A stretch of DNA of 64,000 nt from Phellopilus nigrolimitatus (Eukaryota > Basidiomycota > Agaricomycetes > Hymenochaetales > Hymenochaetaceae), in NCBI GenBank assembly GCA_021029095.1, contig JAJOHG010000059.1, forward strand, positions 1-64,000, read 5' to 3'. The notes under the pieces are model-generated. The model searched no databases and had not been told where the DNA came from. It saw only the letters and a list, made by a program, of their open reading frames with translations. Positions 1-64,000 of this stretch are shown here, in pieces. A program made the position numbers and the translations under genes. Numbering within the stretch: position 1 is the stretch's first letter; each line of letters begins with the position of its first letter.

Positions 1-40
1 GCTGACACTCTCTCCGAACACGGCGATTACGGATGTCGCG

Positions 41-1849
41 ATGCACGTAGAGCGACGTCCGCCTATCCGAAACGACAATGACAACGACGACGACGACGGC
101 GACGATGGCGACGGTGACGACGGCGACGGCGACGGCGACGACGACGATGTCAACATGAGTGAACTTGATGAGCGAGAGAACAGTTCCGTGGACACTAACA
201 CATCACCATCGCCTGCTCCGTCAGGTGCAGACTCAGGCCTCGAGGTTGTTTCGCGCACCGTCATAAACGGTGTCGAGACCGTGCGGCTTCGAGATGGCAG
301 ACGGATGACTTCGTTTGAGCTCAATCGCCTCCACAACATCCAGCGCAACAAAATCAGCATGGAAGCTCTTAATATCGACGAAGCTCTCAGATTCCTAACG
401 TTAAGACAGCCCGCAGCTGGGAAGGCCAAGACGCGCAAGGCGGCTACCACTGGGCCTACTCCGCCTGTACGACGACTCCCAAACCGTGCTTCAAGGGCAC
501 GCGTGAATTAGTGAGTCTTTTTATTTATTTATCTGGTCGTGATTACTGTGCTAACACGATTAATCGTTAGTCGCACACCTGCGATCATTGAGGATGAAGA
601 CGATGGCGCTCCTCAACCTGGCATGGCGCTTTTCACTGCGGCCAATACTCCCACATCCGGTGTGACGCCCACCGACGAATCCTCTCCGATTGCGCCTGGG
701 GGAACTCTCGTCAACGCAACCGTTGCACCCGCGTCTGGCGCGACACCCGCCGACGAATCCTCTCCAATCGCGCCTGGCGGGACGCTCGTCACCGCGACCG
801 CTCCACCTGCATCCGGCGCGACGCCCGCCGACGAATCTTCTCCGATCGCGCCTGGCGGGACGCTCGTCACCGCGACCGCTCCACCTGCATCCGGCGTGAT
901 GCCCGCCGATGAATCGTCTCCGATCACGCCGGGCGAGGCGCCCGTCACTGCGTCCACCATACTCGCGTCCGATAACACATCTTCTGCGACGTTCGGGACG
1001 CAAGCTAGTCCCCTTTCGCGTAGTGTGTGCGAAAATAACCTAGAAATGGATGTGGACTGTCCTGTGTCGTCAAAGGTATCGGTTCAACCTTCGGATCTAT
1101 CTCCAGCGGAGAGATTGGCAGAAATCGACATCACCATGCTGCCGGAGTGGATGCAAACTCCTTTCGCATTCTTCCTCGCAAAGTACCGTGGAGAGGGCGA
1201 GGATGAGTTGCTCCTCAACTGGCACACCTTCGAGATGTCGGTTCGGGACTCACGTGTAAGTTCGTGCTTTGTTTGATTTCATTACCATATTAACTGCATT
1301 TTAAAATAGCTGTGCGATCAGCTCCTCGCTGCTGTCAATCGTCCACCGGTGGTCCGCGAATGGAACCAGAGGAAGCGCGTCATCACATCCATCCCGAAGA
1401 TCGATATACGCGTGTATCCCGGACAATGGTGTGCTTGGCTGAAGGCCCTGATGCCTGATTGGCGGTTCATGGACGATCTAGACTGGCCCTTCTCCCGTTG
1501 CACGCCTGAATCGGAGCCTTGGACGTCAGTTCGCAAAGGGGGGAAAAATGGTATCTTTCTGATAGTACTTACGTTATTCTGGTGGCGTTCGGTCGCGAAA
1601 ACCAATAACGAGCTAGCCGAATATCTCTCGGCCCTTGAAGAGGCCAGCTGGCTCTTCACGCAACTCGTTGACATGGGGATGCCGGCAGGTGTAAACACCC
1701 AGCCGGCCACAGTATCAAAGGCTCCCCGAGCGAAGCCGTCAGCGTCTCGTAGTAAGCCGTCGGTATCCAAGGAAAATGTGTCGGTTTTGGCTATGAGAGC
1801 GACGCGATCCGCGTCATCGGTAACTAGAAAACGGTACTCCGCAATGTAG
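41..1849 (+). CDS. Hypothetical three-exon protein, agaricomycete type
   Basis: The best model joins 41-510, 571-1255 and 1310-1849, giving 564 residues ending in TAG. Both introns (60 and 54 bp) start GTGAGT or GTAAGT, end TAG and carry a CTAAC- or TTAAC-like branch site, and the frame is kept across both. The N-terminus is a very acidic Asp/Asn/Gly run, the middle holds four 26-residue Ser/Pro/Thr-rich repeats, and the C-terminal third is a Trp-rich globular part with WHTFE, PGQWCAWLKALMPDW and WPFSR motifs, followed by a basic Ser-rich tail. I cannot name a function. The frame stays open upstream to the window edge, so the true start may lie before base 1. It is the only gene in the window that looks unbroken and outside a mobile element; a lineage-specific expanded or transposon-linked family is also possible. 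Confidence 0.6.
656..967 (+). repeat. Coding minisatellite, four 78-bp units
   Basis: Four consecutive 78-bp units each encode 26 residues of the pattern SG.(T/M)P.DESSPI.PG. The second and third units are nearly identical and the first and fourth diverge. The unit length is a multiple of three, so copy changes keep the gene in frame. Confidence 0.85.
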
Positions 1850-2239
1850 GTACTAGATCATTTCGTCGTCGTTGATGCTCTTTCTGTCGGCCGGGTTTTT
1901 CTTTTGATCGTATCATCTCCTGGACTTTTTTTTGATCGTGCTTAGTACCTTAATCGTTTCCACATATTCCGTTCCGTTGATCCGTGTCCCCGCATTTCTT
2001 GACCATTTGTACTCACCCTTTTAATTAGCCACGCTCCGAATTTGAATACATCTTGATGATTTTCCCTGATCGTCTTGCACTGCATTATACGTCTATCAAA
2101 GCCTAAATCATGCACCGAGTGAAAGAATCTAGGCATTGCACTGCAATTCATGCTTATCAAACCCTAAATTACATCTAGCCGCCGAGTGAAAGGATCTTCG
2201 GATTGAGTGTATTTTATTTTTGAGAATTAAATATTCTTT
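1850..2239. other. Intergenic, AT-rich, no gene seen
   Basis: No supported coding sequence. Two related stretches of about 55 bp (near 2095-2148 and 2157-2212) share an ATCAAA.CCTAAAT core followed by CCGAGTGAAAG, which looks like an old imperfect tandem duplication. Confidence 0.5.
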
Positions 2240-2345
2240 TCAATTAAAATTAAATATACTCTACAGATTAAAATTAAATATACTCTACAAATTAAAATTA
2301 AATATACTCTACAAATTAAAATTAAATATACTCTACAAATTAATA
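2240..2345. repeat. AT-rich minisatellite, 24-bp unit
   Basis: About four to five head-to-tail copies of a 24-bp unit containing AAATATACTCTACAAATT. Because 24 is a multiple of three, the repeat makes a spurious open frame of period eight (LKLNILYK), which should not be read as a gene. Confidence 0.8.
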
Positions 2346-2374
2346 TTAAGATTATATTGTAAATTAGTAATCAT

Positions 2375-2542
2375 GGATTACAGAATATCCTCGCCACTTC
2401 CGGTCTACTGGGCAAGCATACTAGATACTCATTCCTATCAGCAACACTGACTGTAAATTATTTCAGCCAACGCTAAAAGTTATACAATATGGATTGACCA
2501 GCGTTCTCTCATATTTATTCAATATAGTTGCTGGCAGCAGTG
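2375..2542 (+). mobile_element. Terminus of a CACTGCTGCC-type DNA transposon
   Basis: This stretch matches the reverse complement of 24495-24620, including the shared ATACAATATGGATTGACCAGC block, and ends in GCTGGCAGCAGTG at 2542. That is the inverted form of the CACTGCTGCCAGCA start of the 24495-29401 element. The body should lie to the left, but I do not find its other end in the window. Confidence 0.55.
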
Positions 2543-2802
2543 CAAGTCGCTCAACAGCAAGTTCCTCGAGTACCTCATGCAGCTGTGCTTCTTCATCGTG
2601 CGTGCCGTCTCCCTCTTTTGCCTTCCTATGTATTGAACAAACCCCCACGGTGCAGGCGCACTTCCTCGGCTCGCCCACGCACGTCATGACACCGTACAAG
2701 GCCGCCATCTCGCTCCTGCTGTTTGCGCACGCCAATGCGACACTCGTGGTGTTCGACGTCGAGGCACAGCGCTTCCCCGCGTGGTCCCTCAATACCACCT
2801 AA
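2543..2802 (+). pseudogene. Short gene fragment, possibly UTP4-like WD protein
   Basis: The frame ending at the TAA near 2800 contains a serine-rich stretch and then a part reading HFLGSPTHVMTP and LVVFDVEAQRFPAWS. The VFDVEAQRFP.WS pattern resembles the WD-repeat protein Utp4/cirhin of the U3 snoRNP, but the match is short and made by eye. It sits between two transposon termini (2542 and 2850), so it is probably another captured or stranded fragment. There is no credible start. Confidence 0.25.
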
Positions 2803-2849
2803 CGTCTTTTCTATTATAATAAATTTGTATTTAATTGTTTTAAAGAGCT

Positions 2850-3028
2850 ACAGGGAGCCGTGAACAACCCGTCGACCTGCTTGACCCGCACCCGCGGGTT
2901 TCTGAGGACCCGCGGATCCGTGTCCCAACGGATCCAGGTCAAGACGGGTCCGGGTCGAGGATTTTTCGTCACGGGTGACCCGCCAACGGGTCCGGTTCAA
3001 CCCACGGGTGGACTCGTGGTGAGCCCTA
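2850..3028 (-). mobile_element. hAT-family left end, inverted
   Basis: Read on the minus strand from 3028, this begins TAGGGCTCACCACGAGTC and continues with the same GACCCGG/ACCCGTG-rich subterminal pattern as 9672-9860 and 60682-60870, ending near the shared GTTCAC.GCTCCCTG block. It is a diverged copy of that left end with its body toward lower coordinates. No partner terminus with a matching target duplication is visible. Confidence 0.6.
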
Positions 3029-3079
3029 ACTTGCACTTCCTCATTGTACTCTTTCCAGCAGGCATGTACCTCTGCTTTA

Positions 3080-3245
3080 CAGGCTTTCCGGAAAACCTTT
3101 CCAGTACGCACTTTTTTTTTCAACTTTTGTACCGTATCCTCATTTGGTAGTAATTACTCAAAATGGTAGTAATTACTCAAAATGGTAGTAATTACTCAAA
3201 ATGGTAGTAATTTCTTAATATGGACACTGCCATTTGCGGGTGATC
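3080..3245 (+). repeat. Left terminal inverted repeat of the Tc1-like element
   Basis: It pairs with 6185-6335. The left arm contains four tandem copies of a 19-bp unit TGGTAGTAATTACTCAAAA (about 3145-3220), while the right arm has only two, so the left arm has expanded since the arms were identical. Confidence 0.85.
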
Positions 3246-3346
3246 GGTGCGTGGACAGTCAAACGCGACATCGACATTTCACTTTCAGTCTCAATTCTTA
3301 CTCTGGTCTTTCTTCTGGTACTCTCTTACTTCTTTATGTAATCTAT

Positions 3347-5060
3347 ATGAGCAATCCGAAACCAAGCAACTTGTTCCACCGCCTTTCCTTTGATGCAAAA
3401 GATGGATTCATAGTGGACAGGGCCGGAAACAACGGTAAGCTCGTCTTACCTTTTCATATCTGTGCTTGGCTGATTGCATGCATAGATACTTTCCCTCAAT
3501 TCAACTTTCATTATGACCCCAATCCAGCATTCGACACTTCCAATCCTTTTGCTGGTCTTTCCGCTCCGAAGCTCGCAACACCAGCTCTGCCCGGACCAAA
3601 TATGAAGTCAAGGCCCACTGTGACAGAAAAACTGGCCAACACGTTGATGCCGAGTTCTCCTGACAACACGCCGGCTGTGCTCAGTGATGATAGCGACTCA
3701 ACTGCTGATGCTCCAGAGACACCAAAGGCCCCAAAAAAGCGAAGACAGGTTGCGAAGACGGAGATGGACTTGGACCAGACGCCTGGGAAGGCCAAACCCA
3801 CGTCTTTTCACTCATACATCTACGTCCAGCTTCCTGACGTAGTTGTTGGAGTTGGGAAGAGGGCAAAGCTGAAGGCTCAGAGGGCTGTCAAGCGAGGCCC
3901 ATTGACGCATGGCCTCGCTGTGACATATGATGAGTATCTTTTCGACCTTGCCCGCGAAATTCATACGCACGTGGATTTGATTGATCTTTCGAGACTGGAA
4001 TGGAATTTCATTACACCTGCCAAAGCAGAACCCAACCCTTTGGGCACGCAGAATGGCTTTTCCGTCATGCTTGCGCAAGTTTGCGAGCGTGCAAGAAAAG
4101 CAATTCCTGTGATCAACATTCTACTTCCTGCTCCAAGAACTGACTCCTCTCTCATGGTATGTTATAATGTATAATTATTAACTGGAAAGCTAATATAGAT
4201 TAAATAAATGTAGCCCTGGGAAGCGTCTGGACCAACTTCTGGCACATCTGCCACTGACTCGGCTGCTTTGCTGAACGCTGTGCAGCACGCAGATGGAAAG
4301 GATCAACCCATGCTCAACAAAGTAAGTATTCTCTCTACACCTGGATGCTTGGCTAATATTATCTATAGGGAAGACTCACGAGTGCGCAGGAGAGCTCTGT
4401 TGAGAGACTTAAAAAGCAATATCCTGTCGGTCAGTGTCATTTGCATCCGAAAGTTCGCTGTGTGGTCCACAGGCCTACTGGCCACCACTTTGATGTTCAT
4501 GGCCCGTGAATGATGGCTTGGGGAAAGCTATGTGTAAGTAATTGCTTTATCTCCCATATATATTCTGAGCTGAGTATATTAAGGATGAGGATCCTGATCA
4601 TTGCGACATTTACACCATTCCTATCGGTACTGCATTTTTCAAGCCCAAAAATCGGATGAAGAAAGCAAGCCCTGTCACCAATATTCCACCGCTTATCATG
4701 CCAGTGACTGCAGGCCCGTCTCAAGGTGAGATGCCAAAAAGGGGGCGCTCTCCTGAGACACCTTTGATGGGTAGGAAAAGCAGGAAGTGCTCATCTCCGA
4801 GCTCGTTGGATTGCTTTTCTGACATACATTCGTCTTTGCCACTTCTTGATGGGACCATTAGCATTGAGGAGTTCGTCCGTGAGTACAAACTCAATGCTAA
4901 TTTGATTCTGAAGCTTGAGGCACTTGGGTTCACACCTGGAGTCAACGTAAATCATGTGCAGAAGGAGGAGTTGAAGGAAGCTGGCTTTATGAGCCTATCT
5001 TGGTCTGTTGTTGTGAAGGCTAACAAGCATTATCGCTGTTCCATGCTGCCACACACCTAG
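3347..5060 (+). pseudogene. Companion gene of the Tc1-like element, one premature stop
   Basis: The model joins 3347-4156, 4214-4321, 4369-4533 and 4584-5060; all three introns (GT...AG, 47-57 bp) fall between codons. It would encode about 519 residues except for an in-frame TGA at 4507-4509, after the HHFDVHGP motif. The start chosen is the ATG opening MSNPKPSNLFHRL. The protein has an acidic Ser/Pro linker with a KAPKKRRQ nuclear-localisation-like patch, a central domain (SYIYVQLPDVVVGVGKR...), a Cys/His stretch (CHLHPKVRC) and a C-terminal helical region of about 70 residues that resembles a SAM-type domain. I do not know its function. It lies wholly between the inverted repeats and converges with the transposase, so it looks like element cargo or an accessory factor. 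Confidence 0.65.
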
Positions 5061-5323
5061 GCTATCACCTTTTGCTTATTCTCTTATACTTGAACTGGTA
5101 TTTTTCCTTTTATTTTTCAATGATTTCCCATCTAATCTCAACACTGTATATTCTTCTATAATTCTGTTGCATAGCTTTCTTCAGCCTTATCTCCTGGCAT
5201 GCATTCAACTGCATGTATAATTTCTGCATTGTATAGCAAGCATAACATAATCTTCATGTAGGAGCTAGTATAGGCAGTCCTTCAACAGAGTACATTCTTT
5301 GACAACTTCAACATACTGTGGGA

Positions 5324-6126
5324 TTATACAAATACATGCTCCTGCAATTTATACCCAGCATGTCTAAACCAACCCCTGGCCATGTCTGCAGTTATATTTG
5401 TGCATGCTTCATGCAAAGCAAACTCTGGGTCACCAGCATCCTGCAGTTTTCTCCAGTTACGCCGCAAATGTGATTTCACTACAACATCATCAGAAATTTC
5501 AAATAGCCACTTTAATCTCAAGAGACACTGACAGGTACATCAACTGAGTCTTCTACAACTTTCTGGATTAGGTATCCATCAACTGAAATAGCTGCAACAA
5601 GGCTGTATTGCTGTCCGCGCACAAATGGAGCACTGGTTGTAGCCTGGCTCCCAAGAACAGAACGCCCATAGTGTCTGTAAATCGTTCGCTCGTCTTTGCT
5701 GGTCTCATCGACAAAAACCAGCTGCTCTGCCACCCAATTGTCTTGTGCATACTGGGAAAATGCTTCTCGAGCCTCTTCATCTTGCTCAGAGGCAGCCTTG
5801 CGAAGCAATTTGTGGGTAATGCCTGTGTCACGTAGATTTTCGTCAAGTGCTGAGTGTGAAATTCCAACGTCATGGGCCAGTAGAATCCACTCCTGGATTT
5901 CATCGAGGTATAGTTCTGGTGACTCCTCAAGGAGTGTGAAGATATCATGAGTCATATCAGCTTGGAGCAACTTTGGACGGCCACGAGATGGATTGATCGG
6001 AGGGATTACTGAACCATGAGTATCCAGATTGTGCTGCCAGTGGTGCAGACTGCGTTCGGAGAAGTCAAATATTTCACAGATGCCATCAGGAACATAGCCA
6101 TTGTCATATAGCCAGATTCCACGCAT
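5324..6126 (-). pseudogene. IS630/Tc1-like DDE transposase, catalytic core deleted
   Basis: The first part (6126 to 5518) opens with a helix-turn-helix region (MRGIWLYDNGYVPDG...), a GRPK linker and the first catalytic aspartate in VFVDETS, followed by the usual R..YGRS and YSLVAAISVDG blocks. The frame then stops, and the next frame (5521 to 5324) resumes with SHLRRNWRKLQD and ARGWFRHAGY, which is the C-terminal tail of the family. The 60-70 residues normally between them, holding the second (LDN..IH) and third (PDFNPIE) catalytic positions, are missing. This is a deletion rather than an intron, because the two parts adjoin directly. Confidence 0.8.
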
Positions 6127-6184
6127 TTTTATGTCTTCACTGATCTTTCAGAAGGGCATGAGTACCGATGAAGTCTTTCATGAT

Positions 6185-6335
6185 TCGAACTCGTCGTGTC
6201 CACGCACCGATCACCCGCAAATGGCAGTGTCCATATTGAGAAATTACTACCATTTTGAGTAATAACTACCAAATGGGGATATGGTACAAAAGTTGAAAAA
6301 AAAGTGCGTACTGACAAGGTTTTCCAGAAAGCCTG
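6185..6335 (-). repeat. Right terminal inverted repeat of the Tc1-like element
   Basis: Reverse complement of 3080-3245 apart from scattered substitutions and the missing two 19-bp repeat units. It ends GAAAGCCTG followed by TA. Confidence 0.85.
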
Positions 6336-6337
6336 TA

Positions 6338-6605
6338 ACGAACTGCGTAATGAACACGTATTCATCATTATCTATGTATTCGTTGGGAGTTACTTTGCGG
6401 GCGTTATGGTCTGTCTCATGCTGACGCTTACTCCTGCGTGACCGCTGCCATTGCATTCTCCAGTCTGCTTGAGAAGTATATGGACCCAGCTGAGCCAGAA
6501 AAAAAATTGAAAGAGCGGAACCGGTGCCAGCAAACTTGCTAGCGCCACTCCCTCCAAAAATACTAACACGCAATGCCATGCAGGTGCACCAGTACGCGCC
6601 ATACA
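6338..6605. other. Non-coding spacer between transposon ends
   Basis: No supported gene. The stretch lies between the TA site of the Tc1-like element and a hAT-family right end, and is probably the interior of the older element into which the Tc1-like copy inserted. Confidence 0.4.
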
Positions 6606-6771
6606 AATAAATTTACATTTGCTACTCTTTCCTTGAAACCCGTGAACTACCTGCAGGTATTGATAAATCACAAATTCTCGACCCGGACCTGTGACTATCC
6701 GTGCATACAGATCTGTAGTCCGGGTTTGGTCACGGGTCTCCATGGGTTTTAAGGACTCGTGGTGAGCTCTA
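6606..6771 (+). mobile_element. hAT-family right end
   Basis: It contains the CCCGTGAACTACC..GGGTATT and TCCGTG.ATACAGATCTG.AGTCCGGG blocks found at 12475-12644 and 60990-61155, and ends GGACTCGTGGTGAGCTCTA at 6771, a variant of the family terminus. The flank is GCTTATAT. I find no left end with that octamer in the window. Confidence 0.6.
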
Positions 6772-6817
6772 GCTTATATATAGGCATTTTACCTTTCTTT
6801 TTTATCTTTGTCCACAC

Positions 6818-7290
6818 AAAAAAGGCATTACGAGCCCTGACTTTAGGAAGGATCGTCCTACTAACTGGTCATTATCTTTGTGCTTGCATATATTTGGTCC
6901 CAGCTGGTGGCAATACAAAAAGTGTACAAAATTTGTGTTACCCGAGTGTACTTTGGTATCGGCGCCCGTGCCACAACCACTACAAAACTCAAACTTGTTA
7001 CCAAATTAGGAAAATCCCCCATGCTCAGCACCATTCTCATTTGTATTTTCAGCATAGTAATTCTTCTACTGCACGTAAAAACATGATTTCTTTTGCATTA
7101 TGCAGCGCCTCGCAATACCTACACAATTATGTAACATAGTAGATGGGTTCTGGGGCTGAAAAATAACCCCTGAGACGATTTGTCCTGAGCTTATCCAGCC
7201 TGCAGACTTTGCAGACTGTATGCACCAAATTCTCAGAAATCCAAGCTGGTACCTTTTTGTGCGGATGATACTGTTGGAAAGGCCCACTTC
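6818..7290 (+). repeat. Dispersed repeat, inverted copy at 63470-63945
   Basis: About 470 bp closely matches the reverse complement of 63470-63945. Homology on one side stops at ATTACGAGCCCTGACTTTAGG, which looks like an element end. It continues more weakly past 7290. No coding potential is convincing; family unknown. Confidence 0.75.
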
Positions 7291-7892
7291 AGACTTTCTG
7301 GGTGGCTCTTTCTTCTCTTTGATCTTTTGAGTATTGGTTCCAGAATGTGTTCATAAATCTCCTGTAGAATGCTATTTTTGAAGCTCTGAAATGGGTCAGT
7401 TAATTCATTATGTACTATTTCAGCTCAAGATAAATTTGTACTAGGTTTGGATGGATGTCATTGTTTCATTTCATTGCATTTCCAAGGTCTCCACCCTTTG
7501 AACCTTCTTTTGTCTCTTCTGGGTAATCACTTCCCACACCACTATTTGTGAAACTTATGTTTTGTTTAATTTGTTCTGACCTATCTATCCACACTGCAGC
7601 TCTGAAACTTTGTACACCTTATCTTGGCACCTTTACTTACTAGTTGAATTCTTTAGCTTGCCTAGTTGATATGGCAAAGGTGGAGATTTTGTATTTATTC
7701 CCCTGTAAATGAGTTTAAACTCAACCTATTCAAATGTTTATTTCAAAATTGAAGTATAGGATATGTAAAGGGATATGAGATGCTCCTGGGAAAATATTCA
7801 GCAAAGGAACTACTTGTGGTTGCCATGTGCTTTTAAGATAATTCACCAACTAAATCTTGAGTTATAAGTAGAGTGTTACCTTGACTTGGGTA
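7291..7892. other. AT-rich sequence, no gene seen
   Basis: No open frame of note and no recognised protein motif. The first part is a diverged continuation of the preceding repeat; the rest is unassigned. Confidence 0.5.
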
Positions 7893-7900
7893 GTGGCCAC

Positions 7901-8286
7901 TAGGGCATAGCACAGGTTGATCCGCGGGTTTTAGCATTTTGCTCATAGCACGACACAGTCAGCTCCAAATTTAATGATCTTATATGCGAAATGTGCGCAT
8001 GAATAATTTCCACAACATGCAAAAAACCCCGTAAGGATTGGTGCAGTATTGGTAGCAGGAGAGGGAAACGAGTCATCAAAACCCGTGGGTACTGATACCC
8101 ACGGGTTTTGATGACTCGTTTGCCATTTGTGCTATCAATACTGCACCAATCCTTACGGGATTTTTTGCATGTGGTGGAAATTATTCATGCGCACATTTCG
8201 CATATAAGATCATTAAATTTGGAGCTGACTGTGTCGTGCTATGAGCAAAATGCTAAAACCCGCGGATCAACCTGTGCTATGCCCTA
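7901..8286. mobile_element. hAT-type foldback MITE 1
   Basis: A 386-bp near-perfect palindrome begins TAGGGCATAGCACAGG and ends in its inverse, with arms of about 185-190 bp meeting near 8094. It is flanked by exact copies of GTGGCCAC (7893-7900 and 8287-8294). The TAGGGCATA.CAC start is almost the start of the 9672-12644 element, and the 8-bp duplication fits hAT. There is no coding capacity. Confidence 0.85.
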
Positions 8287-8294
8287 GTGGCCAC

Positions 8295-8671
8295 TGCTCC
8301 GCATGGCAGGTTACGATCCCATGGTGGCTGATGCAGATATAAATAAAGGTTTGGTAATAATGAAAAAAAAGGTAGTTGCAAGGACTTATTCTGTTTTAGT
8401 AGTATGAAGAAAATGGGCAGATATGATGAGGATTTGATGATGGGAGGGCAGCATAAGCTGGTAAATGTAAGTTGTTGTTCTAGGTTGTAGGTTTAAATCA
8501 CATATTAACTGTTATTTATACTTAACATTTGAGTAGTTTTCTTCATACTAATGCTACTAATACAGAATAAGTCCTGAACCTTTTTCACACTACCATTTTT
8601 TTTCATTATTACCAAACCTTTATTTATATCTGCATCAGCCACCATGGGATCGTAACCTGCCATGCGGAGCA
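8295..8671. mobile_element. Foldback MITE 2, abutting MITE 1
   Basis: A 377-bp element begins TGCTCCGCATGGCAGGTTAC and ends in its inverse, with inverted repeats of about 140 bp (partly interrupted). It is flanked by GTGGCCAC at 8287-8294 (shared with MITE 1) and 8672-8679. The middle is AT-rich and non-coding. The termini differ from MITE 1, so it is a different family using the same target. Confidence 0.8.
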
Positions 8672-8689
8672 GTGGCCACTACCCCCAAG

Positions 8690-9158
8690 TACAAAAAAAT
8701 GTACACAGAACTCCACACCTATGGGTGTGATAGGCTGCTTCTGCTCTTGCCTCAGCCTCCGAGCGGTGGGTGTCTACACGAGTGTCGCAAGCAGAGCGTG
8801 CTGTGGTGTCCAGTTCGTGCCAACTTTGAGCCACCTGCACCACTACTTCCCGGCAAGTGCCCCGCACCCCGCAGTCCCGCATCTAACCGGAGAGGCCGTC
8901 AGCAGACAGACCCGAGGAGATATTCTGGCCTGCAGCAGAATGGGCGTAGTCTTGTTGAACATTGATTGACGTGCGACCAAAGTCCATGTCGAGGTCGAAA
9001 GGAAGTAAGCAGTTTGAAGGTGCGTAGTTGTGAAAAGACTCCAACGAAATCAACTTGTGAGATGAAGCGGACTCGGAGCTGCCAGTTATTGTGGACGGAG
9101 GACCACAGGTAGGGGTGTCTTCCCGTAAGAAATTGAATGCATCTGCCTCACGCGCATT
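8690..9158 (-). other. Possible 3' continuation of the bZIP pseudogene
   Basis: On the minus strand, serine-rich and DMDFG-like peptide patches occur in shifting frames downstream of the bZIP remnant. I see no continuous frame or recognisable motif. It may be the degenerate C-terminal part or the 3' flank of that gene. Confidence 0.3.
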
Positions 9159-10068
9159 CTAGCCCGGTGGCGACGGCTTCGCGTATCCGTGCACTTTCCC
9201 AGACCCAGATCTGGAGAATGCATCCCAGAATGCATCTTCTGCAGGACTGTCTGGCTTGCAAGCATTGCAAGCAGAGCATGCTGGGCCTGCTGCTGTTGTT
9301 ACACCCGCTGCTGCACGTGCTGCTGGCTCTTCTGATTCTGACTGCACTCTTTCTCGCCGATGATGTTTACGGGACGGTGGTGGGGACGGCAGGCCGTGGT
9401 ACGGATACGTGCCCATGCCCTTGCCAGCGAGAAGCACGCTGAACGGCACTTTGCTTGAGCCCGAAGTAAGAATTTGAAGACGCGCTGTTGAAGTAATGCG
9501 AGTGCAGCCCACCCGCGAGGCTGGAGAGGTTCGTGTTCGTGTTTGCGTGAGGGCTGCTCGTGGGCAACGTATTTGCTCTGTTCGGAGCAGGCGCATGTAC
9601 AAGCTACTGCCTGACCTGCATGGCAACGCGGTTCTAGAGCTGCATGCGATACGCATAGAGCGCCTTGAGTGTAGGGCATACCACGAGTCGATCCCCGGGT
9701 TGACCCGGACCTGTTGGCGGATCTACCCGTGACCAAAAAACCTCAACCCGGACCCGGCTTGACCTGGACCCGTTGGGACTCGGATTCACGGGTCACCGAA
9801 TTCCCACGGTTCCAGGTCACGGAGGTCACGGGTTTGTTCACAGCTCCCTGCGGGTCTTACACCAGCATTGTCATCCACCTCCCTTCGCGCGCATCACCTG
9901 AGTCTCCTGTCTTCCACTTCTCGAGCATAGCAAGCCCGCCGCTATCCATCCCGCATGTCCTCACCAAGCCTCATGGGCGCATGAAATCCGACCGACGCCG
10001 CGGAGAAGAAGACGAAGCTCGCCCTGCTCACGCGCCTCCGCTCGCTCAAGAAAACAACACGCCCCAAA

Positions 10069-10699
10069 ATGCCAGGCGTACAAGACGTTAGGTCCGTCAG
10101 CTGCCAAATGCAACAAGATTTTGGGAATTTATGTCAGCTTACACATTGTCCGTTGTCGACAGCGCGGACGTGTTCATCTCCGCACATGCGGCCCACCTCA
10201 AGTGTTCCGGCAAGCTCGAGGTTTTACGACACGGGCGGACATCGTCAAGACCGGACACTTCAAGGAGCTTGCTCCCTATGACCCTGACTGGTACTACACG
10301 CGCGCCGGTGCGTTCGAGTCAGCTCTCGTACATACGTATACGACTGAACTTCTCTTTCGCTGTGTTCATATCCGCATCAGTGTCTCTTACAGCTGCCGTC
10401 GCTTGTCACATCTACCTGCGCAAAAGCATCGACATCAGTGCACTCTCGAAACTGCACGGTGGACGCAACCGCCGCGGGAACCGGCCAAGCCACCACGCGG
10501 ACGCGAGCGCGAGCGTGCAGTGCAAGGTCTGCCTGTCGCTCGAGAAGATCGGCGTGCTCGAGCTGAGCGACAACGGCGGCCGGCACATCTCGCAGGACGG
10601 CCAGCGCGATCTCGACCACATTGCGACCGCCGTCGTCGAGCGGCGCGCGAGGCAGAGGAGGACGAGGGCGAGGATGAGGATGAAGAGCCGAAGGAGTGA
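10069..10699 (+). pseudogene. Captured ribosomal protein eS19 (RPS19) copy
   Basis: eS19 is a small-subunit ribosomal protein. The copy starts MPGVQDVR at 10069, then shows [20 protein letters not shown], and after a one-base frame change [20 protein letters not shown]. An intron-like stretch follows (GTGCGTTC near 10305 to TTACAG near 10391), then [47 protein letters not shown] and [16 protein letters not shown]. These are diagnostic eS19 blocks in the right order and nearly full length. The frameshift, a degenerate first segment and a changed C-terminal tail make it non-functional as it stands. Intron retention shows the copy was made from DNA. It lies entirely inside the hAT-like element. 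Confidence 0.85.
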
Positions 10700-11011
10700 G
10701 CATCGGCCTGTGGACAGGGTGCAGTGTGGTGATGGTGTTTTATTTTTTCCTCCGCTGGCCGTCACATGTTGTATGGGTATGTTCTCGCGCATAAAAGCTC
10801 TTTTTTTGTTTCCTCTTCACGCGCTCCCCCCTACACCCAGCCCGCTAACCTGAGGAACACACAAGAAGCCCAGCACGCGCAAGTCGACCCCCCACTCCTG
10901 GTACGCCGCGCTCCTTGCGCTGGGCGTGTGTCTACGCTCCCACTCAAGTTCCTGTGGGAGATGTACCGCACAGCGCTCGAGACGCTGAAAAACAACACCA
11001 CGCTCGTTATC

Positions 11012-12249
11012 AGATGCGCTTCAAGTTTCTCCGATTGTCTGCATCTATCTAAGTATTATACATCCGACAGCAAATTGCGCCGTATGTCAAGCTGGTGAGC
11101 CTTCAGGAGTTTTAAGAAAATAATTTTTGGACTGAACGCAGTGCATTCAGCTCGAATACAACAACATTGAGGGGATGATTTTGCTTTCTGAGCTATCGCG
11201 ACGTCGCATCCGCTCGATCCAGAAGCTCATCCACGTTGGACGCAACGAGGTCGTCGTCGTGATGCGTGTCGACAAAGAGAAGGGTGTGCCCCCAATACCA
11301 TTTATGTATTTAATTCACGTTTCTCACTTCGTCCTTTACAACTAGGCTACATCGATCTCTCGAAGAGGCGTGTCTCGCCAGAGGACATCACCAAATGCGA
11401 GGAGCGCTTCATGAAGCCCAAGACAGTCGCCTCCATCCTGCAGCACGTCGCATCGAAGCTTTCGTCGGAGGAGCTTGCGGCGGACGCAGCGGCGAAGGCA
11501 GAGGCAGGTACGGTTACGAGTGCAGAAGAGGAGGAGGAGGCCGCAGCCCAGGCAGGCGGCAGTGAGGAGGCCCGCTTGGAGTCTCTGTACGACCAAATCG
11601 TGTGGCCGCTGGGGAAGCAGTACGGGCACCCGTACGATGCCTTCAAGCTCGCGCTGACGTGCGTCTGCCCTCTTTCGAGACTCGTTCTTTAATGCTTACG
11701 CACATCTTTTAGGGAGTCCGAAAAAGTATTCGCCTCGCTGACACCAGCGCCGTCGGGCGCGACACTCGCGCAGCTGACGGCCACTATCGCGCGGCGATTG
11801 ACGCCACAACCAATCAAGTTGCGTGCGGATGTGGAGCTGACGTGCTACACGGAGGCGGGTATTGACGCGATCAAGCGCGCACTGCGCGCAGGGGAGGCAG
11901 CGAGCACGGAGGCTGTGCCAATTAAGGCGAAGCTCGTTGCGCCGCCGTTGTACGTGCTCGGGACGAATGCGACGGACAAGTATTTGGCGGTCGAGCGGCT
12001 AGAGCGGGCGATTGAGACGATACAAAGCACAATTGAGGGAGCGGGCGGGAATTTGGTCGTCAGGATGAAGGTGCGTCCCACTTTTCTTGCTCTTATATAC
12101 AGATAATGACTAATGACTCTGGATCTTTGGATACTTTAGCCAAAGACGATGTCGGAGACTGAGGAGCAAGACCTCGCACAGCTCATGGCGAAGGCCAACG
12201 CCAAAAATCAAGAAATGTCGGGCGCGAAGAAGAAGCTGAGGAGTAAAAA
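11012..12249 (+). pseudogene. Captured eIF2-alpha (SUI2-type) gene, N-terminus damaged
   Basis: eIF2-alpha is the regulatory subunit of the factor that delivers initiator tRNA to the ribosome. Exons carry QIAPYVKL, then [20 protein letters not shown] (the S1-type domain with the regulatory serine loop [10 protein letters not shown]), [72 protein letters not shown] and NQEMSGAKKK near the C-terminus. At least four introns with GT...AG ends are kept (near 11096-11140, 11282-11345, 11659-11711 and 12070-12140). The first exon is scrambled after MRF, so no intact start reaches the conserved part. From about residue 20 on, the exons look spliceable and open. It follows eS19 in the same orientation inside the transposon. 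Confidence 0.85.
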
Positions 12250-13255
12250 GGCTTTCCTGACATTTGCTGTATTTGCAAAAAATAAGATATATATTGTTCT
12301 GCAGTGTATTAGCATAAATCAGTGTACACGAGCAAAAATCCGAGAAAGAAATATTATAACAAAAAAGAAAAGAAAAGAAAGGAAAACTCGTTATGGGGAA
12401 GTGCGTTCGAGTGCCGCGTGTGTAAAGTTTGCATCTGAACTCAGACAATATAAAAATGAATGAACCACTCCTTAAATACCCGTGAACTACCCATGGGTAT
12501 TGAAAAATTGAAAAATCTCAACCCGGACCCGCAACAATCTGTTTCCCACGGATCACCCGTACACGGGTGATCCGTGAATGCAGATCTGTGGTCCGGGTCG
12601 GGTCATGGGTACCCACGAGTTCTAAAGACTCGTGGTATGCCCTACTTGAGTGTGAACAGGTTCACGTCCTAGAAGTTGTCGAACCCGCCCACGGCTCCGT
12701 TGAGCTGCGATGGGACCTGACCCATGAGCAGATTATTCTGATGTTGCTGCTGTTGCTGCTGGGCGCTTCCAGAACCGAAGACTTTGCTTGCTGCGACAGC
12801 AAGCGGATTTGGGATTTGGTTGAGCGTGGGATTCATGTTCTCGTTCGTCCTGTCCGCGTGAGAGTGCGCGTGAGCACCGAAAATCGTGTACAGGTGTGAC
12901 GCCGAAGCCTGTGGCACCCGCGTGGCCACCCCCAGAATGTGCCTGAACCGCCACCAACGGCCATGAGCCGCGACGACGTCGGAGGTCCTCATGCGTGTTC
13001 GGCTTGATTACGGAGCTTGAAGTCCCTGGGGAGCGAAGGAGGAGAGCGGAGAGAGCGGGCTGAGCGGTGCAGGCGGCAGCGACATTGGCAAGGCCCGGCC
13101 TTCGAGAATCGCCTTCTTGAGCGCGGCGACCTCCTGCCGGAGCGCGTTATTCTCTGACTTTGTGCTGCCGGGCTCCAAACAGATTGCATCGATCAGTCGA
13201 TCACGCTCTGCGATGTCGCCCTCAAGTGTGTGGATGTATTTCTAATTAAAGTGAA

Positions 13256-13760
13256 TTATAAACAATGAAAGATGAATTTGTAATGTGACATACCCCTTCT
13301 CACATGGAGATTACGCACGAGCGCGTTGGGTAGCCAGCCGTACTTCCACCCACCCGCGAGCCACTCGAGCGTCTCGACAGACTCTGCCTGCACCATCGAG
13401 CGTAAAGGGAGGAACACCGGGTAGCCCTCGACACTCGTTGAACATAGTTCTCGAAGCATGAAATCGCGGTAGTGCAATAGTTGACCGTGAATCACAAACC
13501 CGTTGAGCACCGAAAGTCCGGTTTGCATATTTGAGCGATCATGGCCAAAACTGCGGGAATTTCTTATCAGATACAGTACGTCGGAAATAAGTTAATATAC
13601 GTACCTCGTAGCGGAAAATCGATTGAAGTTAAAACACCGTGAGTGGCTGCTCTAGACTTGATCACTTCCCAAATGTTGTTGAATCTATGTGGTCGCAATG
13701 ATTCGTCGCTCAGCTTATCGATATGCTTGAGCAATTCCGCCAGTAAAAGTGGTGGAAACT
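13256..13760 (-). other. Unidentified minus-strand gene fragment
   Basis: A frame of 90 codons (13528 to 13256) reads HGQLLHYRDFMLREL, SVETLEWLAGGWKYGWLP and NALVRNLHVRRG, and ends at a GTATGT donor opposite a TTAG acceptor next to the bZIP exon at 13241. Composition looks coding, but I do not recognise a family. It may be spliced onto the bZIP exon by chance of the mosaic. Confidence 0.3.
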
Positions 13761-13769
13761 AAACCAACC

Positions 13770-14482
<713 letters not shown>

Positions 14483-14489
14483 TCATGCA

Positions 14490-14706
14490 TGTCGCGCAGA
14501 GTCGGTCAGCGCGGGCGTCGGAAGTTGTTGTGATCCAGAGGCAGAAGTGCCCCATATGTCAAGCGCTCTTGCACGCGGAGAACACGCTGCTTTTCGCGGA
14601 CTTGGAGTGCCTTGCGTTCGATTACCGCTCGCAGCTTGCCGTGGGCATTCGGGGTAAGTTGTGTTGTTATTGACGAAGTAATGGAATCCAAGGTGATATC
14701 GGGCAA
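14490..14706 (-). pseudogene. SNF2-family remodeller fragment, HSA region
   Basis: The frame reads LRAVIERKALQVREKQRVLR followed by ERLTYGALLPLDHNNFRRPR, the conserved helicase-SANT-associated region that lies N-terminal to the ATPase in fungal Snf2/Sth1. The frame then breaks. The ATPase lobes that should follow are absent; instead motif VI comes about 100 bp later, so the middle of the gene is deleted here, and lobe 1 sits elsewhere (15956-16292). Confidence 0.75.
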
Positions 14707-14741
14707 AGGCTGCTGTACCTCGTCGTTCTTTTTGTTCGCGT

Positions 14742-15019
14742 TATTGAATATAGTATGATCTTGGACACTTTATTTCCTTTTATTATTTTGCGTACCAGGT
14801 GACTTGAACTCCTGACTTGTTGTTCTGCGTCACCTAACATGTTGATGTATTACATAATGCTTCCCTTGAAGCGGCAGAGTCCATGGATGGTGCTCTCTAT
14901 CTTTTGCACTCATCCATTGGACTCAGGCATGTTTAGTTTCCATAATATATCATCTTTTGCACTCATCCATTGGACTCAGGTCACTGTCTGTGTTTGTTGT
15001 GAGACCACTCCGCCTCACA
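14742..15019 (+). mobile_element. Solo copia LTR
   Basis: A 278-bp LTR runs from TATTGAATATAG to CCGCCTCACA and is flanked by exact 5-bp duplications CGCGT (14737-14741 and 15020-15024). No internal sequence remains, so it is the product of LTR-LTR recombination. It inserted into the gene-fragment mosaic after that mosaic formed. Confidence 0.9.
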
Positions 15020-15039
15020 CGCGTCGCCCATGGAGGGAA

Positions 15040-15643
15040 TAGAGGCCGGGTCGAATCCTCCTTCGCTAATTGTCGCCGGCATGGTGGACAGCTCGCGGAT
15101 GCTCTGCTCGATCGTCGGCTGTAGGTCCAGTCCAAAATTAAGATAGTCCCGCTCGATGCTCTCGCGAGCGTATTCCTCCTGCTCGAGCACGAACATGTGG
15201 TGCTTGAAGAACTGCTGCAGCTTCTCGTTCGTGTAATTGATCAGCAGCTGCTCGTACGAGTTCGTCTCGAAGATCTCAAAGCCCGCGATGTCAAGCACGC
15301 CGATGAACGTCGACTTAGACGATGGGCGGTCAAGCGCGGCGTTAATGCGGTCAATGAGCGCGCCGAAGCTCCTCTTGTACAGCGTCGTGCACAGCGCGGA
15401 GAGCTTGTCAAGCGTCTGGGAGACCCATTCGCGCCCCGCGAGCACCCGCGGCCGGAGCACGGCCTTCGTGAACTCAGCAAGGGGGATGCCCAGGAGATGG
15501 CACACGTGCTCAGCTTGTGAGGGGTCGGGCATGAGCGCGTCGTCCGCGCGCGTGGCCGTGATTGCGGTATTACCAATGTGCAGGATGGCCGCAACGATGC
15601 GGAAGAGGACAAATTCCTCGGTAGCAACCACTTGCTCTTGCAC
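15040..15643 (-). pseudogene. Class II myosin heavy-chain motor fragment
   Basis: A continuous frame covers part of a myosin motor: FVLFRIVAAILHIGNTAI, LDKLSALCTTLYKRSFGALI, then FIGVLDIAGFEIFETNSYEQ (the switch-II DIAGFE motif), LLINYTNEKLQQFFKHHMFV and DYLNFGLDLQPTIEQ. About 200 residues of a protein normally over 1,500 are present. The P-loop, switch I and tail are missing. Fungal type II myosin drives cytokinetic ring contraction. The piece has no stop of its own before the solo LTR; the open frame runs into it. Confidence 0.85.
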
Positions 15644-15689
15644 CGCCTCAGCTGTCAGAATTGAGGACCAAGGCCGTCCACTGAGATTA

Positions 15690-15799
15690 GATCAATTAAA
15701 AGGACACCCAACAGACGGTGCTATAATGCTCGAGCAGCCCGCGCGTGCGGCTTGGGAGCTCGCGGACGAGGTCGACGTGTCCGCGCCACGCGCGGACCG
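15690..15799 (-). other. Junction sequence between DBP2 and myosin fragments
   Basis: One frame reads [20 protein letters not shown], which looks coding but matches neither neighbour. It is probably a sliver of a further gene, unidentified. Confidence 0.25.
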
Positions 15800-15955
15800 G
15801 CGTCGCCCTGGTTGCAGATCTGCGGGCCTTTGGGCGCGCCGCCATAGATGGCGGTGTTGCAGATGCACGAGTTCAAGCCAAACTTTGTGCACTCCTGCTG
15901 GATCTGGACAGCGAGTTCACGCGTCGGTGCATGCAAAAGCGCGATGGGTGGCGCT
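15800..15955 (-). pseudogene. DEAD-box RNA helicase (DBP2-like) fragment
   Basis: The frame reads [20 protein letters not shown] followed by [20 protein letters not shown] and QIC. This is motif Ia (PTRELA) and the GG motif of the DBP2/p68 family of RNA helicases. Only about 50 residues are present: the Walker A, DEAD and SAT motifs are missing. It joins SNF2 lobe 1 directly on one side. Confidence 0.75.
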
Positions 15956-16292
15956 TGACAGAGTTGAAGATTTTCGGTAAAACGAAGTTAAGCAGTGCCC
16001 AGAGCTCAGGAAGATTGTTTTGAAGCGGGGTACCGGTGAGAATAAGATAATATCGGGAATAATAGTATTGAGTTAGAGTTTGGGACAGCTTGCTCTGTGT
16101 GTTCTTCATGCGATGACCTCGTCTGTCGAATTTGAAGTAAGTACTGGCCCAGAGACAATGGAGGAGTACAACATACCAATGACCATGTGAACCCAGTTCA
16201 TCTCGCTCAAGACAGGCTGGTCCTTGACAATATACTCATACGACGTCAGAAAGACCCTGGAGGCGGGATTGCCCTTGTAGACGGTTCGAAGA
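15956..16292 (-). pseudogene. SNF2-family remodeller fragment, ATPase lobe 1
   Basis: Two exons read [20 protein letters not shown] with [16 protein letters not shown], then after an intron [40 protein letters not shown] and [11 protein letters not shown]. These are motifs around II and III of Snf2/Sth1. The DEGH box at the start of the second exon has lost one base (GACGAG then GTCATCGC), which shifts the frame. This piece precedes the HSA piece in transcription order, the reverse of a real gene. Confidence 0.85.
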
Positions 16293-16812
16293 AGATTGTC
16301 TGCGCGAACTTCGGCTTCTTGTCCGCGCACGCCGTCTTGAGCGCCACGCGGGTGATCTTCGACCGGTAATTGATGTCGAACGCGATGCTCTCGACAGTCG
16401 TGCTGGCCTCGGTGTTCGCGCTGAGGATCGTCTTCACGCGCGCGGCCTCCTTCCACAGCTTCGCCATCCTGCGCGCGTCGCCCGTGATCACGCGCTTGTG
16501 CTTTACCTCAAAGTCGAGCGCAAGCATGTCCCGCAGGCGGCTGTCCACCTCGAGGCCGCCCGCCGTGCGGTCGTACCCGACGCCGGCAACGGCGATGTGC
16601 GTGCTGTTGCGGCCCACCGCCTTCCCCTCCGTGGGGGCCGCAGCGAACGAGACCACCGTCGCGCACACGCCGCTCGCGCCCGCGTCATAAATAACGTGCC
16701 ACTCCCTCTCTGCGCCGAAGCTGCCCGCACCGAAGCTGAGCGCGAGCGCGTAGTTGAGCGCGACCGCGGTGCCGTCGTTGACGAGTGCGAGCAGCCACAG
16801 GCCCGCAATCTC
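16292..16812 (-). pseudogene. ER chaperone HSP70-family (LHS1/HYOU1-like) fragment
   Basis: The frame reads LALVNDGTAVALNYALALSF, EREWHVIYDAGASGVCATVV, THIAVAGVGYDRTAGGLEVD, WKEAARVKTILSANTEASTT and VESIAFDINYRSKITRVAL. NDGTA.ALNYA in place of the canonical NEPTAAA.YG, and the VIYDAG block, point to the large ER HSP70 group (Lhs1/GRP170) rather than cytosolic HSP70. About 170 residues of the nucleotide-binding domain remain. It fuses with KAP95 upstream and SNF2 downstream. Confidence 0.75.
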
Positions 16813-17110
16813 AAGCCAACCACAGATGCGGCTTAGTGTCATGCGACAGTGTATTTCACCAACAGGTTCTCATCGCGTGTCATGTCGACGAGGATCGGCA
16901 GCGCATGAGTGACGAGCGGTGTGAGTACCGTTGGGTCCGGCCCATTGAGAATTGAGCCGAATGTCATCACGGCCACCTCGCGTTGGTACCAATCGGCCGC
17001 CTTGATGTTCGCATCGATGAACGGGATGACGGCAGGCATGATAGCGTCCGCAGCGGTTTCGGTGAGTAACGCGAGTGTGAGGATCCTACCTATACAAAAG
17101 GATTAGTAAT
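16812..17110 (-). pseudogene. Importin subunit beta-1 (KAP95-like) fragment
   Basis: The frame reads LALLTETAADAIMPAVIPFI, DANIKAADWYQREVAVMTFG, SILNGPDPTVLTPLVTHALP and ILVDMTRDENLLVKYTVA, which is HEAT-repeat sequence of importin-beta, the carrier for nuclear import. A stop interrupts the following WTLGRIC block, but TLSRICGWL continues in the neighbouring frame. The fragment ends 35 bp short of the gypsy LTR at 17147. Confidence 0.8.
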
Positions 17111-17146
17111 CACAAGAGTAATAACTACCAGATATATCTTGAACAG

Positions 17147-17658
17147 TGTTGGCTTAGGTGAGATCTAAAGAGTCGCCTAGGAAGACTAAACAGGATGAGA
17201 GCTGTTGCCTATGCTTTGACCAGGATAGAGTGTATGGACTGAATCAGGTGAGATACTTAGAAACACAGGTGTAGGTTAGTGTTCCAAAGATGTCGCAACA
17301 AATATAGTATCTAGATTCTGAGTTCAAGTTATAGCAGACTATAAGCAGGTAAAACACGAGTTAACAAATCTGCTGTTCCCTGGTGCCCAGGGCCCAGCTT
17401 ATATACATGGCAGCTAATATTAGAGACAGTAGTTTGCACTATAGTTTGCAAGCAAAGTAAACTGGTCAGTTTCTATGCAAAGGAGTAGATACGCAAAGTA
17501 GCTTCTATGAGTTTCTATGAGCTTCTATGCAAACCAGTTTCAGGGTTGGCACAAACTTCTGCGCAAAGTAGCTTCCATGAAAATTAGTTTCAGGGATGAG
17601 GCCAGTTTGCTGACATCATCCATCATTAGCTAAGCTTATGTCATGGGTCATGACATCA
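17147..17658 (-). repeat. 3' LTR of the gypsy chromovirus
   Basis: On the element's strand the LTR begins TGATGTCATG after the purine tract AAGGAGGGGG (17659-17668) and ends CCAACA at 17147, about 512 bp. It includes repeated GCTTCTATG and TTTCTATG patches. The boundaries are inferred from TG...CA ends and the adjacent purine tract; the 5' LTR is missing, so they cannot be checked by comparison. Confidence 0.7.
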
Positions 17659-17772
17659 CCCCCTCCTTAAGAGGCTGCGTCCCTGAAGCCGAATCTGATA
17701 AGTCCTAATTAGGAAAGCATGTAATCTTCTTGATCAGAGATCACTGATTGTCTATCTTGAACCTCAACCACA

Positions 17773-18100
17773 ATGTCGGCGCCGTCCAATGCAGAGAGCG
17801 ACAACCCTGAAGGTGAGTAGTGTGGTCTTTGATGATTGGGAAGATAGCTAATTAGATTATAAGTGGTTGCTTCAGGAAATGAGCTGGAGGACGCGCTGGT
17901 AAAAATACAGGATGCGTTGCAGCGGGTCGTATCACACACTTGACCAATCGGCTGGGGAGGGGTTGTCACCGGCAGAGATGAGGGCTTATCTGATGCTGGG
18001 GAAAGTCTGCAAGGCCACTGGAGAGCAGGCTGGATTTTATGCAGCGCTTACTGGTCAGGAGGAGCTCTGGTGCAAGCCCTTGGGAAGAGCCGAATAACTT
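17773..18100 (+). other. Possible antisense spliced small gene in the gypsy 3' region
   Basis: Opposite to pol, an ATG at 17773 opens MSAPSNAESDNPE, a GTGAGT donor follows at 17813, and a TTCAG acceptor ends at 17875. The joined frame gives GNELEDALVKIQDALQRVV before a stop. A second frame (17912-18097) reads AEMRAYLMLGKVCKATGEQA. Good splice signals suggest a real antisense transcript, but the frames do not join into one protein. Confidence 0.3.
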
Positions 18101-18216
18101 GGTGAGTGATTTTAGAGTTTCCTGATTTTTTGTCATGGTCCGAATCTGGATTTTTAGGGTGCTTTTGAACCTTGTCTAAAAATGCTGTAGAAGCGCACGT
18201 GATTATTACATAGAAA

Positions 18217-18456
18217 ATGATGTCTGTAATCACAAGCGAATGCAAGCGCTTCTTCCTGTCAACCATGATCACAACCGGTATTATCGTCGCCGCAGTCACT
18301 GTTCCAGTACTCTTTCTGGTACTCTTCATAGTCTTCAACGCTTGGTGTTACTGCCACACAATTCCACGCTTGGAGCGTCAGGCTGAAGAGGAAGATGGTG
18401 TAGTTCACTTGAGCCGTCTTCGCCATTCCTTGGGAAACCATTTGCCGAATGGGTAA
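18217..18456 (+). CDS. Antisense small membrane-protein ORF in gypsy
   Basis: The 79-codon frame MMSVITSECKRFFLST... has one strongly hydrophobic segment at about residues 17-46 (IIVAAVTVPVLFLVLFIVFN), followed by an acidic, charged tail. It lies between the 3' end of pol and the 3' LTR, on the opposite strand. Antisense or env-like extra ORFs occur here in some gypsy lineages. No homology is claimed, and the frame could be accidental. Confidence 0.35.
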   Translation: MMSVITSECKRFFLSTMITTGIIVAAVTVPVLFLVLFIVFNAWCYCHTIPRLERQAEEEDGVVHLSRLRHSLGNHLPNG

Positions 18457-18504
18457 GTTTGTACCAGAGTTCGACAGCTATAGTTCTGACAGCTATCAAG
18501 GGAG

Positions 18505-18696
18505 ATGCCTCAGTTTCACCATGGTAGCACAAGTGGCTCGGACCTGGGTGAGGTTGATCTGGCAACACTGGATAGGGAATATGACCTTTTTGTTAAACGT
18601 ACGTGTCATAATTTAGATGAGGGATATGTTCTGATGTTTTCTGTATTAGCGAGTGCATTTAATAAGAAGGAGGGTGAGGACAAAGGAATGGAATAG
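18505..18696 (+). other. Antisense ORF next to the gypsy pol 3' end
   Basis: A 63-codon frame (MPQFHHGSTSGSDLGEVDLA...) follows the membrane-protein frame on the same strand. It could be a later exon of an antisense gene covering 17773-18696. Low complexity is absent and composition looks coding, but no family is recognised. Confidence 0.3.
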
Positions 18697-18711
18697 GGTT
18701 GAAGGACTGGG

Positions 18712-21700
18712 TTAGGTAAAAAGAGGGTCTTGGGGTTTGTTGGGGTTGTCCTTATGGAATTCTAGGACCAATTCACGTGCATTCTCCACATTTTGAGCCT
18801 TTTCCCAACTGTATTCTTCTGGTCTGCCTTCATATCCTAGCCATCTGACCTTGTACATCACTATGGCAGGCTTGAAGCGTCGGTTGTATTTTGAGTTTAC
18901 AACTTCAGAAACTTCATGCTCCTGTCCACAACCTTCAATTTCTACTGGTGGTGGCGGTGCTTGCACTCGATTGGGAATTGTATTCTTCTGTGCTGGTTTC
19001 AAGAGCGACACATGGAATACATTATGCAGAGCTTTCATAGAATATGGCAACTTGATCTTGTATGCATTGGCAGAGATGCGCTTTAGCACTTCAAATGGTC
19101 CAAGTTGTTTCCAATCCAGTTTCTTGGTAGGGCGAGTCGTCTTAATGTTCTTGCTTGATAAGAAAACCTTGTCTCCTGCTTTCAGTTCTGGAAATGGAAT
19201 TCTATTCTGATCTGCAGGCTGCTGGTAGCGCTTCTGGGCAATCTTGAGCTGTTCCTGTAGATAAGTATGAAGGCTTGACAAATCCTTAGTGTAAGCTGAC
19301 GCTTCTGCTGAGTATGATTCTGCTTTGTCATTTGGTTGAATCATTGGGTTGTAGCCTTTGTTTGCAAAGAAGGGTGAAACCTGTGTAGCTGAATGTGGGA
19401 CATTGTTATATGCAAATTCTGCAAGGGCAAGTAGTGTTGACCAATTGTTTTGCTGATAGTTGCAGTATATGTGCAAATATTGTTCCACAATCTGGTTTAA
19501 CCTTTCTGTCTGTCCATCTGTTTGGGGATGGTAGGCTGTAGAGAAGTTGAGCTTGATGCCTAGAAGTGCAGCTAGCGACTTCCAGAATTTGGAGGTAAAC
19601 TCTGATCCACGGTCTGAGATAATATCCAGAGGAACACCATGTTTTGAAAACACATGAATCAGGAAAAGCCTTGCAAGTTCTGGTGCATCAATGTCATCTG
19701 TAGTAGGAATAAACAGTGCCATTTTGGAGAGGCGATCAACCACTACTAATATAGCAGTGAATCCATTTGAACTAGGAAGCTGTTCAATAAGATCCATTGA
19801 GATTGATGACCATGGGTGTTCTGGAATAGGAAGTTGTTGCAGTAGCCCATAAGGTTTATGTCTTGGTGCTTTGGCTCTAGGACAGTCTTGACAGGTCCTA
19901 CAGAATTCTGTAACAAACTTCTTCATTCCAGGCCAGAAATATTCGCGATAGATCAGTTTCAGTGTTTTAGATACTCCAAAATGTCCAGCAGAGGGATGAT
20001 CATGTTTTTCCTTGAGGATGCGCAACCGCAAGTCCTTGTAGTCAGGAACATATAATCTTCCTTTAAATAAGAGAAATCCTCCATTGGAAACACTCCAATC
20101 TGTCTCAGAAGTTTTCTGAACATCTTCAGATTTGGATTTTGCAAATGCATCTGTCTTTAATCCATCTAGGATGTCTTTCCTTAAAGCTTCTAAGTCAATG
20201 AGGAAAATTGCTCTCAATTTGACATCAAGGAATTTTGTTGCACGCAGAGAAGTGACTAATTGTCCTGAAGTGAAAAGTGTCTTGAGATTGTGAGGGTTTG
20301 CTAGGGCATAAGTGCCTTCCCCCCCTTTAGGGTACACGTCGGCTCGGCGTGTCATGGCATCTGGCTTTCCTCCTTGTTTGCCAGGGCGATAGAAAATCTT
20401 GAAATCAAAAGCAGAAAGAAATTCAGACCAACGCGCTTGTCGACGAGTAAGTTGCTTAGTAGTTTGGAAGTATTCCAAAGCTTTGTGATCAGTGATAACT
20501 TGTACAGTGTGGGCAGCACCTTCTAAATATGCTCTCCAGTGCTTAAATGCAGTGAGGATAGCCAGCAATTCCTTGTCATGAATTTCATAGTTGAGTTCAG
20601 CAGTTTGCATAGATCTAGAAAAGAAGGCAACTGGGTGAAGTTCATCTTTGGTATTGACTTGAGAAAGGATTGCAGCAATAGCATAGTCAGAAGCATCAGT
20701 TTCCACAATAGTAGGGAGAGTGGGTTGAAAGTGAGCCAAAACAGGTCCATTCATGAAAGCTTTTTTGAGTGTGTCAAAAGCTGCCTGAGCTTGAGGTCCC
20801 CATTGATAAGGCTTATCATGTCTGGTGAGAAGAGTAAGAGGTTTGATGAAAAGAACATTTGTCAATGCGCGCATATAGTCCTTTTTCACGCAGTCTCTGG
20901 AGTACACCGCGAACATGTTGGATGTGTTCTTCTATGGTGCCATCAAAGTCAAGAAGGTCATCCAGGTAGATAATTAAGAAGTAATCAAGCATATCAAGAA
21001 AAGCATCATTCATAAAATGTTGGAAGGTTGCTGGGGCATTGGACATTCCAAAAGGCATGACTAAGTATTCAAAACTGCCATAGCGAGTCCTGAATGCAGT
21101 TTTCCACTCATCACCTTTTCTGATCCTAATTTGATTATATCCAGCACGCAAGTCCAGCTTGGTGAAAAATTTGGCATTCCGCAAGCGGTCTAAGAGATCA
21201 GCAATGAGGGGAAGAGGGTAGCGGTCCTTTTTGGTGACACGGTTGAGTGCCCTATAGTCAACACAAAGTCTGAGAGATCCATCCTTTTTCTTGACAAATA
21301 AGATGGGTGAGCCACAAGGTGATGAGGAAGGCCTAATGTAACCTTTTGCTAAATTCTCATCAATGTAGTCACGCAGAGCTTTGAGTTCATTTTCTGACAT
21401 GCTATAAATGGGTCCAAAGGGTGGTTTTGCACCTTCAAGAAAATCAATCTTGTGGTCATAGGTCCTATGTGGTGGTAACCGAGTAGCTTTGGATTCCATA
21501 AAAACATCAACATAGTCATGATAACAAGATGGAAGGTGTTTCTTGATCTCTTCTTCCTCTGCACTTGAGTCATTGACAAGAGTTTCTTGAGAATCAGTGG
21601 AAGAACCAGGTTGAGCGGCACGCATCTTGGTTTCTTGAGGGTTGATATTACAGAGGTAAAATGGAAGTCCTTCTTCTTCTACCAGAGCAGAGAAGGTATG

Positions 21701-22222
21701 CAAGTCAGTCATAGCAATGTCAATCTTGGGGGTATCTGAGTCAGGCTTGGTAGTTTTGGGAAGGTCAACTCTCCCTGTCAACCAGTCAATGGTTGGATTA
21801 TGGTCCCGAAGCCATTTGTGTCCAAGAACAATTTGACAAGATGGGTCCAATTGAGTTACAAAAAAGGTAATAGGATGTTTGCTTCCACTAGGGAATTGAA
21901 CATCAGTAGTGAAAGAATATTTGATAGAGCCATGAGTAGCAGGTTGTCCATCAAAGAGGCGCAGAGTGACTGGCGCAGCCAGTGGTATGGGATTAAGATT
22001 ATTTTTCTTGAGAAAATTTTCATCTATAAAGTTATCACTTGCACCAGAATCCACTAGCGCAGAAATAGATTTAAGATAAATAGAGGGAAATGAGAGAGAG
22101 AGAACTAATTGATTTGCTTTTTTAGGGATTTTATTAGGAATTGAAGTTGCAGAGAGATGAGAAATATGGGGTACTGTATGGTTTGAATTTATATGGCAGG
22201 CCCGGACCCATACATCATTCAC
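18712..22222 (-). pseudogene. Gypsy pol polyprotein, broken between RT and RNase H
   Basis: The first frame (22222 to 20816) holds an aspartic protease (LVDSGASDNFI) and reverse transcriptase (CVDYRALNRVTKKDRYPLPL, KLDLRAGYNQIRI, and the active site IIYLDDLL). It ends after CSFHQT. The second frame (20916 to 18712) begins in the connection region at LTLLTRHDKPYQWG, then RNase H (VETDASDYAI), the integrase zinc motif (HPSAGHFG...CRTCQDCPRAK), the catalytic residues in SMDLIEQLP, ISDRGSEFTSKFWKSL and QTDGQTERLNQ, and a C-terminal chromodomain (VMYKVRWLGYEGRPEEYSWE). About 45 residues normally between KCSFHQT and LTLLTR are missing, with a frame change, so the polyprotein cannot be made whole. 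The pol ATG overlaps the gag stop by four bases. Confidence 0.9.
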
Positions 22223-23283
22223 TCTGAACCTGCCCAGAGGTTTTCCGAGTCTTCAACAACTTCATCAGGGGCATAGGCATCAGATGGTTCAGGGTCCAGA
22301 TCATCAGTTTCCAAGTTGTCATCATCTGATGGAGGATCAAAGAATGCTTCATCTGTATGGAGAGGTTCATCCTCAACAACTGCAGCACGACCTGAGGTAT
22401 TCTGTGGTTTAGAAGTGGAGGCATGAGGCTTGCGCGGATTACTTGGGCAAGTCTCCAATTTATGATCAGGAGAGTTGCAGTAGAGGCAACGGCCTGCTGC
22501 ACGCCTTCGCTCTTTTTCTTCTTCCTTCAAGGTACCATCAGAGTTTAGGAATTTTGCAAGCTGAGGCTGTGGCTTCTTGAAGTTACCAGAATTTTGGCCA
22601 ACTGATCTGTGAGGAGGGTTCTTTGAATAGGATTGGTTTGGCTGAGTTCCAAAAGGCTTCCTTGACACAGATTGCTGTGGAGGATTATAACTTGAGCGAC
22701 CTCCAAGGCGCTGTTCACGCTCATACTCAGCAACTCTATTATCAATCTTGAGTGCCAAACTCTTTAGTCTATCTAGGGTCTTAGGCCGACTGGTTGGGTA
22801 GGTGGAAATGGCCTTTTTGATAGAATCAGTGAGCCCTGCATAAAATTGAGATGCCAAGGCTTGGTCATTCCACTCTGTTTGTTGAGCAAGTTCTGTGGAG
22901 TCAATGATGTACTTCTGAACACGCTGTCCTTGACGCATGGCAAGTTGTCTTATTTCATCTTCAGCTATACGCTCTTGGTCAGAGCCAACAAAGAACTGTT
23001 TTAATTCTTGGACAAAATCAGAGTATGAGTGCATATAAGGTGGTGCAGGTAACCCATTTGACATGTTTATGATTGCATTTTGGAAATGTTTGTGGGCAAT
23101 ATCTGTAGTGCGGGAGACAGCATACCAGATTTTGTCTGAGTCCTTCAGATAGGTGTAAGGTTTAGCTGAATAGACAGTTTGAAGCTGAGCTAAGAATAGT
23201 TTTAGCTTGTTTGGGTCACGCCCTGTAAAGCTCTCAGGGTCCTTGATATCAATAGCCTTTTCTCTTGAGAGTTCTGCTGTCAC
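22219..23283 (-). CDS. Gypsy Gag
   Basis: A 354-residue open frame starts MTAELSREKAIDIKDPESFT. It has a capsid-type helical region with YSDFVQELKQFF, a basic linker rich in Ser/Asn/Pro, and a CCHC zinc knuckle CLYCNSPDHKLETC (C-X2-C-X4-H-X4-C). The tail is very acidic. The stop overlaps the pol start, so pol is probably made by reinitiation or a frameshift. This frame is intact although pol is not. Confidence 0.85.
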   Translation of the reverse strand: MTAELSREKAIDIKDPESFTGRDPNKLKLFLAQLQTVYSAKPYTYLKDSDKIWYAVSRTTDIAHKHFQNAIINMSNGLPAPPYMHSYSDFVQELKQFFVGSDQERIAEDEIRQLAMRQGQRVQKYIIDSTELAQQTEWNDQALASQFYAGLTDSIKKAISTYPTSRPKTLDRLKSLALKIDNRVAEYEREQRLGGRSSYNPPQQSVSRKPFGTQPNQSYSKNPPHRSVGQNSGNFKKPQPQLAKFLNSDGTLKEEEKERRRAAGRCLYCNSPDHKLETCPSNPRKPHASTSKPQNTSGRAAVVEDEPLHTDEAFFDPPSDDDNLETDDLDPEPSDAYAPDEVVEDSENLWAGSE

Positions 23284-23333
23284 AGAATTTGTTGGTCTAG
23301 CTTGAGAAGTATTAGATCCAGGCTGTGTAGATG

Positions 23334-23558
23334 TATTGAATATAGTATGATCTTGGACACTTTATTTCCTTTTATTATTTTGCGTACCAGGTGACTTGAA
23401 CTCCTGACTTGTTGTTCTGCGTCACCTAACATGTTGATGTATTACATAATGCTTCCCTTGAAGCGGCAGAGTCCATGGATGGTGCTCTCTATCTTTTGCA
23501 CTCATCCATTGGACTCAGGTCACTGTCTGTGTTTGTTGTGAGACCACTCCGCCTCACA
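23334..23558 (+). repeat. Copia LTR, short 225-bp form
   Basis: It runs from TATTGAATATAG to CCGCCTCACA and matches the other copia LTRs except that it has one, not two, copies of the 27-bp block CTTTTGCACTCATCCATTGG ACTCAGG, so it is 53 bp shorter than the 278-bp form. Confidence 0.85.
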
Positions 23559-24470
23559 GGTTATGAGCCTTGCGCTGTAACTTCACAACAACGTTCAGTA
23601 CATCGTCGACAACATCCTCCTTGATTTTCGTTCAAATCGGAGTTGATCTGGTCCCTCTGGAAGAGTTTCTGTCAACTGCAAAGTTCTGGCTGTTCGGATT
23701 GGGCTGTAATCGCAGGGTTGGGTTCTGTGGTGTGTCCGTCGTCTTTGTGTCGATTTTCGTGCCGCCATTCGCACTTGCTGGCACTCTACACCCCTCTGCT
23801 TCGACATCCATCCTTATCACTCTCCCATCTGCACTCTCTGCTTTTCGTCAAATCGCTCGAAATCGGCTGGACGGATCATGCTGAAACTTCGCACGTCGTC
23901 TCATTACTCTGGTCCCACGCGTCGTACCAACTTGTGGCCGATTCGACTTCAATTTGAGGGTGCTGCATCGATTTCGACTTTTGCAGTCTCTATCTGTCTG
24001 TTTGTCTGCTCCCTGCATCGGTTCTGCATAGCGGACTCAGATCTTGCTCGATCGCTCTGCGATTTTACACACGTTCTCGTGTTCACGTCGTCTCGGTGTG
24101 TGTTGATTTGCGTCTCAATCGCTCCACCCGTTCTCTCTCTGTGTCGCGTTTTGCGCGGTTTGCCAGCTCTGGTACCTGACAGTTCAGACCCATTTCATTC
24201 CATTTGGTTGTTGTTGGATCAGATAGTCTATTGGTTGTGAAGCTCGACTGCAGGGCCTTAGTTTGCCCTTTGTGACACTCTTTTGAGTGTTTACTTAAGC
24301 CTAGAGCCTCTCTCAACCAGCGGTGCCTGCGGAGTCTTAACAGACTGACAGACCAGCACTGTCTTGCGACGATTCTGTGTATACATCAATTATTTTGGGT
24401 GTTTGGAATCTGTTTGGCTTGTATTGACCTGATATCTGCAAATCGCGTAATTCGGCTTGTACACGTTTTC
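23559..24470 (+). mobile_element. Copia 5' leader fragment with primer-binding site
   Basis: Directly after the LTR comes GGTTATGAGCCTTGCGC, then about 0.9 kb of the same non-coding leader that precedes gag at 50137-51135. It stops at CACGTTTT, where an inverted copia LTR begins (24471). The gag-pol region is absent. Confidence 0.85.
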
Positions 24471-24494
24471 TGTGAGGCGGAGTGGTCTCACAAC
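24471..24494 (-). mobile_element. First 24 bp of an inverted copia LTR
   Basis: TGTGAGGCGGAGTGGTCTCA plus CAAC is the end of an inverted copia LTR. The same LTR continues at 29402 after the 24495-29401 element, with TCACAAC duplicated on both sides. Confidence 0.8.
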
Positions 24495-24779
24495 CACTGC
24501 TGCCAGCAGATATATTGAATAAGTGTGAGCAAATGCTGGTCAATCCATATTGTGTAACTCCCAGCGTTGGCTGAATATATAAATCTTCAGCAATGCTGAT
24601 AGGAGTGAATAACTGAATATCTCGAAAGAGAATGTGCTGAAGGAATATGCCTCAAATTGGGTATTTGTCACTTCTGCTTATTAAATGTTATTCCTATATG
24701 CAGCAAAACATGTTGTAAGCATGGACAGGCTGTGCCGATGCACACCCTCAGCTGTTATATATAGATAAATATAGATAAA

Positions 24780-25137
24780 TTCCCCGCCGTCTGCTTCTAC
24801 TCGCTTGCGCGGCTCGCGCACCCTTCGGCAGCTTGCCCGCATCACTTCCGCGCCTCCCGCCCGCCGCCCGCCGCCCGCCACCCGCCGCTGCCCGCCGCCT
24901 GCGTGTAGAGCACTCAATTTTCTTCCAATTCCTTTCATTTTTGTTGCATACTGTAGCTACTAATCTCTACTCCAGTTTTTTATTCACTCAATGTTTTTCT
25001 GAGGGGTGGGGGAAGGGGGATGTATATTATCACGCAGTAACTACATTATAGTGAGAAAAAAAAGCCGCCACCTGCTTAAAACGAGCGGGAAAGGGAGCGG
25101 GAAAGGGAGCAGGAAAGGGAGCAGGAAAGGGAGCGGG
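24780..25137. repeat. GC-rich simple repeats
   Basis: A run of CCCGCCG units (about 24856-24900) and, further on, at least four copies of the 12-bp unit GGGAAAGGGAGC (25087-25135) flank an unremarkable AT-rich stretch. Open frames here are artefacts of the repeats. Confidence 0.7.
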
Positions 25138-25329
25138 GTACACACTCACCTGCTCGTCGCGAACGTCTGGCGGCCCAGACGGCGCGCGCTTTCGCTCTTC
25201 GACCCACGGCCCACAGGGTGCATGCACGCAGATTCCCTGATCGCATTCCCGCCGAGAGAGGAGCTGGCCGTGCGTGCGCGTCCATCGAGGACGCTAGCAC
25301 GCACGCGGATTAAAGCCGAACTCACCTTC

Positions 25330-25800
25330 TTCACCTTGTCACCGAGCGCGTCCTTGACGACCTTGCAGAGCTCCTCGAACTGCGCGGACTCGCCATCGAG
25401 CGCCGCCTTCTCCTCATCGACCTCCTCGAACTCGAGACCCTCCTTCGACACACATACAAGCTTGTCGAATCCCTTAAGCTGGGTGACGGCGTACTCGTTG
25501 ATTGGGTCAACAAGCAGAAGAACCTCGAAGTTCTTCTTCTTAAGTGCCTCGAGGAAAGGAGAGTCCTTGACGGCATTGAGTGATTCGCCGGTGAGGTAGT
25601 AGATCGACTTCTGGATTTCGGGCATGCGAGCGATGTCGTCTGGAAAATAAGATCAATAAGAGTGAACACATCGCCAAGATCGAGTGTACGTACCCTTCAG
25701 CGAAGCCTCGTCCTCGGTCGACTTCGTCGAGTAGAAGCGAAGAAATTCGGCGAGTTTGCTGCGGTTCTGCGAGTCTTCGTGGATCCCGCGCTTGAACGGC
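25330..25800 (-). pseudogene. HSP90 (HSP82-type) middle-domain fragment
   Basis: HSP90 is the abundant cytosolic ATP-dependent chaperone. The first exon reads [20 protein letters not shown] and [12 protein letters not shown]. An intron (GTACGT...TTCCAG, about 25635-25693) is kept, and the second exon reads [57 protein letters not shown] and [18 protein letters not shown], ending at a GTGAGT donor. The ATPase domain and the C-terminal dimerisation domain with MEEVD are missing. The retained exons are well conserved, with no stop, which suggests recent capture. It lies within the 24495-29401 element. Confidence 0.85.
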
Positions 25801-25849
25801 ATTGGCGCGTCTGCGTGCAGATGGAAGCCGGGGGACGCAGCCATTGTAC

Positions 25850-26400
25850 GAAGAGGGAGGAGGACGTCGGCGCGGGTGGCAAGGGTGCAGCACAGGCAAC
25901 ACTGGCCATCTGGATGAAGTGGGTCGACGCTGACACGTATCGGCTGCAAAGCCCAAAAAACGATCTGAAAAGCGATTATTAGGATATTATATACGAAACG
26001 ATTGCGCTAGAGAACTTACCGGTACATTCTGAACGATCGCGAGCGAATCAGAGGCGGTCGAGAACTCGCACAACGCGTGCGTCGTGAGCACACGGCCGGA
26101 CGAGCAGCGCGAGGTCCAGAAGTTCACGAACGATCGCAGGGTGACTCGCGCCGGGGAGCTTCACGAACTACATCGCGCGTTCGGTGAAGGAAGTGCGGCT
26201 GGTCATCGTGACAGCCATTGAGCGTGTGGAGACGTCGACAGTTGTGTCGACACGGCAGATACCGCCGACGGCGGTGTTCCCATTATGTTCCTTCTTGACG
26301 GCAGGTGTGAAAGCGGCTCATACGGATGCACAGACATTGGCGAAGGCGCTCGCAAGACTGCGAGTGTGCATGACTGAAGTTCGATGCGGACAGTGACGAC
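25850..26400 (-). other. Unidentified gene-like segment upstream of the HSP90 fragment
   Basis: One minus-strand frame reads LRSFVNFWTSRCSSGRVLTT and HALCEFSTASDSLAIVQNVP, ending at a GTAAG donor near 26022. It has codon-like composition but I do not recognise it. Other frames here are shadows. Confidence 0.25.
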
Positions 26401-27660
26401 GACCCCTGCTGGTGACGTGGCAATCCATAGCGATCTTCAGCCGCGTAAATAGTTATAAAGACCTGAAAATATGTGTTAGAGTTGTTTTAGAATGAAAAGA
26501 GCACTTTTTTGATGACTTACCTGTTGTTCTGCGAGACGGCCGGGGTGGAGGACGTCGTGGACGATGATGACGAGCAAAGACGAACGACGTCCACGCTAGG
26601 CACGCGCGTCTCGGCGACTTCCGAGGGTGCATTCAAGCAGCCTCGAGCGACACTGTCTGATTTATTACATTTCTTCTGTCTGTCCGATAGCTTTGAAACT
26701 TTGTACATACTTGCTTCACATATGTTCTCGTGTCCTCAGAAATTTGTACTACCCCGATCGCCTTAGATGTCGCTCTATTAAAGAAACTAAGAGCGTAAAA
26801 CCGAGGTTTTTTGTCAAAACGTCAAAATATATTCTAGAGAGAGATCGAGTCGATGGAATTCCTTCGTTTTCTCAGGAATGAGACTAATCTAATGATTAAA
26901 ACGGTATATGGCATCCGATTTGCTGTGGGAGGGCTATATATATGTGATCTAACCTTCGGTATACGAGAACACACAACTGCTCTATGATTCTAGTGTAAAT
27001 CACTCTATCAACTACTCATTCTCGAGCAAATTTGCTACTTGATCAACATTCTTCCTCATAAACATCAAACTAACACATGGAATGCTTCTGTAATACAGTG
27101 AAGGTGTGTTTTCGAAAGACAGCTTTTTTTTAAAGCTCCGAGAAATTACAATGGAAAGTAAACAAAGTGGTACCTTTTGACCAGATAACTGAATTCATTC
27201 CTTCACACAGCGGGTTCTAAGCAACCAGAGAAGCTCAAATTTTATAGAGGGACTTTAGATTAGTATACAGTACTACTTATAAAGTAATGAAGCACTTGGG
27301 ATAAATAGATAGGCTTGCAGAGAAGAATAAAGTATGGGTAGTAGAGGCACACATGTAGGTTATACCAATATTTCATAGGAGACCTGGAAGCTCTGGCAGC
27401 TAGAAACTCGTATACTGGCTATTACTGGTATTACCTTGAGATTAAAAAGCTTCTCGTGCACTCGGATGCTTCTTCTCGGGCACAGGGAACTTAGAGAATG
27501 AAGTTACCTGGAGTTTAGACTGGTATTTATCAGTTATCTCAATAAATAAGCTATTAGAATGTTTTAAACTTGCAGAAAGTGTCAATTAGTATATATTATA
27601 CTTTATTATATTTTTTACTTGAGGACAATGAGCTTCAGTGCTCTGATTTAGAGGGGACTT
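26401..27660. other. AT-rich interior of the element, no gene supported
   Basis: Mostly AT-rich. A stretch near 26940-27070 with ATCAACTACTCATTCTCGAG resembles the end of an old LTR, but I find no partner. Short open frames have no support. Confidence 0.4.
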
Positions 27661-27995
27661 TTATTTTTCTCTGTGTGCCACAGCTTCGGCATGACCTCGG
27701 CATTCCATATTTGGCGAGCAAATCATTCCTGTTTTGGTACGACCGACGACGCGTCATCAGCTTGTTTTTTCCTCGTCGTCGTCGTCGTCGTCTCCGTCGT
27801 CGTCGCCGTCGCTTGCCACGGGCCGTACATACTACAGAGGGCCGCTAATGCCTCGCACACACTACAAAGCTACAGCCAGGGTCGTACAAGGGTCTCAGGT
27901 GAGCGCAACAGCCGAGTGAAGGGGCTTAAGCATACTGCTCGCGCAGTGGGTCGAGACACACCGTCGACGAACTCACGCAAAGCAACCACGCTGTC

Positions 27996-28752
27996 TTGCG
28001 TGCCACGGCGCACGAACTCTCCGGCGGTGTCGACGCAGTCTCGGACGCACGAGGACTGGCACGCTACCTCGTATTCGCAGGGCAGGACAAGACCGGGACG
28101 TCTGCGAAGATGAAGGAACTCCGGGATCTCGTGGACCCAGCAGCACAGATCTACATCGCGGCGCTGTTGCGCGCGCGGACGAGCTGCTCGTCGCGGAGGA
28201 TGGGTGGGCGGGGAGGCAGTGCCAGGCCCCGTCTGCGCCTTCTGTGTCTGTGTCTGCCGTCGGCAACAACACGCTGTCGGCTCCCTTGGCCGGACAAGAG
28301 CAGGGTGCACATACCTCTGGTACGTATGCTGGGGCCTATCAGGATACGACGGGAATGATCAAGAACGCGCTACTCGCAGGTGCGGAGGCGCTGTCGGAGC
28401 TCGTCCTCACTGTCGTCTGGGCATCCCATCTTTCAAACGAGCTCAAGCGCCGCTTTTACAAGAACTGGTACTGCTTGATGTCCCGCTACGCAAAGAAGCA
28501 CTCCGAGGACTGCAGGCTTCGACAAGGCCGCGTGCGCTGCTCGTCTGCGATTCGCGCGCGCACGCCATTCGTTTGTGTTTCGTGCGTGCGTGCGCGTGCC
28601 CTGCGTGCGCAGGTGAAGAGGGTGCTTGCGGACCGTGACGGATGGCGCACGCCGCCTGTGCGCATGCTCGAGGCTGAGTCGGCAACGCTCGCAGGCACGG
28701 TTCGATTTCTTTTCTGTTCGTTTGTCAAGATAATTCTGTTCCCCCCAGATTA
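27996..28752 (+). other. Unidentified gene fragment in the element's right half
   Basis: Successive plus-strand frames read GVDAVSDARGLARYLVFAGQ, KMKELRDLVDPAAQIYIAAL, then NALLAGAEALSELVLTVVWA and ELKRRFYKNWYCLMSRYAKK. They look like pieces of one alpha-helical protein interrupted by frame changes. Family unknown. An upstream GTC-triplet run (about 27774-27810) makes artefactual Ser/Val/Arg tracts. Confidence 0.3.
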
Positions 28753-29279
28753 AACAATATGATTAGATCATTATTCTTGTATAAAGTAGTACTATTGTTT
28801 TTCCCCTGTAGATTACAAAGAAAATGAACTGTTTTAGTCAAAAAACAGATGAGTCACAAAAAAGCGGCGGTGCGTCGGGATGATGAGCGGAAGGGCGGGA
28901 GACAGCGGGCGGGCAACGTAACAAGCAGCGAAGCACCGGCGGGAATGTAGCCAAAGTACCAAATTAGAATGTAGCCCGCCCGTCGCCAGCACGTGCTGGT
29001 GGCGGCCAGCGAGTGGCGAACAAGAAGTATTAGTCAGTTGTACAAGGGAATTGCCGGGTGCCGAGGTGCCATAGAGCCTGCGAGATTACTAAGCAAGGAC
29101 AGCCGAGTAATCAGAAACCATTTTCATTGGTTTATGTACCAGAACCCGTGTGGAATTTAAAATAACAAAGGTAGTATTTAAAAAAATTCTAATAATCATT
29201 TTCTTTATTCAGGCCACCTAATACGGAGGCCAGACCCGTGTTTATTCTACCCGGGCAGCATCACGTGCGTCTCACATTT
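28753..29279. other. Non-coding, no gene seen
   Basis: GC-rich then AT-rich sequence with a short hairpin GCCAGCACGTGCTGGTGGC near 28985. No supported gene. Confidence 0.4.
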
Positions 29280-29401
29280 TCAGTCATTGCTGAGAGTTAT
29301 ACAATACGTTTTTTAGAGTTTAGCCAGCCTTTGCTCAAATTTATTCAAACGGGTTTTAAGCGTTCGCTGCTATTTATTCAAAAATCCTGCTGGTAGGACT
29401 G

Positions 29402-29895
29402 TCACAACAAACACAGACAGTGACCTGAGTCCAATGGATGAGTGCAAAAGATAGTGTATTAGAGAAACTAAACATGCCTGAGTCCAATGGATGAGTGCAA
29501 AAGATAGAGAGCACCATCCATGGACTCTGCCGCTTCAAGGGAAGCATTACATAATACATCAACATGTCAGGTGACGCAGAACAACAAGTCAGGAGTTCAA
29601 GTCACCTGGTACGCAAAATAATAAAAGGAAATAAAGTGTCCAAGATTATACTATATCCAATACTCCCCCCTGATCTGACACGCCTGTCAATCACAGAAGA
29701 CCCAGCATACCTCGCATCTCAATCACCTTCACGCGTCCAAGCGCCTTGGTCATGATGTCAGCCGGCATAGACTTGGTGGGGAGGTAGCGAATGTCAATAA
29801 GACCCGACTCAACCACATCGCGCAGCCAGTAGTGCCGCAAGTCCAAGTGCTTCATCCGACCATGGTGTTCAGGGTTCCTGGCAACAGCAAGGGCA
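29402..29895 (-). mobile_element. Copia 3' remnant: LTR and end of pol
   Basis: The LTR portion (29402-29662) is followed by the purine tract and the last 70-odd codons of copia pol on the minus strand (HLDLRHYWLRDVVESGLIDI, YLPTKSMPADIMTKALGRVK, MRGMLGLL, stop). Homology ends abruptly at 29895 inside the RNase H domain. Confidence 0.9.
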
Positions 29896-30289
29896 GATTA
29901 CGATTACTGAGTTTACGAAGAATCGTTTTTTGTAACTGAGCATTTTCACCAGCAGTGGCTGTGCAAATGTGGCAGTGTTCATTACAAAAAGTGTACAAAA
30001 TTGAGCTCATTCGGAAGTAAGATTGTACACTCGTTCACAGCCACCGCTCGGCTTCTTCCGGTGATGGTCCTCAGCGATGTTCGCTTTTGAACTCTGTCTA
30101 TAACTTCCTTTCTACAGTGCATCCATCCAACTTCTTTGCTCTAATGGGTGGGGATATAGCGTTTCTGTCTGAATGTCGAAAAAAATTGAGTTAAAGGGTG
30201 CTGTATCAATAAATATGAAGCAATTTTACTACATCGTTTGTTATTTACATAATACATACTACTTCTATTTTCTTAACTTTTTTTTTTCT
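29896..30289. other. Non-coding, no gene seen
   Basis: AT-rich sequence after the copia breakpoint. A GTGTACAAAAT motif also found in the 6818-7290 repeat is the only notable similarity. Confidence 0.4.
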
Positions 30290-33200
30290 CTAAGGAGCAC
30301 ACACTGGCTCGTGGTCGCAGATGCCGGGAAGGCCGTCAGGAGGTGCGATTGGGAGGGCACGGCGAAGGTGAAGGGGTATGCCGGAGCGTATACATAACCG
30401 CGTACACGATGTGGGGAGGCTCCGTGCACGCGCGCTGTTGTTGTGGATGTTCGAGGTGGTGGGACTCCTGCACAAAGTAGCCGGAGCCTCTGCTCTGTCC
30501 CATGTGATTCTCCCTCCTACCAGCGTATTCCTGCGCGTACTGCTGCGAACTTGCGGACACACACGGGAGAATAAGGCCGGCGTGACGACGAGAGCACCGG
30601 CGCATGTGCTCGTGCTCCTTAACGAGAACGAGTCCGCAGAGAAGGTTGAGTCCCAGTCGTATGCGGGCACCCGGGTCGCATTAGCCATCGCTATCCCGTC
30701 CGGCGATGGTTGCGAATTGAGCGGCGGCGAACAGTAACTAGACCCACCCTTCAGGCTGGCTATGCGCGGGTTCAGCTTTCGCAGAAGTCGCACGATGTGG
30801 TGCGCTCTTTTACCGCGCTCGCCTCCGGAGTACTCCACCGGTCAACGCTACCTGTGCTGCCATTCGAGTACGGCACAACTAAGCACACGCCCTTGTCTCC
30901 GCTTCGCCTATGCCGTCGTTCGGAAGTAGTTCAAACCCTTGCTCCTCGCGCATGTTTTCCAAATGCACATCCTCGTCATGCTCCACCTCCGCCTACGGTC
31001 AAAGTACTCGAACTCCGCCTCCTCCGCGCCTTCCTCCGGGCTCGGGGTACTCACAACTGGGCCAGGCACAAAGTGCGCCTGGCCTCCGAATGACAAAGGT
31101 GGCGACGCTGTGACATTGCCCACCCTCTGCTGAGCATGATTAGGCGCATACACGCTGGGAGACTGCAGAGTCTGACCCGTGCGTGGAGGACTCCCCACGG
31201 GGCTTGGCATGCCAAACCCCGTCTGCATGCGAAAGCGGGCCGCGTCGCGTTCGCCTCACGGATACACGTTCCCGTTCGGGCTCTGGTACACGAGTCCACC
31301 GACCTCCGCACCGCGCTTGAAGTTCTCGAACACATGTCCCACACTAACATTCTCGCCATAGCCGTACCCACCATACCCGTAACCATAATTGCCACCGAAG
31401 CCATTGGCGTACGCGCTTCCGTAGGCGTAATTGCCATTGCTGTGTCCGTTCCCGTAGGCGTTGTACGGCGAGCCGCTCATGTAAAGCATGCCCTCATCCT
31501 TGTCCACGCCGCCCGCCTTGAGGATAGTCGGTGCAATCGGTGCAATCGTGACATGCTCGTGGTCATTCCCGGACCCGTACGCCGAACGCGAGCGGCTGCC
31601 TTGGCTCGTGCTCCCACTGTTGCTTCCTGAGCCTGAGTCTGAGCCGCTCATGCGCGGAGAACTGTGCCTGCCCGACGAGTGACGGAACTGTGGTCGCTCC
31701 GGATACGAGCTACGAGCCAGTAGATGAATGTCGGTGCTGGTGACTTGGTTGAGAAGGGAGGTGAGGTGGAGTCTGGCGTCGCTCTCGAACGAGGGTCGGG
31801 CGTTCTGCAGGCTGCTCGAGGAACCCCTACGCGAGGGTGCTTGATCTCGAGCACATCCTCCTCTTCATCCTCCTCGTCGATGTGTTGCTCATCCGAGTCC
31901 GAGTTACTGTCCTGCATGCTAACGTCTTCATACAGCCCATCCTCGTCGTCCTCGACATACCTGCCCGCCATGTCCACATCCGAGTCGGGATCAGACCCAA
32001 AGACGCGGAAAACGTAAAAATCATTAGCATATCTCCCCTGCCTCGAAAATAGAAAATAAACAAAAGTGCAGGCTCACCCGTCATCATATCCAACCCACGG
32101 GCCTCCGCGTGTGGATGCGTTCATGGACCCCGAACCACCGTCGATCGCGATACACTGTTCGACGATCGCATTGAAGCTTATATGCTTCTTCGCCGGGAGC
32201 TGGGTGGCGGATGGTGAAAGATTGGCGCTGTCCGCTTCGCTCTTCCCACTGCTCTGCGCGTCGCTCGTGCCACTATCTGCAAATTCCAATGGCGGTGGGA
32301 GAAGATAGCCCGCGAACACACCCGAGCCGGTACTAGCCTCACCAGATGTTGGCCAGTACGGAATCGGACCCTGTACCGGCATCGTTTGGTTAGGCGCACC
32401 GACGACGCTACATGCCATCTCGACAAGATTGTCTGATGCACCCGTGCGTTGGCTTGCGTTCAGATTGCTTTCAGGTTGGCGATCCGCCACCTGGTGCGCG
32501 ACACGCGGTGGAGAGACCTTTGCCTTCTTGCCCCGGCCGAAACGCGGGAGGATGTTCGAGTCGCTCTTCGTGTGGAACATCGGCGGGCGGCCGCCGCTTC
32601 CACCGAAGGAAGCACGGCGCTGGTAGTAAGGATCTTGGTAATGCTACGATGCTTGAGAATGGGCTTCATCGCGCCTTGGGACGGCTGAGATTCATGCGAG
32701 CCGTAGCGCGAGGCGGGAGGGCGATACCTATCAAGGGTGACACTGCTCGATGGGGACGATATGCAAGTCACGCCTTTGCCCTTTGGGGACAAAGCAGCAG
32801 CATTGTCTTTGGATTGCTTATGTGTAGATCCATTGGGAGGAGTGGGGGGGGGGGGAGGCTTGGACGGCGGAGTCCAGTCGACTGCGGTGTGCAGGGGACC
32901 GTACAGCCATGTTACATCCGAGTCCTTTAGCCTGTTATGAAAGGCGCAGTCAGCGATGAAGCAGGCTTCCCATTGAGAGTATCGACTTCGCGAAGCGCGA
33001 TGCTAAAAGAGACAACTGGGGAAAATGAAATTGACGCACACCAGTTGAGGGTCCCCGGACTAACAGTCTTGAGTTTGATGGACTGTTTCCACCAGGTGCG
33101 CCAGGAGGCGTTCTCGAGGTGGACGCCGTTTGCGATCTCGTTCTTCTGCTTGGTCAAGTTGCGCCAGGAGCGCCAGACGTCCTCCTCTGCCCAGTCATGG

Positions 33201-33300
33201 CTGAGGTAGTCGACCTGGCCGTTTATGTAAGTGTTTGGGGGTTTTCTTTTTGATATACACGGATTTACTGACAGTGATAGGAACTGTTTTTTGTGCTGTG
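30290..33300 (-). pseudogene. REG1-like protein with areA-type GATA-like (DUF1752) domain
   Basis: In transcription order: the diagnostic VDYLSHDWAEEDVWRSWRNL and TKQKNEIANGVHLENASWRT block (33230-33080); an intron; a Pro-rich stretch and MKPILKHRSITKILTT (about 32900-32650); a frame change near 32620; MFHTKSDSNILPRFGRGKK; the LPAKKHISFNAIVEQCIAI motif (about 32165); another intron; an acidic SDSDEQHIDEEDEEEDVLEI patch (about 31880); and a Gly/Tyr-rich C-terminal part (GFGGNYGYGYGGYGYGENVS near 31400). This is the layout of fungal Reg1-type regulators of protein phosphatase 1 in glucose and nitrogen control. Motif order is right, but frame changes near 32620, 31680 and 31250 break it. The region from 31250 to 30290 is degenerate. 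Confidence 0.6.
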
Positions 33301-33308
33301 CAGCGGGC

Positions 33309-33366
33309 TCGATATGGATGACGTAGTGTGTACAGCGCGCTGTACACACTACGTCATCCATATCGA
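33309..33366. repeat. Perfect 58-bp palindrome
   Basis: Bases 33309-33337 are the exact reverse complement of 33338-33366, with TACAGCGCGCTGTA at the centre and no spacer. It can form a hairpin or cruciform. It lies near the start of the REG1-like fragment, close to its junction with the HAD fragment. Confidence 0.95.
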
Positions 33367-33399
33367 CACCTGCCGTCGGCTTCCGAGTTGTCGGGTGCA

Positions 33400-33945
33400 C
33401 GCGGGTTTTGACTGCACTCACGTGCGGCCTGCCCGCGAGCATCGTAGGCGGGTCAAGTACGACACACGCGCGGGCCATACGCGAGGTACTCCGGGGCGAA
33501 CGCGACGAGGACAGTCGTACGACGCGTGGTGCTGCTCGGCGTCCGCCGCGGCTCCGGAAACTCCTCCATCGCGGAGTCGGATAGGAGGGTGTAGGACCTG
33601 AAAAAAGTATTTTAATACCTGTAGGATTATTTACTATTTATGCTCGAAACGCACCTCTGCAGTTTCATCTCCCGGACGACCTCCTTGAGCATGCTGAGGC
33701 TCGTCCAGAGCTCGCCGTTGTGCACGCCGAAGCCCATGCTGCCAAGCCGCTCACGCAGCGCGCGCACGCGCTCTCCTGGCTGGTGTTGCTGCAGAAGCGC
33801 ATGATGAGCCCTGCCTGCCACACGCGCGAGAGCGGCAGCTGCGGCGGGCGCCGGGGTAGGCCCGATGTGCAGCGTGCCGGAGAGACCGATGAGGAGCGCG
33901 CGGATCGCGGGGCGAGGCATTATTTTCGTAAAGTACGAAGGCAAG
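33400..33945 (-). pseudogene. HAD-superfamily hydrolase (HDHD2-like) fragment
   Basis: The frame from about 33921 reads MPRPAIRALLIGLSGTLHIG, then after degenerate sequence LRERLGSMGFGVHNGELWTS. HDHD2-type HAD phosphatases normally have LLIDLSGTLHIG, where the D is the phosphorylated nucleophile; here it is G, so activity would be lost. Later pieces LLSDSAMEEFPEP and VAFAPEYLAYGPRVSYLTRL follow in other frames. The end merges with the REG1-like fragment on the same strand. Confidence 0.6.
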
Positions 33946-34007
33946 AAGCTCTCGTGTATCGGAGCGGTAATCCGTAGACTAGGTTCGCTGTACGGCCGGC
34001 CTCCCAC

Positions 34008-35240
<1,233 letters not shown>

Positions 35241-35279
35241 CGCCTTCCTCGCGGAAAAGGATCACTCGACTTATGCACA

Positions 35280-36410
35280 CTCCACATCCATCTGATTGTC
35301 AAGACGGACTCGTACAACCACGAGCAGTTCGCCAAGGTGCTGCCGGCAGCGCGGCTCCAGTACATGAGCATGGCAGGGCCGGCAGAGGCCTTGAAGGCAA
35401 AAATTGAGGTTCGCATTCTTCTATGTACGCGTTGTTGAGAGGCTAAGTTACTCCTCAGGCCATGGGCGAGATTCGTCCCATCATAATCGAAGACCCATGC
35501 ACGAAGGACGTCTTCCGCGAGCTGGATGGTTTTCTGTTGGTGGTCAATGTCCTGGCCATATTGCACGCGTATTTAGAACAGGAGGAGTCGGGAATAACGC
35601 AGACGGAAAAAGGGGAACGCCTTGCGTTTATGTTGCTTGCTGAGGCGTTGCGAGGCCACGTATCGAATCAGCATTATTTCGAGGTCCGTTATACTCATTT
35701 CATCTTGTACCTTACTTCCGGAAGTTCTCAATATATTCGGGTAGAATCATGTAGGATATGAATCTCTTGGTCAGGCTCTCATCGCTTTATTGAAGGACTA
35801 GAGGACTGTGGACCAAGCATATTAGGCTCTATCCTTTCGGTGGCCCTGGGCAACTTCGCGTTATCTAGCTATCCAGCATTTTCTCTGTGCTACGCGCGTC
35901 TGGAGAGTCAGACTTTTACGAGCATAAGTCAATATTAGGGACAATTAAGCATGCAAACATGTTCGCGCTTCTGTTTACATTGCTTTCAAATATTCCCGAG
36001 GGCGATACGTTCCTGCCGAAGGCTTTCTTCGCTCTACTTTCGATGAACCATCGGAATAAAGCCATCCTCAGTGGCACGTTGCTCTTTAGGACTGTCTTCC
36101 AGCATTACCTCAAGTCTGCGCAGCCTTCTCGCTCAATTTTGCAAAAATTGCTCAAGAAGCTTTTGGACGTTGGTGCACATGTCCCCGATGTACGCTTCCT
36201 ATTCCAGTGTGCAGTTCGAGACGATGCCACTTTAAACACGGATGCTATCGAAATCATACGCTCTGCTATGAAGGCGAAATGGCCGATGCACTTTTCCTTG
36301 GAGAACTCGACAGCATTTGAAGTCAAGGAGGAGGGTGTTAGATGGTTGCCGTCCGCTGGCTTTACCTTTATGGTCTTTTTCCCAAAAATTTCTCTTTGCG
36401 TCGAATTTCG
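35280..36410 (+). pseudogene. BEACH-family protein (BPH1/neurobeachin-like) N-terminal fragment
   Basis: After the RVB1 break the plus strand reads YNHEQFAKVLPAARLQYMSM, an intron, IIIEDPCTKDVFRELDGFLL, VVNVLAILHAYLEQEE, AEALRGHVSNQHYFE, and after degenerate sequence AFFALLSMNHRNKAILSGTL, ILQKLLKKLLDVGAHVPDVR, EIIRSAMKAKWPMHFSLENS and VKEEGVRWLPSAGFTFM. This order (FRE.DGFL..MNVL, then FS.E....L.EEG...LP..GFTFM) matches the conserved N-terminal region of large fungal BEACH/WD proteins that act in membrane trafficking. The BEACH and WD domains themselves are absent. There are stops between blocks. Confidence 0.65.
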
Positions 36411-36429
36411 CTAATTCATTTTTTCAGAT

Positions 36430-36586
36430 GTGGATGCCACGACGCGCTCCGCTCGTCGATCTCGTCGTTCACGTGCCGCGCGTGCGCCTCGCACCTCTCG
36501 CGCTCCGCGCGCTGCTCGGGCGTCTCGTTCGCGGGCAGTGCGATCGCCACTGTGGGTGCGTCGTCAATGTCGAGGGAGCGGCCCAT
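36430..36586 (-). pseudogene. Heterotrimeric G-protein alpha subunit, N-terminal fragment
   Basis: Starting at the ATG at 36586 on the minus strand, the frame reads MGRSLDIDDAPTVAIALPAN then ETPEQRAERERCEAHARHVN and DEIDERSAS. This is the start of an agaricomycete-type G-alpha (MG.. myristoylation start, acidic linker, ETPEERA.RE......V.DEIDE). The GTPase core with GESGKST is missing. It lies antisense to the neighbouring plus-strand fragments. Confidence 0.6.
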
Positions 36587-36599
36587 GGTCGGTGGTCAC

Positions 36600-37236
36600 C
36601 GGGGGAGGAGGAGATAACAGTGCAGAAGCTGTGGAAAAAACACGCTTCTTCGGGCCTCCCGTGTCACGTCCGCTACTCGCACCTTGCTCTCGTCCTCGTC
36701 TCGTCCTGTCCATGCCGTCAACGCGCATCGCACGGCGCTATATTGTACTTCACATCAACAGTCGGAAGACCCGCCTGTCGCGTCATGGCGACCCCGTCGT
36801 CCTCAGGCACCTCGCCCTCATCCGCGATCTCCTTCACCGTCCCCGCGGTGTCGGAAAAGTCCACCAACGAGTCCAATGGCCAGGACGCGTCGCCGAGTGC
36901 GAAGAATGCCGCAGGAAGATTCTTGCTCACACTGAGTTTGCCAAGGTGAGTACGCGTGATGCGCGTTTTTATACGCTTTTTTTCTTCTTGTGCTTTGTGG
37001 GACGCCGAACGCGCATGGCGGCATGGACGCGTCGTACCCGCGCGGTCGCCGCTGCCATTCTGCGCCACATATTCGGACCGTTTTTCGGTGCGTGTAAGCG
37101 TGCTGTAAAATTGCGCAACACCGGCATGCGCGATGCTCTGGTGCGGCCGCGATGGCATGGACAAATGGCACCTACACGTCGTCTCTCCTGCGTGGCGAGC
37201 TTATTCAGACAATAAGCTACCCTATCTGCAGTTGAG
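36600..37236 (-). other. Gene-like segment, unidentified
   Basis: A minus-strand frame reads LSVSKNLPAAFFALGDASWP and LDSLVDFSDTAGTVKEIADE followed by GEVPEDDGVAMTRQAGLPTV. It looks coding but I do not recognise the family. Plus-strand Arg-rich frames are its shadows. Confidence 0.3.
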
Positions 37237-38262
37237 TTGCCTCGCAAGTCCATCGCTGCTGCTCGTTTCGCATTCCCATCGGGTTCTTACCGTCTTGTCT
37301 CACACCGTCGGCTGACTCGACGTTCCGTAGATCACGCACGCACTACGTTCGATGCTGTCGCTCGCGTCTTACAAGTAGATGTTCCGCTGCGCAATCTTGA
37401 GATGCAGGTTGCTCAACAAGTTCGCGCGCCAAATCAACAAGCAGTCGTCCCCTCTCCGTCGCATATCATTACCTTCGGTGGGGACAAGAAGCTCAAGGCC
37501 GGCAATCCTTTAAATAACACGGCGTACTACAATGGCCCGGTTGCGCAAAGTCACAATATGGGTGGTATTGGAGTAGGCGGGAATGCATATTCTTCAAGTA
37601 TGGGAATGCCGTCACCGAAAGCAAATTATACATACCCTTCCACGAGCTCCGGGCCAAGCCTTGTAAATACTGTGAAGAGTCTATTCGCGCTTCCACCCGC
37701 GAAGCGCGCACGCACCATCCACAATCCCGAGGAAGCGCCCGTTCTGCCTCCTCCCCCGCCTTCACAAGGCAGACACGGTAATCAAAGATTGTCGAAGAAG
37801 AGCTCAAAAAAGGAAAGGAGGCCGTTGCTCAGAGTAAAGGAAGGGCCGCTGATAAAGGACGAAACGTTCAGGAACGCGACGCGAAAGACGCAAAGGGCCG
37901 AGGCCGTGCCAATTCGATTAGTATGACCAAAACGCACTCGAGCTTCAGTGGCGAAACAGAAAATGTAAACGGCACAGACATGAAGGCCGCGGCGACTCTC
38001 GCGGATCTATTATTCTCCAATTCAGGTGGGACGGCAAGTCTGAGATCTCGTTTTCCGCTCCGACCAATGCAAGTAGCTTGGTGCCTGCTGGTCCGAGCGT
38101 AGGCGCCATCCCTCTCTCGCGGACTTCCTCTAAGTCCTGTCACAGGCAGGGTGAACAAGAGGGACGTGCGCAACTTACTGACAAATCCATGGATGCATGT
38201 TGCTCGGCGACGGTGAATGTGACATCCCATTTGGCGGCGCGTTCAGCCGTCGTACTACAATA
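37237..38262 (+). other. Gene-like segment with nuclear-protein composition, unidentified
   Basis: A 229-codon frame (37237-37926) contains VPSPSHIITFGGDKKLKAGN, Asn/Gly/Ser-rich sequence, PPAKRARTIHNPEEAPVLPP and a Lys-rich SKKSSKKERR. A neighbouring frame continues with TDMKAAATLADLLFS. Composition suggests a nuclear regulatory protein. There is at least one frame change, and no family is assigned. Confidence 0.3.
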
Positions 38263-38295
38263 GGTCCGGGCACTGTCAACTTCTCAAACCGCTTT

Positions 38296-38668
38296 TATGA
38301 ACGCGGCACCACCTTTGCCATCTTCTGCTCTGCAAACTACCTTCAGCTCCAGTCTCTTTCGCGAGAAGGTCCAGGAGAACGGACTGTTCCAAGCCTTTCT
38401 CGAATTTGCGGAGTACGAGCACATTCCTGGCGGCCGCTGGTATGCATGCCGCACCCCGCGCATGCTGCTCTTTTCGTCCATCGCGCTAGGCCCTGTCGAC
38501 CTCACCTGCGCGTTTGTCATCTCCGATGTGCGGCACGTGGATGCTCCCATTGTCTATGTCTCTTGCACCTTCCGTGAGCTCACGGGCCATGCCGAGGGTG
38601 AGGTGCTCGGCTGCAACTACCGCTTCCTGCAGGCTCCTGATGGGCTCGTTGTGCGTGGCGAGATGTGA
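38296..38668 (+). pseudogene. White-collar-1-type LOV photoreceptor fragment
   Basis: The frame reads SSLFREKVQENGLFQAFLEF, then IALGPVDLTCAFVISDVRHV, DAPIVYVSCTFRELTGHAEG and EVLGCNYRFLQAPDG, followed by a stop after VVRGEM. This is the LOV domain of fungal WC-1 blue-light receptors. The flavin-adduct motif is normally G.NCRFLQ; here it reads GCNYRFLQ, so the photoactive cysteine position holds tyrosine. The rest of the LOV domain, the PAS domains and any zinc finger are missing or frame-shifted. Confidence 0.75.
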
Positions 38669-38829
38669 CGCTTCACGTCCCGAGGCGGTCGGCATGCCGC
38701 GCGCTACGCGCTCCAAGGAAACCGCGGGTGGCGACGGACCCGCCGTACACGTCCATGCGCTTGTTCGTGCTGCGGCAAGCACGGTAAAATGAATAAACAA
38801 GACAGGATGAACAGGGGCAGCGGGGCGCA

Positions 38830-39040
38830 CGTACGTGTCCTGCTGGAACTGGTCGAGGATGTACCCATCAGCATCGTGGATCTCGACACCGTCAAACCTG
38901 TGCCGTCGACCGCGTTGCACGCGGCCGGCGTGTACAGCTTGATGTACTCGTCGATCACCGGTTCGGTGAGTGGGCGCAGCTTGCCATACGCGGTGCGGTA
39001 TGCATGCTGGACATCGGATGCGGAGATGTACGGGAACGCG
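38830..39040 (-). pseudogene. Old Yellow Enzyme (NADPH:flavin oxidoreductase) fragment
   Basis: On the minus strand one frame reads AFPYISASDVQHAYRTAYGK and LRPLTEPVIDEYIKLYTPAA. After a frame change comes RFDGVEIHDADGYILDQFQQ and DT. The FDGVEIH.A.GYL.DQF.QD signature is characteristic of OYE-family ene-reductases. Only about 60 residues remain. The canonical HGANGY reads HDADGY here. Confidence 0.65.
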
Positions 39041-39340
39041 TCAACGAGAGAGTCCCCATCAACATTTGCGCGCGCTGCGGTGCCGTGTCGAGCAAGGTCA
39101 ACCCGATCCTCAATGTGAGCCTCCGCACCATGCTTTCAGACGTGTTTTTCCAGTCAATGATCACCCTCACCACGTCGTCGAATGCGGCACACCCTCTTAC
39201 CGCTTCTGCTTCTGCCACTTTGTCTTCCTCTGCTGCAGGTGCTTCAACTTCGCCAGCTTCAGCGCCAGCAAGTGGCAAGCCCAACATGCGCGACAAATGA
39301 CACTGGTTGCACCTCCTGCTCGAGCACGCTCCGTACTTTG
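39041..39340. other. Residual mosaic sequence, no gene assigned
   Basis: Ser/Ala-rich plus-strand and Lys/Gln-rich minus-strand frames occur (AFDDVVRVIIDWKNTSESMV), but no family is recognised. The copia LTR begins at 39341. Confidence 0.3.
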
Positions 39341-39618
39341 TGTGAGGCGGAGTGGTCTCACAACAAACACAGACAATGACCTGAGTCCAATGGATGAGTG
39401 CAAAAGATAATATATTATGGAAACTAAACATGCCTGAGTCCAATGGATGAGTGCAAAAGATAGAGAGCACCATCCATGGACTCTGCCGCTTCAAGGGAAG
39501 CATTATGTAATACATCAACATGTCAGGTGACGCAGAACAACAAGTCAGGAGTTCAAGTCACCCGGTACGCAAAATAATAAAAGGAATAAAAGTGTCCAAG
39601 ATCATACTATATCCAATA
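39341..39618 (-). repeat. Copia 3' LTR (minus-strand copy)
   Basis: 278 bp from TGTGAGGCGG to CCAATA as read on the plus strand. It abuts the polypurine tract (CTCCCCCC at 39619-39626, plus-strand reading). Confidence 0.9.
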
Positions 39619-39646
39619 CTCCCCCCTGATCTGACACGCCTGTCAA

Positions 39647-42600
39647 TCACAGAAGACCCAGCATACCACGCATCTCAATCACCTTCACGCGTCCAAGTGC
39701 TTTGGTCATGATGTCAGCCGGCATAGACTTGGTGGGGAGGTAGCGAATGTCAATAAGACCCGACTCAACCACATCGCGCAGCCAATAGTGCCGCAAGTCC
39801 AGGTGCTTCATCCGACCATGGTGTTCAGGGTTCCTGGCAACAGCAAGGGCAGATTGGTTGTCCACATAGAGTGTGGAAGGCGCATTGAACTCATAGCCAA
39901 ATTCAGAGAACAAGTTGCGCAACCACATAATCTCCTGACCACCCTGGACAGCAGAGATGTATTCCGCTTCAGTGGTAGAGAGTGTCACAATAGTCTGAAG
40001 TCGACTAGCCCAGCTGATAGCACCAGTTCCCATCTTAACCACCAGGCCGCTTGTAGAGCGCCTGTCATCCTCATCCCCTCCATGGTCCGCGTCAGTGAAT
40101 GTAGTGAACAATTCAGACGAGTTCTTGTCAGGCGCATAAGTCAACTTCATGTCTTTGGTACCCTGAAGATAACGACACAAGTGCTTTGCAGCCTTCCAGT
40201 GAGCAGGACCAGGATTGGAACTGAAGCGCGCAAGAAGTCCAACCGCATATGAGATGTCAGGACGCGTTGCCACAGCCAGATACATGAGGGCACCAATCAG
40301 CTGCCTGTAGGGGACAGTCTTCATGAATGCGATCTCTTCTGGAGTGAGGGGACCCATGGACTTGCTGAGACGATGGCCTTCTGGTAAAGGAGTAGAAACC
40401 TCGCCGCATCCAGCCATTTCAAAGCGCTCAAGTAAGTCAGTGATGTACTGGCGCTGAGATAGGGATAGGGATCGGATTGAGCGGTCTCTCTCAACATGGA
40501 CGCCAAGCAGGAAGGAGGTAGGGCCGAGGTCGCGCAGTTTGAAGTGCTTTTCAAGTTCGCGCTTGACAAACAAGAATTGCTCCTTTGACTTTGCAGCAAT
40601 AGTCATGTCATCCACATAGACTGGAATGATGATGCGCACATCGTCGCGTCTGTAGACCCAAATGCTGTTGTCGCAGCGAACCAAAGAGAAGCCCATGCCC
40701 TTCAACACAGAGTCGAGTTTCTTGTGCCATTGGCGCCCAGCTTGCTTAAGACCATAGATCGCCTTAGCAAGCTTAAGCACAAAGCCGGCGCCATAGTACT
40801 CCTCAAACCCTTCTGGCTGGTCCATGTACACGTCATGATCCAAGTCACCATTGAGGAATGCAGTGGAGATGTCAATGCTGAACAACTCCAGGTCCTCAAT
40901 TGCAGCCAAGGCCAGTATAGCGCGAAGTGCAGCCCACTTGGCAGTAGGAGCAAACACCTGTGCAAACTCTAAGCCAGGGCGCTGTGAGTAACCCTTTGCC
41001 ACCAATCGCGCCTTGTGCCTGTCCACTGAGCCATCTGCCTTGCGTTTGAGTTTGAACACCCACCGACAGCCAATGGTCTTGCGACCAGAAGGAAGTCTGA
41101 CTGGGGTGAATGTGCCATTCTCAACAAGACTGATAAACTCGTCCATTGCAGCTTGTTCCCAAAGGGAAGCGTCAGGGCGTCCCTTGATGTCTCTCCAGTG
41201 TACTGGCTCAGGACCATACTGGGTGCGCACCTCCGCAGAGAAGACATGCTCAAAGCAGTTTGTAGACTTCAACACATGATTGTGTGCGTCCTCAAAACTG
41301 ATATAGCAGTCCTCAAGTGCCGCATTTGCCCCAAAGTCCATAAGCCCAGCAAACATAAGCGCCTCAGCCTGCATCTCATCCTCAGACATGATGTCTAACT
41401 CGTCACTGCGCTCAATCACAGGCTCAGGTGTAGGTGCTGCTGCTGGTGCTGGTGCAGCTGGAGCGCTAGGAATGCGACGACCTGGATAATCTGCAAGTGG
41501 ATTAATCACTGCATCTCTGTACCCATGCAAAGGACGCGGCTGAGGGCGCCAAGACGTTGAAGGCCAAGAAGGCGCTTCAGGTGCAGGAGTAGACTCGGGT
41601 GCAGAGGTAGGAGCAGGAGGTTCCTTAGGTCGTTTCGCAGGAGGAGGGTGAGCAGAGGGAGAGAACACAGGAGGGTCAGGAGGGACATCAGATGGAGCTC
41701 GCTCGCGCTTTACAGCAGGCCGAGTTGGAGTCACCGGAGGTGGTGCAGGACGAAAGGGAGGAGTGACTGGAGCTGGTGGGGGACGAGGAGGAGGAGTGGC
41801 AGGACGAGGAGGAGGAGCTGGTGGATTAGCAGGCAAAGGAAGTGGCGGAACATCATCCACATCGCCATCTCCCCCTGTTCCGGCACAGCTGTAGCCTCTG
41901 GAGGAGTTGGAACCCTTAAATCGACAGGAGACCTGGTATTTCCAGGGAACACGCGCTCATCAAACTGAGCAGAGTCACTAATGACCTCTTTGCGCGTTAT
42001 GGAGTTCCAGAATATCCAGCCTTTGTAGTTCTCAGGGTAACCAATGAAGGAGCATTTCTGCGTGTGTGACTGGAGCTGTTTGCGCATATCTTTCTTGACA
42101 TGCACATAGGAGGTGCAGCCAAATACTCGAAAATGCGACACATCCGGCTTGGAATTGTGCCACAGCTCATAGGGCGTCTTGCCCTGGACAGCAGAAGTAG
42201 GAGAGCGATTGTGCACATGAACAAAAGCATTGACAGCATCCCACCAGAAACTGGCAGGTAGGTGTGCTTCGTTCAGCATAGTGGTAATGCCCTCAGCCAA
42301 AGTGCGATTAGCTCGCTCAGCTACTCCATTCTGGTGGGGTTCGTCACGAACAGTGTGTTGCCGGTGAATCCCTTCAGAAATGCAGAATTGCTCCCATGCC
42401 TTGGGCATGTACTCTCCTCCCTTGTCATCGCGCGTCGCTTTGATCTTCAGGTTGAGCTGGTTCTCTGCATGTGCTTTGTAGCGCTTGAAAGCGTCAAACG
42501 CATCACTTTTCTTTTTAAGGGGTATGACTCCCCAACGCCGACTGAAATCATCAATGAATGTGATCCAGTAACGATAACCATGCCGAGTTTGAACTGGCAG

Positions 42601-44162
42601 AGGGCCATGCACATCAGAGTGGACCAGCTGCAACAGACCAGTAGAACGATGAGATGCAAGTCTTGAGACATTTGACCGGTGCTGCTTGCCTGCAATGCAA
42701 GGCTCGCAGATTGGGTCAGGCGACTCCATAGACTTCACAATAATCCCCTTAACCATGTCATGATCAATCAGTCTCTTGACATCCCCATGATTCAAGTGCG
42801 CAAAACGACGATGCCAGAGCGTTAAGTCGAGTGGACAGGTGCTAACCATGCCAGAGAATTGGGTCATGGGCACAACTTGCCCATTGAGGAACGCGGCATA
42901 GTTGGTGTTGATTGCAGCAGTGAAGAGGAGAGTGCCGTTGCGACGAAATAGAATTTGATCAGACTTGATGGTGACAATGTAGGATTTGACACGAGTTAAA
43001 TACAGGACTGAGAGGAGATTGTTTCTGAGATCTGGTACATGAAGAACACGCTCAAACTCTAGCAGACGACCCTTCTTTCCATTGACCACTGGTTGAAAGC
43101 GGACAGTCCCCATTCCAACTGAGTAAATAACATCGTTGTTGGCGAGGCGGATGGGTGTGCGATTAGGGGTATATTGGTTGAACCAATGACGATGAGGTGT
43201 CATGTGGCAAGTGGCGCCTGTATCAACAATCCAGTCAGATCCTGCATCAGAGAGGAGGGGCGAGTTGGGATTGGTGAAGTCATGGGTACTTGCATTGCCA
43301 GCAAACTCAGCAGACTGAGTCGACTCTGTGTCCTCCTGCGCCGCATTTGCCTTTGCCTTGCCCTTCCTCTTCTTCTTGTCCTTCAACTCCTTAATCGCAT
43401 CGTTACGCTTGTGCCAAGTTGCTTCAAGGTGGTTCTTCATGCCGCAAAAATCGCAGACAAGAGGCTGAGACGAGGAGGAGGACGATGAAGTCGATTTGGA
43501 GGGTGGAGCAGAGGCCTTGAGAGCGAGTGCAGAGTCTGCAGCACGAGGGCCACTGGCTTTCTGCTCCTGCAAGAACGCTTTCTTGACCGTCTCGAGGGTG
43601 AAGGTAGGCATGAGAAGGAGGGCAGATCGAAAGGCTTTGTACTCGTCTGGGAGGGCGCGGATAAGACACATGGACGCAAGCTCATCCTCAAACTTCTCAA
43701 GGGTGAGCTTAGAGCTGCGCGCATTCCTGAGCTTGTGCAACGACTCCTCAACGCGAGCAGTGAGAGCAGTAAGCGACTCGTCCTCAGCTTTCGTCCTCAG
43801 CTTTGGCAATGCTGAAGAACTCGTCATAGGCAATAAAACGAGACGCCGCATTGTCCTGCTGGTTGAGCTCCTTCAGCTTCTTCAACATCTCCACTGGGTT
43901 ACCCAAATCGTCCTGAACCAGGATCTGCATGCCATGCTCGAGTTTTCCGTAGATAAAGCCAGCTGCTTGCTCCGATTTCTCCTCCCATGCCTCCTGCTCC
44001 CTCTGCCTTTGATGGTTTCGTCGCAATGCCAGAAGCGATGCGCCAGAGAGTTTTGGCCTGGAGGGCAGCTCGCATTTCGAGTCTCCATGTCGCATAGTTG
44101 CTATCGTTGAGCTTAGCGAAGGAAAATGTCGATTGCGAGTCGGAGGTGGTAGATGCGGACAT
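39647..44162 (-). pseudogene. Copia gag-pol, minus copy, three frameshifts
   Basis: The polyprotein starts MSASTTSDSQSTFSFAKLND at 44162 and ends MRGMLGLL at 39647. Compared with the open copy at 51136, one base is inserted near 44000 (Gag breaks after KPSKAE), a 13-bp tandem duplication occurs near 43790 (GCTGAGGACGA repeated), and one A is lost near 41875, just before the proline-rich linker. All domains are otherwise present: Gag, protease DTGA, integrase, reverse transcriptase YVDD and RNase H. It cannot make a full polyprotein. Confidence 0.9.
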
Positions 44163-45162
44163 GACGATGGGAGCGGTGGTAGACGAGGGTGGTGCGAGTG
44201 TGAGTGCGAAGTTGGGGATCAAACGGACAAGCGGTTGGGGCGTGATGGCCGAAAACGTGTACAAGCCGAATTACGCGATTTGCAGATATCAGGTCAATAC
44301 AAGCCAAACAGATTCCAAACACCCAAAATGATCAATGTATACACAGAATCGTCGCAAGACAGTGCTGGTCTGTCAGTCTGTTAAGACTCCGCAGGCACCG
44401 CTGGATGAGAGAGGCTCTAGGCTTAAGTAAACACTCAAAAGAGCGTCACAAAGGGCAAACTAAGGCCCTGCAGTCGAGCTTCACAACCAATAGACTATCT
44501 GATCCAACAACAACCAAATCAAATGGAATGGGTCTGAACTGTCAAGTACCAGAGCTGGCAAACCGCGCAAAACGCGACACAGAGGGGGAACGGGTGGAGC
44601 GATTGAGACGCAAGTCAACACACACCGAAACGACGTGAGCACGAGCACGTGTGTACAATCGCAGAGCGATCGAGCAAGAACTGAGTCCGCTATGCAGAAA
44701 CGATGCAGGGAGCAGACAAACAGTGAGACAGAGACAGCAAAAGTCGAAATCGATGCAGCACCCTCAATTCGAAGTCGAATCGGCCACAAATTGGTACGAC
44801 GAGTGGGACCAGAGTAACGAGACGACATGCGAAGTTTCAACACGATCCGTCAAGCCGATTTCGAGCGATGAGACGAAAGGCAGAGAGTGCAGATGAGAGG
44901 ATGATAAGGATGGATGTGGATGCAGAGGGGTGTAGAGTGCCAGCAAGTGCGAATGGCGGCACGAAAATCGACACAAAGGCGACGGACACACCACAGAACC
45001 TAACCCTGCGATTACAGCCCAATCCGAACAGCCAGAACTTTGCAGTTGCCAGAAACTCTTCCAGAGAAGCCAGATCAACTCCGATTTGAACGAAAATCAA
45101 GGAGGATGTTGTCGACGATGTACTGAACGTTGTTGTGAAGTTACAGCGCAAGGCTCATAACC
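44163..45162 (-). other. Copia 5' leader and primer-binding site (minus copy)
   Basis: About 1 kb of non-coding leader. The primer-binding site GGTTATGAGCC lies at the LTR edge (45152-45162 as its reverse complement). Confidence 0.8.
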
Positions 45163-45440
45163 TGTGAGGCGGAGTGGTCTCACAACAAACACAGACAATG
45201 ACCTGAGTCCAATGGATGAGTGCAAAAGATAATATATTATGGAAACTAAACATGCCTGAGTCCAATGGATGAGTGCAAAAGATAGAGAGCACCATCCATG
45301 GACTCTGCCGCTTCAAGGGAAGCATTACATAATACATCAACATGTCAGGTGACGCAGAACAACAAGTCAGGAGTTCAAGTCACCCGGTACGCAAAATAAT
45401 AAAAGGAATAAAAGTGTCCAAGATCATACTATATCCAATA
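45163..45440 (-). repeat. Copia 5' LTR (minus-strand copy)
   Basis: 278 bp with the same termini as the other LTRs. It directly abuts the truncated plus-strand copia fragment at 45441. Confidence 0.9.
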
Positions 45441-46572
45441 ATCCCAACTCGCCCCTCCTCTCTGATGCAGGATCTGACTGGATTGTTGATACAGGCGCCA
45501 CTTGCCACATGACACCTCATCGTCATTGGTTTAATCAATATACCCCTAATCGCACACCCATCCGCCTCGCCAACAACGACGTTATTTACTCAGTTGGAAT
45601 GGGGACTGTCCGCTTTCAACCAGTGGTCAATGGAAAGAAGGGTCGTCTGCTAGAGTTTGAGCGTGTTCTTCATGTACCAGATCTCAGAAACAATCTCCTC
45701 TCAGTCCTGTATTTAACTCGTGTCAAATCCTACATTGTCACCATCAAGTCTGATCAAATTCTATTTCGTCGCAACGGCACTCTCCTCTTCACTGCTGCAA
45801 TCAACACCAACTATGCCGCGTTCCTCAATGGGCAAGTTGTGCCCATGACCCAATTCTCTGGCATGGTTAGCACCTGTCCACTCGACTTAACGCTCTGGCA
45901 TCGTCGTTTTGCGCACTTGAATCATGGGGATGTCAAGAGACTGATTGATCATGACATGGTTAAGGGGATTATTGTGAAGTCTATGGAGTCGCCTGACCCA
46001 ATCTGCGAGCCTTGCATTGCAGGCAAGCAGCACCGGTCAAATGTCTCAAGACTTGCATCTCATCGTTCTACTGGTCTGTTGCAGCTGGTCCACTCTGATG
46101 TGCATGGCCCTCTGCCAGTTCAAACTCGGCATGGTTATCGTTACTGGATCACATTCATTGATGATTTCAGTCGGCGTTGGGGAGTCATACCCCTTAAAAA
46201 GAAAAGTGATGCGTTTGACGCTTTCAAGCGCTACAAAGCACATGCAGAGAACCAGCTCAACCTGAAGATCAAAGCGACGCGCGATGACAAGGGAGGAGAG
46301 TACATGCCCAAGGCATGGGAGCAATTCTGCATTTCTGAAGGGATTCACCGGCAACACACTGTTCGTGACGAACCCCACCAGAATGGAGTAGCTGAGCGAG
46401 CTAATCGCACTTTGGCTGAGGGCATTACCACTATGCTGAACGAAGCACACCTACCTGCCAGTTTCTGGTGGGACGCGGTCAATGCTTTTGTTCATGTGCA
46501 CAATCGCTCTCCTACTTCTGCTGTACAGGGCAAGACGCCCTATGAGCTGTGGCACAATTCCAAGCCGGATGT
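45441..46572 (+). pseudogene. Copia gag-pol fragment: protease and integrase part
   Basis: It starts within NPNSPLLSDAGSDWIVDTGA and runs through protease, the GAG-pre-integrase zinc motif and the integrase core up to WHNSKPDV, where an LTR is inserted at 46573. The frame is open but has no start or end of its own. A few silent differences (for example TTTAATCAA against TTCAACCAA) separate it from the two tandem copies that follow. Confidence 0.85.
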
Positions 46573-46850
46573 TATTGGATATAGTATGATCTTGGACACT
46601 TTATTTCCTTTTATTATTTTGCGTACCAGGTGACTTGAACTCCTGACTTGTTGTTCTGCGTCACCTGACATGTTGATGTATTATGTAATGCTTCCCTTGA
46701 AGCGGCAGAGTCCATGGATGGTGCTCTCTATCTTTTGCACTCATCCATTGGACTCAGGCATGTTTAGTTTCCCTAATACATCATCTTTTGCACTCATCCA
46801 TTGGACTCAGGTCACTGTCTGTGTTTGTTGTGAGACCACTCCGCCTCACA
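46573..46850 (+). repeat. Copia LTR, first tandem unit
   Basis: 278 bp, apparently identical to 49859-50136 by eye. It is inserted after CCGGATGT of the integrase region of another copia copy. Confidence 0.9.
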
Positions 46851-47849
46851 GGTTATGAGCCTTGCGCTGTAACTTCACAACAACGTTCAGTACACCGTCG
46901 ACAACATCCTCCTTGATTTTCATTCAAATCGGAGTTGATCTGGTCCCTCTGGAAGAGTTTCTGTCAACTGCAAAGTTCTGGCTGTTCGGATTGGGCTGTA
47001 ATCGCAGGGTTGGGTTCTGTGGTGTGTCCGTCGCCTTTGTGTCGATTTTCGTGCCGCCATTCGCACTTGCTGGCACTCTACACCCCTCTGCATCCACATC
47101 CATCCTTATCATCCTCTCATCTGCACTCTGTTTTTTCGTCTCATCGCTCGAAATCGGCTTGACGGATCGTGCTGAAACTTCGCACGTCGTCTCGTCACTC
47201 TGGTCCCACTCGTCGTACCAACTTGTGGCCGATTCGACTTCGATTTGAGGGTGCTGCATCGATTTCGACTTTTGCAGTCTCTGTCTCACTGTTTGTCTGC
47301 TCCCTGCATTGTCTTTGCATAGCGGACTCAGTTCTTGCCCGATCGCTCTGCGATTTTACACACGTGCTCGTGCTCACGTCGTCTCGGTGTGTGTTGATTT
47401 GCGTCTCAATCGCTCCACCCGTTCCCCCTCTGTGTCGCGTTCTGCGCGGTTTGCCAGCTCTGGTACTTGGCAGTTCAGACCCATTCCATTTGATTTGGTT
47501 GTTGTTGGATCAGATAGTCTATTGGTTGTGAAGCTCGACTGCAGGGCCTTAGTTTGCCCTTTGTGACGCTCTTTTGAGTGTTTACTTAAGCCTAGAGCCT
47601 CTCTCATCCAGCGGTGCCTGCGGAGTCTTAACAGACTGACAGACCAGCACTGTCTTGCGACGATTCTGTGTATACATTGATCATTTTGGGTGTTTGGAAT
47701 CTGTTTGGCTGGTATTGACCTGATATCTGCAAATCGCGTAATTCGGCTTGTACACGTTTTCGGCCATCACGCCCCACCCGCTTGTCCGTTTGATCCCCAA
47801 CTTCGCGCTCTCACTCGCACCACCATCGTCTACCATCGCTTTCATCGCC

Positions 47850-49858
47850 ATGTCCGCATCTACCACCTCCGACTCGCAATCAACATTTTCCTTCGCTAAG
47901 CTCAATGACAGCAACTATGCGACATGGAAACTCGAAATGCGAGCTGCTCTCCAAGCCAAGACTCTCTGGCGCATCGCTTCTGGCATTGCGACGAAACCAT
48001 CAAAGGCAGAGGAGCAGGAGGCATGGGAGGAGAAATCGGAGCAAGCAGCTGGCTTTATCTACGGAAAACTCGAGCATGGCATGCAGATCCTGGTTCAGGA
48101 CGATTTGGGTAACCCAGTGGAGATGTTGAAGAAGCTGAAGGAGCTCAACCAGCAGGACAATGCGGCGTCGCGTTTTATTGCCTATGACGAGTTCTTCAGC
48201 ATTGCCAAAGCTGAGGACGAGTCGCTTACTGCACTCACTGCTCGCGTTGAGGAGTCGTTGCACAAGCTCAGGAATGCGCGCAGCTCCAAGCTCACCCTTG
48301 TCCAGTTCGAGGATGAGCTTGCGTCCATGTGTCTTATTCGCGCCCTCCCAGATGAGTACAAAGCTTTTCGATCTGCCCTCCTTCTCATGCCTACCTTCAC
48401 CCTCGAGACGGTCAAGAAAGCGTTCTTGCAGGAGCAGAAAGCCAGTGGCCCTCGTGCTGCAGACTCTGCACTCGCTCTCAAGGCCTCTGCTCCACCCTCC
48501 AAATCGACTTCATCGTCCTCCTCCTCGTCTCAGCCTCTTGTCTGCGATTTTTGCGGCATGAAGAACCACCTTGAAGCAACTTGGCACAAGCGTAACGATG
48601 CGATTAAGGAGTTGAAGGACAAGAAGAAGAGGAAGGGCAAGGCAAAGGCAAATGCGGCGCAGGAGGACACAGAGTCGACTCAGTCTGCTGAGTTTGCTGG
48701 CAATGCAAGTACCCATGACTTCACCAATCCCAACTCGCCCCTCCTCTCTGATGCAGGATCTGACTGGATTGTTGATACAGGCGCCACTTGCCACATGACA
48801 CCTCATCGTCATTGGTTCAACCAATATACCCCTAATCGCACACCCATCCGCCTCGCCAACAACGATGTTATTTACTCAGTTGGAATGGGGACTGTCCGCT
48901 TTCAACCAGTGGTCAATGGAAAGAAGGGTCGTCTGCTAGAGTTTGAGCGTGTTCTTCATGTACCAGATCTCAGAAACAATCTCCTCTCAGTCCTGTATTT
49001 AACTCGTGTCAAATCCTACATTGTCACCATCAAGTCTGATCAAATTCTATTTCGTCGCAACGGCACTCTCCTCTTCACTGCTGCAATCAACACCAACTAT
49101 GCCGCGTTCCTCAATGGGCAAGTTGTGCCCATGACCCAATTCTCTGGCATGGTTAGCACCTGTCCACTCGACTTAACGCTCTGGCATCGTCGTTTTGCGC
49201 ACTTGAATCATGGGGATGTCAAGAGACTGATTGATCATGACATGGTTAAGGGGATTATTGTGAAGTCTATGGAGTCGCCTGACCCAATCTGCGAGCCTTG
49301 CATTGCAGGCAAGCAGCACCGGTCAAATGTCTCAAGACTTGCATCTCATCGTTCTACTGGTCTGTTGCAGCTGGTCCACTCTGATGTGCATGGCCCTCTG
49401 CCAGTTCAAACTCGGCATGGTTATCGTTACTGGATCACATTCATTGATGATTTCAGTCGGCGTTGGGGAGTCATACCCCTTAAAAAGAAAAGTGATGCGT
49501 TTGACGCTTTCAAGCGCTACAAAGCACATGCAGAGAACCAGCTCAACCTGAAGATCAAAGCGACGCGCGATGACAAGGGAGGAGAGTACATGCCCAAGGC
49601 ATGGGAGCAATTCTGCATTTCTGAAGGGATTCACCGGCAACACACTGTTCGTGACGAACCCCACCAGAATGGAGTAGCTGAGCGAGCTAATCGCACTTTG
49701 GCTGAGGGCATTACCACTATGCTGAACGAAGCACACCTACCTGCCAGTTTCTGGTGGGACGCGGTCAATGCTTTTGTTCATGTGCACAATCGCTCTCCTA
49801 CTTCTGCTGTACAGGGCAAGACGCCCTATGAGCTGTGGCACAATTCCAAGCCGGATGT
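47850..49858 (+). pseudogene. Copia gag-pol, truncated at the integrase by an LTR
   Basis: The frame opens MSASTTSDSQSTFSFAKLND and is open through Gag, the knuckle, protease (WIVDTGATCHMT) and integrase (VHSDVHGPL, DDKGGEY, EPHQNGVAERANRTL) up to SKPDV. It then runs into the next LTR and stops about 20 codons later. Reverse transcriptase and RNase H are missing. Confidence 0.9.
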
Positions 49859-50136
49859 TATTGGATATAGTATGATCTTGGACACTTTATTTCCTTTTAT
49901 TATTTTGCGTACCAGGTGACTTGAACTCCTGACTTGTTGTTCTGCGTCACCTGACATGTTGATGTATTATGTAATGCTTCCCTTGAAGCGGCAGAGTCCA
50001 TGGATGGTGCTCTCTATCTTTTGCACTCATCCATTGGACTCAGGCATGTTTAGTTTCCCTAATACATCATCTTTTGCACTCATCCATTGGACTCAGGTCA
50101 CTGTCTGTGTTTGTTGTGAGACCACTCCGCCTCACA
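49859..50136 (+). repeat. Copia 5' LTR of the open copy
   Basis: 278 bp from TATTGGATATAG to CCGCCTCACA, followed at once by the primer-binding site. It contains two copies of a 27-bp block separated by 26 bp. Confidence 0.9.
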
Positions 50137-50160
50137 GGTTATGAGCCTTGCGCTGTAACT
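50137..50160 (+). promoter_or_regulatory. Copia primer-binding site, tRNA-Met anticodon-arm type
   Basis: GGTTATGAGCCTTGCGC starts at the LTR edge. Its complement contains GCAAGGCTCATAACC, which reads like the anticodon arm and loop (CTCATAA with CAT) of a methionine tRNA rather than a tRNA 3' CCA end. Priming from a half-tRNA is known for Drosophila copia and relatives. Confidence 0.6.
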
Positions 50161-51135
50161 TCACAACAACGTTCAGTACACCGTCGACAACATCCTCCTT
50201 GATTTTCATTCAAATCGGAGTTGATCTGGTCCCTCTGGAAGAGTTTCTGTCAACTGCAAAGTTCTGGCTGTTCGGATTGGGCTGTAATCGCAGGGTTGGG
50301 TTCTGTGGTGTGTCCGTCGCCTTTGTGTCGATTTTCGTGCCGCCATTCGCACTTGCTGGCACTCTACACCCCTCTGCATCCACATCCATCCTTATCATCC
50401 TCTCATCTGCACTCTGTTTTTTCGTCTCATCGCTCGAAATCGGCTTGACGGATCGTGCTGAAACTTCGCACGTCGTCTCGTCACTCTGGTCCCACTCGTC
50501 GTACCAACTTGTGGCCGATTCGACTTCGATTTGAGGGTGCTGCATCGATTTCGACTTTTGCAGTCTCTGTCTCACTGTTTGTCTGCTCCCTGCATTGTCT
50601 TTGCATAGCGGACTCAGTTCTTGCCCGATCGCTCTGCGATTTTACACACGTGCTCGTGCTCACGTCGTCTCGGTGTGTGTTGATTTGCGTCTCAATCGCT
50701 CCACCCGTTCCCCCTCTGTGTCGCGTTCTGCGCGGTTTGCCAGCTCTGGTACTTGGCAGTTCAGACCCATTCCATTTGATTTGGTTGTTGTTGGATCAGA
50801 TAGTCTATTGGTTGTGAAGCTCGACTGCAGGGCCTTAGTTTGCCCTTTGTGACGCTCTTTTGAGTGTTTACTTAAGCCTAGAGCCTCTCTCATCCAGCGG
50901 TGCCTGCGGAGTCTTAACAGACTGACAGACCAGCACTGTCTTGCGACGATTCTGTGTATACATTGATCATTTTGGGTGTTTGGAATCTGTTTGGCTGGTA
51001 TTGACCTGATATCTGCAAATCGCGTAATTCGGCTTGTACACGTTTTCGGCCATCACGCCCCACCCGCTTGTCCGTTTGATCCCCAACTTCGCGCTCTCAC
51101 TCGCACCACCATCGTCTACCATCGCTTTCATCGCC

Positions 51136-54100
51136 ATGTCCGCATCTACCACCTCCGACTCGCAATCAACATTTTCCTTCGCTAAGCTCAATGACAGCAA
51201 CTATGCGACATGGAAACTCGAAATGCGAGCTGCTCTCCAAGCCAAGACTCTCTGGCGCATCGCTTCTGGCATTGCGACGAAACCATCAAAGGCAGAGGAG
51301 CAGGAGGCATGGGAGGAGAAATCGGAGCAAGCAGCTGGCTTTATCTACGGAAAACTCGAGCATGGCATGCAGATCCTGGTTCAGGACGATTTGGGTAACC
51401 CAGTGGAGATGTTGAAGAAGCTGAAGGAGCTCAACCAGCAGGACAATGCGGCGTCGCGTTTTATTGCCTATGACGAGTTCTTCAGCATTGCCAAAGCTGA
51501 GGACGAGTCGCTTACTGCACTCACTGCTCGCGTTGAGGAGTCGTTGCACAAGCTCAGGAATGCGCGCAGCTCCAAGCTCACCCTTGTCCAGTTCGAGGAT
51601 GAGCTTGCGTCCATGTGTCTTATTCGCGCCCTCCCAGATGAGTACAAAGCTTTTCGATCTGCCCTCCTTCTCATGCCTACCTTCACCCTCGAGACGGTCA
51701 AGAAAGCGTTCTTGCAGGAGCAGAAAGCCAGTGGCCCTCGTGCTGCAGACTCTGCACTCGCTCTCAAGGCCTCTGCTCCACCCTCCAAATCGACTTCATC
51801 GTCCTCCTCCTCGTCTCAGCCTCTTGTCTGCGATTTTTGCGGCATGAAGAACCACCTTGAAGCAACTTGGCACAAGCGTAACGATGCGATTAAGGAGTTG
51901 AAGGACAAGAAGAAGAGGAAGGGCAAGGCAAAGGCAAATGCGGCGCAGGAGGACACAGAGTCGACTCAGTCTGCTGAGTTTGCTGGCAATGCAAGTACCC
52001 ATGACTTCACCAATCCCAACTCGCCCCTCCTCTCTGATGCAGGATCTGACTGGATTGTTGATACAGGCGCCACTTGCCACATGACACCTCATCGTCATTG
52101 GTTCAACCAATATACCCCTAATCGCACACCCATCCGCCTCGCCAACAACGATGTTATTTACTCAGTTGGAATGGGGACTGTCCGCTTTCAACCAGTGGTC
52201 AATGGAAAGAAGGGTCGTCTGCTAGAGTTTGAGCGTGTTCTTCATGTACCAGATCTCAGAAACAATCTCCTCTCAGTCCTGTATTTAACTCGTGTCAAAT
52301 CCTACATTGTCACCATCAAGTCTGATCAAATTCTATTTCGTCGCAACGGCACTCTCCTCTTCACTGCTGCAATCAACACCAACTATGCCGCGTTCCTCAA
52401 TGGGCAAGTTGTGCCCATGACCCAATTCTCTGGCATGGTTAGCACCTGTCCACTCGACTTAACGCTCTGGCATCGTCGTTTTGCGCACTTGAATCATGGG
52501 GATGTCAAGAGACTGATTGATCATGACATGGTTAAGGGGATTATTGTGAAGTCTATGGAGTCGCCTGACCCAATCTGCGAGCCTTGCATTGCAGGCAAGC
52601 AGCACCGGTCAAATGTCTCAAGACTTGCATCTCATCGTTCTACTGGTCTGTTGCAGCTGGTCCACTCTGATGTGCATGGCCCTCTGCCAGTTCAAACTCG
52701 GCATGGTTATCGTTACTGGATCACATTCATTGATGATTTCAGTCGGCGTTGGGGAGTCATACCCCTTAAAAAGAAAAGTGATGCGTTTGACGCTTTCAAG
52801 CGCTACAAAGCACATGCAGAGAACCAGCTCAACCTGAAGATCAAAGCGACGCGCGATGACAAGGGAGGAGAGTACATGCCCAAGGCATGGGAGCAATTCT
52901 GCATTTCTGAAGGGATTCACCGGCAACACACTGTTCGTGACGAACCCCACCAGAATGGAGTAGCTGAGCGAGCTAATCGCACTTTGGCTGAGGGCATTAC
53001 CACTATGCTGAACGAAGCACACCTACCTGCCAGTTTCTGGTGGGATGCGGTCAATGCTTTTGTTCATGTGCACAATCGCTCTCCTACTTCTGCTGTCCAG
53101 GGCAAAACGCCCTATGAGCTATGGCACAATTCCAAACCGGATGTGTCGCATTTTCGAGTATTTGGCTGCACCTCCTATGTGCATGTCAAGAAAGATATGC
53201 GCAAACAGCTCCAGTCACACACGCAGAAATGCTCTTTTATTGGTTACCCTGAGAACTACAAAGGCTGGATATTCTGGAACTCCATAACGCGCAAAGAGGT
53301 CATTAGTGACTCTGCTCAGTTTGATGAGCGTGTGTTCCCTGGAAATACCAGGTCTCCTGTCGATTTAAGGGTTCCAACTCCTCCAGAGGCTACAGCTGTG
53401 CCGGAACAAGGGGGAGATGGCGATGTGGATGATGTTCCGCCACTTCCTTTGCCTACTAATCCACCAGCTCCTCCTCCTCCTCGTCCTGACACTCCTCCTC
53501 CTCGTCCTCCACCAGCTCCAGTCACTCCTCCTTTTCACCCTGCACCACCTCCGGTGACTCCAACTCGGCCTGCTGTAAAGCGCAAGCGAGCACCATCTGA
53601 TGTCCCTCCTGACCCTCCTGTGTCTTCTCCTTCTGCTCACCCTCCACCTGCGAAACGACCCAAGGAACCACCTGCTCCTACTCCTGCACCTGAAGCGCCT
53701 TCCTGGCCTTCAACGTCTTGGCGCCCTCAGCCGCGTCCTTTGCATGGGTACAGAGATGCAGTGATTAATCCACTTGCAGATTATCCAGGTCGTCACATTC
53801 CTAGGGCTCCAGCTGCACCAGCACCAGCAGCAGCACCTACACCTGAGCCTGTGATTGAGCGCAGTGACGAGTTAGACATCATGTCTGAGGATGAGATGCA
53901 GGCTGAGGCGCTTATGTTTGCTGGGCTTATGGACTTTGGGGCAAATGCGGCACTTGAGGACTGCTACATCAGTTTTGAGGATGCACACAATCATGTGTTG
54001 AAGTCTACAAACTGCTTTGAGCATGTCTTCTCTGCAGAGGTGCGCACCCAGTATGGTCCTGAGCCAGTACACTGGAGAGACATCAAGGGACGTCCTGACG

Positions 54101-54308
54101 CTTCCCTCTGGGAACAGGCTGCAATGGACGAGTTTATCAGTCTTGTTGAGAATGGCACCTTCACCCCAGTCAGACTTCCTTCTGGTCGCAAGACCATTGG
54201 CTGTCGGTGGGTGTTCAAACTCAAGCGCAAGGCAGACGGCTCAGTGGACAGGCACAAGGCGCGATTGGTGGCAAAGGGTTACTCACAGCGCCCTGGCTTA
54301 GAGTTTGC
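51136..54308 (+). CDS. Copia gag-pol, 5' part (Gag, protease, integrase, RT start)
   Basis: The start chosen is the ATG of MSASTTSDSQSTF; an in-frame upstream ATG at 51034 lies in leader sequence shared by all copies. Domains in order: Gag (residues 1-230), a degenerate zinc knuckle CDFCGMKNHLEATW where the last Cys is Trp, protease DTGA near 310, the integrase HHCC motif (HRRFAHLNH...CEPCIAGKQH), DDE core (HSDVHGPL, RDDKGGEY, E in QNGVAERANRTL), a long Pro-rich linker, and the start of RT (WVFKLKRKADGSVDRHKARL). The frame is cut after LEFA by the DNA transposon and ends at a TAG inside its inverted repeat. Confidence 0.95.
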
Positions 54309-54930
54309 CACCTGTGACCCTACCCCCAGCCTATCTAACTAGAGACGTGTGTCACATGGACACACGCCTCTAGTTAGGTGCTTTTGCACCTATCTCACCA
54401 TACTGCAAATAATACTCCCATTAATTGCTCGGGGACTAAGGTATTGCTGACATTGTCTCAGGGGCCCGGCGGAGACCGGCTACTCGTCATCGCCGATGGC
54501 CGCGTCACCACGCGCGGATCGCCGGCGCTGCCCGCGCCGGTGATCCACGCGGCTTCTCGTTGCCATCAACACGCGCCGCCGGCTCCCACCGCCGCGCGCG
54601 ACACCGAGATAGTCGTGCTCGTCGTGCGGCACGACGAGCACGACTATCTCATTCAATTCTCCGCCGTTTCCCTTCGTTCTTTTTATACTATACGTGTATT
54701 TTAGAGTAGTTTTAATCTATGCTGGAAAAATACGGGCTGCTTAAATACGGACTACATCGCAACATCATCGCCCACTCACTACGCGCCGTCGCCCGCTGTT
54801 GCATTCGTTATCTACAGCATCGTGCTTTTTTTGTTTCTTGCTGTTCATGTATATATTGCAATCCATTATAATTACAAGAAAAAATAAATTACATTGTAAA
54901 ACGAATGGGGGGAAGGCAAAAGAAAGGGAA
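54309..54930 (+). repeat. Left 620-bp inverted arm with internal hairpins
   Basis: The arm contains three nested hairpins: one around ACTAGAGACGTGTGTC...GACACACGCCTCTAGT, one around CGCGGATC.CCGGCG, and a 45-nt hairpin at 54606-54650 with perfect 22-bp arms and one central base. Confidence 0.85.
54606..54650. repeat. Perfect 22+1+22 hairpin in the left arm
   Basis: GAGATAGTCGTGCTCGTCGT plus GC is followed by one base and its exact inverse. The matching hairpin in the right arm is at 58406-58450. Confidence 0.9.
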
Positions 54931-54959
54931 AGCAGTCCGTGCGCAGGACGAGAGACACC

Positions 54960-55990
54960 ACACGCACCGCGACGTGCTGGTCATACGTGCGCGCGCGCGC
55001 AGAGGTCTGCATGGCTGCTAAAGCGGCCGCCGTTCACGGAGTTCAAGCCTCCGCTGCCTGATCTGCCGCCGGCGCTGGCGCGGAGCTTCGCTCGACCCAA
55101 CCAAGCGGCAGCGATGACGCGACTCCTTTTCAACAGCTCGGCACAATGGCCGTGCGCGAGGACGAGCCCGGGGAGCCTGGATGCGGTGAACGCGGAGACG
55201 ACGGAGAACAGGCGCTCACCGCGGCACATGCCTCTAATTGTGTGGGATCCTCATCATCATTGTCGTCGCCCGAGTCCGCATCGTCGTCGCCACCCTCGCC
55301 CATAGACACGTCTCCGCCATCCTCGTCACCCTCACCCTGTAACCTGACCTTTGCGCTGCCACCAGTTTCTGGCGTCGCATTGGCTGTCGGTTCTGTCGGC
55401 AGATTCGCGATGTCACCGGACGGGACTGGCTCGAGCTCTGAGCGCTTTCCGGGCGCGTTGTCTGGGTCAACAGGGGCGACGCCCTGATTCTGTTCTGGCA
55501 CAGTAAGCTTGACGCGCCTGATCTCTTGTGCGCTTGACGATGGAGAGCCTGCGCGCTTTGGAGTCGCAGGCGGCCTGGAGCGTTGCTCTGGTACCAAGTA
55601 CGCGGCCTGCCTGCGCGGCGCCGTCGTGCGCACAAAGGACGAGGCGGAAAAAAGAATGGGGACACACATTGAAACAAAGGGCGCCTTCCATATGCGAACG
55701 AGAAGAAAGAAAGCAAAGCGCGTCAGCGCGTGCATCCAGCGCCATTGGCGCGCAAGTAGAAGCTTCATCCGCGTGTCCTCAGTATGATGAGGCAGCGCGG
55801 ATGTCATCTACTGGATTTGAAGGAGATGACGGACGTGCAGAACGTGCCGCGCTTGCGCACGAGGCACGTCGGCCATGCGAGAATGAGACGGGGCGAAAGG
55901 GAGAGGAAGGAGGCCGTGCGGGAGGGAGACCGTGCGCGCCGTGCCCACACAAGTTGCTGGTGGGCTCTGCCGCGGTCCTGACCGCACAAA
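54960..55990. other. Gene-like fragment(s) in the transposon, unidentified
   Basis: A plus-strand frame reads PPFTEFKPPLPDLPPALARS and FARPNQAAAMTRLLF. A minus-strand frame reads EIRRVKLTVPEQNQGVAPVD and an acidic GEGDEDGGDVSMGEGGDDDA. Either strand could be coding. Composition suggests a nuclear protein, but I cannot name a family. Confidence 0.3.
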
Positions 55991-56019
55991 AGGGTCCAGA
56001 AAAGGTGTTAGAACATCAT

Positions 56020-57028
56020 TACAAGTAGATAAAGAGTTTTTTTGTACTTACCTGGCGGTTTTGCTGTGTTGTTGAGGCCGTGGACGTCGCTGTTGTCGTC
56101 GGCAAGCGACATCAGGACGACGTCTGCCACTTTCGGCAGTTCCCGTGCGGTGCTCGTGCACTAGCCTCCGGGCCCACATCGTTTAATTTATAGAACATCT
56201 AATACTCCTCCACCTCCCCTGAAAATTTTTGAGGGCTTATAAATATACTGTTTCTACATACTTGAATATTTACAAGGGCCCGATCCTCCTGGATGTTTTC
56301 GTAGTAAGCATACAATTATGCATTTCCCGTGTAAAACCTTATTTTTGCATTTTCACTAATTATTTTCTACAGTTTGATCGAGTGGACGGATTCAGGTATT
56401 TCTTTTTTAAAATAGAATTACACAGCTAATATAAAATTATGTGGGTGTCCGATGAGTTGTGGAAAGAGCGGAAATATGCTATCTCGAAAACGACCTGTTG
56501 AGAGCATAAACGGCGTGCAAATTATGTTGCAAACTTGTCTTGCCTAGCTCAAACACACAATCTGGCACCCATTTCTTCTAACTTTACGTTCTAACACCTG
56601 GGAAAGACTTATATATATGTAAGTATGTATTTCCTAAACACATATAATTTATAAAGCTGTGGATGAATTAAAATAAGGCAAGAAAGGGCCGTTTTTGACC
56701 TGAATTCACTAAAATGACATGAAAACATGGACATTCTGATTGTTGAGTGCCGAATACCCCATCCACCATCCTGTAATTTTAATTAAATATTTGGTATACA
56801 TATATCTACTACTATGTAAACTCTGAGCTTTCCAGTATAAATGGTCCGATTTCTAAAAATCCAAGACATTAGCTGTAATGGTGTTGAAAGCATCTCACCG
56901 GTGTAGTTCCTTTATAGCTCCATATTTACTTGCTCCCGGGAGCCATAAAATCATCAACCAGTGTATTATAATGTAAAGTAAATTATAATTATTTTTTTGT
57001 ATTTTTATGTGGCACCAAACGAGCAGAA
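56020..57028. other. AT-rich interior of the transposon, no gene seen
   Basis: About 1 kb of AT-rich sequence with short motifs reminiscent of other dispersed repeats. No supported ORF. Confidence 0.4.
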
Positions 57029-57440
57029 ATGAATGTACCATTGTCCGTTTCTTCTAGCCACAATGTCGGCAGCAGCTCGGCAGAACAAAGTATTACTAGA
57101 TTTGGACCGCGGATCAGTGCCGATGACGCGTCGCCTTTTTTTCGACATCGTCTGCTACGTCGTCTGCGCCGCTGTCGCCCTCTGGCTTGCTGTCTCACTA
57201 CTTGCTCGGCCGCGCTCTCCTGTTCTGGTGACTCGCTCTTTTGGCCCACCAACACCCGTATCCGCACCGACTCCAGCACCAGCAATTTTCCGCCCTCGAC
57301 TCTCTTTTCCGCAATCTCAACAGCTTGCAGCCGCCTGGCTCATGTCGCCCAGTCTCGCACGAAGGCCGACTGGGGCACAACAATGGTTTTGAGACCCCGA
57401 AAAAGTGAAGAAAAGAGCTGCCTGTGGGCGGGCGACGGGG
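57029..57440 (-). other. Gene-like segment in the transposon, unidentified
   Basis: A minus-strand frame reads FVRDWATSARRLQAVEIAEK and RVEGGKLLVLESVRIRVLVG. The opposite frame reads MSAAARQNKVLLDLDRGSVP and a hydrophobic VCYVVCAAVALWLAVSLLA. Which strand is coding is uncertain. Confidence 0.3.
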
Positions 57441-57739
57441 GGACACTGGTACGTACTCCGTTTCTCATGCGCTATCTGTTCTTTGGCTGATCTGCGGAGC
57501 GGCGCATCGTGTCGCAAGCCAGAACCAGTGCCGCTTCGCCATCGTTTCCGCGCTCGACGCGCTCGTCCTCGCATGCGGCCGCCAGATCGAGCAGGTCGAG
57601 GAGGTATCCTCGTCGCTGCCGCCGTTGAGTTCATCACCAAGACCAAAGAGGTGCGCTCGGCGCGTATGCCGACGTGCAGAAGGTCTCCTCCTCCCGCAAG
57701 CTCCAGCGCGATCACGGAGAGCGTGTATCGCCCGCGCTT

Positions 57740-57825
57740 GCGCGTCGACGCGCGCGGGTCCGTCACGACGAGCAGCCGCAGTTCCTTGAACGAGCGCGTG
57801 ATGCGGTTCGTGGAAGTCGCACGGC
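57740..57825 (-). pseudogene. Possible ribosomal protein uS2 (RPS0) fragment
   Basis: The minus-strand frame reads STNRITRSFKELRLLVVTDP and RA. uS2 proteins carry FTNYITRSFKEPRL.VVTDPR at this place, so the match is strong but covers only about 22 residues. Sequence on both sides does not continue as uS2. If right, it is a second ribosomal-protein fragment inside a transposon. Confidence 0.45.
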
Positions 57826-58129
57826 ATGAAGCGGCTTGCGGTCGCCTACGTGCCTCGGTGGGCTCGGCGTGCCACGCGCTGCCATATGGATGGCGCTCAC
57901 GATGCGTGTTGCGCCCATCACGGGGTCGTACCACGTCCTCTGCGCTCAGGCTTATCACCTATAACGCCACGTCTGTCTCCATCTCGCACACCAGCAGCCG
58001 ACCAGGACGCTTCGTCCGTCGCCTCAACCTCGCGTTGCGTACGCATATGGCGTCGCCTCTTTCCAGCGTCGAGTGCACGGACGGCGCTCGTTCGCGGAAC
58101 GCTCGGCCTTTCTTTTAATTTGATTTCCT

Positions 58130-58747
58130 TTCTTTTGCCTTCCCCCCATTTGTTTTACTTTGTAATTTATTTTTTCTTGTAATTATAATAGATTGCATTA
58201 TATACATGAACAGCAGGAAACAAAAAAAGCCCGATACTGTAGATAACGAGTGCAATAGCGGGCGACGGCGTGTAGTGAGCGGGCAATGATGGTGTGATGT
58301 AGTCCATATTTGAGAGGCCCGTTTTTTTTTTCAGCATATATTTAGCCTACTCTAAAATACACGTACAATGCAAAAGAAACGAAAGGAAACGGTGGAGAAA
58401 TGAGGGAGATAGTCGTGCTCGTCGTGCCGCACGACGAGCACGACTATCTCGGTGTCGCGAGCGGCGGAGGAAGCCGGCGGCGAGCGGTGTTGATGGCGAC
58501 AAGTCGCGTGGATCACCGGCGCGGGCAGCGCCGGCGATCCGCGCGTGGTGACGCGGCCGTCGGCGATGGCGAGTAGCCGGTCTCCGCCGGGCCCCTCAGG
58601 CAATGTCAGCAGTACCTTAGTTCCCGAGCAATTAATGGGAGTATTATTCGCAGTATGGTGAGATAGGTGCAAAAGCACCTAACTAGAGGCGTGTGTCCAT
58701 GTGACACACGTCTCTAGTTAGATAGGCTGGGGGTAGGGTCACAGGTG
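58130..58747 (-). repeat. Right 620-bp inverted arm
   Basis: Reverse complement of 54309-54930 with scattered substitutions and small indels. It contains the 22+1+22 hairpin at 58406-58450. Confidence 0.85.
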
Positions 58748-58755
58748 GAGTTTGC

Positions 58756-60070
58756 ACAGGTGTTTGCTCCTACTGCCAAGTGGGCTGCACTTCGCGCTAT
58801 ACTTGCCTTGGCTGCAATTGAGGACTTGGAGTTGTTCAGCATTGACATCTCCACTGCATTCCTCAATGGTGACTTGGATCATGACGTCTACATGGACCAG
58901 CCAGAAGGGTTTGAGGAGTACTATGGTGCCGGCTTTGTGCTTAAGCTTGCTAAGGCGATCTATGGTCTTAAGCAAGCTGGGCGCCAATGGCACAAGAAAC
59001 TCGACTCTGTGTTGAAGGGCATGGGCTTCTCTTTGGTTCGCTGCGACAACAGCATTTGGGTCTACAGACGCGACGATGTGCGCATCATCATTCCAGTCTA
59101 TGTGGATGACATGACTATTGCTGCAAAGTCAAAGGAGCAATTCTTGTTTGTCAAGCGCGAACTTGAAAAGCACTTCAAACTGCGCGACCTCGGCCCTACC
59201 TCCTTCCTGCTTGGCGTCCATGTTGAGAGAGACCGCTCAATCCGATCCCTATCCCTGTCTCAGCGCCAATACATCACTGACTTACTTGAGCGCTTTGAAA
59301 TGGCTGGATGTGGCGAGGTTTCCACTCCACTACCAGAAGGCCATCGTCTCAGCAAGTCCATGGGTCCCCTCACTCCAGAAGAGATCGCATTCATGAAGAC
59401 TGTCCCCTACAGGCAGCTGATTGGTGCCCTCATGTATCTGGCTGTGGCAACGCGTCCTGACATCTCATATGCGGTTGGACTTCTTGCGCGCTTCAGTTCT
59501 AATCCTGGTCCTGCTCACTGGAAGGCTGCAAAACACTTGTGTCGTTACCTTCAGGGTACCAAAGACATGAAGTTGACTTATGCGCCTGACAAGAACTCGT
59601 CTGAATTGTTCACCACATTCACTGACGCGGACCATGGAGGGGATGAGGATGACAGGCGCTCTACAAGCGGCCTGGTGGTTAAGATGGGAACTGGTGCTAT
59701 CAGCTGGGCTAGTCGTCTTCAGACTATTGTGACACTCTCCACCACTGAAGCGGAATACATCTCTGCTGTCCAGGGTGGTCAGGAGATTATGTGGTTGCGC
59801 AACTTGTTCTCTGAATTTGGCTATGAGTTCAATGCGCCTTCCACACTCTATGTGGACAACCAATCTGCCCTTGCTGTTGCCAGGAACCCTGAACACCATG
59901 GTCGGATGAAGCACCTGGACTTGCGGCACTACTGGCTGCGAGATGTGGTTGAGTCGGGTCTTATTGACATTCGCTACCTCCCCACCAAGTCTATGCCGGC
60001 TGACATCATGACCAAGGCGCTTGGACGCGTGAAGGTGATTGAGATGCGTGGCATGCTAGGTCTTCTGTGA
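58756..60070 (+). CDS. Copia gag-pol, 3' part (reverse transcriptase and RNase H)
   Basis: This continues the polyprotein after the inserted transposon: RT motifs VFAPTAKWAALRAILALAA, FSIDISTAFLNGDLDHDVYM, YGLKQAGRQWHKKL and the active site YVDDMTIAA, then FLLGVHVERD, and RNase H with TDADHGGDEDDRRSTSG, TTEAEYISAVQGGQEIMWL and YVDNQSALAVARNPEHHGRM. It ends MRGMLGLL and TGA at 60070. There is no start of its own: the frame is in phase with 51136-54308 once the insertion and one GAGTTTGC are removed. Confidence 0.95.
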
Positions 60071-60086
60071 TTGACAGGCGTGTCAG

Positions 60087-60098
60087 ATCAGGGGGGAG
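60087..60098 (+). promoter_or_regulatory. Copia polypurine tract
   Basis: A GGGGGGAG run directly precedes the 3' LTR (TATTGG at 60099), where plus-strand DNA synthesis would be primed. The same tract occurs at 62374-62383. Confidence 0.75.
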
Positions 60099-60376
60099 TA
60101 TTGGATATAGTATGATCTTGGACACTTTTATTCCTTTTGTTATTTTGCGTACCGGGTGACTTGAACTCCTGACTTGTTGTTCTGCGTCACCTGACATGTT
60201 GATGTATTACATAATGCTTCCCTTGAAGCGGCAGAGTCCATGGATGGTGCTCTCTATCTTTTGCACTCATCCATTGGACTCAGGCATGTTTAGTTTCCAT
60301 AATATATCATCTTTTGCACTCATCCATTGGACTCAGGTCACTGTCTGTGTTTGTTGTGAGACCACTTCGCCTCACA
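60099..60376 (+). repeat. Copia 3' LTR of the open copy
   Basis: 278 bp with a CCACTTCGCC variant near its end where other copies have CCACTCCGCC. It is followed at once by an inverted copia gag fragment. Confidence 0.9.
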
Positions 60377-60681
60377 CCCATGCCTCCTGCTCCTCTGCCT
60401 TTGACGGTTTGGTCGCAATGCCAGAAGCGATGCGCCAGAGAGTTTTGGCCTGGAGGGCAGCTCGCATTTCGAGTCTCCATGTCGCATAGTTGCTATCGTT
60501 GAGCTTAGCGAAGGAAAATGTCGATTGCGAGTCGGAGGTAGTAGATGCGGACATGACGATGGGAGCGGTGGTAGACGAGGGTGGTGCGAGTGAGAGTGCG
60601 AAGTTGGGGATCAAACGGACAAGCGGGTGGGGCGTGATGGCCGAAAACGTGTACAAGCCGGATTACGCGATTTGCAGATAT

Positions 60682-61155
60682 TAGGGCATACCACGAGTCG
60701 ATCCCCGGGTTGACCCGGACCTGTTGGCGGATCTACCCGTGACCCAAAATCCTCAACCCGGACCCGGCTTGACCTGGACCCGTTGGGACACGGATCTACG
60801 GGTCACCAAATTCCCACGGTTCCAGGTCACGGAGGTCACGGGTTTGTTCACAGCTCCCTGCGGGTCTTAACTGACTACACATATCATATAAAATTATTTT
60901 AGGTTGTTGAATGAATAAGTTACAAGTATACAAGATGATACATACAACATATGTACAATCTACAAATGAATGAACCAGCGCAAAATATACCTATGAACTA
61001 CCCACGGGTATTGTAAAAGCACAAATTCTCAACCCGGACCCGTGACAATCTGTTTCCCACGGATCACCCGTGTACGGGTGATCCGTGAATACGGATCTGC
61101 AGTCCAGGTCGGGTCACGGGTTTCCACGGGTTCTAGGGACTCGTGGTATGCCCTA
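60682..61155. mobile_element. 474-bp hAT MITE, short form of the eS19/eIF2-alpha carrier
   Basis: It begins TAGGGCATACCACGAGTC and ends in the near-inverse, flanked by the exact octamer GCAGATAT (60674-60681 and 61156-61163). The unoccupied site is present in the other copia leaders as a single GCAGATAT. The first 190 bp match 9672-9860 closely and the last 190 bp match 12465-12644, with about 95 bp of unrelated AT-rich sequence between. No coding capacity. Confidence 0.9.
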
Positions 61156-62036
61156 GCAGATATCAGGTCAATACCAGCCAAACAGATTCCAAACACCCAA
61201 AATGATCGAGGTATACACAGAATCGTCGCAAGACAGTGCTGGTCTGTCAGTCTGTTAAGACTCCGCAGGCACCGCTGGTTGAGAGAGGCTCTAGGCTTAA
61301 GTAAACACTCAAAAGAGCGTCACAAAGGGCAAACTAAGGCCCTGCAGTCGAGCTTCACAACCAATAGACTATCTGATCCAACAACAACCAAATGGAATGA
61401 AATGGGTCTGAACTGTCAGGTACCAGAGCTGGCAAACCGCGCAAAACGCGACACAGAGAGAGAACGGGTGGAGCGATTGAGACGCAAATCAACACACACC
61501 AAGACGACGTGAACACGAGCACGTGTGTAAGATCGCAGAGCGATCGGGCAAGAACTGAGTCCGCTATGCAGAAACGATGCAGGGAGCAGACAAACAGACA
61601 GATAGAGACTGCAAAAGTCGAAATCGATGCAGCACCCTCAAATCGAAGTCGAATCGGCCACAAGTTGGTACGACGAATGGGACTAGAGGTACAAGATGAC
61701 GTGTGAAGTTACAGCACGATCCGTCGAGCCGATTTCGAGCGATGAGACGAAAAGCAGAGGGTGCAGATGAGAGGATGATAAGGATGGATGTTGATGCAGA
61801 GGGGTGTAGAGTGCCAGCAAGTGCGAATGGCGGCACGAAAATCGACACAAAGACGACGGACACACCACAGAACCTAACCCTGCGATTACAGCCCAATCCG
61901 AACAGCCAGAACTTTGCAGTTGACAGAAACTCTTCCAGAGGGACCAGATCAACTCCGATTTGAACGAAAATCAAGGAGGAGGTTGTCGACGATGAACTGA
62001 ACGTTGTTGTGAAGTTACAGCGCAAGGCTCATAACC

Positions 62037-62314
62037 TGTGAGGCGGAGTGGTCTCACAACAAACACAGACAGTGACCTGAGTCCAATGGATGAGTGCAAA
62101 AGATAATATATTATGGAAACTAAACATGCCTGAGTCCAATGGATGAGTGCAAAAGATAGAGAGCACCATCCATGGACTCTGCCGCTTCAAGGGAAGCATT
62201 ACATAATACATCAACATGTCAGGTGACGCAGAACAACAAGTCAGGAGTTCAAGTCACCCGGTACGCAAAATAATAAAAGGAATAAAAGTGTCCAAGATCA
62301 TACTATATCCAATA
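62037..62314 (-). repeat. Copia LTR of the inverted fragment
   Basis: 278 bp. It abuts the last pol codons of a plus-strand copy at 62315 (TGAAGGTGATTGAGATGCG). Confidence 0.9.
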
Positions 62315-62661
62315 TGAAGGTGATTGAGATGCGAGGTATGCTGGGTCTTCTGTGATTGACAGGCGTGTCAGATCAGGGGGGAGTATTGGATATAGTATGA
62401 TCTTGGACACTTTTATTCCTTTTATTATTTTGCGTACCGGGTGACTTGAACTCCTGACTTGTTGTTCTGCGTCACCTGACATGTTGATGTATTATGTAAT
62501 GCTTCCCTTGAAGCGGCAGAGTCCATGGATGGTGCTCTCTATCTTTTGCACTCATCCATTGGACTCAGGCATGTTTAGTTTCCATAATATATAATCTTTT
62601 GCACTCATCCATTGGACTCAGGTCACTGTCTGTGTTTGTTGTGAGACCACTCCGCCTCACA
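62315..62661 (+). mobile_element. Copia 3' end: last pol codons, polypurine tract and LTR
   Basis: VIEMRGMLGLL and the stop are followed by the polypurine tract and a 278-bp LTR at 62384-62661. It is the 3' tail of a further plus-strand copy whose body has been lost or replaced by the inverted fragment. Confidence 0.9.
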
Positions 62662-63071
62662 CCAGAGGATGGTGTAAAGATAAATAAGAAATACCCACTA
62701 GAATATTATGTAATCACAAAGCGGCACCTCTGTTTAAACTGAAAATTCGAGTTTACTGTGGTTTACTGTGTAAAAGTGCATGGGTATTTGCCTGGCTGAT
62801 ACCCCTCAGCCTACCCTGCAAGTCCGGTCTCATTTCCATTTTAATTTCGATTTTTTCGGTTTTTTTCGGCCAAGATCTGGGTTTCTTAGGCATTTCTTAG
62901 CTGTAAATGTCATTTTTTCGGACCTGCATATGTCCAGCAGAGCACATAGACACAGGAGTGCATATAGATATGCTGAAAGAAAGGACTGGGAATGTCCCAG
63001 GTCATATCTGTGCAGAATTGTCTCCACCTTCATGTGCAGGTTGGGGCATTTGAGCCTGGGAAAGTGGTATT
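62662..63071. other. AT-rich flank, no gene seen
   Basis: Non-coding sequence with T-rich runs. A 173-codon frame from 62780 to 63301 crosses the tandem repeat and has no recognisable motif, so I do not call it. Confidence 0.4.
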
Positions 63072-63405
63072 GGCCAAAACTTCGGATTTGTGCACTTTAT
63101 AACTCAGCAACCACCCAATGCTTCGGCATGCTGAATACACCATTAGAAAGGTATTTCAGAGTACTGTTGAATGATGTAAAGAAGCCAGAGAAAAGTGAAA
63201 AGGCCCAAATGTCTGAGGCCAGACAAAATGCTCAAAGTGGCCAAAACTTCGGACTTGTACATTCTATAACTCAGCAACCACCCAATGCCTCGGTTTGCTG
63301 AACACACCATTAGAAAGGTATTTCATATTACTGTTGAATGATGTAAAGAAGCTTGAGAAAAGTAAAGTGACTTAAATTGTTGAGGCCGGACAAAATGCTC
63401 ATTTG
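63072..63405. repeat. Imperfect tandem duplication, unit about 167 bp
   Basis: The unit starting GGCCAAAACTTCGGATTTGT at 63072 recurs at 63239 with scattered changes. Both carry ACTCAGCAACCACCCAATGC, CACCATTAGAAAGGTATTTC and TGTTGAATGATGTAAAGAAG. It may be subterminal repeat sequence of an unidentified transposon. Confidence 0.8.
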
Positions 63406-63469
63406 ACAGGGTTTTGAAAATTGAATTCTGAGCTGAATACCAAACAGATGGGAAAGATAGATACACCAT

Positions 63470-63945
63470 CTGGAAGGCCTGAAGTAGACCTTTCAGACAG
63501 TACCATCCGCACAGAAGTGTACCGGCTTGGATTTTTCGGAATTTGGTGCATACAGCCTGCAAAGTCTGCAGGCTGGATAGGTTCAGGACAAATCGTCTCA
63601 GGGGTTATTGTTCAGCCCCCAAACCCATCTACTATGTTACATAATCGTGTAGGTATTGCGAGGCGCTGCATAATGCAAAAGAAATCATGTTTTTACGTGC
63701 AGTAGAAGAATTACTATGCTGAAAATACAAATGAGAATGGTGCTGAGCATGGGGGATTTTCCTAATTTGGTAACAAGTTTGAGTTTTGTAGTGGTTGTGG
63801 CACGGGCGCCGATACCAAAGTACACTCGGGTAACGCAAATTTTGTACACTTTTTGTATTGCCACCAGCTGGGACCAAATATATGCAAGCACAAAGATAAT
63901 GACCAGTTAGTAGGACGATCCTTCCTAAAGTCAGGGCTCGTAATC
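63470..63945 (-). repeat. Dispersed repeat, inverted copy of 6818-7290
   Basis: See 6818-7290. Homology ends at the GGGCTCGTAAT boundary near 63945, after which the two flanks differ. Confidence 0.75.
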
Positions 63946-64000
63946 AGGCTGTCTATGATCTTTATGAGCCCTATTATCTTTTGCTTGCAACAAGTTCATA

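What the first reader, a model, noticed from the sequence alone, without database searches (positions are those of the whole stretch)
9664..12652. Pack-type hAT-like transposon carrying two translation genes
Seen: 18-bp perfect inverted termini (TAGGGCATACCACGAGTC), exact CTTGAGTG duplications, and a bZIP gene remnant whose two halves join when the element is removed. Inside are eS19 and eIF2-alpha copies, same strand, introns kept, and no transposase. Known: Pack-MULEs in plants and Pack-TIR elements carry host gene pieces; I know of few fungal hAT cases with two genes and such clear borders. Inferred: DNA-level capture mobilised in trans. The eIF2-alpha part keeps the [10 protein letters not shown] regulatory loop, so an expressed fragment could matter to the cell.
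Basis: partly seen in the sequence, partly recalled or inferred. Interest (0 to 1): 0.9.

Follow-up and report, generated by a model that had tools for sequence, protein, structure and literature searches.

The report
Fungal jumping DNA carrying host-gene pieces
A cut-and-paste jumping element in what looks like a mushroom-type fungus has packed pieces of four unrelated host genes, three of them for making proteins, between its ends, and it belongs to a family whose members carry different, sometimes swapped, gene pieces.

Summary
The finding is real and its core reading holds. Window 9672-12644 is a 2973-bp non-autonomous hAT element with perfect 18-bp TIRs and 8-bp TSDs. A 97%-identical counterpart on contig C69 is empty, with one CTTGAGTG. 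The TIR occurs 164 times in the assembly at up to 1 mismatch, control 0. Of 33 TIR pairs in the sequence I fetched, 31 have perfect, all-different 8-bp TSDs; the other two are an inverted pair with exchanged flanks. That pair (6592 bp, identical) shares the ends and has a modelled 770-aa hAT transposase: a candidate trans partner. Introns are kept, so capture was from DNA. Other copies carry CNOT1, carbamoyl-phosphate synthase, an AMP-binding enzyme, Argonaute PIWI and glycyl-tRNA synthetase pieces. eS19 is frameshifted; eIF2alpha lacks its start but keeps 296 codons. Pack-hATs and fungal hAT transduplication are known; this is a new variant. Expression and function are untested.

The parts
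9664..9671 (.). left target-site duplication CTTGAGTG
   Evidence: single copy at the empty site on C69
9672..9689 (+). left terminal inverted repeat, 18 bp (19 with the adjoining base)
9672..9859 (+). left conserved end (about 188 bp) with subterminal ACCCG/CGGGT repeats
   Evidence: 79.6-97% identity with W1 in the family members compared; ACCCGG/ACCCGT about 37-40 fold more frequent in ends than interiors of 15 elements, words picked after the fact and ends homologous
9860..10047 (+). captured piece 1, from an unnamed gene on contig C168 (112797-112980)
   Evidence: 85% identity
10045..10816 (+). captured piece 2, eS19 gene with introns and 3' flank; frame broken by indels; parent C633:11262-12059 and its counterpart C33
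   Evidence: 88-89%, 91.4-91.5% with gaps left out; PF01090; left junction ambiguous within about 10033-10047
10812..10926 (+). captured piece 1 continued, C168:113026-113147, on the far side of eS19
   Evidence: 79% identity
10943..11080 (+). captured piece 3, eIF3a exon ends and intron; parent C90:294924-295068
   Evidence: 83% identity; protein-level parent C90:294945-295247; PF22591 for the longer piece in C83
11081..12443 (+). captured piece 4, eIF2alpha from about codon 28 through the 3' flank, introns kept; parent C610 (start codon and first exon present) and C443
   Evidence: 94% and, for the 3' stretch, 86-91% to C610, 97% to C443; PF07541 and S1; 296 codons open
12445..12644 (+). right conserved end (about 160-200 bp)
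12627..12644 (-). right terminal inverted repeat
12645..12652 (.). right target-site duplication CTTGAGTG
12653..13316 (-). larger half of the interrupted bZIP pseudogene
   Evidence: 85% to the C614 paralogue, which matches bZIP_1 when two exons are joined
9282..9671 (-). other half of the interrupted bZIP pseudogene (extent of the match to the empty site)
   Evidence: 97% to C69

Best explanation
A non-autonomous hAT (Pack-hAT) element. Fixed ends of about 190 and 160 bp carry the TIRs and ACCCG-type subterminal repeats. Its interior is a patchwork of four host genes copied as genomic DNA, in steps: pieces of a C168 gene with an eS19 copy between them, an eIF3a piece, then, in this branch only, eIF2alpha in place of most of the eIF3a part. 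Shown: the borders, TSDs, empty site, parents on separate contigs, breakpoints shared between copies that differ further in, and a hAT transposase reading frame in an element with the same ends. Inferred: the order of capture; that this transposase or a relative moves the element in trans; and that the pieces were acquired by template-switching repair of breaks or excision gaps inside the element. Most likely the cargo is a passenger, not a functional gene.
For: TIR/TSD. Empty site on C69. 164 TIR matches, 0 for the reversed control. Second full copy C255, about 92%, with its own TSD AACCCTAT. Parents on C168, C633/C33, C90 and C610/C443. Introns retained. eS19 indels absent from the parents are shared by W1, C255 and C83, and one of them by C43, pointing to one capture, while the sequence after eS19 differs: eIF2alpha in W1/C255, long eIF3a in C83 and two C625 copies, eIF3a then Argonaute in C43. 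eIF2alpha is 96.8% like C443 whereas eS19 is 91.4% like C633, as expected if eS19 came first. The C346/C500 element joins stretches matching four unlinked loci end to end; C38/C379 joins two plus a stretch shared with C20/C631. Transposase model: 11 exons, GT-AG introns, 770 aa, PF05699 E 1.6e-9, four PDB transposase sequences, two labelled Hermes, at E 5e-6 to 3e-5; C423 ends 84-85% like W1 over about 170 bp each.
Against: No transposition was observed. C255 is only 90.9% like W1 in eIF2alpha although 95.4% in eS19, which a simple single-capture history does not predict (gene conversion or uneven decay is needed). Shared bases at the junctions are few, judged by eye and not tested. Other related transposase loci exist, so the partner is not proven to be C423, and its gene model has no transcript support. 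PF14372 is below its cut-off and no stretch of the Hermes matches passes alone. eIF2alpha parents C610 and C443 are 89.9% alike over 1.8 kb, so the source copy is not fixed.
Confidence: 0.93

Rival explanations
1. Pieces were acquired by insertion of neighbouring family members followed by joint mobilisation (the tandem-insertion model proposed for plant Pack-TYPE elements), not by gap repair.
For: The C605 3227-bp element holds an internal copy of part of the right end (2135-2233 matching W1 2807-2903). The C434 4259-bp element contains a multi-copy unit of its own with sister-type ends. The model is described for plant Pack-TYPEs (PMC8903248, passages).
Against: No internal TIR remnant in W1 at up to 3 mismatches. 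eS19 sits between two C168 pieces with only about 45 bp of the parent missing between them. C346/C500 joins four unlinked loci end to end.
Confidence: 0.25
2. The cargo came through mRNA, as proposed for histone H3 in fungal hATs.
For: Precedent in Dothideomycetes (PMC6710886, passages).
Against: Intron sequence aligns between W1 and the eS19 parent and the first eIF2alpha intron is kept; DNA past the eIF2alpha stop is included to 12443.
Confidence: 0.02
3. The eIF2alpha piece is an expressed, selected product (truncated decoy substrate or source of small RNAs).
For: 296 codons remain open in W1; dN and dS against C610 are 0.0212 and 0.1354, against C443 0.0100 and 0.0890 (NG86); the [10 protein letters not shown] loop is intact.
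Against: Missing start and about 27 codons. In the sister copy C255 the aligned coding region is frameshifted with stops. The parents already differ at 10 synonymous and 0 other sites over 223 codons, so much of the synonymous change may lie on the parent side. The eIF3a splice donor before it reads AT instead of GT in W1. No RNA data.
Confidence: 0.07
4. A longer segmental duplication that happens to be flanked by TIR-like sequence.
For: None found.
Against: Parents on four contigs; TIR-to-TIR borders coincide with the TSDs and with the empty site.
Confidence: 0.01

Closest known systems
Pack-hAT / Pack-TYPE elements of maize and rice (PMC8903248, passages read)
   Same: TIR-bounded hATs with 8-bp TSD holding host-gene DNA; some groups multi-copy.
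   Different: Fungus; the element and some sisters are patchworks of several unlinked genes, with cargo swapped between the same ends visible within one genome.
hAT transduplication of histone H3 in Pyrenophora tritici-repentis (PMC3538342) and Pseudocercospora fijiensis (PMC6710886), passages read
   Same: Fungal hAT with an amplified host gene between the TIRs (8-bp TSD and 20-bp TIR in P. fijiensis).
   Different: There the element also carries transposase or hAT-domain sequence and one host gene, H3, reported for P. fijiensis as without intron; here there is no transposase inside, several different genes, introns kept, and a basidiomycete-type lineage judging by transposase relatives.
Pack-TIRs of animals, including Pack-hAT-N8_XT (PMC8277862, passages read)
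   Same: Gap filling with template switching proposed for single-copy cases; [quoted passage not shown]
   Different: Duplicated regions reported there have a median of 224 bp; here about 1.4 kb of eIF2alpha plus pieces of three other genes in one element.
Pack-MULEs (recalled)
   Same: Chimeric gene-fragment cargo.
   Different: Mutator-like elements make about 9-bp TSDs (recalled); here the 31 perfect TSDs are 8 bp.

Membership tests
hAT superfamily | 8-bp target-site duplication | tested here: met
   31 of 33 TIR pairs in fetched sequence have perfect 8-bp TSDs, all different; the two C423 copies match at 6 of 8, with reciprocally exchanged flanks giving two more by inference. One search had used a filter of at least 6 of 8; one search repeats the count without it. 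Most regions were fetched because their TIRs pair; further listed pairs (such as C112:36996, C168:82358, C500:2585) were not fetched.
hAT superfamily | short TIRs | tested here: met
   18-19 bp perfect; no mismatch in any of the 33 pairs
hAT superfamily | hAT transposase encoded by an element with the same ends | tested here: met
   C423 6592-bp copies; PF05699 over its cut-off; PF14372 only below its cut-off; weak PDB matches to Hermes
hAT superfamily | excision and insertion by that transposase | not testable with these tools
   needs an excision assay
Pack-TYPE (Pack-hAT) element | no transposase coding inside | tested here: met
   interior mostly accounted for by host-gene pieces; C544 not among the 96 transposase matches (58 of 79 candidates scored)
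Pack-TYPE (Pack-hAT) element | coding pieces with parental genes elsewhere | tested here: met
   parents on C168, C633/C33, C90, C610/C443
Pack-TYPE (Pack-hAT) element | mobile | tested here: met
   empty site and second full copy C255 with a different TSD; past mobility only
fungal hAT histone-H3 transduplication | histone H3 cargo | tested here: not met
   cargo is eS19, eIF3a, eIF2alpha and a C168 gene; introns kept
Pack-MULE | about 9-bp TSD (recalled) | tested here: not met
   8 bp

The most novel reading that the evidence does not exclude
This genome runs an ongoing exon-shuffling machine built on one hAT family: the same two ends are reused while the interior is rewritten again and again by copying stretches of unlinked, often protein-synthesis or other housekeeping genes, including new pieces placed inside older ones, and the chimaeras are then spread by an intact hAT transposase still present in the genome. 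A piece of Argonaute in one copy raises the further possibility that some cargo feeds back on silencing.
Probability: 0.5. Interest if true: 0.78.

Novelty: new variant of a known kind. Interest (0 to 1): 0.68.

Why it matters
Gene-piece capture by cut-and-paste elements is described in plants and in animals; in fungi the cases I found are histone H3 in hATs and one cargo in a Tc1/mariner element (PMC3538342, PMC6710886, passages). Here one assembly holds the donor genes, a graded series of chimaeras, an empty site and a transposase candidate, so how such elements pick up and exchange gene pieces can be tested directly in a compact genome. It also warns annotators: pieces of eIF2alpha, Argonaute or CNOT1 inside these elements are not extra gene copies.

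Tried and rejected
The 4259-bp C434 element was first counted as a simple carrier of EF-G; one search shows that part is a unit of its own, multi-copy with sister-type ends, and its parent is unresolved. The C38 element was first counted as a mosaic of three loci; the third, C20/C631, also carries the carbamoyl-phosphate synthase piece, and C20 has a TIR nearby, so I count two. Megablast of the element against plasmids: no match. Parents of the glycyl-tRNA synthetase, coatomer, FHA and EF-G cargo were not established. Literature: 'Pack-TIR' with 'fungi' 0 papers; 'Pack-MULE' with 'basidiomycete' and 'gene fragments' 0; 'Pack-hAT' 2 papers, plant and animal; 'transduplication' with 'basidiomycete' 13 listings, none opened. 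Papers read in passages came (read); one search listed 4. The library lacks most subscription journals, so absence from print is not shown. The coatomer query was a hand-typed blend of C57, C357 and C18 letters; one search repeats it with the C18 frame as it stands (coatomer beta', E 4.2e-17).
Full report
Check of the observation. The element runs from 9672 to 12644 (2973 bp). Its TIRs are perfect over 18 bp (19 with the adjoining base) and it is flanked by CTTGAGTG on both sides. In 64 kb the TIR pattern at up to 3 mismatches occurs 6 times against 0.05 expected; two of these belong to a 474-bp miniature of the same family at 60682-61155 and two are ends of a sister type.

Proof of insertion. 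The right flank finds contig C69 at 97% over its whole length. Joining the two window flanks in a script gives a 95% match to C69 across the junction with one CTTGAGTG and no element. C69 is an allele or a recent paralogue; in the locus held it matches the window only from 9282 rightwards, so I do not insist on allele. A more distant paralogue on C614 is also without the element (81% over the joined flanks). The flanking gene is a bZIP gene: two joined exons of the C614 paralogue match bZIP_1 at 1.6e-9, though the window remnant alone gives no family. In window and C69 the frame stops at the same place beside the site, so it was a pseudogene already.

Family. In the 56.4-Mb assembly the TIR at up to 1 mismatch occurs 79 + 85 times and the reversed pattern 0 times; the first 100 places are listed. 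The sequence I fetched holds 33 TIR pairs: 31 have perfect 8-bp TSDs, all different, and two, on C423, match at 6 of 8; fetched locus L041 also holds two unpaired TIRs. Several listed pairs were not fetched. Of 31 element sequences compared (without the 4259-bp C434 element and with one C423 copy) there are 15 clusters at 70% coverage: one of miniatures (5 copies), C423, and 13 with other interiors. The ends (about 190 bp left, 160 bp right) are shared at 79.6-97% with W1. Six-base words such as ACCCGG and ACCCGT are about 37-40 fold more frequent in the ends than in the interiors of 15 elements; the words were picked after the fact and the ends are homologous, so this describes subterminal repeats, as hATs have (recalled), and tests nothing.

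Partner. The two 6592-bp copies on C423 are inverted to each other and identical at 6592 of 6592 positions. Copy 1 is flanked by GCTCAAAG and GCTCCAGG; copy 2 by their complements in the same order, which is what recombination between two inverted copies, inverting the 380-bp spacer, would leave. Their ends are 84-85% like W1 over about 170 bp on both sides. Eleven exons with GT-AG introns give a 770-aa protein (my model, no transcript evidence; one intron of 138 bp) with PF05699 above its cut-off and PF14372 below. The PDB matches are four transposase sequences, two labelled Hermes, E 5e-6 to 3e-5, with no stretch passing alone. 116 database proteins match at E up to 1e-3, the nearest named ones from Antrodiella, Phanerochaete, Coprinopsis and Trametes, which suggests a mushroom-forming basidiomycete host. 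Further transposase-like loci, most exons at roughly 50-90% identity, lie on C4, C488, C603, C290, C622, C346, C611 and C25.

Cargo of the window element. A genome search with 9860-12480 gave 30 matches. From left to right: 9860-10047 matches C168:112797-112980 (85%); 10045-10816 matches eS19 on C633 and C33 (88-89%); 10812-10926 matches C168:113026-113147 (79%); 10943-11080 matches C90:294924-295068 (83%), which a protein search shows to be an eIF3a-like gene (PF22591); 11081-12443 matches C610 (94%, then 91% for the 3' stretch) and in part C443 (97%). C610 has an upstream eIF2alpha exon with a start codon (read by eye). So the cargo is four genes from four contigs, with eS19 between two C168 pieces. 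C633 and C33 are 95.6% alike over 3.8 kb, as two haplotypes would be.

Order of events. W1, C255 and C83 share eS19 indels that the parents lack, and C43 shares one of them, so one capture probably underlies them. C83 and two C625 copies continue into a longer eIF3a piece; C43 continues into eIF3a and then an Argonaute PIWI piece (PF02171, E 5e-44; Argonaute-like matches at 86-89% on C390 and C90); W1 and C255 switch to eIF2alpha. eIF2alpha in W1 is closer to its source (96.8% to C443) than eS19 is (91.4% to C633), as expected for a later addition. Against a tidy history, C255 is 95.4% like W1 in eS19 but 90.9% in eIF2alpha.

Other cargo. C357: CNOT1 (PF16415, E 1.5e-51), matching C511 and C174 at 93-95% and set between stretches shared with C18, C24 and C606 copies. 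C38 and C379: carbamoyl-phosphate synthase (PF25596, PF02786), with 1294 bases matching C2 (94%), 124 matching C625 and C604 (93-95%), and a last stretch shared with C20/C631. C346 and C500: stretches matching C101 (90%), C13 (95%), C159/C223 (81%) and C235 (92%) end to end; the element includes an AMP-binding piece (PF00501) and a glucanase-like piece (PDB match E 1.4e-13). C90-type (cluster of 6; tested in one): glycyl-tRNA synthetase (PDB match E 5e-17). C57: FHA (PF00498). C18: coatomer beta' (PDB match E 4e-17). Protein-synthesis genes are frequent among those identified, but I made no test of over-representation.

Coding state. eS19 is frameshifted in W1. eIF2alpha lacks about the first 27 codons but 296 codons are open; against C610 there are 26 synonymous and 15 other differences, against C443 14 and 5 over 223 codons, and between the parents 10 and 0. 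Because the parents vary so much at silent sites, these numbers do not show selection on W1. C255's copy is frameshifted.

Mechanism. Shown: borders, empty site, many insertions, DNA-level copying with introns, several parents per element, nesting. Inferred: template-switching repair of breaks or gaps inside the element followed by transposition in trans. The rival of joint mobilisation of neighbouring insertions may explain C605 (internal stretch of right end) and the C434 composite, so both routes may operate.

Prior work. Passages only were read. PMC3538342 reports the first fungal transduplication, histone H3 in hAT elements with transposase, and a Tc1/mariner case. PMC6710886 extends H3 capture to P. 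fijiensis and infers capture of a transcript or retrocopy. PMC8903248 shows Pack-hATs in maize and rice. PMC8277862 shows animal Pack-TIRs and a template-switching model. My searches found no fungal Pack-hAT with several genes, within an open-licence library. Verdict: new variant of a known kind.

Noticed in passing
window 60682-61155: 474-bp miniature of the same hAT family with TSD GCAGATAT; 97-99% like copies on C1 and C625.
   Followed up: partly
window 2843-3028 and 6630-6771: Solo ends of a sister type with terminus TAGGGCTCACCACGAGTC or one mismatch from it; the first is 95% like the end of a multi-copy unit with EF-G sequence found on C71, C96 and C290.
   Followed up: partly
window about 14743-15020: 278-bp stretch absent from the C69 counterpart and 97% like a stretch on C2; looks like another polymorphic insertion.
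   Followed up: partly
G000:C423:5721-19284: Two inverted, identical 6592-bp transposase-bearing elements 380 bp apart with exchanged target-site flanks, the mark of an inversion between them.
   Followed up: yes
L049 (G000:C43:55230-57580): Family member carrying eS19, eIF3a and an Argonaute PIWI piece; Argonaute-like matches are spread over many contigs.
   Followed up: partly
window 12653-13316: The bZIP gene region has at least a dozen relatives at 77-97% elsewhere in the assembly, so this bZIP is itself a repeated family.
   Followed up: no
L020 (G000:C146:62825 onward): Relic with a TIR 4 mismatches off, the left end, the C168 piece, eS19 and part of eIF3a at 80-88%: possibly an older stage of the chimaera.
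   Followed up: partly
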